Below are positions 1 to 29,350 of a stretch of 29,350 nt of DNA, piece after piece. The notes below the pieces were generated by a model. That model did no database searches, was not told where the DNA came from, and saw only the letters and a list, made by a program, of their open reading frames with translations. Made by a program: the position numbers and the translations under genes. This DNA comes from a virus. Position 1 is the stretch's first letter. Each line of letters opens with the position of its first letter. The stretch lies in IMG/VR virus record IMGVR_UViG_3300032173_000471, positions 1-29,350 of that record; one strand, given 5' to 3'.

Positions 1-231
1 GGTGCTAACCTTTGGGGTGCTAACCTTCGGGGTGCTAACCTTGAGGGTGCTAACCTTGAGGGTGCTAACCTTCGGGGTGCTAACCTTGAGGATGCTAACC
101 TTCGGGGTGCTATCCTTATGGGTGCTAACCTTCGGGGTGCTAACCTTGAGGGTGCTGACCTTGAGGATGCTAACCTTGAGGGTGCTGACCTGACTAAAAC
201 CATAATAGAAATAAAATGGAAGACAATATAA
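1..231 (+). CDS. Pentapeptide-repeat protein, 3' part only
   Basis: The reading frame is open from the first base and ends at TAA 229-231, so the start lies outside the window. About 13 consecutive A(N/D)LXX pentapeptides ([15 protein letters not shown]) are visible, encoded by near-identical 15-bp units, followed by a short tail [12 protein letters not shown]. Pentapeptide proteins form a right-handed quadrilateral beta helix; they are abundant in cyanobacteria, and some (MfpA, Qnr) bind DNA gyrase. The function of this one is unknown. The last 16 bp overlap the next gene. Its repeat units match those of the gene at 1265-1882, so the two are close paralogues or products of a split. The other open frames across the repeat are artefacts of the 15-bp periodicity. 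Confidence 0.8.
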
Positions 232-1139
232 CTGGCATCACAATAAAACGTAATAACTTTTATATTGACGGAAAGAAAGAACAATTGGCAGGTAATCATA
301 CCTGGAATACTGTTCAGGCTATAAATGGTGAACGTATTGGTATGAATAAAATCACAGGCAACTTCACTCGTCTGTGGACTATAGAAACACGAGGAGCAGT
401 TTTTGCTGGTTCGCCTTGGGGAAGTAACACACCAGGAGTTGTGAAGATTGATGATGTGCCGTGGAGAAAAGATAAAAGTGGGCGTTTGAATAGTGGATAC
501 TATGATGCTCTGGAGAAAACAGTTAAAGCAGCAGATGAACAAGGTATCACTGTAAGTGTTTGCTTATTTGAAGGAAGTATTGTTCCTTACTTTGGAACTG
601 GTGGTGATTCTTGGAGGTTACATCCCTTCAATGGTATGAAGGATGGACCAAAAGATCCTTCACAAGTTCATAGTAGAGGACCGTGGAATCAGTATCAACG
701 TGCTCATGTAAAAGAGGTTACATCACGACTTGAAAAGTATGATAATGTGATGTATGAGGTGGGTAATGAATTACATCGTGAATCAGTAAAATGGTTTCAA
801 GGTAAAGTGATTGAGTGGGTAAAAAGTTTTACTGATAAACCAGTTGGGGCATCATATGCTCAAGGAATGAAAGCATCGAAAGGTAGAACACAAGATTGGT
901 TAACTAAGATTGATGCTGATTGGATTGCTCCATCTGGCGGAGAAAAAATACCAGGATTCAAAGGACCACAAATACTTGATACTGATCATGCTTGGCCTTT
1001 GTGGTCTAATGTTGCTGGATTACAAAATGCTTGGGATGATGGTAGAAGTGTTTGGGTGATGGATGGATTTAAGGGCACTATGTTGAGAAATCAAGAGAGT
1101 TTGCAACCAGACCGTAACTGGATTAACAGTGTTGTATGA
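216..1139 (+). CDS. Glycoside hydrolase-like protein (TIM-barrel, clan GH-A type)
   Basis: This 307-residue protein has features of a clan GH-A (beta/alpha)8 glycosidase. The segment [14 protein letters not shown] puts an Asn-Glu pair at residues 184-185, where these families carry the acid/base Glu at the end of strand 4. An N-terminal [13 protein letters not shown] segment resembles barrel strand 1, and [11 protein letters not shown] (253-263) resembles the DTDHxWG segment of DUF6298/cellulase-like proteins. There is no signal peptide, which fits a virion or intracellular role, for example cutting host polysaccharide. The start is ATG 216, overlapping the upstream pentapeptide gene by 16 bp; the codons are AT-rich. 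The nucleophile is not certain, so activity is inferred. The family assignment rests on motif recognition only. Confidence 0.62.
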
Positions 1140-1206
1140 TGTCTCCACAAAATTCAACACAAACCATAGAAGTTTTCATATGATGAGGGCACCTGACGAA
1201 CTGTCC

Positions 1207-1237
1207 ACTCTGCCCCTGACTCTGCCCCACTCTGCCC
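1207..1237. repeat. Tandem ACTCTGCCC repeats upstream of a putative promoter
   Basis: Three direct copies of ACTCTGCCC(C) lie at 1207-1216, 1219-1228 and 1229-1237, in the 125-bp gap between the glycosidase-like gene and the second pentapeptide gene. The last copy abuts a TATAAT hexamer. They could be operator-like sites or a short mutational expansion; nothing else in the gap looks coding. Confidence 0.5.
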
Positions 1238-1243
1238 TATAAT
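1216..1243 (+). promoter_or_regulatory. Putative sigma-70-like promoter for pentapeptide gene
   Basis: A perfect TATAAT at 1238-1243 sits 21 bp before ATG 1265. The best -35 candidate is CTGACT (1216-1221), with a 16-bp spacer and four of six consensus bases. A CA-dinucleotide run (ACACACACAC) follows in the leader. The short leader shows no clear ribosome binding site. Confidence 0.4.
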
Positions 1244-1264
1244 ACACACACACACAGAAACCTG

Positions 1265-1882
1265 ATGAACATCAACGGATACGAAATCAAACCCTTTGCT
1301 AACCTTGAGGGTGCTAACCTTGAGGGTGCTAACCTTGAGGGTGCTAACCTTGAGAATGCTAACCTTGAGGGTGCTAACCTTGAGGGTGCTATCCTTCAGG
1401 GTGCTAACCTTAGGTATGCTAACCTTCGGGGTGCTAACCTTAGGTATGCTAACCTTGAGGGTGCTTACCTTGTGGGTGCTGACCTTCAGGGTGCTATCCT
1501 TCAGGGTGCTAACCTTGAGAATGCTTACCTTGTGGGTGCTGACCTTCAGGGTGCTAACCTTGAGAATGCTTACCTTGTGGGTGCTGACCTTCAGGGTGCT
1601 ATCCTTCAGGGTGCTAACCTTAGGTATGCTAACCTTCGGGGTGCTAACCTTGAGGGTGCTTACCTTGTGGGTGCTGACCTTCAGGGTGCTATCCTTCAGG
1701 GTGCTAACCTTAGGTATGCTAACCTTAGGTATGCTAACCTTAGGTATGCTAACCTTGAGGGTGCTAACGTAACTGGAACCATTCTTGAGAAGAAAGAAGT
1801 TCTTCAAGATGATAAAGACCTCAAGATTAAAGAACTTGAGGAAGAAAATGAGAAACTTAAATCTACACTTAAGGCACTGTAG
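1265..1882 (+). CDS. Pentapeptide-repeat protein with C-terminal coiled coil
   Basis: The 205-residue protein starts MNINGYEIKPF and then has about 31 pentapeptides (residues ~12-167) of the A(N/D/I/Y)LXX type with few deviations. This predicts an unusually regular quadrilateral beta-helix of roughly eight coils. It ends with a charged, heptad-like segment containing KIKELEEENEKLKSTL (residues ~185-202), probably a coiled coil for oligomerisation. Variable positions hold E, R, Q, V and Y, and two longer blocks (YLVGADLQGAILQGANL) recur, showing growth by duplication of multi-unit blocks. The role is unknown; gyrase binding, as in MfpA/Qnr, is one known option for the fold. Open frames in the other registers and on the opposite strand are by-products of the repeat. 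Confidence 0.88.
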   Translation: MNINGYEIKPFANLEGANLEGANLEGANLENANLEGANLEGAILQGANLRYANLRGANLRYANLEGAYLVGADLQGAILQGANLENAYLVGADLQGANLENAYLVGADLQGAILQGANLRYANLRGANLEGAYLVGADLQGAILQGANLRYANLRYANLRYANLEGANVTGTILEKKEVLQDDKDLKIKELEEENEKLKSTLKAL

Positions 1883-1998
1883 AGGGCCAAGGCGAAACCC
1901 ACGAAATCTACGCCAGGCAACTTTACCACTACTTGGCAGGCACCTATGATCACCTTGTGCTCAAAGATAAGCGAGACGATGATGAAACCGAAGACTAG
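1873..1998 (+). pseudogene. Coding-like 3' remnant of an unknown gene
   Basis: Frame 1 is open from 1873 to the TAG at 1996-1998 and encodes GETHEIYARQLYHYLAGTYD and then HLVLKDKRDDDETED. It has a natural amino-acid mix and GC-richer codons than its surroundings, but no ATG, GTG or suitable upstream start. It begins where the pentapeptide gene ends (TAG 1880-1882), one frame back. It is probably the surviving 3' end of a backbone gene truncated when the AT-rich upstream cassette arrived. A -1 extension of the pentapeptide protein is the alternative, but I see no slippery heptamer. Confidence 0.45.
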
Positions 1999-2018
1999 AG
2001 TCATTCTGGAGATGGCGA

Positions 2019-2372
2019 ATGATTGAAAAATACTCACACATTCATTCAATCTGGCAAGCAGAAGCAGATGCTTGTCGTGCTGATATGATTGCGAGAGGTC
2101 TAGACCCTGATGCAAAACCACCTGGAAAGTTCATCAAACTTTACGCTATTCGAGAAGGTGATAAGTTTAGACTTCCTACTAGAAAACTACTTGATACAGA
2201 CTGGAGATGCTGGTGGTGGAACTCAACAGATAAGTATTGGGAATATAAGTTTCGGATAATGGTTGGAGACTCTGCTCTTGATGAAGAGGATTATATTATA
2301 GAACCATATGAACGAAGTGGTTTTGATATGGATTCTCAATCTTGGATATATCGCAATGATTCTGCTTTGTGA
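2019..2372 (+). CDS. Hypothetical protein, Trp/Tyr-rich
   Basis: This 117-residue protein is not recognised. ATG 2019 follows CTGGAGATGG, whose GGAG makes a good ribosome binding site about 7 nt upstream. The N-terminus (SIWQAEADACRADMIARGLD) is predicted helical. The centre has a WRCWWWNSTDKYWEYKF cluster of aromatics suggestive of a small beta-sheet domain, and the C-terminal third is acidic. There is no signal or membrane segment. It shares the AT-rich codon use of the first 2.9 kb and may belong to the same acquired block. Confidence 0.6.
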   Translation: MIEKYSHIHSIWQAEADACRADMIARGLDPDAKPPGKFIKLYAIREGDKFRLPTRKLLDTDWRCWWWNSTDKYWEYKFRIMVGDSALDEEDYIIEPYERSGFDMDSQSWIYRNDSAL

Positions 2373-2473
2373 TTGATTGGGAAGGGCATTACTCATTTTA
2401 TTCCTTATATTGATGACTGCCCCCCTTTAATTTTATGCGCCCCTCTTGATTTTGATAAACTTACTGAAAAACT

Positions 2474-2695
2474 ATGATTAACAAACAAATCGCAGAAGAA
2501 CTCTTGAGTGTTCTGTGTAATAGTGAAAATCACAATCCTGCTCTAGCGCTCAAAGAAACTCTTGAAAAACTACGGGAACTTATGACTGGTAGTGCTCTTA
2601 ACTGGGAAGAAGAACAAGGCATGATGTATGAATTTGGTTGGATTGATTGTCTCAGACAGATTGATGCGGTATGTGATGAACTGGGGGTTTTATGA
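2474..2695 (+). CDS. Small hypothetical helical protein
   Basis: This 73-residue protein is predicted to be almost wholly helical: MINKQIAEELLSVL, then ALKETLEKLRELM, then EEEQGMMYEFGWIDCLRQID. It is acidic, with no known motif and no membrane segment. The stop codon overlaps the next start as ATGA, so the two genes are probably translationally coupled. The 100-bp gap in front is AT-rich with short C runs and no convincing promoter. Function unknown. Confidence 0.6.
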   Translation: MINKQIAEELLSVLCNSENHNPALALKETLEKLRELMTGSALNWEEEQGMMYEFGWIDCLRQIDAVCDELGVL

Positions 2696-2892
2696 CTAAA
2701 CTCTGTCAAGATTGTAAATGGTGCCTTAAAGGTGGGGTTAATCTTTCTTGGGATAGAACTTACTCGGATACTTGCATACGGCCTAACAATATAAATCCTG
2801 TAACAGCGGAGGCAAATAATTACTCTTGTAGATATGAAAGGATACACAGTTATCTTTGTGGTCAAGAGGCAAAGTATTGGGAGGCGAAATGA
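2692..2892 (+). CDS. Small cysteine-rich protein, possible zinc binder
   Basis: The 66 residues contain CQDCKWC near the N-terminus and further cysteines at TC, SCR and LCGQ. This makes six to seven cysteines in a short chain and suggests a zinc-ribbon-like knuckle. The start ATG 2692 overlaps the preceding stop by 4 bp, indicating coupling. It is the last gene with AT-rich composition; base use changes immediately after it. The function is unknown, and small Cys-pair proteins of this type are common unannotated phage accessory genes. Confidence 0.6.
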   Translation: MTKLCQDCKWCLKGGVNLSWDRTYSDTCIRPNNINPVTAEANNYSCRYERIHSYLCGQEAKYWEAK

Positions 2893-2899
2893 AAACACC

Positions 2900-3376
2900 A
2901 TGCAAGATACCCCCTATGACATCAAGATTGTCTTCAACAACCTGGACGACAACCTGAAGAACAGCATCCGACAGCTGTGGCATACTGACGGCACCGTATT
3001 TGAACCGGAGGCAACCAATCGTCTCAGCGGCGTCGTTGCCGTGAGAACAAAGGGTAATATAGTCGTATCAGTTAGCACTGTAAAACTGGCTCAGTGTGGC
3101 ACCTACGGCCTATACTACTTGTTTTCTACATCTACCGCAAAATCGGAACAAAACCGTCAAATTCCCTCCCAACACAATCTACTCAGAGTAACTATTGACT
3201 ACTTGAGGGACCTGCCAGCCGACCCTAAACCAAGGGGCCTTATGGCATCGCTTGAGAACCGAAAAATTACCCCAAAAATAGCAGCCAGACTGGGCGGAAT
3301 GAACTACCTGGGGATCGGACCCAGGGGCGACCACATAGTGTATGTGAACTTTGACGGGTCATACCTAAGTACATAA
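2900..3376 (+). CDS. Hypothetical protein, possibly GNAT-like
   Basis: Starting at ATG 2900 gives MQDTPYDIKIVFNNLDDNL and 158 residues. An earlier in-frame start at 2834 would overlap the previous gene by 59 bp and adds residues with no coding character, so I prefer 2900; GGGAGG at 2879-2884 is somewhat far upstream. The alternation of strands and helices (VVAVRTKGNIVVSVSTVKL, then LLRVTIDYLRDL, then LENRKITPKIAARLGG) is vaguely like a GNAT acetyltransferase fold, but I cannot see a clear acetyl-CoA loop. It marks the start of the GC-richer part of the window and is followed 3 bp later by the desaturase. Confidence 0.55.
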   Translation: MQDTPYDIKIVFNNLDDNLKNSIRQLWHTDGTVFEPEATNRLSGVVAVRTKGNIVVSVSTVKLAQCGTYGLYYLFSTSTAKSEQNRQIPSQHNLLRVTIDYLRDLPADPKPRGLMASLENRKITPKIAARLGGMNYLGIGPRGDHIVYVNFDGSYLST

Positions 3377-3379
3377 CCA

Positions 3380-4153
3380 ATGGCCATTAAGACTCAGCAA
3401 CCTTTGCTCACCCCGTACCAACAAACTTTGGGAGTAGTGTGGGGAAACTTGCTTCTGTTCAGTATCTCTACGATTTGGTTCCATCAGTGGTTCCTTATTC
3501 CGCTAGCATTTGTCGGACTGCACGTTTTTTGCGTGATGTCAGAGTCTTCTCTCCACCGTTATTATTCTCATCGCACCTACGAAACTGGGGCAACGGGGAG
3601 GGTGATACTAAGGTTGTTTGCCCTATTGGCTGGGCAGGGGGCAATTCTCAGTTGGACCACGGTTCACAGGACCCACCATGCAAATGAGGATGGCCCTGAA
3701 GACCCCCATTCCCCAGCCTATGTCCCGTGGTGGAGAATTCTGACTGGTTTGTACACAGGGAAGTATAAGAAGACTTTGGTAACAGACTTGCTTAGGGGAC
3801 CAGACCGGGACTACCTGCTGTGGGAGAACAACAACTATTGGTTGCTTTGGGTTGTTGTTTGGGTGGGTACTTTTCTGTTAAGTCCGTACTTATTCTACTT
3901 CATTGTAAGTGGATCAGCAATGTGGTACTTGGCCAATACTTCAGTCAACATATTCCTACATACAAACTTTATTGGAACCAAAGACTATGCGGAAACCGTG
4001 GCTACCAACAGCGTCACTATGCATGTACTGACTGGTATAGGCTACCACAATAATCATCACAAGTACCCCTCCAGCTACGACATTGGCCTAGGGAAGCGCT
4101 TTGATCTCGTTGGCTGGACAATTCGTAATTTCCTTAGACTTGAAGCCGGTTGA
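3380..4153 (+). CDS. Fatty acid desaturase (delta-9, DesC-like)
   Basis: This 257-residue membrane di-iron desaturase shows all three histidine boxes of the acyl-CoA/acyl-lipid desaturase family: HRYYSH (59-64), HRTHH (96-100) and HNNHH (223-227). Hydrophobic spans lie around residues 18-50, 72-92 and 150-190, fitting a four-helix membrane enzyme with catalytic loops in the cytoplasm. It would introduce a cis double bond into acyl chains of membrane lipids, using reduced ferredoxin in a cyanobacterial host. At 257 residues it is slightly short for the family but complete. Desaturases are known auxiliary metabolic genes of cyanophages. Delta-9 specificity is inferred from overall resemblance. 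The gene follows the previous one by 3 bp and its stop overlaps a promoter -35 box. Confidence 0.92.
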   Translation: MAIKTQQPLLTPYQQTLGVVWGNLLLFSISTIWFHQWFLIPLAFVGLHVFCVMSESSLHRYYSHRTYETGATGRVILRLFALLAGQGAILSWTTVHRTHHANEDGPEDPHSPAYVPWWRILTGLYTGKYKKTLVTDLLRGPDRDYLLWENNNYWLLWVVVWVGTFLLSPYLFYFIVSGSAMWYLANTSVNIFLHTNFIGTKDYAETVATNSVTMHVLTGIGYHNNHHKYPSSYDIGLGKRFDLVGWTIRNFLRLEAG

Positions 4154-4178
4154 CGGGCACTGGTCAAGGTGATACAAT
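4150..4178 (+). promoter_or_regulatory. Sigma-70-like promoter
   Basis: TTGACG (4150-4155) and TACAAT (4173-4178) are separated by exactly 17 bp. The -35 box overlaps the stop codon of the desaturase gene. It would start transcription of the 59-residue protein, RNA ligase and alarmone hydrolase genes. The same architecture recurs at 6105-6133. Confidence 0.65.
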
Positions 4179-4199
4179 AAGTTCGTAAACAAACCGCTA

Positions 4200-4215
4200 C
4201 CCCCCCCCTCCCCCC
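4200..4215. repeat. C-rich homopolymer tract before a start codon
   Basis: Nine C, one T and six C lie 2 bp upstream of ATG 4218, occupying the place of a ribosome binding site. No purine-rich Shine-Dalgarno sequence is available for that gene. Tract length could vary by slippage or be a sequencing artefact. Confidence 0.6.
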
Positions 4216-4217
4216 AC

Positions 4218-4397
4218 ATGCCCGAACACTTCACCGTAGACATGGTTAAAGCCGTAGTCATCTTGACCAAGGCAGCCTACAAGAATGAGGGCGTAGCCCC
4301 CAGTGACCAACTTTATACTCGCGGGTATCTTGACGGTCAAAGAGCCCTCGCATTAGACACCCTGAGCGCACTGGGCCTCGATAACCTAGGTAACTGA
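4218..4397 (+). CDS. Small hypothetical protein (59 aa)
   Basis: ATG 4218 to TGA 4395-4397 encodes MPEHFTVDMVKAVVILTKAA and ends in TLSALGLDNLGN. The codon use matches the surrounding GC-richer genes and the composition is that of a soluble helical protein, so I regard it as real despite its size. Downstream of the promoter at 4150 it is the first gene of the unit. It has no Shine-Dalgarno sequence because a C tract precedes it, so initiation may be leaderless or weak. The stop sits 16 bp before the RNA ligase ATG. Function unknown. Confidence 0.6.
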   Translation: MPEHFTVDMVKAVVILTKAAYKNEGVAPSDQLYTRGYLDGQRALALDTLSALGLDNLGN

Positions 4398-4413
4398 TTT
4401 GCTGGACAAAGAG

Positions 4414-5049
4414 ATGGGAAACTACACCAAATACCCTCGCACCTCCCATCTCCCTTGGTCCGAGGCTCTGACCTCAGACGATAAGCTTTGCCCCAACGTT
4501 TCCCACTTTGTCGGCAAGCAGGTTGTTGTCACTGAGAAGATGGATGGGGAAAATACAACCATGTATTGTGACCATATTCATGCCCGAAGCATTGACTCTA
4601 AAGGTGGGGAAGATAGGGCGTGGGTTAAGCAACTTTGGTCCGGTATTCGTATGGACATCCCGGAAGGGTGGCGTATCTGTGGTGAGAACCTTTGGGCCTG
4701 CCACAGTGTTCATTATACCGAGTTAAAATCGTACTTTTACGGGTTTAGCGTTTGGGACGATTACAACAATGCTCTCTCTTGGGGTGACACCCTGGAATAC
4801 TTCGAAATGCTAGGTATTTGCCCTGTCCCTGTGATATACTTTGGTATCTGGAACGAGATTGCTATTCGCAATCTTGCAGACAGCATGGACCTTAACGGGG
4901 CGGAAGGATATGTGGTTCGCCTTGCCGACTCATTTCACTACGACAACTTCAGCACTTCGGTTGCAAAATTCGTCCGAAAAAACCACGTTCAAACCGACAA
5001 GCACTGGCGCACCCAGGCATTTGTCCCCAATTTACTTTGCCACCGATAA
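4414..5049 (+). CDS. RNA ligase (Rnl2-like nucleotidyltransferase)
   Basis: With ATG 4414 the protein has 211 residues. Motif I is EKMDGENTTMY, placing the adenylated lysine at K42 of KMDG. The segment RICGENLWACHSVHY, then the YFYGFSVWDD strand, motif IV EGYVVRL and motif V KFVRKNHVQTD follow in the order seen in phage RNA ligase family proteins (PF09414). It would seal 3'-OH/5'-phosphate RNA ends with ATP, as in repair of tRNAs cut by host anticodon nucleases. An in-frame TTG at 4399 could add five residues; the family usually begins close to the YPRTxHLPWS segment, so ATG is preferred. The last residues (QAFVPN) recur in a remnant at 5523-5560. Confidence 0.85.
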   Translation: MGNYTKYPRTSHLPWSEALTSDDKLCPNVSHFVGKQVVVTEKMDGENTTMYCDHIHARSIDSKGGEDRAWVKQLWSGIRMDIPEGWRICGENLWACHSVHYTELKSYFYGFSVWDDYNNALSWGDTLEYFEMLGICPVPVIYFGIWNEIAIRNLADSMDLNGAEGYVVRLADSFHYDNFSTSVAKFVRKNHVQTDKHWRTQAFVPNLLCHR

Positions 5050-5051
5050 CA

Positions 5052-5498
5052 ATGAACAAAGGCGAACTTCTAAACAAAATGCTGGTGCTGGCAACCAATG
5101 CCCACGCTGGTCAATACGATAAGGGCGGAAAACCCTACATCCTCCACCCCTTGAAGGTGATGCATTACCTGAAAAGCGAAGACGAGGAACTGCAATGCAT
5201 TGCTCTCGGTCACGATGTAATTGAGGATACGAAAGTCACTTATGTTCAACTTCGAGAGTTGGGTATTACCGACCGCATTATCGAGGGAATTCGAGCACTA
5301 ACCAAGATCCCTGGAGAAACCTACGATGAGTACAAGGAGCGGGTGTTTGCCAACGAGGATGCAATGCGTGTGAAAATGGCGGACTTACGCCATAACACCG
5401 ACATCCGTCGTCTGAAAGGCGTCACGGAAAAAGACATTGCCCGTGTTGCTAAGTACCACATGTTTTACCTTGAGATTCAGGGGAAACTGCTACAATAG
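5052..5498 (+). CDS. HD-domain (p)ppGpp hydrolase-like protein (SpoT/MESH1 type)
   Basis: Starting at ATG 5052 the 148-residue protein is a single HD domain of the RelA/SpoT hydrolase or MESH1 class. Visible metal and catalytic residues are H18 (AHAGQYDKGG), H32 in YILHPL, the HD pair H54-D55 followed by E58-D59 (HDVIEDT), and KMADLRHN at 108-115. It lacks the synthetase, TGS and ACT domains of full-length RSH enzymes, so it should only degrade alarmones, by removing the 3'-pyrophosphate. A TTG at 5037 is a worse start. It sits directly after the RNA ligase gene with no promoter of its own. Substrate assignment is by family; related HD proteins may act on other nucleotides such as NADPH. Confidence 0.85.
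   Translation: MNKGELLNKMLVLATNAHAGQYDKGGKPYILHPLKVMHYLKSEDEELQCIALGHDVIEDTKVTYVQLRELGITDRIIEGIRALTKIPGETYDEYKERVFANEDAMRVKMADLRHNTDIRRLKGVTEKDIARVAKYHMFYLEIQGKLLQ
5470..5496 (+). promoter_or_regulatory. Weak promoter candidate inside a 3' coding end
   Basis: TACAAT (5491-5496) lies in the last codons of the hydrolase gene with TTGAGA (5470-5475) 15 bp upstream. The -10 region is part of a 22-bp sequence repeated exactly at 6121-6142, where it belongs to a better promoter. It would drive the methyltransferase at 5564. Confidence 0.35.
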
Positions 5499-5505
5499 CA
5501 TCATG
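5484..5505 (+). repeat. 22-bp direct repeat, copy 1
   Basis: These 22 bp, core CTGCTACAATAGCATCATG, are identical to 6121-6142. Here they cover the hydrolase stop codon and end in an ATG at 5503. The two copies bracket the methyltransferase gene. Confidence 0.85.
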
Positions 5506-5522
5506 AAAAATAACACTGCTGC

Positions 5523-5560
5523 CCCAGGCGTTTGTCCCCAATCACCCCCATCAACCTTAA
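5523..5560 (+). pseudogene. Duplicated 3' end of an RNA ligase-like gene
   Basis: The 20 bp at 5523-5542 match 5012-5031, inside the 3' end of the RNA ligase gene, with one mismatch. Read in the ligase frame, this copy gives QAFVPNHPHQP and a TAA at 5558-5560, compared with QAFVPNLLCHR and a stop in the intact gene. It is best read as the tail of a second ligase-like gene that has been lost or was left by recombination, and it lies directly before the methyltransferase start. Confidence 0.5.
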
Positions 5561-5563
5561 CAC

Positions 5564-6097
5564 ATGGACAAGGAAATAGGTAAGTCCTCCAGGGCCTTTT
5601 GCCCACCGAGCAACTCCCCTGAAAAGGATATCGTCATGACCCCTGAGTGGTTGGCCATAGACATTATCAATCATTTTTCTCCTGAAGGTTTTATGTTGGA
5701 CCCGTGTAGGGGGGAGGGGGCTTTCTTCAACAACTATGGAACCGACCACAAGGACTGGTGTGAACTTTCTGAGGGTAGGGACTTCTTCTCCTACACCAAG
5801 AAAGTTGACTGGATTATTACAAACCCACCTTGGTCTAAGATGCAAAAGTTCTTAGTCCACGCTATGGATATTTCTGACAATATTGTTTTCTTAACCACGA
5901 TAAACCACTACACCACTAAGAAAAGAATCCGTGACATGGTGGGTATGGGGTTTGGCATGGCAGAGATATACTGTGTTCCAACCCCTGAAAAACCTTGGCC
6001 CCAGTTGGGATTTCAACTAGCGGCAATACATACTAAACGTGGGCACCAAGGTGGAATAAAAACATCATTTAGTTCTCAACTGCCGCTGCCCCAGTAA
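5564..6097 (+). CDS. N6-adenine DNA methyltransferase-like protein
   Basis: The 177-residue protein has an AdoMet-binding motif I (LDPCRGEGAFF, 45-55) and catalytic motif IV NPPW (87-90, within DWIITNPPWSKMQ), the combination seen in amino-methyltransferases acting on adenine. It is short, and no target-recognition domain is obvious, so it may be a stand-alone phage Dam-like enzyme or act on another substrate. DNA methylation would protect phage DNA from host restriction. ATG 5564 follows a CA-rich leader with no strong ribosome binding site. The gene is flanked by the two copies of the 22-bp repeat, hinting that it moved as a cassette. Confidence 0.75.
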   Translation: MDKEIGKSSRAFCPPSNSPEKDIVMTPEWLAIDIINHFSPEGFMLDPCRGEGAFFNNYGTDHKDWCELSEGRDFFSYTKKVDWIITNPPWSKMQKFLVHAMDISDNIVFLTTINHYTTKKRIRDMVGMGFGMAEIYCVPTPEKPWPQLGFQLAAIHTKRGHQGGIKTSFSSQLPLPQ

Positions 6098-6104
6098 GCC
6101 ACCC

Positions 6105-6133
6105 TTGACTTACCTGCGGCAAACTGCTACAAT
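6105..6133 (+). promoter_or_regulatory. Sigma-70-like promoter
   Basis: TTGACT (6105-6110) and TACAAT (6128-6133) are spaced by 17 bp, close to the ideal bacterial housekeeping promoter. It lies in the gap after the methyltransferase gene and would drive the phosphoesterase and following small genes. Confidence 0.72.
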
Positions 6134-6142
6134 AGCATCATG
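6121..6142 (+). repeat. 22-bp direct repeat, copy 2
   Basis: This sequence is identical to 5484-5505 and contains the TACAAT -10 box plus an ATG at 6140. That ATG opens only a 29-codon frame (MFLGIDNGDT...), not the phosphoesterase. Confidence 0.85.
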
Positions 6143-6158
6143 TTTCTTGGGATTGATA

Positions 6159-6794
6159 ATGGAGATACGATTCATCGGCGATGTTCACGGTCGCTGGGAC
6201 AGATACAAGAAACTAATCAAAGGCATTGACAAGTCTTTGCAAGTGGGGGACTTTGGGGTAGGTTTTCGTAACCCTGTGACTGAGCAAGAATTCAGCAGCC
6301 CTCCCTATGACCAGATGGCTAAGGGTGAGCACCGGTTCATCCGTGGCAACCACGATAATCCCGCAAAGTGTAGTAGTCACCCGTTTTGGATTAAGGACGG
6401 TGGTTCGGTATTTGGCCGTGCTGACATCTTTTGTGTTGGCGGCGCTGTCTCTATTGACAAAGATAGGCGCACTGAGAATTACGACTGGTGGCACGATGAA
6501 GAGCTTTCTTACAAGGAACTTTGCAACGTTATGGACATTTATGAGTTGGTAAAGCCAAAGATTGTCGTGAGCCATGAGTGCCCCGATAGTGTAATCTCCC
6601 GCCTTGTTCACGAGAAAGGGATGTTCAAGTATGACATTCCCTGCACCACCCGTAAATGCTTCGACAACATGCTTGAGATTCACAAGCCTGATTTGTGGAT
6701 TCATGGCCACTGGCACTTTGACCACCATACGGTACACAACGGGGTCGAGTTTATTGGTTTGGGGGAACTTTCCTTTCTTGATTTGGATGTCTGA
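6159..6794 (+). CDS. Calcineurin-like metallophosphoesterase
   Basis: From ATG 6159 the 211-residue protein begins MEIRFIGDVHGRWD. The five metal-binding motifs of the superfamily are present in order: GDVHG (7-11), GDFG (30-33), GNHD (63-66), SHE (138-140) and GHWH (183-186). It should bind two metal ions and hydrolyse a phosphomonoester or phosphodiester; the substrate is not predictable. An earlier in-frame TTG at 6105 lies in the promoter itself and is rejected. TTGGGA about 6 nt upstream may serve as ribosome binding site. With the neighbouring RNA ligase it could act in RNA end repair, but that link is inference. Confidence 0.88.
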   Translation: MEIRFIGDVHGRWDRYKKLIKGIDKSLQVGDFGVGFRNPVTEQEFSSPPYDQMAKGEHRFIRGNHDNPAKCSSHPFWIKDGGSVFGRADIFCVGGAVSIDKDRRTENYDWWHDEELSYKELCNVMDIYELVKPKIVVSHECPDSVISRLVHEKGMFKYDIPCTTRKCFDNMLEIHKPDLWIHGHWHFDHHTVHNGVEFIGLGELSFLDLDV

Positions 6795-6797
6795 CGC

Positions 6798-7172
6798 ATG
6801 AAGAATCTTGAGGGTTTGTACCGGGAGTTCTCTAACTTTGAGTCAACTGACTATGAAGTTGTCTTTGAAAGTTTCCCCACCAACGTCATTACCCGCTTTT
6901 TGACTGGTAAACGCACTTACCTAAAGTATTACATTAGGCGAGTGTCTTCATTAAAGGATGGTAATCTCATCTTAACTTATAACACTGACAGCAGTAACTG
7001 GGGCTTCAGAGATATTGCACGTTGGGGGTTTTCATATGGTGAAAAGATATTCTATTGGCAAAACTCTGATGATGCCATAAGTATAATCATGACAGCTAAA
7101 ACCCGCCAAGGTGCCGATACTTCTAAAGACACCGTTGTTTTTTCCACAAAAGATCTTAGTTCCTTGCCATGA
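6798..7172 (+). CDS. Hypothetical protein (124 aa)
   Basis: The protein is not recognised. It begins MKNLEGLYREFSNFESTDYE and has a mixed alpha/beta composition with a basic centre (TGKRTYLKYYIRRVS) and several aromatic residues. There are no membrane segments or cysteine clusters. It starts 3 bp after the phosphoesterase stop, and its own stop overlaps the next start as ATGA, so it belongs to the same transcription unit driven from 6105. Confidence 0.6.
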   Translation: MKNLEGLYREFSNFESTDYEVVFESFPTNVITRFLTGKRTYLKYYIRRVSSLKDGNLILTYNTDSSNWGFRDIARWGFSYGEKIFYWQNSDDAISIIMTAKTRQGADTSKDTVVFSTKDLSSLP

Positions 7173-7555
7173 CTCTTTCAACTTTGTTGCTTCGGCAATG
7201 CCCGCACTGCGAAACCAACCTTGTTGGCGCAGAGCTTCTGCTTGCCCACACTTGTGAGCCAGGGGCCTTTCACTCCCGCTTACTGGGGGTTAGAGACCCT
7301 GGCGGTGACGTAACGGGGTGGAAATGCCCCGACTGCTCCCACTTGCTCCCCCTTACTATCGGACAACCAGTAGACACCACTGTTGGTACTACAGCAGCAA
7401 GCTATCGAGACTTGGTTGATAAGATAGATGAGTTGGAAACGTTGGCAATGTCAATCGCTGACGCTTTGGAAGGGGCCCACATTGGGGTGGGTTGGGAGAT
7501 TTCTCAAGCAAGAGAGTGGTACAATAGGCCAAGGGTAGAATCTCTGCAAGTGTAA
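7169..7555 (+). CDS. Hypothetical protein with two CxxC knuckles
   Basis: The 128-residue protein has CPHC at residues 11-14 and CPDC at about 53-56, with another Cys and His between, which suggests one zinc-ribbon in the N-terminal half. The C-terminal half (DLVDKIDELETLAMSIADALEGAHIGVG) is helical and acidic. Start ATG 7169 overlaps the upstream gene by 4 bp. It may be a small nucleic-acid or protein-binding adaptor; no specific function can be named. Confidence 0.6.
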   Translation: MTLSTLLLRQCPHCETNLVGAELLLAHTCEPGAFHSRLLGVRDPGGDVTGWKCPDCSHLLPLTIGQPVDTTVGTTAASYRDLVDKIDELETLAMSIADALEGAHIGVGWEISQAREWYNRPRVESLQV

Positions 7556-7568
7556 TAAGACGCTACAA

Positions 7569-7826
7569 ATGTCCCTACCCACTTCACTCTGGACAATTCT
7601 TCTGGCAACGCTACTTTACATAGCGTCAATAGATGACAACGTGCCTTTATACTTGGCTCTTTTGTTTAAGGGGGTCAAGACTTCTGTGCGTAAAGCCTAC
7701 CTATGGTTTGCCGTTAATCCAGAGATGCCTTGGGTAGAATCGCAGATTAACAAAAAAGCCGAGCTAAACGCAAACACAATAGCAAAAGAGCTTGGCCTTG
7801 ACAAAAACAATGACTGGTACGAATGA
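7569..7826 (+). CDS. Small membrane-anchored hypothetical protein
   Basis: The 85 residues start with a hydrophobic stretch, SLWTILLATLLYIASI (about 6-21), followed by a second apolar segment VPLYLALLFKGV, and then a soluble charged C-terminus. It is likely an inner-membrane protein with one or two spans. It does not show typical holin charge clustering and is not near a lysin, so I do not call it a holin. The stop overlaps the next ATG (ATGA), indicating coupling with the NTPase gene. Confidence 0.55.
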   Translation: MSLPTSLWTILLATLLYIASIDDNVPLYLALLFKGVKTSVRKAYLWFAVNPEMPWVESQINKKAELNANTIAKELGLDKNNDWYE

Positions 7827-8371
7827 CAACTGTAATTAATCTTTTTGGGGGACCTGGCATTGGCAAATCCTCCGTAGCAGCCGTCTTGTACGGTGAGCTA
7901 AAAACCAGAGGCTTTAGTGTAGAGCTGTGCCGAGAATACGCCAAGTATTGGGCATACCGGAAACACAACATTGGGGAATACGACCAGCTTTACATGCTTG
8001 GTAAGCAATCTCATTATGAGTCATTCCTGTATGGAAATGTAGACTACATAGTGACCGACTCCCCTGTTTTGCTAGCGGGGTTCTACGCCACGTGGAATTG
8101 GGGCGAAGCTACTAATTACATCGACTACGCAGCACAATCTTTTGTCAATCACTCTACCAGTAATGGCGTAACTCATTGGAACTTTCTGTTAAGTAGGGAA
8201 GTTCCCTATGACCCCAATGGTCGGTTTGAGTCGGAAGAAGATGCCAATGCTATCGATGTTGGCTTGAAGTATTACCTAGCTCATATAGACCCCAAATTTA
8301 GGGAGTTACCTATCTACTCGGCTAAGAGCCGCATCCTAGATAGGGTTTACAACCAGAAAGACCGACTATAA
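7823..8371 (+). CDS. P-loop NTPase / kinase-like protein
   Basis: The 182-residue protein has a Walker A motif GGPGIGKSS (9-17) directly after the first beta strand, and a Walker B-like DYIVTDSP (74-81). The segment ELKTRGFSVELCREYAKYWA resembles a family of phage AAA-type ATPases related to NadR-like and nucleotide kinases. It would bind ATP and may phosphorylate a nucleoside or nucleotide, but no diagnostic lid or substrate motif is visible. It overlaps the previous gene by 4 bp and lies 7 bp before the topoisomerase gene, at the edge of the replication block. Confidence 0.75.
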   Translation: MTTVINLFGGPGIGKSSVAAVLYGELKTRGFSVELCREYAKYWAYRKHNIGEYDQLYMLGKQSHYESFLYGNVDYIVTDSPVLLAGFYATWNWGEATNYIDYAAQSFVNHSTSNGVTHWNFLLSREVPYDPNGRFESEEDANAIDVGLKYYLAHIDPKFRELPIYSAKSRILDRVYNQKDRL

Positions 8372-8372
8372 T
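8346..8372 (+). promoter_or_regulatory. Promoter candidate before the topoisomerase gene
   Basis: TATAAT (8367-8372) overlaps the stop of the NTPase gene and lies 6 bp before ATG 8379. A TTTACA (8346-8351) is 15 bp upstream, shorter than ideal. The closeness to the start codon would give an almost leaderless transcript, so confidence is low. Confidence 0.3.
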
Positions 8373-8378
8373 GACGCC

Positions 8379-10412
8379 ATGGAAACATCAACAAACCTGG
8401 TAACGCAGCTTCAGGAAGACTACCTGAGCTATTCAATGGCCGTACTCGTCGGGAGAAGCATTCCTGATATCTACGATGGGCTGAAGCCTGCCCAAAGACG
8501 CACCCTTCAAACGATGCTGGAGGAAGGTCTCCTACCTGGGAAACCCTACGTCAAATGTGCTAGAACCACCGGCCTAACCAGTGCCTATTACCACCCCCAC
8601 GGGTCGGCTTATGGCGCACTTATCAACATGGCTACAGAGTGGAATAATAACATTCCGTGGATTGACTGCCACGGGAATGTTGGCAGCTCAGTGGACAATC
8701 CTGCGGCTGAACGGTACGTAGAGAATAGGCTACGCACTTCCGCCATTGACCTTCTCCTCCAGGATAAGGAAGTATGGGACACCCGCCCCAACTACGATGG
8801 GAGTCGAAAGGAAGCTATTCGATTCAATAGTTCGGTCCCCGCTGTCCTCCTTAATGGGGACTCTGGTATCGCAGTTGGGTTTGCAACTAAGCTAGCTCCG
8901 CACAACCTTAGGTCAATAATCGACGCTGTAAAGTTGATCTGCAAGGATACCGCTACGGAGAAAGCCCACCTGGAAAATCTTCGCAAAGCCAGGGAAGGGT
9001 TGCTCCCAGACTTCCCCACAGGTACACAAATCATCAAAGATGAGCAGCTTGATAACTACACCAAGACAGGTAGCGGTAGTATACGCTGTATGGCGTGTGT
9101 CAAAACGGGTGAACAGAAACGGGACGGTCGCGCTAAAAATCGCCCAACTCTTTCCTTCACTAATCTCCCTCCCGGCACCAATCCCGAAAAGCTTGGGGAA
9201 CAGATTAAGAACGAATTAGAGAAGGGACGAATTGAAGGGGTAGCTGAGGTCAATGACCTGTCGGACATGTCTGGCGATTGCATTGAGGTTGTGGCTAAAC
9301 CTGGAGTTGACCCTGAGAATCTGAAAAAACTTCTCTACGCCTATACTGACCTAGATACAAAGTTCTCTGCCAAGACTTTGGTAATCGATGGCATTAAGCC
9401 TGTAGAACTTTCTCCCATCCAAATCTGCCAACGATGGGTAAATTGGAGGCTCGATAGGCTCCAAGTCAAGTTTGAACATGAGCTTGAACTGAAAGAAGCT
9501 CGCCTGCACATTGTGCTAGGTTTGCTGAAAGCCATCGACAGAATGGACCTTGTCATCAAAAAGATTAGGGCCACTAAGGATAAGGCAGAGGCTAAAGCCT
9601 CTTTGATGGCAACCCCATTTAAGTTTTCCGATAGGCAGGCAGAAGCAATCCTTGAGATGCGTCTGAGGCAGCTTACTGGGTTGGACCAGACTGACCTTAC
9701 CGCAGAAGGCAACTCCCTACAAGCAAGAATCGATGAGTTGGAAGAACTTGTCAGTGATGAAACCAGCGGTACTACCGCCCGCAAGCTCTACATGCTTGAG
9801 GAACTAACTGAGCTGGGCAAGCGCCACGGAGAAGCCCGTAGAAGCCCCCTGGTGGAGCCCCCGGCTAGTTCCGTATCCGTTTCCCCTGGAGCTAGAACCA
9901 AGGCGCCACTAACCGCCTCCAAGCCCCGGTTTATGATGGTGGATACCAAGAAGGGAACCGTCGAACAAGTCAAGGGTCCGAGAGGTGCGCTTGTCGTAGA
10001 CTCTAAGGACAAAGTTATCCTTATGACTGAGGACGGTATGCTCAAAAAGGTGCCAGCCACATTCAAGGGCACAATTTCTAACGCTTACTCCAAAGTCGCC
10101 ATTGCTAAACCTGAAGCTGAGGTCTCCAAGCGAGTTTACCTGGCAGTATTTGAGCTAGAGGGCCAGCTCAAGGCCATGACACTGTCCGGGGAAGACCTTT
10201 GCAAAACAACAAGTACGGGTAAACAGTGGTTGCCCGAAGGAGCTGTACTCACTTACTTCGGAGAAGGGACCTTCTCTGTCGCTTGGGTATCAACCCGCAA
10301 GAAACCCTCTAAACTAGATCTCACTCTGAAGCGGGGTAAACCCGGCGGGAAAGGGATTAAAGTTGCAAATTTGTCAGAAGTCAAGTCTGAAAATGGGGGT
10401 AAAACCACTTGA
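8379..10412 (+). CDS. DNA topoisomerase II subunit A (GyrA/ParC-like)
   Basis: The 677-residue protein matches the A subunit of bacterial type IIA topoisomerases. It has the N-terminal YLSYSMAVLVGRSIPDIYDG strand, DGLKPAQRR (33-41), YHPHG (71-75), and the active-site region PAAERYVENRL with R112 and catalytic Y113. A coiled-coil and C-gate segment includes EAILEMRLRQLTGL (~421-434). A shortened C-terminal part (~515-670) has KGTVEQVKGPRG-type blade motifs, with KRGKPGGKGIK near the end reminiscent of a GyrA box. Bacterial GyrA is near 800-875 residues, so the wrapping domain is reduced. It cleaves and rejoins DNA but needs an ATPase B subunit, which is not in the window. Host GyrB or a phage gene elsewhere could supply it. 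Confidence 0.93.
   Translation: METSTNLVTQLQEDYLSYSMAVLVGRSIPDIYDGLKPAQRRTLQTMLEEGLLPGKPYVKCARTTGLTSAYYHPHGSAYGALINMATEWNNNIPWIDCHGNVGSSVDNPAAERYVENRLRTSAIDLLLQDKEVWDTRPNYDGSRKEAIRFNSSVPAVLLNGDSGIAVGFATKLAPHNLRSIIDAVKLICKDTATEKAHLENLRKAREGLLPDFPTGTQIIKDEQLDNYTKTGSGSIRCMACVKTGEQKRDGRAKNRPTLSFTNLPPGTNPEKLGEQIKNELEKGRIEGVAEVNDLSDMSGDCIEVVAKPGVDPENLKKLLYAYTDLDTKFSAKTLVIDGIKPVELSPIQICQRWVNWRLDRLQVKFEHELELKEARLHIVLGLLKAIDRMDLVIKKIRATKDKAEAKASLMATPFKFSDRQAEAILEMRLRQLTGLDQTDLTAEGNSLQARIDELEELVSDETSGTTARKLYMLEELTELGKRHGEARRSPLVEPPASSVSVSPGARTKAPLTASKPRFMMVDTKKGTVEQVKGPRGALVVDSKDKVILMTEDGMLKKVPATFKGTISNAYSKVAIAKPEAEVSKRVYLAVFELEGQLKAMTLSGEDLCKTTSTGKQWLPEGAVLTYFGEGTFSVAWVSTRKKPSKLDLTLKRGKPGGKGIKVANLSEVKSENGGKTT
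10397..10404 (+). promoter_or_regulatory. GGGTAARA motif, site 1
   Basis: GGGTAAAA lies in the last codons of the topoisomerase gene, 36 bp before the next ATG (10440). It is one of seven copies clustered at gene 3' ends in the late part of the window. Confidence 0.3.
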
Positions 10413-10439
10413 GAGATTTACAAACGATCTCCCAAAGCT

Positions 10440-11009
10440 ATGATAAACCGGTTGGACTCGATTATGGCAATTGTTTACCCTGTTTCTAGATTACTGGCAA
10501 ACCCAAAGATCTTCTATGCCATTGCTAACTATCTGGGCGGCCCGGATGCTGAAACCATTAGGTCTGCCTTTTACGATTTACTTGAGTTCGAGATGGAGGA
10601 GGAAGAAGACCTCGATGATTGTGAATTTGACGCTGAAGAGGTGTGCTTCTCAGTAGAAGAAGAAGGAGCAATCTGCAACATCCAATTCGATACCGGCCTT
10701 ATTTCCCGCTTGGAGGCAGTCCAAGGGGAAATTAAAGCTCACATAAACAATGACAGAGAGTTGGCAACAGCCTCTGCCATTTACCAAAAGTTGGTAACAG
10801 CTATTGAGAAGGTGAATCCAGACTTCAAAGGCGATATCGCCCTGTGTTCACCCCCTACACCTGGTAACTCCTATCTACGCTCAACGGATGGGAATAACTT
10901 TGTAGGTAACTTTCATCTGTTGTCCAACCCAGATACACAATTTGCATTTAACGTATTAGTGTTAGATGCAGACACAGAACAACTACAAGCAACCATCCAT
11001 CCAATTTAA
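10440..11009 (+). CDS. Hypothetical acidic protein (189 aa)
   Basis: This protein is not recognised. An N-terminal helical segment (MAIVYPVSRLLANPKIFYAI) is followed by a very acidic stretch FEMEEEEDLDDCEFDAEEV (residues ~50-70), then alternating helix and strand, ending TEQLQATIHPI. The length and lack of repeats suggest a globular protein with a charged loop. It starts 27 bp after the topoisomerase stop. An internal ATG at 10464 is an alternative start. The 3' end runs directly into the next gene. Confidence 0.6.
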   Translation: MINRLDSIMAIVYPVSRLLANPKIFYAIANYLGGPDAETIRSAFYDLLEFEMEEEEDLDDCEFDAEEVCFSVEEEGAICNIQFDTGLISRLEAVQGEIKAHINNDRELATASAIYQKLVTAIEKVNPDFKGDIALCSPPTPGNSYLRSTDGNNFVGNFHLLSNPDTQFAFNVLVLDADTEQLQATIHPI

Positions 11010-11010
11010 C

Positions 11011-11760
11011 GTGAAAGACTCCCTACTTCAAAACTCTGCTGCTATTAAGACTTCTATTCTCTCGCTAAAGAAAAAAGCGATTATGATGCAAAGTCAGATT
11101 CACGCAATCGACACTGAGATAAGTAAAGTTGGAGACAAGGTAGATAACCTGCTACAGGAATCTGACAGCACCATTGAATGGTTGAGGCACAGGGTAAGCG
11201 AACTGGAGAGTTATTTCAATGATACACCTCCACCAAGCAGCACCGATCCTTTGGAGCTTAAGAAAGCTGTCACCCTTCAAATATTTGAGTTCATCGTTGA
11301 CCAAATATGCGATGGCTCAGATGATTACGAAGTCATGTGCCAAGCTTTCCTGTTCCCCGTAGTCTATAGCCACGTTGTTATGGGGGAGAAAAAGTACCTT
11401 CTGGACTATCTTCCCGACTGCGTTGGCTATGTCATTGATTCGGGTAAAGAGTTCTTACAATCCGTTCGTGAGGTCTGTGATGCACAGCTTACTCAGCAAA
11501 AACCTTGGGATAGCGTGATAGACTTGTCAGTGAGTTGGTGGAAGGAGCAGGCACTACCCTTGATGTACAGGGAGGAAGAGGAGTTCTGGAATAAAGATGA
11601 GGTATTTACCCTCAGCACCATGGAAGACTGGGAAGCCAACTATTCTATGAGACCCATCAACTATCCTACCGTATACGATGCTATAAACACTTTGAACACA
11701 CACCGAGAAGAAGCGTATGAAGCTTCAGGAATCAGAGAGTTCGGGTCCCTCCAGTTTTGA
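11011..11760 (+). CDS. Hypothetical protein with N-terminal coiled coil
   Basis: From GTG 11011, one base after the preceding stop, this is a 249-residue protein. An upstream in-frame ATG at 10966 would add 15 residues but overlap the previous gene by 44 bp, which is out of keeping with this genome. Residues ~10-65 (LKKKAIMMQSQIHAIDTEIS and VSELESYFND) form a likely coiled coil. The rest is a helical acidic domain with Trp-rich segments (DLSVSWWKEQALPLMYREEE). There is no enzymatic motif. It may be a structural or scaffolding-type protein; function unknown. Confidence 0.6.
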   Translation: MKDSLLQNSAAIKTSILSLKKKAIMMQSQIHAIDTEISKVGDKVDNLLQESDSTIEWLRHRVSELESYFNDTPPPSSTDPLELKKAVTLQIFEFIVDQICDGSDDYEVMCQAFLFPVVYSHVVMGEKKYLLDYLPDCVGYVIDSGKEFLQSVREVCDAQLTQQKPWDSVIDLSVSWWKEQALPLMYREEEEFWNKDEVFTLSTMEDWEANYSMRPINYPTVYDAINTLNTHREEAYEASGIREFGSLQF

Positions 11761-11764
11761 AAAC

Positions 11765-11772
11765 GGGTAAGA
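11765..11772 (+). promoter_or_regulatory. GGGTAARA motif, site 2
   Basis: GGGTAAGA starts 4 bp after the previous stop and 30 bp before ATG 11795. It is followed by TACTGTA; together this closely resembles the site at 22827 (GGGTAARA, one base, ACTGTA). Confidence 0.4.
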
Positions 11773-11794
11773 TACTGTACTACGACTTAAGAGA

Positions 11795-12127
11795 ATGATT
11801 CCAAGAGTGGTTCAAATGGCCAAAGCCATTTCGGTCATCATTGGCCCCGGTGGGGTGGAAGAGTACGGAAACATCATCGCCAAACCCTATAAGGGGTGGA
11901 GCAACAACTACAACTCTTATTTCCTGGGCTCCCCAGGCGAGGCAGTTTCTGATACTCTGGGTAGGCCCACCATGTTCAACTACAGCGTCCATAGCTGGAA
12001 CCCCGATGGTGATCCCAGGTGGGCTCAACCCCCTGCAAGGAAGTTTGATATTGGGTTTGGCAGTGCGCTATACCCTGTGCAAGATAGCCTGACTCCCCCC
12101 CCCTTCAACGAAGTAACAGCTCCCTGA
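11795..12127 (+). CDS. Hypothetical protein (110 aa), Gly/Pro-rich C-terminus
   Basis: The protein starts MIPRVVQMAKAISVIIGPGG; ATG 11816 (MAKAISV) is an equally possible start. It is rich in Gly, Pro, Asn and Trp (KGWSNNYNSYFLGSPG, SWNPDGDPRW), more like an extended or beta-rich surface protein than an enzyme. A run of nine C inside the gene encodes Pro-Pro-Pro (near residue 103), a slippage-prone spot. It is transcribed alone between two larger genes, behind a GGGTAAGA motif. Function unknown. Confidence 0.55.
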   Translation: MIPRVVQMAKAISVIIGPGGVEEYGNIIAKPYKGWSNNYNSYFLGSPGEAVSDTLGRPTMFNYSVHSWNPDGDPRWAQPPARKFDIGFGSALYPVQDSLTPPPFNEVTAP

Positions 12128-12162
12128 GCACCCTTTATAAACTTTAACCAAACTTATCGCCA

Positions 12163-14976
12163 ATGGAAACCACAGATCTAGGCTACCCGGTTATTTCCAA
12201 TGACCTATATAAAAAAGTGTTCGGAAATGGAAAAAGACCGGAGATGGACAGTGCCCAGAAAAATAGGGCCATAGACCTGCTAGGAGAGTTTGATATATCC
12301 GTACCTGTAGCTTACCCTGAGAATCTATTCAACGGCTCCTTGCCTTTGCCTGACTTGCAGGCAGACAACATTAAGGAGCACTTTGAGACCATTGCCAAGA
12401 AGCAAGTAGGCCACTATAAGGAGCTTGGGGATTACTTTTCTAAGTGCGAGCTACCCCCTATTCCCCCCATCGATGAACTGGTATTTGAGCCGGGTTGGGT
12501 TCGCTACGAGTGGAATGAGGGGTGGAATATCGAGCACGTTGAGTTTCCACTTGAGAAAATCTTTACGTTTGACACGGAAACCTTTGTAGAAGGTGGAGCT
12601 TTACCGATTATTGGCACTGCTCTAAGTGACAAAGCTGCCTATATTTGGATTGCCAAAGAACTTATCGATCCGTCTATACCTAAGGAGGAATGGGACCAGC
12701 GTGATCTAATCCCTATCGGGACAGGCAAATTTGTCATCGGTCATAACATTTCTTATGACCGTGTGAGGGCGCAAGAAGGTTACTCTCTGGAGAATACTCG
12801 GCCAGAGAACTTTTACTTCGATACTCTATCTGCTCACATTGGGGTAGCGGGGTTGGCAAGTGGGCAAAGGTGGCTATATTCCCTGGCGACGAAGGATCGC
12901 AAATCGTTGACGAACCAGGAGAAAAGACTGATTAATACCGCACCCATGTGGCTCAGTAAAGGGAGCACAAACTCAATGGTCCAAGTGTATAATCACCATG
13001 TGTGTGGCGCTGGCTCTTTCTTTGGCGAGAGTGGGTTTGCCCCACTGGAACCAGCAGACAAGGAGGTTAGAGATTTGTTCGTGAAGGCCACCGAACTGAT
13101 TCACATTACCCCTTACCTGAGGGAGGCAGTGGATTATGCTATCAAAGATGCTCTCTACACAGCCAGAATCTTTCAGGCCCTGTGGCCAAAGTATATTACT
13201 TGCACCCCCTCCATGGTGGCTCTCTGTGGTCACTATTACTTGAACGGTTCAGTTGTTCCTTTGGAATCAAACTGGGACGATTGGATAAATGACACGGAAG
13301 CGGTGTACCACAGTTACAATGACGAGATGACCGCTATTTGTAAAGAACTGCTGTGGAAATTCTATGAAGAGTGGAAGTCATTTGAGTCTGACTCCGAAAG
13401 AAAAGCATGGGTAAGGGAAGACCCTTGGCTCAAACAGTTGGATTGGGAAGTTAAAACTGAAAAAGGTAAGTATGCTGGAGTCCCCCAGTGGGTTCGACCA
13501 TTCATCAAAGACCCCGAGGCACCGGTAGGAGTCAAAAGCCGTTTGGCCCATCTACTGTTGAAGCTGACTTGGGAAGGCCAACCATTGACCTGGGAAGAAG
13601 GTTACGGTTGGTGTTATTTTGAAGAGGGCAATAGTGACCTCAACGAGGAAGAATGGGACCTTATAAAGACCGAGGCAGATAAAAAACTGTTTGGGAAGAA
13701 GGTTCCACACCCTAAGGGCACTGGTGAAAATGTAGGCTCTTTGTTTTCAAAGGACTTTGTAGACGATATGGCGGTGGGGCGCTTGAATAGCGTTCTGCCT
13801 GAGGCAAAGAGGGCTCTGGAGATTGCTGACGCCACTTCCTATTGGACGTCGGTGCGTAAACGGGTTAGGGGTCGTATTTTTTTTTCGGCTAAGAATCCTC
13901 ACGGTGAAAAAGCCATGGTAACCTTGCCTGAGATTCTTTGTCACGGTACTGTGACCCGAAGGACAGTAGAGCCGCTGTTTGCCACAATGTGCAAGACTAA
14001 AAGCTGGCGCATTGGCACTGAACTAAAAACCAGAGTTAAAGCCCCGGACGGATGGAAGATTGTGGGAGCTGACTTCGATGGGCAAGAGATGCAAATTGCC
14101 TCAGTCTATTCGGACAAGTGGGAGGGCGGGTTTATTGGATGTTCTCCCTTTGGGCACAATGTTCTGAGCGGTTCCAAAGAGGCCGGTACAGACCCCCACA
14201 GTGCCCTCGCAAAGATTGGGGGAGTAGACAGGGAGCTTGCCAAGGTCGTGGGCTTCTCAATTCTGTATGGGGCCGCTCTACGGGCAGTAATGACCTACAT
14301 TAGGCGTAAGTACCCGGATAAGGCGGAGAACGAGGTTCACACCTTCGCTAAACGAATGATTGATGGTAAGAAGGGAGTTTTGATAGACGGCATCTACAAG
14401 GGTGGGACCGACTCCGGTTGTTTTAACTACATGGAGAAAATCGCCCTGAAGGACGAGGTTTCCACACTGCCTTGCCTTGGTACAAAGATCTCCACTGCAA
14501 TGCGTAAAGGTTTTGTCGGCAATGAGTTCAAAACTGGCAGGGTTAACTGGACGATTCAGTCTTCGGGGGCTGAAATTCTCTCCGTCATTCTAACGGCCGT
14601 CCACTGGTTGGCCGATGAATATAAGATTCCCTGCCGATTTGTAATCAGCATTCACGACGAGGTGTGGTTCATCACGCCTGAAAAGTATGCTGAGCAGTTT
14701 GCAGTGGTGTTCCAAATAGCCCACTTGTATACTTGGGCTTTGTTCCAATACTCTGTCGGTATCCCTGATTTACCGCTGAGTAGGGCTTTCTTCTCTTCTG
14801 TTGCTATCGACCACAGGATTAGGAAAACTCCTGAAGAAAAGACGACGTCACCTTCAAACCCCGGCGGCATAAATGAACCAGATGGCGTAGAACATTCTAT
14901 GTCCCAACTATCTGACATTGGTGCCGTTAGCAAACTAAAGCTACGCTACGATTCCATCAAAAAAGGACTTATTTAA
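12163..14976 (+). CDS. Family A DNA polymerase, mitochondrial polymerase gamma-like
   Basis: The 937-residue protein is a replicative family A polymerase with active 3'-5' exonuclease motifs: Exo I FDTETF (D137, E139), Exo II GHNISYD (N195, D199) and Exo III YAIKD (Y325, D329). Polymerase motif A is VGADFDGQE (D637), motif B RELAKVVGFSILYG (R690, K694, Y702) and motif C ISIHDEVWF (H831, D832, E833). The motif details and many segments between them (GWVRY before Exo I, EDPWL, ENVGSLFSKDF, TVTRRTVEP, RVNWTIQSS, SPSNPGG near the end) follow animal and fungal POLG rather than Pol I or T7. From memory the Exo III to motif A linker of human POLG is about 490 residues; here it is about 308, so accessory-subunit contacts are probably missing. 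There is no targeting peptide. Confidence 0.95.
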   Translation: METTDLGYPVISNDLYKKVFGNGKRPEMDSAQKNRAIDLLGEFDISVPVAYPENLFNGSLPLPDLQADNIKEHFETIAKKQVGHYKELGDYFSKCELPPIPPIDELVFEPGWVRYEWNEGWNIEHVEFPLEKIFTFDTETFVEGGALPIIGTALSDKAAYIWIAKELIDPSIPKEEWDQRDLIPIGTGKFVIGHNISYDRVRAQEGYSLENTRPENFYFDTLSAHIGVAGLASGQRWLYSLATKDRKSLTNQEKRLINTAPMWLSKGSTNSMVQVYNHHVCGAGSFFGESGFAPLEPADKEVRDLFVKATELIHITPYLREAVDYAIKDALYTARIFQALWPKYITCTPSMVALCGHYYLNGSVVPLESNWDDWINDTEAVYHSYNDEMTAICKELLWKFYEEWKSFESDSERKAWVREDPWLKQLDWEVKTEKGKYAGVPQWVRPFIKDPEAPVGVKSRLAHLLLKLTWEGQPLTWEEGYGWCYFEEGNSDLNEEEWDLIKTEADKKLFGKKVPHPKGTGENVGSLFSKDFVDDMAVGRLNSVLPEAKRALEIADATSYWTSVRKRVRGRIFFSAKNPHGEKAMVTLPEILCHGTVTRRTVEPLFATMCKTKSWRIGTELKTRVKAPDGWKIVGADFDGQEMQIASVYSDKWEGGFIGCSPFGHNVLSGSKEAGTDPHSALAKIGGVDRELAKVVGFSILYGAALRAVMTYIRRKYPDKAENEVHTFAKRMIDGKKGVLIDGIYKGGTDSGCFNYMEKIALKDEVSTLPCLGTKISTAMRKGFVGNEFKTGRVNWTIQSSGAEILSVILTAVHWLADEYKIPCRFVISIHDEVWFITPEKYAEQFAVVFQIAHLYTWALFQYSVGIPDLPLSRAFFSSVAIDHRIRKTPEEKTTSPSNPGGINEPDGVEHSMSQLSDIGAVSKLKLRYDSIKKGLI

Positions 14977-14981
14977 CAGTT

Positions 14982-15176
14982 ATGAAAAATTCCAAATTCA
15001 GAACCCCCAGGGTACGCTCAGCCATTATTGCTATTTGCAGAACCAAAACAGGTAGGTATTGGTGGCCTTTACCTTTTGATAAGAAGGGTAAATTTATCCC
15101 TTCCTCTGTAGACTGCCTTTATAATCAGGAATACTTTGAAGAACACGAAGCAATTAACATGATGCGCTCCCTGTGA
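14982..15176 (+). CDS. Small basic hypothetical protein
   Basis: The 64 residues start MKNSKFRTPRVRSAIIAICR, are strongly basic in the N-terminal half and aromatic in the middle (GRYWWPLPFDKKGKF). The gene follows the polymerase stop by 5 bp and is likely cotranscribed. The charge suggests nucleic-acid binding, but there is no recognisable fold. Confidence 0.5.
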   Translation: MKNSKFRTPRVRSAIIAICRTKTGRYWWPLPFDKKGKFIPSSVDCLYNQEYFEEHEAINMMRSL

Positions 15177-15183
15177 TTGAACT

Positions 15184-15705
15184 ATGGAGGATACTTTACA
15201 GTTCTGGGCAGATTGTGATCGTTTTTGGGAGTGGGTTGAAAACCCTGATTTGACCCCGGAGTCGTTGGAAGCTTATGCTAACACCGGTATATTACCAAAG
15301 GCCAAGGTAGTAAGGCCCCCCAGGGACTTCAATGAGCCGCCGCCAGGAGACTTTAAAACAGGTAGTGTGTGGTTTCACCCCGCTACAGGGGAAATGTTTG
15401 TATTCAACCAAGGTGCCTGGAAAAGCACTTGGACTTTGAAGCTGCCAAAACCAGGTATTGACCTGCAAAGGGTCAAAGATGTGGCCAAGCTCTATGGCAT
15501 ACATTCATACTACCAAAGTTTGACCCATCAGTTCAAGTTCTCAACGGGAGATAAATGCTGGGTGGAGACTGTCGAAAACATAAAAAAGTTTACTGAAGTT
15601 TTTACACTGGAGAATTACTTCTCTCAGTTTACTGAGGAGAAACGCAGCTATAATACAAACACAGGAACTAAAGTCTCAGCTAATGCCCTTCCCCCTTCCG
15701 GCTGA
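15184..15705 (+). CDS. Hypothetical protein with virion-type GxxW motif
   Basis: This 173-residue protein contains GSVWFHPATGEMFVFNQGAW (about 60-79), a pattern resembling the short GDLWYDxxxGxLYVYxxGxW module that recurs in phage tail fibre and other virion proteins. The flanking regions are a helical N-terminus (FWADCDRFWEWVENPDLTPE) and a C-terminal domain with several Lys-rich strands. It lies at the start of the tail gene block and may be a minor virion component. The 3' end overlaps the next gene by 23 bp. Confidence 0.55.
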   Translation: MEDTLQFWADCDRFWEWVENPDLTPESLEAYANTGILPKAKVVRPPRDFNEPPPGDFKTGSVWFHPATGEMFVFNQGAWKSTWTLKLPKPGIDLQRVKDVAKLYGIHSYYQSLTHQFKFSTGDKCWVETVENIKKFTEVFTLENYFSQFTEEKRSYNTNTGTKVSANALPPSG

Positions 15706-15928
15706 CACAACCTTTCGCAAGGAAGTAATTAGAAGTTGGATAGACGATGTTGAAGACCGTTTAGACGCTCAAGACCCAGAGGGGGCTGAGTATAGCTGGA
15801 AAGCGGCCAATAGTCTGTACGTCTCTTTGCCTGCTGGGCAAGGGGACTTTTTCTTGGAGAATGACCTGGTGCAAGCTAGGGTAAAGATAGACAAGCATTA
15901 CCACTATGAAACAAAATGCGCACAGTAA
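15683..15928 (+). CDS. Small hypothetical protein before tail chaperone
   Basis: The 81 residues (MPFPLPADTTFRKEVIRSWI to HYETKCAQ) are helical and acidic, with a middle segment RLDAQDPEGAEYSWKAANSL. It overlaps both neighbours, by 23 bp upstream and 13 bp downstream, a compact arrangement seen in tail assembly operons. No motif is recognised. Confidence 0.5.
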   Translation: MPFPLPADTTFRKEVIRSWIDDVEDRLDAQDPEGAEYSWKAANSLYVSLPAGQGDFFLENDLVQARVKIDKHYHYETKCAQ

Positions 15929-16245
15929 CGAATGAAACGGCACAATCTACGCCGGAAACCAAGTCTCCAGACACTAGTAACCTTTTGACCTTCGCTACCA
16001 CTCTTACGGATGGTAGAGAAATCGTTATCAGGGAGATGACAGGTAGAGACCTAATCTACATGGAGAACGAACTGTCCAAGTTCAAAGAGACTGAGAGAAG
16101 TTTCTACCTTATTGAGAGACTTAATGTCGGTTCTAACAAAGTTCTGTTTGACGACATTGCCGATATGGGAATCAAGGACATCAAAAATATCCTTGACCTC
16201 GTTACCAAAGCTAACGGGGAGGTTGAAGAGGACCCAAAATCCTGA
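15916..16245 (+). CDS. Tail assembly chaperone, upstream frame (gpG/Mu gp41-like)
   Basis: The 109-residue protein has the pattern of small tail assembly chaperones: a disordered N-terminus, then TLTDGREIVIREMTGRDLIY with the IREMTGRDL element typical of the family, then helical segments. Its position before the tail completion and sheath genes fits. Near the 3' end is a canonical slippery heptamer C CCA AAA (16233-16239), just before codons TCC TGA, so a fraction of ribosomes should enter the -1 frame and make a 248-residue fusion (see 16239-16661). In lambda the G/GT pair made in this way loads the tape-measure protein. Here the role is inferred from family and signal. Confidence 0.75.
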   Translation: MRTVTNETAQSTPETKSPDTSNLLTFATTLTDGREIVIREMTGRDLIYMENELSKFKETERSFYLIERLNVGSNKVLFDDIADMGIKDIKNILDLVTKANGEVEEDPKS

Positions 16246-16277
16246 GCAAGGACCAGGAGGATTTCACATACCTGGTC
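16233..16277 (+). promoter_or_regulatory. Programmed -1 frameshift signal
   Basis: The slippery site CCCAAAA (16233-16239) is in the X XXY YYZ phase of the chaperone frame. A stop (TGA 16243-16245) follows. A perfect 7-bp stem, GACCAGG (16251-16257) with CCTGGTC (16271-16277) and a 13-nt loop, begins 11 nt downstream and may stimulate slippage. Confidence 0.75.
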
Positions 16278-16661
16278 ACGGTTGACGGCTGGGGCCCCTT
16301 TCACTTAAGGGAGGTGGTCCCTAAAGACTTTTATCTCGCTCAAATCATAAGAAGCGAAGAAGGGGGACTTATCCCAATCTTTATGCGAATTTTGCTCAAT
16401 GAGGGTATTATCGATGAGGTGCCTTCCAGGGTATTCAAGTCTTTGATCGGATGGGCAGTAGAAAACATACTTAAGGACAATGTTCTTACTGTAGAAAACT
16501 GGCTTGAGGTAGCTTTCCACCTATGCAAACAGAGGTGGGATTCTTCAATTGATTGGCTTGAGGGTCAACCCATGAGTAAAATCAGAACCATGATTGAAAT
16601 CAACAAGAAACACGTTGAGGAACAAGAGGCCCAAATGAAGAAGTCAAGCCGCAAGCGATGA
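16239..16661 (+). CDS. Tail assembly chaperone, -1 frame extension (gpT-like)
   Basis: The -1 frame is open from 16227 with no ATG before GTG 16314, yet the residues before that GTG are clearly protein-like (ILSKDQEDFTYLVTVDGWG), which supports entry by frameshift rather than by independent initiation. The extension adds 140 residues, helical and basic at the C-terminus (NKKHVEEQEAQMKKSSRKR). It is the expected partner of the upstream chaperone. The downstream gene starts in an ATGA overlap. Independent translation from GTG 16314 (115 residues) cannot be excluded, but it would discard 25 in-frame residues. Confidence 0.72.
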   Translation: MLSKDQEDFTYLVTVDGWGPFHLREVVPKDFYLAQIIRSEEGGLIPIFMRILLNEGIIDEVPSRVFKSLIGWAVENILKDNVLTVENWLEVAFHLCKQRWDSSIDWLEGQPMSKIRTMIEINKKHVEEQEAQMKKSSRKR

Positions 16662-17044
16662 TTAGCATAAAGCTTCAGGATAGGGGGTCCCTGTCACCGT
16701 TTAAACCCGGATGGTGGGGTCCTACCAAGACTGAATGGGCTCCAATCCTGCTAACGGAAAACAAACCGTTCTGGGCGGCGCAGACAGACGCTGACGGTCG
16801 TCCTTGGGCGGCCTTAGACCCTCAGACCCCGGATGTAGATAACATTATTCTCAAGGAAACAGGGGAGATGCAAAACACAGCCGTCGTCCGCCCTTGGGGT
16901 AATAAGTTTATGGTAGACACCACCTTCTATGGTGCATTTCAGCAGTTCGGTACCAAAAGGATACCTGCACGACCTTGGATGGGTGTCCCACAATCCGCCT
17001 TAGACAAACTTCCAGAAATTGCCTGGAAACACATTTTAAAATAG
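16658..17044 (+). CDS. Tail completion protein (virion morphogenesis, Mu gpG-like)
   Basis: The 128-residue protein ends with FQQFGTKRIPARPWMGVP, which matches the hallmark (Y/F)xxxxQFGxxxIPARPFLG segment of phage virion morphogenesis proteins (PF05069) and related HK97 gp10-like tail proteins. An upstream LKETGEMQNT segment matches the usual helix with TGxLxxS. These proteins cap the end of the tail tube before joining the head. It is translationally coupled with the chaperone fusion through ATGA. Confidence 0.75.
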   Translation: MISIKLQDRGSLSPFKPGWWGPTKTEWAPILLTENKPFWAAQTDADGRPWAALDPQTPDVDNIILKETGEMQNTAVVRPWGNKFMVDTTFYGAFQQFGTKRIPARPWMGVPQSALDKLPEIAWKHILK

Positions 17045-17050
17045 AAAATC

Positions 17051-17500
17051 ATGGCACGTCAAAAATCCAGCACATCAGAAGAATCTGAAATCATCGCTTC
17101 GCCCGATGTGGAGCAAGCTCTCACCCCCGAACTTGAGGCCACTGTCCCAGCCACCCTGGAAGTTAAGCCTGAACCTACTGAAGCTCCTACCCCCGAACTT
17201 GAGGCCACTGTCCCAGCCACCCCAGAAGTGGAGCCTGAGCCTACTACTCCAGTCGCCCTAGAGCTTCAGACGCAAAAGGACTCGGGACTCAAAGAGAAAG
17301 CATCTAAAGAGTCTATCGAAGCGGCTATCAAAGAGAAGCTCTCCAGGAAGACTGACTCTGACGGTATTGACCCGTTTGTACCCTCCGTCCAACTAGATAA
17401 AGAAGTTAAGGACATTGCCAATAAGGGTGGTTTCCCCTTGTCCAGAGGTACCGAAATTGGTGCCCGTCTAATGGCCAGAGCAAATCGTATAACAAAGTAA
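17051..17500 (+). CDS. Pro/Glu-rich repeat protein, unknown role
   Basis: The 149-residue protein has a disordered N-terminal half with two copies of a 22-residue unit centred on TPELEATVPAT (DNA period 66 bp, about 17123-17254). The C-terminal half is charged and helical (SKESIEAAIKEKLSRK) and ends in a short globular-looking piece FPLSRGTEIGARLMARANRI. The length between tail completion and LysM-like genes suggests a tail accessory or linker protein; no family is recognised. The next ATG follows immediately after the stop. Confidence 0.6.
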   Translation: MARQKSSTSEESEIIASPDVEQALTPELEATVPATLEVKPEPTEAPTPELEATVPATPEVEPEPTTPVALELQTQKDSGLKEKASKESIEAAIKEKLSRKTDSDGIDPFVPSVQLDKEVKDIANKGGFPLSRGTEIGARLMARANRITK

Positions 17501-17878
17501 ATGGCAAACCTAGTCTTTCAGTCAGGATCAACTTGGAGAAAGCTTGGGTACGCTTTATATACTGACTCGCTCGCTTATAGGGAAGTTCTTAACCAGAACC
17601 CTCAATGGAGTGTGATAGAAAATCCCCCCATTGGTACAGTGTTAAGAAACAACGGTAATACCCCCGGATCTTCAGGGGGTTATACGGGCCTGTCTCAGCA
17701 GTCTCCCATCACCCCTAGGCCGTCCGGAGCAACTACTTTGGACTACTTTCCATTCGATAACCGGGCTGAATATCTTTCAGCAGCCCTTAAATACTCTCCC
17801 TCAGCATTGAGAGATGTCGAAAGACTGAACGGTTGGTCGGCAAATAGTGTCATATCTGATACTGGGGTGCAAGGGTAA
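17501..17878 (+). CDS. LysM-like tail/baseplate protein
   Basis: The first 50 residues (FQSGSTWRKLGYALYTDSLA, then LNQNPQWSVIENPPIGTVLR) have the layout of a LysM module as in phage tail protein X: an initial polar strand, a helix with Y, a central NP, and a final GTxLR strand. The C-terminal part is Pro/Ser/Gly-rich, ending in an acidic helix (YLSAALKYSPSALRDVERLN). LysM modules in phage tails bind peptidoglycan or hold the baseplate hub. It lies directly upstream of the sheath, and its stop codon is part of a GGGTAAGA motif. Confidence 0.5.
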   Translation: MANLVFQSGSTWRKLGYALYTDSLAYREVLNQNPQWSVIENPPIGTVLRNNGNTPGSSGGYTGLSQQSPITPRPSGATTLDYFPFDNRAEYLSAALKYSPSALRDVERLNGWSANSVISDTGVQG

Positions 17879-17880
17879 GA
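17873..17880 (+). promoter_or_regulatory. GGGTAARA motif, site 3
   Basis: GGGTAAGA spans the stop codon of the LysM-like gene, 104 bp before the sheath start, in the window's longest leader before a late gene. Confidence 0.4.
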
Positions 17881-17899
17881 TAAGTTGTCTAAATAACCC

Positions 17900-17953
17900 A
17901 GCTTTTGGCCTACGGGCACCACCGTTGGAGTCATCCCCGCCAACACAAAAGCT
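17900..17953 (+). promoter_or_regulatory. Structured leader of the sheath gene
   Basis: AGCTTTTG (17900-17907) pairs perfectly with CAAAAGCT (17946-17953). Nested inside are GCC-TACG-GGC (17908-17917) and GTTGG (17924-17928) with CCAAC (17940-17944), so the leader can fold as a closed multi-branch element. It precedes a purine-rich AAAGGGGGAAC ribosome-binding region. There is no T-run after it, so it is not a typical terminator. Confidence 0.45.
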
Positions 17954-17983
17954 AGGAAAAAGGGGGAACAACTAAAAATCAAA

Positions 17984-20900
17984 ATGGCAACTTTTTCTTT
18001 TGGCACTGGTGTAACTCCTGGTGCTCCCGGTACTTATATCAACGAACGTGTTGGTAATGTCGCTTCGGCTGGCATCGCTTCTTTCAACACTACCTACCTG
18101 TTGGTGGAGACTGATGGGGATGTTCCTGTAACAAGGTTCCCCTTCAACTCCCCAGTTCCCGTAACTTCATTAGCTGACTACAAAGTCCTAGTGGGCGGGG
18201 TTCCTACGGCCAAAATGGCCCGCCTTAGCTACAACTGCGTAAATTCCTTCTTCCTGAACGCTCAAATCGGAGATCTAAGGGTTGTTAGAGTTGGTACGCC
18301 TAACCAAATCGTTGAGATTGAGCTTCTTCCATCAGGAACTAAGGTCAGCTCATCTGGTTTGCCATCTTCCTTGCAAGCTGGTGACATTGTCTATGCCCAA
18401 ATTCTTCTCAACGGACTGAAGTTGGTTGCTGGTGACGGTTCAACCGGTTATACCGAAGATGGAGAATGGTTAGGAGTCCCTGTAACTATTCCTGTTGATT
18501 ACATCAGTGGCGATGAAGTAAACAACCGTAAGATTTCTTCTGCTATCGCTGCCGCTATTGCGTCTGCTATTGAGTCAAACCCCAGTGTCAGAAGTGCTAT
18601 CTACGTTAGGGATTTTGGTATGGTCAACGACCTTATCCCAACTTCCAACTCAGAGAACAGCTACGTCACTATCGCAGCCACGACATACGACGGAAATGTT
18701 TCTGTCGTGACCGAACAGCTCCCTATTGGAGCTGCAAGTGTCTTCATGCAGAATGTTTACGATGTCACAAATATCGTCGGTCTGCAAAACAACCTGGAGC
18801 GTGTTCCTCAGGATTACATCCAGTGTATCAGCACAGCTTTTGATGGCCAAGCTGACCAAGGCTATCTACTAGCCCCCACAGCGTTTGCTCAGTTTGACGC
18901 TGATGGCCGTTCTGCCGTGGGTGCTGCTGCCGCTAACCATTGCCAAGATAATAACTTCAAGTGGATGGCCTTGGCTGACGCTGGTTCTTTCTTGGTTACT
19001 GACATCAACAAGTACAAGGAATACACACCTCATCAACCTGCCGCTAACCTGGTAACTGGCAATCAGTACCTTGTGGATAACGCTATCTACAAATGGACTG
19101 GAAACAATGTGGCTTATGATAGATTGCGCTATCAAACTTTGGTCCCAGGGTACGACCCTAAAGTGGCCGTTGAAGAGTCCGTTGAAACCGTAGCTATTGG
19201 TGAAAAGGTCGGTCTTCTAGATAGTGCTACTTTCGTAGTTAACTCTTCCACGAGTGCCGAAATCGGTGCATTTGTGCTGGATCCTACCACTGTGTGGCCA
19301 GTCAACTACCAGATTCAGCAAGTCACCTTGAGTGACCTCGGTGCTGACTTCTTGCCCTTGCTCCCAATAGGAGAAACTTCGGCAAATGTATATATCGTTG
19401 CTCCACCATTTGACTCTGCTGTCTACGGTCCTTACCCCTCCGGCGGAAATGTTGACCCTCAGGCTGTCTTTATCGCTGAGACGTCTTCTGATGCAGTATC
19501 AATCCTTACTGAAGTTATCGCCCTGGGTGGGACAAGCTTTGTTACCTCACCTCCTGCTGGTTGCTTCTATGTGGATGTGCCAACTGGAAGCACCGCTAGC
19601 GCAACTTATGAAGTAGCTGCTTGGGACCTGCCAGTTGAAATCAACGGTCAAACTTCCAACCTAGTTCAGAACATCTCCGGCGCCCCTGCTTCGGTAAACA
19701 CTCTGCACTTGCCTGGCTCGCTGCAGAAATCAACCGAAGATTATCGCCTATCTTTTATTAGCAGAACCTTCTTTAATCCGGCTTCCTTAGGGTTGATTTT
19801 AACCTTGGACTCAAGCGGTTTGTCTCCAGGATCTGACTACGTAGAAGGTGTCTACTCTGCGGTACCTTTGATTTATGATGGCGCCCCTGGCGATGGCTCT
19901 GGCGCTACTGCAACTATCACTGTAGATAGTTTAGGGGAAGTTTCCTCGGTGGTTCTGGAACTCTCTGGTACCGGTTACTCCACAGGGGATACTCTGACGG
20001 CAGACGATGCTGATCTCGGTAACTCCGGTATTGGTTCTGGTTTTACAATCGATGTTCTGACAGTAACTGACAGCCTGTATTCCAATACAGCAACGTCTTA
20101 CTCTGGCGCAGCTACATTCTTCTGTAAGAATCACAGCCTGGTAAATGGTCAAAAGGTATTCTTCACTCAGCCCATCCTTAACAACACAACAGCGTTGTTC
20201 AAAGGTACCAGCTCAAGCGCTACCAATGCCTACTTTGTGAAAGTTATCGACAACAGTAACTTCATCCTGGCTACATCTAGTTCCAACTACTTGGCTGGGT
20301 CATTCGTTCCATATCCTGGTTTACCCGCGATTTCAACGAATCCCACCATTCTGTACACTGCCCTAAGGGGTGGTTTGGCAACTGCTCTTAATCTGTCCGA
20401 GCTGACAACCTTCCCCTTCATAAGAGGCAGGAAGTACGGTTTTGCTACCGGCACCGTTATTAACCAGGCTTGCTCTAATAGCCTTGTTAGCGACAATGGC
20501 AACAACCCCGATGTTTCAATCCTACTTAATACTAGTAGCATTGTTACCGGTAACGAAAGAGTTTTCCCATATGGTGAAACCCCTTCAGCAGGTTGGTTGC
20601 CTGAGTTGGGTCTAGTATCACCCGGTGGCAATACCAACGTAATTGCCAACTACATTTGCACCCCTACAGTCAATCAAAGCTTTGCTTCTGAAGCCTACTT
20701 TGTTCCTACCATTGACGCTATCTATGGTGGTGAGTTTGACGCAGGCGCCACTAGCTCGACTGGCCCTATTCTTACCTTCGGAGCCATTACCGGTGGTACA
20801 CTTTACGGTAACGGGAGTTACACAAACGTTCCCCTCACAGGCGGTTCAGGAACCGGAGCTACTGCGGATATCACAGTGGTTGGCGGAATTGTCACGGTTG

Positions 20901-22168
20901 TCAGTCTCAATGAGCCTGGTTTAGGGTATTCAGCCACTGATGACCTATCGGCATCTAGTGCTAACCTTGGTGGCAGTGGTTCGGGCTTTGAAGTAGTAGT
21001 GGGTACCATTACTACAAGTAGCGGTGAACTGACCGACGTATCAGCTTATGCTGAAGCGTGTGGACTGGCCAACGGAAACGGAAGCCTTGAGATTCAGAAC
21101 GCTATCAGCCCTCTGTCAGGTGTCTACTTTAATGTAACCTCCGACGGAACTGCCCCCGACGGGACAACCGACGTTGTTGACGGAGACAGAATTGCTGTTG
21201 AATTCAGCGGTTCTTCTTATAACTGGGTTGTTGTTCCTGCTGCAGCTCTGGGTGGTGACTTGTCTTCTGTAGCACACGTTTGCTACGGCTCTCAAGTAGA
21301 ACTTGCCTTGACTCAAGAGCAAACTCTCCCTCAGACACTGTGGAACTTCGATGCTATCACATCGACTGAGATCATCGATAATGCTCTCCGTGGAGTTGGC
21401 TTCGCTGGTGAACCCCAAGCAGTGTTTATTGAGGCTGGAGTTGACAATGTTAACCGTCTGTATGCAGATAGCCAAAAGTACTTCAATGCCTTTGGTTTCA
21501 TTGCCTTCTACGGTTCTTACATCGAGAACTCTGCTGGACAGTACATCCCCCCATCCTCCTATGTGGCCGGTGTGGCAGCTCGCCGCTACCGTGCAGAAGG
21601 ATTCCAGTTCCCACCCGCAGGTACCAAGTATCAACTTGCTGATGCTGTGGGCGTTCAAATCCCTGTCAACTCGGCTCAGCAAAACTTGCTGAACCCTGAC
21701 GGTTGCAACGTGGTTCGCTCCCTTCCTGGATACCCTGCTACGGCAGTCTTCATCTGGGGCGGTAGAACTAGAATCAACCCTGCTGTTGCAGACCAGCGTA
21801 AGTTCCAGTTTGTAAACACTCGTGTTATCCAGAACGTGGTGTATGGCTCACTAAGGAGCGCTTTTGACAACCAAATCTTCACAGTTGTGGACGGTTTCGG
21901 TGTCGTGTTTAACCAGATTGTATCAATCGGTAACAGCGTTCTAAACCAGCTTTATACCGCTGGCGCACTCTACGGGGCTCGCCCTTCCGATGCGTTCCAG
22001 GTTATATGCGACGAGCGTATCAACACTTCTGAGAACTTGGAGAATGGTATCGTGAATGTCAAGGTGTTTGACGTTCCTGTGCCGACCTTGGAGAGAATCC
22101 AGGTTGACCTCATCAGAGTGTCAATTGGTCAAATGAACAACGAGCTAATTTCTCAAGGACTGGAGTGA
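17984..22168 (+). CDS. Contractile tail sheath protein, very large
   Basis: The ends match phage tail sheath proteins. The N-terminus has PGTYINERVGNVASAGIASF and a first domain to about residue 430. The C-terminal domain (~1115-1394) has NLLNPDGCNVVRSLPGY, VWGGRTR-type strands (FIWGGRTRINP) and the terminal inter-subunit arm (LENGIVNVKVFDVPVPTLER). At 1394 residues it is about twice T4 gp18 (659). The extra length is an insertion of some 680 residues, rich in Gly/Ser/Thr, containing two copies of a Gly-rich repeat domain (around 625-695 and 940-1010, consensus GSGTGATAxITV...GxGYSxxDxL). These would decorate the outer tail surface. The frame is intact and its codon use is uniform across insert and flanks. 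Confidence 0.92.
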   Translation: MATFSFGTGVTPGAPGTYINERVGNVASAGIASFNTTYLLVETDGDVPVTRFPFNSPVPVTSLADYKVLVGGVPTAKMARLSYNCVNSFFLNAQIGDLRVVRVGTPNQIVEIELLPSGTKVSSSGLPSSLQAGDIVYAQILLNGLKLVAGDGSTGYTEDGEWLGVPVTIPVDYISGDEVNNRKISSAIAAAIASAIESNPSVRSAIYVRDFGMVNDLIPTSNSENSYVTIAATTYDGNVSVVTEQLPIGAASVFMQNVYDVTNIVGLQNNLERVPQDYIQCISTAFDGQADQGYLLAPTAFAQFDADGRSAVGAAAANHCQDNNFKWMALADAGSFLVTDINKYKEYTPHQPAANLVTGNQYLVDNAIYKWTGNNVAYDRLRYQTLVPGYDPKVAVEESVETVAIGEKVGLLDSATFVVNSSTSAEIGAFVLDPTTVWPVNYQIQQVTLSDLGADFLPLLPIGETSANVYIVAPPFDSAVYGPYPSGGNVDPQAVFIAETSSDAVSILTEVIALGGTSFVTSPPAGCFYVDVPTGSTASATYEVAAWDLPVEINGQTSNLVQNISGAPASVNTLHLPGSLQKSTEDYRLSFISRTFFNPASLGLILTLDSSGLSPGSDYVEGVYSAVPLIYDGAPGDGSGATATITVDSLGEVSSVVLELSGTGYSTGDTLTADDADLGNSGIGSGFTIDVLTVTDSLYSNTATSYSGAATFFCKNHSLVNGQKVFFTQPILNNTTALFKGTSSSATNAYFVKVIDNSNFILATSSSNYLAGSFVPYPGLPAISTNPTILYTALRGGLATALNLSELTTFPFIRGRKYGFATGTVINQACSNSLVSDNGNNPDVSILLNTSSIVTGNERVFPYGETPSAGWLPELGLVSPGGNTNVIANYICTPTVNQSFASEAYFVPTIDAIYGGEFDAGATSSTGPILTFGAITGGTLYGNGSYTNVPLTGGSGTGATADITVVGGIVTVVSLNEPGLGYSATDDLSASSANLGGSGSGFEVVVGTITTSSGELTDVSAYAEACGLANGNGSLEIQNAISPLSGVYFNVTSDGTAPDGTTDVVDGDRIAVEFSGSSYNWVVVPAAALGGDLSSVAHVCYGSQVELALTQEQTLPQTLWNFDAITSTEIIDNALRGVGFAGEPQAVFIEAGVDNVNRLYADSQKYFNAFGFIAFYGSYIENSAGQYIPPSSYVAGVAARRYRAEGFQFPPAGTKYQLADAVGVQIPVNSAQQNLLNPDGCNVVRSLPGYPATAVFIWGGRTRINPAVADQRKFQFVNTRVIQNVVYGSLRSAFDNQIFTVVDGFGVVFNQIVSIGNSVLNQLYTAGALYGARPSDAFQVICDERINTSENLENGIVNVKVFDVPVPTLERIQVDLIRVSIGQMNNELISQGLE

Positions 22169-22184
22169 TAACCAAGTGAGTCAA

Positions 22185-22451
22185 ATGAACAAGGAATTAA
22201 AGCTACAGATTCCTGACTCACTTCACTCTACCTTAGCTAAAAGAGCTGAAAATCAGGGTGTCTCAATAGAGGCACTCTGTCTTTCTATGCTACAAGCAGA
22301 GTTGTTAGTTGAGCCATCGCTTTACGGATCATTGCCTAATGGGCAAATTAGACTAGAAATTAAAAGAGTAATTGAAAGCGACTTGCCCCCTGAAGAAGTA
22401 AGGAAAAGGGTAAGACAGCTTGAAACTCAAATTACCCGGTGCATTCGATGA
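22185..22451 (+). CDS. Small RHH-like (Arc/HicB type) protein
   Basis: From ATG 22185 this is an 88-residue protein; a GTG at 22176 would add three residues, but AAGTGAG precedes the ATG. LKLQIPDSLHSTLAKRAENQ followed by GVSIEALCLSMLQ looks like a ribbon-helix-helix DNA-binding fold (strand, helix, turn, helix) as in Arc or HicB C-terminal domains. The second half is basic and helical (LPPEEVRKRVRQLETQITRC). Location between sheath and baseplate genes is unusual for a repressor and could indicate a late-gene regulator. Alternatively it is a structural protein with a similar pattern. Confidence 0.5.
   Translation: MNKELKLQIPDSLHSTLAKRAENQGVSIEALCLSMLQAELLVEPSLYGSLPNGQIRLEIKRVIESDLPPEEVRKRVRQLETQITRCIR
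22408..22415 (+). promoter_or_regulatory. GGGTAARA motif, site 4
   Basis: GGGTAAGA lies inside the RHH-like gene, 36 bp before its end and 40 bp before the baseplate gene start. It is coding here, so it may be coincidence. Confidence 0.25.
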
Positions 22452-22825
22452 CAGTCCCCCAGCTATCTTTCTCCACAATAAGGGGTATTTCCTACCCGCT
22501 CCGCATAGAGAACGGAAACCTGGCGGTTAGCACCGACTACTCCCTTAAGGCCCAACAGATAAGGAGCGTAATAGAGACTAGATTTTTTGAAAGAGTTATG
22601 AGAGCGGACTACGGGGTTGGAGACCATACGCTAGAGGTCATGAACCCTGGCCAAATTAACTCTGAGTTCCAAACTTCAATAGCAAAAGAAGTAGAGGGTT
22701 TAACATCTCTGGCAGTTAGCGGTGATTGGATAACTGGAGGAGATGATGGTGTTTACCGTGTATTCATTGTATACTCAGTGGACGGGATTCCCCAACCCCC
22801 CGTGAATTTTTCCCTCAGCAACTAG
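22448..22825 (+). CDS. Baseplate wedge protein, gp25/gpW-like
   Basis: ATG 22448 overlaps the previous stop (ATGA), giving 125 residues. The segment QQIRSVIETRFFERVMRADYG matches the GPW/gp25 family core, with an acidic-arginine strand ERVMxxDYG and flanking helices. The protein is the inner wedge component that nucleates sheath assembly in contractile tails (T4 gp25, P2 gpW). An upstream GTG at 22439 adds only three residues and is not needed. Its neighbours agree: the sheath is two genes upstream. Confidence 0.85.
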   Translation: MTVPQLSFSTIRGISYPLRIENGNLAVSTDYSLKAQQIRSVIETRFFERVMRADYGVGDHTLEVMNPGQINSEFQTSIAKEVEGLTSLAVSGDWITGGDDGVYRVFIVYSVDGIPQPPVNFSLSN

Positions 22826-22826
22826 C

Positions 22827-22834
22827 GGGTAAAA
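22827..22834 (+). promoter_or_regulatory. GGGTAARA motif, site 5
   Basis: GGGTAAAA begins 2 bp after the baseplate gene stop and is followed by G and ACTGTATAG. With site 2 it shares GGGTAARA, one base, ACTGTA, a conserved 15-bp block. The portal start lies 97 bp downstream. Confidence 0.45.
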
Positions 22835-22923
22835 GACTGTATAGCGCACCCCCCTTAGAGAAACATAAATGAGAAACAATGGTAAAAAACTGACTTACTT
22901 CTTCGGCTACTGAGGAGAATATT

Positions 22924-24597
22924 GTGGCACAACGATTTCGCACAGCCCCAGTTCCTTCGGGAGAGGTAAGCTCATACACGAGTGACCCGTATAATCTTTC
23001 GTCTATTTACATGTTTGGTAGTTCCTCTCCCTTTACGGGGAGTGGGGCCAGCATCGTAAGACCAAGTGACGACCTAATTATCCAGAAAGGTGGCAACAGA
23101 GCCCTATCTGTATATCAGCGTCTACTACTAGATGAACACGTTCAAGGATCATTCTCCAAACTAATGCAGGAGATAACTTCACGCCCCTGGTTTGTTGAAG
23201 AATATAGCGAATCTCCCGGAGATTTAGCCGTAAGAGATTTTGTAGCTGAAACTTTAGCCGAAATCCCTCTGGATGAAATTTACAAAGGTTTGGCCGAAGC
23301 AACAATCGTTGGATATTCGGTGGGAGAAATAATGTGGAAAAAGACCAAGCGAGGCGTTATCCCCTTTGACATCCGCATGAGGGACCAACGTCGATTTGTA
23401 TTCCAAGAGGCTGAGGATTCCCAAACTGGGTTCACAATGCGATGCCTAACCTTTAACAGGATGTTTGAGGGTGTGGAGCTTCCTGCGAGGAAGTTCATTG
23501 TTAATCGCTACTGGTCACAGCATAATGGAGACCCCTACGGTTCTGCCTTAGGTAGGTTACTGTACCCGCTTGTTAAGTTTAGGAGAAGGGCTCTAGAGTC
23601 TTATGTCCTGTATGGTGACAGGTACGCAACCCCTACTGCTGTGGCGACGGCTCCACTAAGTGCGTCCTCAGCAGAAATTGATACCATTTACAATCACATT
23701 TCCAACCTGTCCCAAGAGACAGCATTGGTCTTGCCCGAAGGGTATAAACTTGATTTCGTCAACCCGCAAGGTAGTCCCGACGTATTTAAGAACCTTATTG
23801 ATTACATTGATAAAGAAATCAGCCTATTGATTTGTGGTGAGAATGAGGCTGGCACAGCAGAGTCCGGTTCCAGAGCATCATCCCAGGTGGCAAACCTGGT
23901 TAGAGTTACTAGAGCATCTGAGACTTCCGAAATAATCTCCCACTTGCTGACTAAGACCTTGATTCGTTGGATCGTTGACCTTAACTTTGGAACTGACGTT
24001 GCCTCACCTTCTCTTACAAGGGAGTTCCGCATCGAGGAATCACCACTGACAGTCGCTGACGTTTCTCTACTTATTCAGAACGGTTTCAAGCCCAGGAAAG
24101 AATGGGTCCAGAGGCACTTCCGAGTTGATTTGGAAGATGAGCTTAAGCCTCTATTCCCTGGTCAAGAGGACCCCAACGCCGAAGTCAACTTCGACCCAGA
24201 TAAAGACAAGGATCTATTTAACTCAATATTTGGTGATGAGGCTGCTCCCACTGAGCCCGCACCAGAGGCTGCTGTACCGGCTGAGGCCCCTGCTGAGCCT
24301 GCCCCAGAAGTTGCTCCTGAGGAAGTACCTGCTGAGGAAGCTCCCACTGAGCCTGCCCCAGAAGTTGCTCCTGAGGAAGTACCGGCCGAAACTCCTGCTG
24401 CGGCTGTGACAGTCAATGACGAAGGGGTTGTAACCGAAGTCACTCCCCCTGCCGAAGAGCCCACCCCAGTTGAAACTCCGGAAGAACCAGCCCCGACAGA
24501 AAACCAATTAACGGAGTCTGAAGAACTTGACGATATCTTATCAAGTTTAGAAGAACCTGACCCTACCGAAACTGGCGCAGCCGGTGAGGAAAAATAG
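22924..24597 (+). CDS. Portal protein (DUF935, Mu gp29-like)
   Basis: GTG 22924 follows GAGGAG at a good distance. The first ~435 residues match DUF935 portal proteins: SVYQRLLLDEHVQGSFSKLM at the start, the SVGEIMWKK strand, RFVFQEAEDS, and NRYWSQHNGDPYGSALGRLL, then RALESYVLYGDRYATPTAVA. Portals form a dodecameric ring for DNA packaging. Residues ~440-557 are an added Pro/Glu/Ala-rich tail with a repeated PAPEVAPEEVPAE unit (DNA period 48 bp), probably disordered; such tails are not part of the usual family. The order, portal after tail genes and before protease, differs from the common terminase-portal-capsid-tail order. Confidence 0.88.
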   Translation: MAQRFRTAPVPSGEVSSYTSDPYNLSSIYMFGSSSPFTGSGASIVRPSDDLIIQKGGNRALSVYQRLLLDEHVQGSFSKLMQEITSRPWFVEEYSESPGDLAVRDFVAETLAEIPLDEIYKGLAEATIVGYSVGEIMWKKTKRGVIPFDIRMRDQRRFVFQEAEDSQTGFTMRCLTFNRMFEGVELPARKFIVNRYWSQHNGDPYGSALGRLLYPLVKFRRRALESYVLYGDRYATPTAVATAPLSASSAEIDTIYNHISNLSQETALVLPEGYKLDFVNPQGSPDVFKNLIDYIDKEISLLICGENEAGTAESGSRASSQVANLVRVTRASETSEIISHLLTKTLIRWIVDLNFGTDVASPSLTREFRIEESPLTVADVSLLIQNGFKPRKEWVQRHFRVDLEDELKPLFPGQEDPNAEVNFDPDKDKDLFNSIFGDEAAPTEPAPEAAVPAEAPAEPAPEVAPEEVPAEEAPTEPAPEVAPEEVPAETPAAAVTVNDEGVVTEVTPPAEEPTPVETPEEPAPTENQLTESEELDDILSSLEEPDPTETGAAGEEK

Positions 24598-24600
24598 TTA

Positions 24601-24608
24601 GGGTAAAA
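24601..24608 (+). promoter_or_regulatory. GGGTAARA motif, site 6
   Basis: GGGTAAAA begins 3 bp after the portal stop and 36 bp before the GTG start of the protease gene. Confidence 0.4.
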
Positions 24609-24636
24609 ACATACCAAGAGTGCATCAAGTAGCAAA

Positions 24637-27162
24637 GTGTTTACAAAAAAAGTTCACGTATTCAAAGCTGGCCCGCAGGTTTCCGCCCAGGGTGTTCAAA
24701 GGGAGTTTTCTCCTGATGACCTTCAAGAAGTAGTAGAGTCTTACGATTCAAAAATTCATGAAGCTCCCCTCGTGATTGGACACTCTGGGGACAATGATAG
24801 CACACCTTCTTTCGGGTGGATTAAAGGATTCTCCAGAAAAGGAGATGACCTTTACGCTAACGTCGAGTTCACCGACGCAGCTAAAGACCTAGTTAAAAAT
24901 GGTCACTACAGGAAGGTTTCTATTTCCTTCTATTCACCTGAATCCCCCATCAACCCTCACAAAGGTAAATGGAGTGCTAGGCACTTAGCTTTGCTTGGTG
25001 CTGCACCACCGGCAGTTAAGGGTCTAGAGTCCCTTTCTTTTACCGAAGAGAGGGGAGTCTTTGATTTTGCGGTTGCACTTTCTCCTGATGACATTTTTAG
25101 TAAGGAACTTGGTCCAACAATGATGATGGAAAAAGGTCCCCTCGAAATGCTTAAGGAGAGGTTGGATGAAGTAAGAAATGAGATGGACCAGTCCTTAAAG
25201 CAACTGGAAGATAACCAAAACCAACAAACAGAAGCAAGTGTCTCTGAAACAGGCTCTGAAACAACAAACTCGGCGGATCAAAACGCCACCCCCGACAATC
25301 CTAATCAGCAATTTTCTGAAATGAAAAAGAAATTGGGGCGCGAAGGCGCTGAAGTCGCTGAGTCTGCTCAGCAACTGGCTAATCTAGAAACAAAAGCACC
25401 AGAAACAAAGTTCAAAGAAACCTCTAAGAAAAAAATGGTCGATGAAGAGGAAATGGAATCCCTAGAGGATGAATCTGAGGAGTCCTTCAAAGAGTCAGCT
25501 AAGGCCAAAAAGATGAAGGCTGCTATGGCCGATGAGGATGAAATGGAATCCCTAGAGGATGAAACATCTGAAAAGTTTGAAGAAGGTTCCAAAAGGAAAG
25601 TATCCGGTGGAGCCAATGGTCAAAAAGTTCAGGTTGTTCAAGAAGTCTTTGAAGAAGGTCTTGAAGAGCAACACAAGGAAAGAACTTCCTCAATGAGGAA
25701 AAAACTCATGGCCGAAGAAGGCGATGAGGAAATGGATTATGACGAAGTCAGCCACAAAGCCGCTAAAAATGGTCGTGTAACTTTCGGTACCCATTCTGCC
25801 ACCGATGGCGATAAAATGACCGGTCGCTCTGAAACCGCTAGGTCAAAGGATGACAGCTATGCCGACCGCCAAATGGTAGGTAAAGGTGCTGAAGAAGACC
25901 GTGAAGGTGTAACTAGCGATTCCGAGCAAGACAAGGACAGAGTAAAGACTGCCAGCGATTCCGAGCAAGACAAGGATCGTGAAAAGCTTGCAAAGTCCGA
26001 CGAGGGCGATGACAGCGAAGATTCTCGCTGGGCCGGTCAAGGTGACGCCCGTAAAAAGGTCATGAACAATGACCAATATGACGACAGCGACAGCGATTAC
26101 CCCGAGCAAGAACGTGCGGGAGTTTCCGATGGAGACGAGCCCCATGGTCGCGACGGTGGCCCTACCTCCGTATCTAAATTGTCGGAAGAAGATCCCGATG
26201 ATATGGAAATGGCCGTTGACGTTAAGAACGTTAAAGGCAGCAAAGATGCCCGTGTTCTCTACCAAACCTCTGGTCAAAAGAGAGCCGCATTGAAAGGTGG
26301 TTCAATCGCTGACCACGCTGAGGGTGAAGATGGTGAGCCGGATTCTGAAGGTGTCGTTAAGTCCCCTAAGAAAGCCAGTGTATCCAGCGGCAAAGATGCC
26401 CGTGGTCGTAGCGGCGGTCCCACAGACTTCCCCACTATTTCCGAGGAAGACCCTGACAACGAGGAAATGGCTGTCAAGGTTGGTGATGCAACCGAGAGTG
26501 ACAAAGTCCGAATCGTTCGTCAAAAGTCTGGCGACAAAGCTACTCTCAACCATGCGGAGGGCGAAATGTCCCGCAGGAAGAAAGCTGCTGCTGTCAAGGA
26601 CCCGATGACTGAAACGGGTAAAGGCTCCACCTACGAGGAAGGTGAGATGGACGACGAGGCCGCCGATTATAGCTGTGGTTCTGGGATGAACTATGGTATG
26701 GGTTCTACCGCTCAGGCTAAACCTATGGGTATGCCAGCCGAGATGTATGAAGAACTTAAAGCCGTTAAGGCTGAGAATGAGAGGCTCAAGCGTGAGTTTG
26801 AAGAGCAGAAGATGATGGCCCGTAAGCAGAAGATTTCTCACTATGTTGAGGGTCTGTATAGCAACGGTCAATTGACTGACGCCGTTATCACTCAAGGTGA
26901 GCTGCAAAACTTCTGCGAAGGCTTAGAGTTCGGGACTATGGAGTTCTCTGAGGGTGAAACACCTTCTTCTAAGCTGCTTGGTATTCTCAGCCGTCTGCCC
27001 AACATGGTTTACTTCAACGAAGTTGTCAGCAATGAGCAGTTTGAGCCTAGTGTAGAAGACATGGACCCACACGAAAGGGCTCTAGAAATGGTAAGAAGGG
27101 GTGAAGCCTCTGACTACCTGGAAGCCATCAAAATGGCCATTCCCTGGACCTCCAGAGGCTGA
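24637..27162 (+). CDS. Prohead protease with acidic scaffold-like region (Mu gpI-like)
   Basis: The N-terminal ~130 residues match Mu-like prophage I proteins: HVFKAGPQVSAQGVQREFSP, then EAPLVIGHSGDN, FGWIKGFSRKGDDLYANVEF, YRKVSISFYSP and LALLGAAPPAVKGL. These are linked to capsid maturation proteolysis. The remainder to residue ~690 is extremely acidic and low-complexity with repeats: MESLEDE blocks (identical 24 bp at 25450 and 25540), SDSEQDKDR (period 39 bp), and GGPT...SEEDPDxxEMAV twice. The C-terminus (~700-841) has a coiled coil MYEELKAVKAENERLKREFE and a globular tail. A protease joined to its scaffold in one 841-residue chain is plausible. GTG 24637 is the start; no ATG occurs before residue 160. 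Confidence 0.8.
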   Translation: MFTKKVHVFKAGPQVSAQGVQREFSPDDLQEVVESYDSKIHEAPLVIGHSGDNDSTPSFGWIKGFSRKGDDLYANVEFTDAAKDLVKNGHYRKVSISFYSPESPINPHKGKWSARHLALLGAAPPAVKGLESLSFTEERGVFDFAVALSPDDIFSKELGPTMMMEKGPLEMLKERLDEVRNEMDQSLKQLEDNQNQQTEASVSETGSETTNSADQNATPDNPNQQFSEMKKKLGREGAEVAESAQQLANLETKAPETKFKETSKKKMVDEEEMESLEDESEESFKESAKAKKMKAAMADEDEMESLEDETSEKFEEGSKRKVSGGANGQKVQVVQEVFEEGLEEQHKERTSSMRKKLMAEEGDEEMDYDEVSHKAAKNGRVTFGTHSATDGDKMTGRSETARSKDDSYADRQMVGKGAEEDREGVTSDSEQDKDRVKTASDSEQDKDREKLAKSDEGDDSEDSRWAGQGDARKKVMNNDQYDDSDSDYPEQERAGVSDGDEPHGRDGGPTSVSKLSEEDPDDMEMAVDVKNVKGSKDARVLYQTSGQKRAALKGGSIADHAEGEDGEPDSEGVVKSPKKASVSSGKDARGRSGGPTDFPTISEEDPDNEEMAVKVGDATESDKVRIVRQKSGDKATLNHAEGEMSRRKKAAAVKDPMTETGKGSTYEEGEMDDEAADYSCGSGMNYGMGSTAQAKPMGMPAEMYEELKAVKAENERLKREFEEQKMMARKQKISHYVEGLYSNGQLTDAVITQGELQNFCEGLEFGTMEFSEGETPSSKLLGILSRLPNMVYFNEVVSNEQFEPSVEDMDPHERALEMVRRGEASDYLEAIKMAIPWTSRG

Positions 27163-27165
27163 TAA

Positions 27166-27912
27166 ATGGACCTCCTCTCACTTACCGGTCTAGTTACCAA
27201 AAGGAGAGGGGGTTATTTTTCGCAAGCTGAATCCCTAGCTAAGAGGGCTAAGACTTTAGACCGCCTTGAATCCATAATGGAAAAGGAAGCGAAAGTATTA
27301 GTCAAGGCCCTCAGAGATAAAGAGATTAGGTGGGAAGAATACTCCCGAACACTTATTGACAAAACCCTCATTTCAGCCTTGACTGGAGTATACCTTGGGG
27401 CCGAGAGTTCAAAGCCCAAAGAAAAACTCCAGAAAGCGTGGCCCATTATTGTTGGGGAAATGCTACCACCTTTGACCGCATTTTTGAACGAAACTGAAAT
27501 TAGACTAAACGACGGAACTCTAATGCTTGGCAATAAGACTTACGACTTTGCAGACACAGGGTTGGAGGACATCCTCGATAATCCTGACTATGATATCGAA
27601 GACCCTCAAGTTCAAGCTGCCATAGAGGCGGCTAGTTCAAGGGGAGTTGGTAAAACCTGGAGAGGTGTATTTAGCCGAGTCATTCGGTACATTGCATCCC
27701 CTGCCCACTCATTTTTCTCCCTTGGTGAATACTTTGTAAGAGAAGAACAAGGCTTCAAGGAAATGCGTAGAGTCGCAAAGAAAGATCGCCGCACTTGCCA
27801 AGATTGCAAGGATTTTGAAAGGTTGGGGTGGCAATCCATAGGTACTCTGCCTATGCCCGGTCAGCAATGTCGTTGTTATGACCGCTGCCGCTGCTTTATT
27901 GAGTACCGTTAA
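27166..27912 (+). CDS. Minor head protein (SPP1 gp7 / Mu gpF-like)
   Basis: The 248-residue protein ends with a cysteine-rich region CQDCKDFERLGWQSIG, then LPMPGQQCRCYDRCRCF, which corresponds to the C-terminal CxxC...PPxHxxCRC signature of head morphogenesis proteins. The bulk is helical with many Lys/Arg (MEKEAKVLVKALRDKEIRWE). Such proteins are packaged in small numbers and may aid capsid assembly or DNA ejection. It starts 3 bp after the protease gene, in the same transcript. Confidence 0.78.
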   Translation: MDLLSLTGLVTKRRGGYFSQAESLAKRAKTLDRLESIMEKEAKVLVKALRDKEIRWEEYSRTLIDKTLISALTGVYLGAESSKPKEKLQKAWPIIVGEMLPPLTAFLNETEIRLNDGTLMLGNKTYDFADTGLEDILDNPDYDIEDPQVQAAIEAASSRGVGKTWRGVFSRVIRYIASPAHSFFSLGEYFVREEQGFKEMRRVAKKDRRTCQDCKDFERLGWQSIGTLPMPGQQCRCYDRCRCFIEYR

Positions 27913-27913
27913 C

Positions 27914-27928
27914 GTTTGCTTAGCAAAC
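27914..27928 (+). terminator. Short perfect hairpin after gpF-like gene
   Basis: GTTTGCT-T-AGCAAAC is a 7-bp inverted repeat 1 bp after the stop codon. There is no T-run behind it, so it is at best a weak terminator or an RNA processing/stability element. Confidence 0.4.
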
Positions 27929-27930
27929 TG

Positions 27931-27938
27931 GGGTAAAA
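27931..27938 (+). promoter_or_regulatory. GGGTAARA motif, site 7
   Basis: GGGTAAAA follows the hairpin by 2 bp and is itself the left arm of GGGT...ACCC. A similar AGGTAAAA follows at 27956. The decoration gene starts at 28013. Confidence 0.42.
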
Positions 27939-27953
27939 ATAACCCATACTAAA

Positions 27954-28008
27954 CTAGGTAAAAAACAAGTCCTAGAGAAAACCACAAATAAAAACCTTAT
28001 TAAATAAG
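27954..28008 (+). promoter_or_regulatory. A-rich leader with inverted repeats
   Basis: Before the decoration-like gene, CTAGG...CCTAG (27954-27974) and CTTATT-A-AATAAG (27996-28008) can fold. The second ends 4 bp before ATG 28013 and would cover the ribosome binding region. The leader is strikingly A-rich, as in highly translated capsid genes. Confidence 0.4.
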
Positions 28009-28012
28009 AAAA

Positions 28013-28483
28013 ATGTCTTTAAACATCGCACCTGTCTATGCAAAACAATACATCAGATATTGTGAGACCTGGGAAGCTGCTACCGACAACGAAGACGGTG
28101 ACGTCGGCGTTGTAGAAATCGGTGAGTTCCGTGTAGTTGCTTATGCAACCTACGCCGGAGCCAACAAGTGCTGCACCCCTGGTGATCTGGACACTCCATT
28201 TAGTGGCGCCATCATCGGTGTTAACCAAGCCTACATCCCTACCGCTTTGGCCCAGCCTTACACCGCTCGCCAAGCCTCTATCGCAACCAGCGGAATGCTG
28301 ATCGTTGAAGTAGCTCCTGGAGCTGCCCCCATTGCCCTGAACACTCAACTTGAAGTTGACGGCGCTGGCCGCGCTGTTGCCGTTGGTGATGGTGATCCTG
28401 TTACCCTCGATGGTACAACCCCCCTGATTAGGGAAGTTGTTGAAATCGGTGGTCGCACGGTTGTTCTCGTTTCCTTTAACTGA
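28013..28483 (+). CDS. Capsid decoration/cement protein (DUF2190-like)
   Basis: The 156-residue protein is beta-rich and small, with SGAIIGVNQAYIPTALAQPY and SIATSGMLIVEVAPGAAPIA followed by LNTQLEVDGAGRAV. This alternation of GVxxxxA, GxxxVxV and GDxV-like elements is typical of DUF2190 proteins that cap capsid surfaces in Mu-like and other phages. The codons are strongly biased to frequent ones (GCT, GTT, ATC, CGC), suggesting high expression. It has its own long leader and is followed by a strong terminator. A small major capsid protein is a less likely alternative, since 156 residues is too short for an HK97 fold. Confidence 0.62.
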   Translation: MSLNIAPVYAKQYIRYCETWEAATDNEDGDVGVVEIGEFRVVAYATYAGANKCCTPGDLDTPFSGAIIGVNQAYIPTALAQPYTARQASIATSGMLIVEVAPGAAPIALNTQLEVDGAGRAVAVGDGDPVTLDGTTPLIREVVEIGGRTVVLVSFN

Positions 28484-28507
28484 TCGCCACTGGTTGATCA
28501 TCTTAAT

Positions 28508-28535
28508 AAGGGCCTCTTCGGAGGTCTTTTTTTTT
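28508..28535 (+). terminator. Rho-independent terminator
   Basis: GGCCTC-TTCG-GAGGTC (28511-28526) forms a stem capped by a stable TTCG tetraloop, extendable by three further pairs, and runs into nine T. It ends the late head transcript. Confidence 0.93.
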
Positions 28536-28544
28536 GTCCTTTGT

Positions 28545-28554
28545 GGGGGGGGGG
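28545..28554. repeat. Poly-G tract upstream of methyltransferase promoter
   Basis: Ten consecutive G lie one base before the -35 hexamer at 28556. Such tracts vary in length by replication slippage, which could tune the promoter. It could also be a sequencing or assembly error site. Confidence 0.6.
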
Positions 28555-28555
28555 A

Positions 28556-28583
28556 TTGACTCCCTTTCTTTTAGTGCTATACT
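28556..28583 (+). promoter_or_regulatory. Extended -10 sigma-70-like promoter
   Basis: TTGACT (28556-28561) and TATACT (28578-28583) are spaced 16 bp, with TGC right before the -10 box (extended -10 TGN). It lies between the terminator and the methyltransferase gene, giving that gene its own transcript. Confidence 0.75.
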
Positions 28584-28610
28584 AGGTGGTAACCGCTTCG
28601 TACAGGTATC

Positions 28611-29350
28611 ATGGGTCAGGGAGTGCAGTTGATGCAAGGTGATTGTTTGGACAAGATGGGCGATATACCGGACAAATCCATTGACATGATCCTGTGCGAT
28701 TTGCCATACGGCACCACTGCGTGTAAGTGGGATGTTGTAATACCGTTTGATCAGCTATGGGTACACTACAGGAGAGTAATAAAAGAGGAGTCAGCGATAC
28801 TTATATTTGGAACCGAGCCCTTTTCTAGTTCTTTAAGGTTATCTAACTTGAAATGGTTCAAGTATGACTGGATCTGGCACAAGTCTAAGTGTGGGAGTGC
28901 GTTCACATCTAAGTATAGACCTCAGCAAAAACACGAGACCATTAGCGTGTTTGGGAAAGGGAAAACCAAATACTTCCCTATTATGAGAGAAGGAGAGCCT
29001 TACTTCAGAAGAAAGAAGTGCAATAAAAATGGAGATAGACCTAACAACCATGGTCTAGGGGTGGTGTCTGATTCAGTGACCTTGAACGACGGATTTCGAT
29101 ACCCGGAGACGGTAATAGCATTTCAGCAGAAGTGGAGAAGGCAAGACCAGTTGCATCCTACCCAAAAGCCCGTCCCACTACTTGAATACTTCATCCGAAC
29201 TTACACCCTAGATGGGGAGACAGTGCTTGACAACTGTATGGGTTCCGGTTCCACAGGAATAGCCTGCCTTAACACTGGCCGCAACTTCATAGGGATTGAG
29301 AAAGACCCCCAATACTTTGAGTTAGCCAGTGACAGAATCACAGCACATGA
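28611..29350 (+). CDS. Site-specific DNA methyltransferase (beta-class), 3' truncated by window
   Basis: The frame is open from ATG 28611 to the window edge (about 246 residues). The beginning VQLMQGDCLDKMGDIPDKSI is followed by catalytic motif IV DLPYGTTACKWD, then the FGTEPFSSSLR strand and YDWIWHKSKCG. Near the end come LHPTQKPVPLLEYFI and motif I DNCMGSGSTGIAC, then FIGIEKDPQYF. Catalytic motif before AdoMet motif is the beta-class order of N6-adenine/N4-cytosine enzymes. The (D/N)LPYG variant is common in phage N6-adenine enzymes. A second start, ATG 28632, has a better Shine-Dalgarno (AGGGAG), but the family's first strand (VQLMQGD) supports 28611. The few residues after the last visible helix suggest the stop is close. 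Confidence 0.9.
   Translation, partial: MGQGVQLMQGDCLDKMGDIPDKSIDMILCDLPYGTTACKWDVVIPFDQLWVHYRRVIKEESAILIFGTEPFSSSLRLSNLKWFKYDWIWHKSKCGSAFTSKYRPQQKHETISVFGKGKTKYFPIMREGEPYFRRKKCNKNGDRPNNHGLGVVSDSVTLNDGFRYPETVIAFQQKWRRQDQLHPTQKPVPLLEYFIRTYTLDGETVLDNCMGSGSTGIACLNTGRNFIGIEKDPQYFELASDRITAH

Follow-up and report, generated by a model that had tools for sequence, protein, structure and literature searches.

A predicted POLG-type DNA polymerase in an uncultured, probably cyanobacterial, tailed phage and its bearing on the origin of mitochondrial DNA polymerase gamma

Introduction

Genes for DNA polymerase gamma (POLG) have been on record in cyanophages since 2011 (Chan et al., 10.1093/molbev/msr041, cited in PMC7156551, PMC4928673, and PMC3914683). 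In the account given by PMC7156551, the earlier carriers were A-HIS1 and A-HIS2 (Chan et al. 2011), S-TIM5 (Sabehi et al. 2012), and S-CBWM1 (Xu et al. 2018). The same paper, which describes Microcystis phage Mic1, states that no bacterial POLG is known and that, besides animals and fungi, carriers have been reported among cyanophages alone, and it proposed, from an unrooted neighbour-joining tree, a common ancestor of such phage genes and mitochondrial POLG. The idea of a phage origin of POLG also appears in PMC4928673 and PMC3914683, and mitochondrial POLG, Twinkle, and POLRMT are still stated to be one T-odd phage package (e.g., PMC12230644). The relatives gathered here make the origin of the animal and fungal mitochondrial DNA polymerase testable.

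The closest described system is the polymerase gamma of S-CBWM1 (NC_048106 gp120), an isolated phage whose host is Synechococcus CBW1002. The polymerases of S-TIM5, Mic1, A-HIS1, and A-HIS2 likewise have the POLG architecture along their whole length, and T7 gp5 shares the family A core, its exonuclease and polymerase also lying on one chain. The DNA analysed here, called the window, is a stretch of 29,350 bp (IMG/VR record IMGVR_UViG_3300032173_000471). A sequence-only reading had pointed to its ORF at 12163-14976 as a phage polymerase resembling mitochondrial POLG throughout, and had implied that such a homologue was new. The implied novelty does not hold, given the 2011 publication and the annotated S-CBWM1 copy at 53% identity; phage POLG is already known, and the window represents a further full-length member. 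In our estimate, the ORF encodes, with a probability of about 0.95 judged from sequence comparison and modelling, a replicative, proofreading POLG-type polymerase; the tailed phage to which it belongs is uncultured, falls in the S-CBWM1 group, and probably infects cyanobacteria.

Gene organisation and sequence matches

The ORF comprises 937 codons (937 aa) with no internal stops. The following features were assigned in and next to it:

8379..12127, +, conserved upstream neighbours of the POLG gene (profile matches, gene-order comparison)
8379-10412, +, type II topoisomerase A-type subunit, upstream of the POLG gene
10440-11009, 10966-11760, and 11795-12127, +, three ORFs of unknown function, upstream of the POLG gene
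12163..14976, +, polG-like gene, POLG-type family A DNA polymerase, 937 aa (sequence, tree, and structure comparison)
12340..13194, +, 3'-5' proofreading exonuclease domain, residues 60-344 (PF18136 DNApol_Exo, E 1.8e-60)
12568..12582, +, Exo I, FDTET, with D137 and E139 (alignment)
12739..12762, +, Exo II, GHNISYDR, with D199 (alignment)
13135..13149, +, Exo III, YAIKD, with Y325 and D329 (alignment)
13195..13932, +, POLG-type linker, residues 345-590, shorter than the human one and lacking the accessory-interaction insert (sequence comparison)
14062..14088, +, polymerase motif A, VGADFDGQE, with catalytic D637 (alignment)
14230..14271, +, polymerase motif B (O-helix), R690...K694...F698...Y702, F698 standing at the position of human POLG Y951 (alignment)
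14647..14664, +, polymerase motif C, SIHDEV, with catalytic D832 (alignment)
14767..14868, +, POLG-specific C-terminal elements DLPLSRAFFSSVAIDHRIRK and SPSNPGG (alignment)

The profile and database searches agree with the sequence-only reading. The mitochondrial-polymerase exonuclease domain (PF18136) was matched at 205 bits against a cut-off of 26.7, PF00476 (DNA_pol_A) was matched above its cut-off, and the PHROG family phrog_22619 (DNA polymerase) gave an E value of 1.1e-218. Among all PDB chains, the top 14 sequences were mitochondrial polymerase gamma (E 1e-110 to 1e-113), human POLG being the best solved relative (E 1.8e-113), and the nearest non-POLG chain was a Pol I (E 1.3e-5). The match to POLG is far above chance level, and at the level of homology the identity of the enzyme is certain.

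Twelve of 50,697 phage records matched the window polymerase. Whole-length matches were found to S-CBWM1 (53% identity), four S-TIM phages (36%), Mic1 (32%), and A-HIS1/2 (29-32%), and several of these 29-53% matches carry the annotation DNA polymerase gamma. In IMG/VR, at least 132 relatives were found, with identities to the window polymerase of up to 67%. The window adds one full-length POLG to a branch abundant in metagenomes. The S-CBWM1 enzyme (53-56% full-length identity) differs from that of the window in an insert between motifs A and B, its A-C spacing being 231 residues versus 195.

Side observations concern the Mic1 gene, which, unlike that of the window, is split by an intron: the gap (9797-10069) matched the RF00028 group I intron model (45.5 bits, just below the gathering score of 50; E 3.4e-10). 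The POLG gene of the metagenomic contig L165 is split like that of Mic1.

Motifs, active sites, and linker

Column-by-column alignment with human POLG, yeast MIP1, T7, and E. coli Pol I recovered every motif string cited in the sequence-only reading, each lining up with human POLG and/or MIP1. The window and human versions were, respectively, GWVRY and GWTRY in the N-terminal part, FDTET and FDVEV (Exo I), IGHNISYDR and VGHNVSFDR (Exo II), LTWEG and LTWDG, ENVGSLFSKDF and CNVGSPFAKDF, TVTRRTVEP and TITRRAVEP, VGADFDGQE and VGADVDSQE (motif A), GTDPHS and GTDLHS, RVNWTIQSS and RVNWVVQSS, and SPSNPGG and TPSNPTG. EDPWL and motif C (ISIHDEV) are identical in the two, and the C-terminal element DLPLSRAFFSSV of the window aligns with DLPQSVAFFSAV in the human row. 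The POLG-specific motifs present outside the catalytic core are thus GWxRY, DPWL, LTWxG, NVGSxxxKD, TxTRRxVEP, GTDxHS, DLPxSxAFFSxV, and PSNPxG; at most of the non-catalytic POLG motifs, T7 and E. coli Pol I are gapped or carry unrelated residues.

The exonuclease residues D137, E139, D199, and D329 and the polymerase residues D637 and D832 are all conserved, and D637, R690/K694/Y702, and D832 (motifs A, B, and C) line up with the human and yeast enzymes. In POLG biochemistry, polymerase and proofreading exonuclease functions reside in one chain. Since both active sites are conserved, a single chain of the window polymerase should polymerise DNA and proofread with its own exonuclease, by analogy with those enzymes.

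The linker is indeed shorter than in animal POLG, as the sequence-only reading had proposed. The DPWL-to-LTW spacing is 48 residues in the window versus about 123 in human POLG, and the spacing from LTW to the PHPKG/PHKDG motif is 46 versus about 147. Yeast MIP1 is intermediate in length between the window and human enzymes; its Exo III-to-motif A spacing is 346 residues versus 308 in the window. The accessory-subunit interaction segment, a feature of the animal POLG holoenzyme, was absent from the window linker by spacing and alignment, again in accordance with the earlier reading; the missing residues cover the human segment that contacts the accessory subunit. Because this segment is missing, the window polymerase probably needs no accessory subunit and would act without the animal one, as MIP1 does.

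The position of human Tyr951 is occupied by Phe698 in motif B of the window. In the alignment, Phe is found there in the window, S-CBWM1, and A-HIS, and Tyr in S-TIM5, Mic1, human, and yeast, a distribution already pointed out for the four phage types (PMC7156551). Compared with the human and yeast enzymes, the window polymerase differs in the lacking insert, the shorter linker, Phe698 for Tyr951, and its phage host. Whether this motif B site holds Phe or Tyr sets dideoxynucleotide discrimination in the E. coli Pol I and T7 enzymes. Given the Phe, the window polymerase is expected to discriminate more strongly, rejecting dideoxynucleotides to a greater degree than either mitochondrial POLG or the T7 enzyme.

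Predicted structure

An AlphaFold model was built from an alignment of the window polymerase with 31 IMG/VR relatives (mean pLDDT 84.7, pTM 0.85). The top 36 Foldseek PDB matches were mitochondrial POLG throughout (human, mouse, and yeast), with TM scores mostly of 0.7-0.8; human POLG was matched at E 3.6e-59, and the first non-POLG enzyme was the phage G20c Pol I at E 2.6e-12. The structure comparison with human POLG suggested by the sequence-only reading returned a POLG fold: VIA-align gave Z scores of 35-36 to POLG over about 840 residues (36.5 for an alignment of 834 residues with rmsd 3.1 and 33% identity), and 16.6 or less to other family A enzymes. As the latter align only from about residue 98, the likeness of the predicted fold to POLG spans the whole chain, including the N-terminal part and linker. 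Human POLG and MIP1 accordingly share with the modelled window enzyme the whole-length fold (about 840 structurally aligned residues, about 33% of them identical), the exonuclease and polymerase residues, and the linker and C-terminal motifs found only in POLG.

Phylogenetic placement and origin of mitochondrial POLG

The main tree (34 rows, 525 columns, LG+C20 PMSF) was rooted with ten other family A polymerases. The POLG clade, including the window polymerase, was supported at 100/100 and the T7 gp5 clade was separate, also at 100/100, so that the window enzyme groups with POLG and away from T7 and Pol I, as the sequence-only reading had predicted. Three main POLG branches were obtained: the S-TIM5 type, the S-CBWM1 type, and one joining A-HIS, Mic1, and the eukaryotes (94/88). 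The window polymerase falls within the S-CBWM1 branch (100/100); S-TIM5, Mic1, and A-HIS1/2, at 30-37% identity to it, form separate deep branches.

The opisthokonts were represented by three sequences, namely human POLG in pieces and a partial mouse sequence, both as given by the PDB search, and yeast, and the Mic1 row was a join of two annotated ORFs. The three opisthokont sequences formed one clade (100/97), whose sister, inside the phage diversity, was Mic1 plus L165 (100/99). A POLG-only tree of 896 columns, in which the eukaryotic rows differ in letter make-up, agreed with the main tree, including this sistership. Support for the Mic1-eukaryote pairing was 99 when yeast was dropped together with two long outgroups, 99 when the outgroups were restricted to T7-like enzymes, 92 when the polymerase domain was analysed by itself, and 99 for the N-terminal/exonuclease part by itself. 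Near the root, the branching order of the phages was unstable and shifted with domain and outgroup. A scan led by yeast MIP1 retrieved only S-TIM5- and S-CBWM1-type branches at about 30% identity, and a scan of viral contigs led by A-HIS retrieved only four loci, including L165, a Mic1-like contig of 97 kb.

The nesting of eukaryotic POLG within phage diversity upholds the view that a phage homologue of this kind bears on the phage origin of POLG. The window polymerase was rejected as the closest phage relative of mitochondria, the nearest branch being that of Mic1. On these sequence data, opisthokont POLG probably descends from a phage gene of this POLG family, the Mic1 branch, and not that of the window, being its nearest.

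The opposite transfer, in which a phage lineage captured POLG from a eukaryote, appears unlikely. Direction cannot be read from sequence similarity alone, and the POLGs found here were in phages and not, as far as limited scans go, in bacterial genomes; two scans of bacterial genome contigs with a few short peptide patterns found none, which is weak evidence of absence. Against capture, the eukaryotes form one branch within several deep phage branches when rooted with family A enzymes, forcing all phage POLGs into one clade was 15.2 log units worse and was rejected (p-AU 0.0095), and the animal inserts are missing from the phage POLGs.

That the gene encodes a standard phage polymerase of the T7 or Pol I type, resembling POLG by convergence at catalytic motifs, is highly improbable. 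The family A core, motifs A, B, and C, and the DNA_pol_A match are common to all these enzymes, but the likeness to POLG extends over the N-terminal region, linker, and C-terminus; aligned identity is 32-35% to POLG and 15-20% to T7 and Pol I (about 16% for T7 gp5, which also lacks most POLG-only motifs). With structural Z scores of 36 versus 17 or less and tree support of 100/100, a T7-like or Pol I-like identity was rejected.

Genomic neighbourhood and host

The order of the topoisomerase gene and the first two ORFs of unknown function upstream of the POLG gene is kept in S-CBWM1 and in most IMG/VR contigs compared. Downstream, small ORFs, a sheath-like protein, a portal, and a head protease are common to the IMG/VR relatives. 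Eukaryotic contamination or a chimeric contig, for which no supporting evidence was found, was rejected as exceedingly improbable, much as the sequence-only reading had supposed, because numerous independent IMG/VR contigs, and in part the isolate S-CBWM1, keep the flanking gene order, and the intron-free POLG gene is closest to phage sequences.

Photosystem reaction-centre genes, detected in 6 of the 15 POLG-phage records described below, are in line with cyanobacterial hosts, and the host of the window phage would, by analogy with these relatives, also be cyanobacterial.

Several other window ORFs were annotated. The 1394-aa protein at 17984-22168 has a good tail sheath match in its C-terminal part only and aligns only in part in most relatives. 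The ORF at 3380-4153 belongs to the fatty acid desaturase family (PF00487, E 9.6e-12) and is a possible auxiliary metabolic gene, and that at 4399-5049 belongs to an RNA ligase family (PF09414, E 1.3e-28). A pentapeptide-repeat protein is encoded at 1265-1882 (PF00805, E 3.1e-70) in the same phage as the type II topoisomerase subunit; gyrase is a target of some proteins with such repeats.

Replication genes of POLG phages

The companion Twinkle/gp4-like helicase and single-subunit RNA polymerase raised in the sequence-only reading were sought in 15 POLG-phage records, namely S-CBWM1, S-TIM5, Mic1, A-HIS1, and eleven IMG/VR contigs of 86-279 kb, one of which is S-CBWM1 again; the window itself is a 29 kb fragment. 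Neither PF00940 (single-subunit RNA polymerase) nor PF03796 (DnaB_C, the family of T7 gp4 and Twinkle) was matched in any of the 15, whereas the positive controls, T7 and Rhizobium phage Pasto, gave strong matches to both. T7 thus differs in having its own RNA polymerase and gp4 helicase, both absent from the POLG phages searched.

Most POLG phages encode a DUF5906 'DNA primase' (phrog_25243). Relatives of the A-HIS1 DUF5906 protein were found in 13 of 17 records, including all four named complete genomes; it stands alongside POLG in S-TIM5, Mic1, and A-HIS1 (A-HIS2 was represented by its POLG gene only). The P-loop DPGLGKST occurs in both the S-CBWM1 and A-HIS1 proteins, and a search of the primase against solved structures returned no significant sequence match. 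From the primase seen in its relatives, outside the 29 kb fragment, the window polymerase would be expected to extend primers made by a phage DUF5906 primase, and the DUF5906 protein may also unwind DNA.

As POLG phages lack the other two T7-like mitochondrial enzymes, they speak against a single T-odd donor of the whole set, and a one-package origin finds no support in the phages that actually carry POLG. These phages offer a possible source of POLG, not of the whole T7-like mitochondrial set. We tentatively suggest, at somewhat less than even odds, that opisthokont POLG came from a cyanophage-like lineage near Mic1 whose replisome had a DUF5906 primase but lacked both Twinkle and a single-subunit RNA polymerase. 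If so, the T7-like replication and transcription set of mitochondria is a patchwork of separate phage sources and not one T-odd package. The comparison across phage POLGs, with the Mic1-eukaryote nesting and the missing T7-like companions, is the part worth following.

In two large POLG-phage contigs, L051 (contig positions 19603-22220) and L065 (contig positions 246961-249608), about 1 kb separates two parts of the DUF5906 primase gene. The second part begins in both at the position of A-HIS1 residue 340, and the split points to an intron or another kind of insert.
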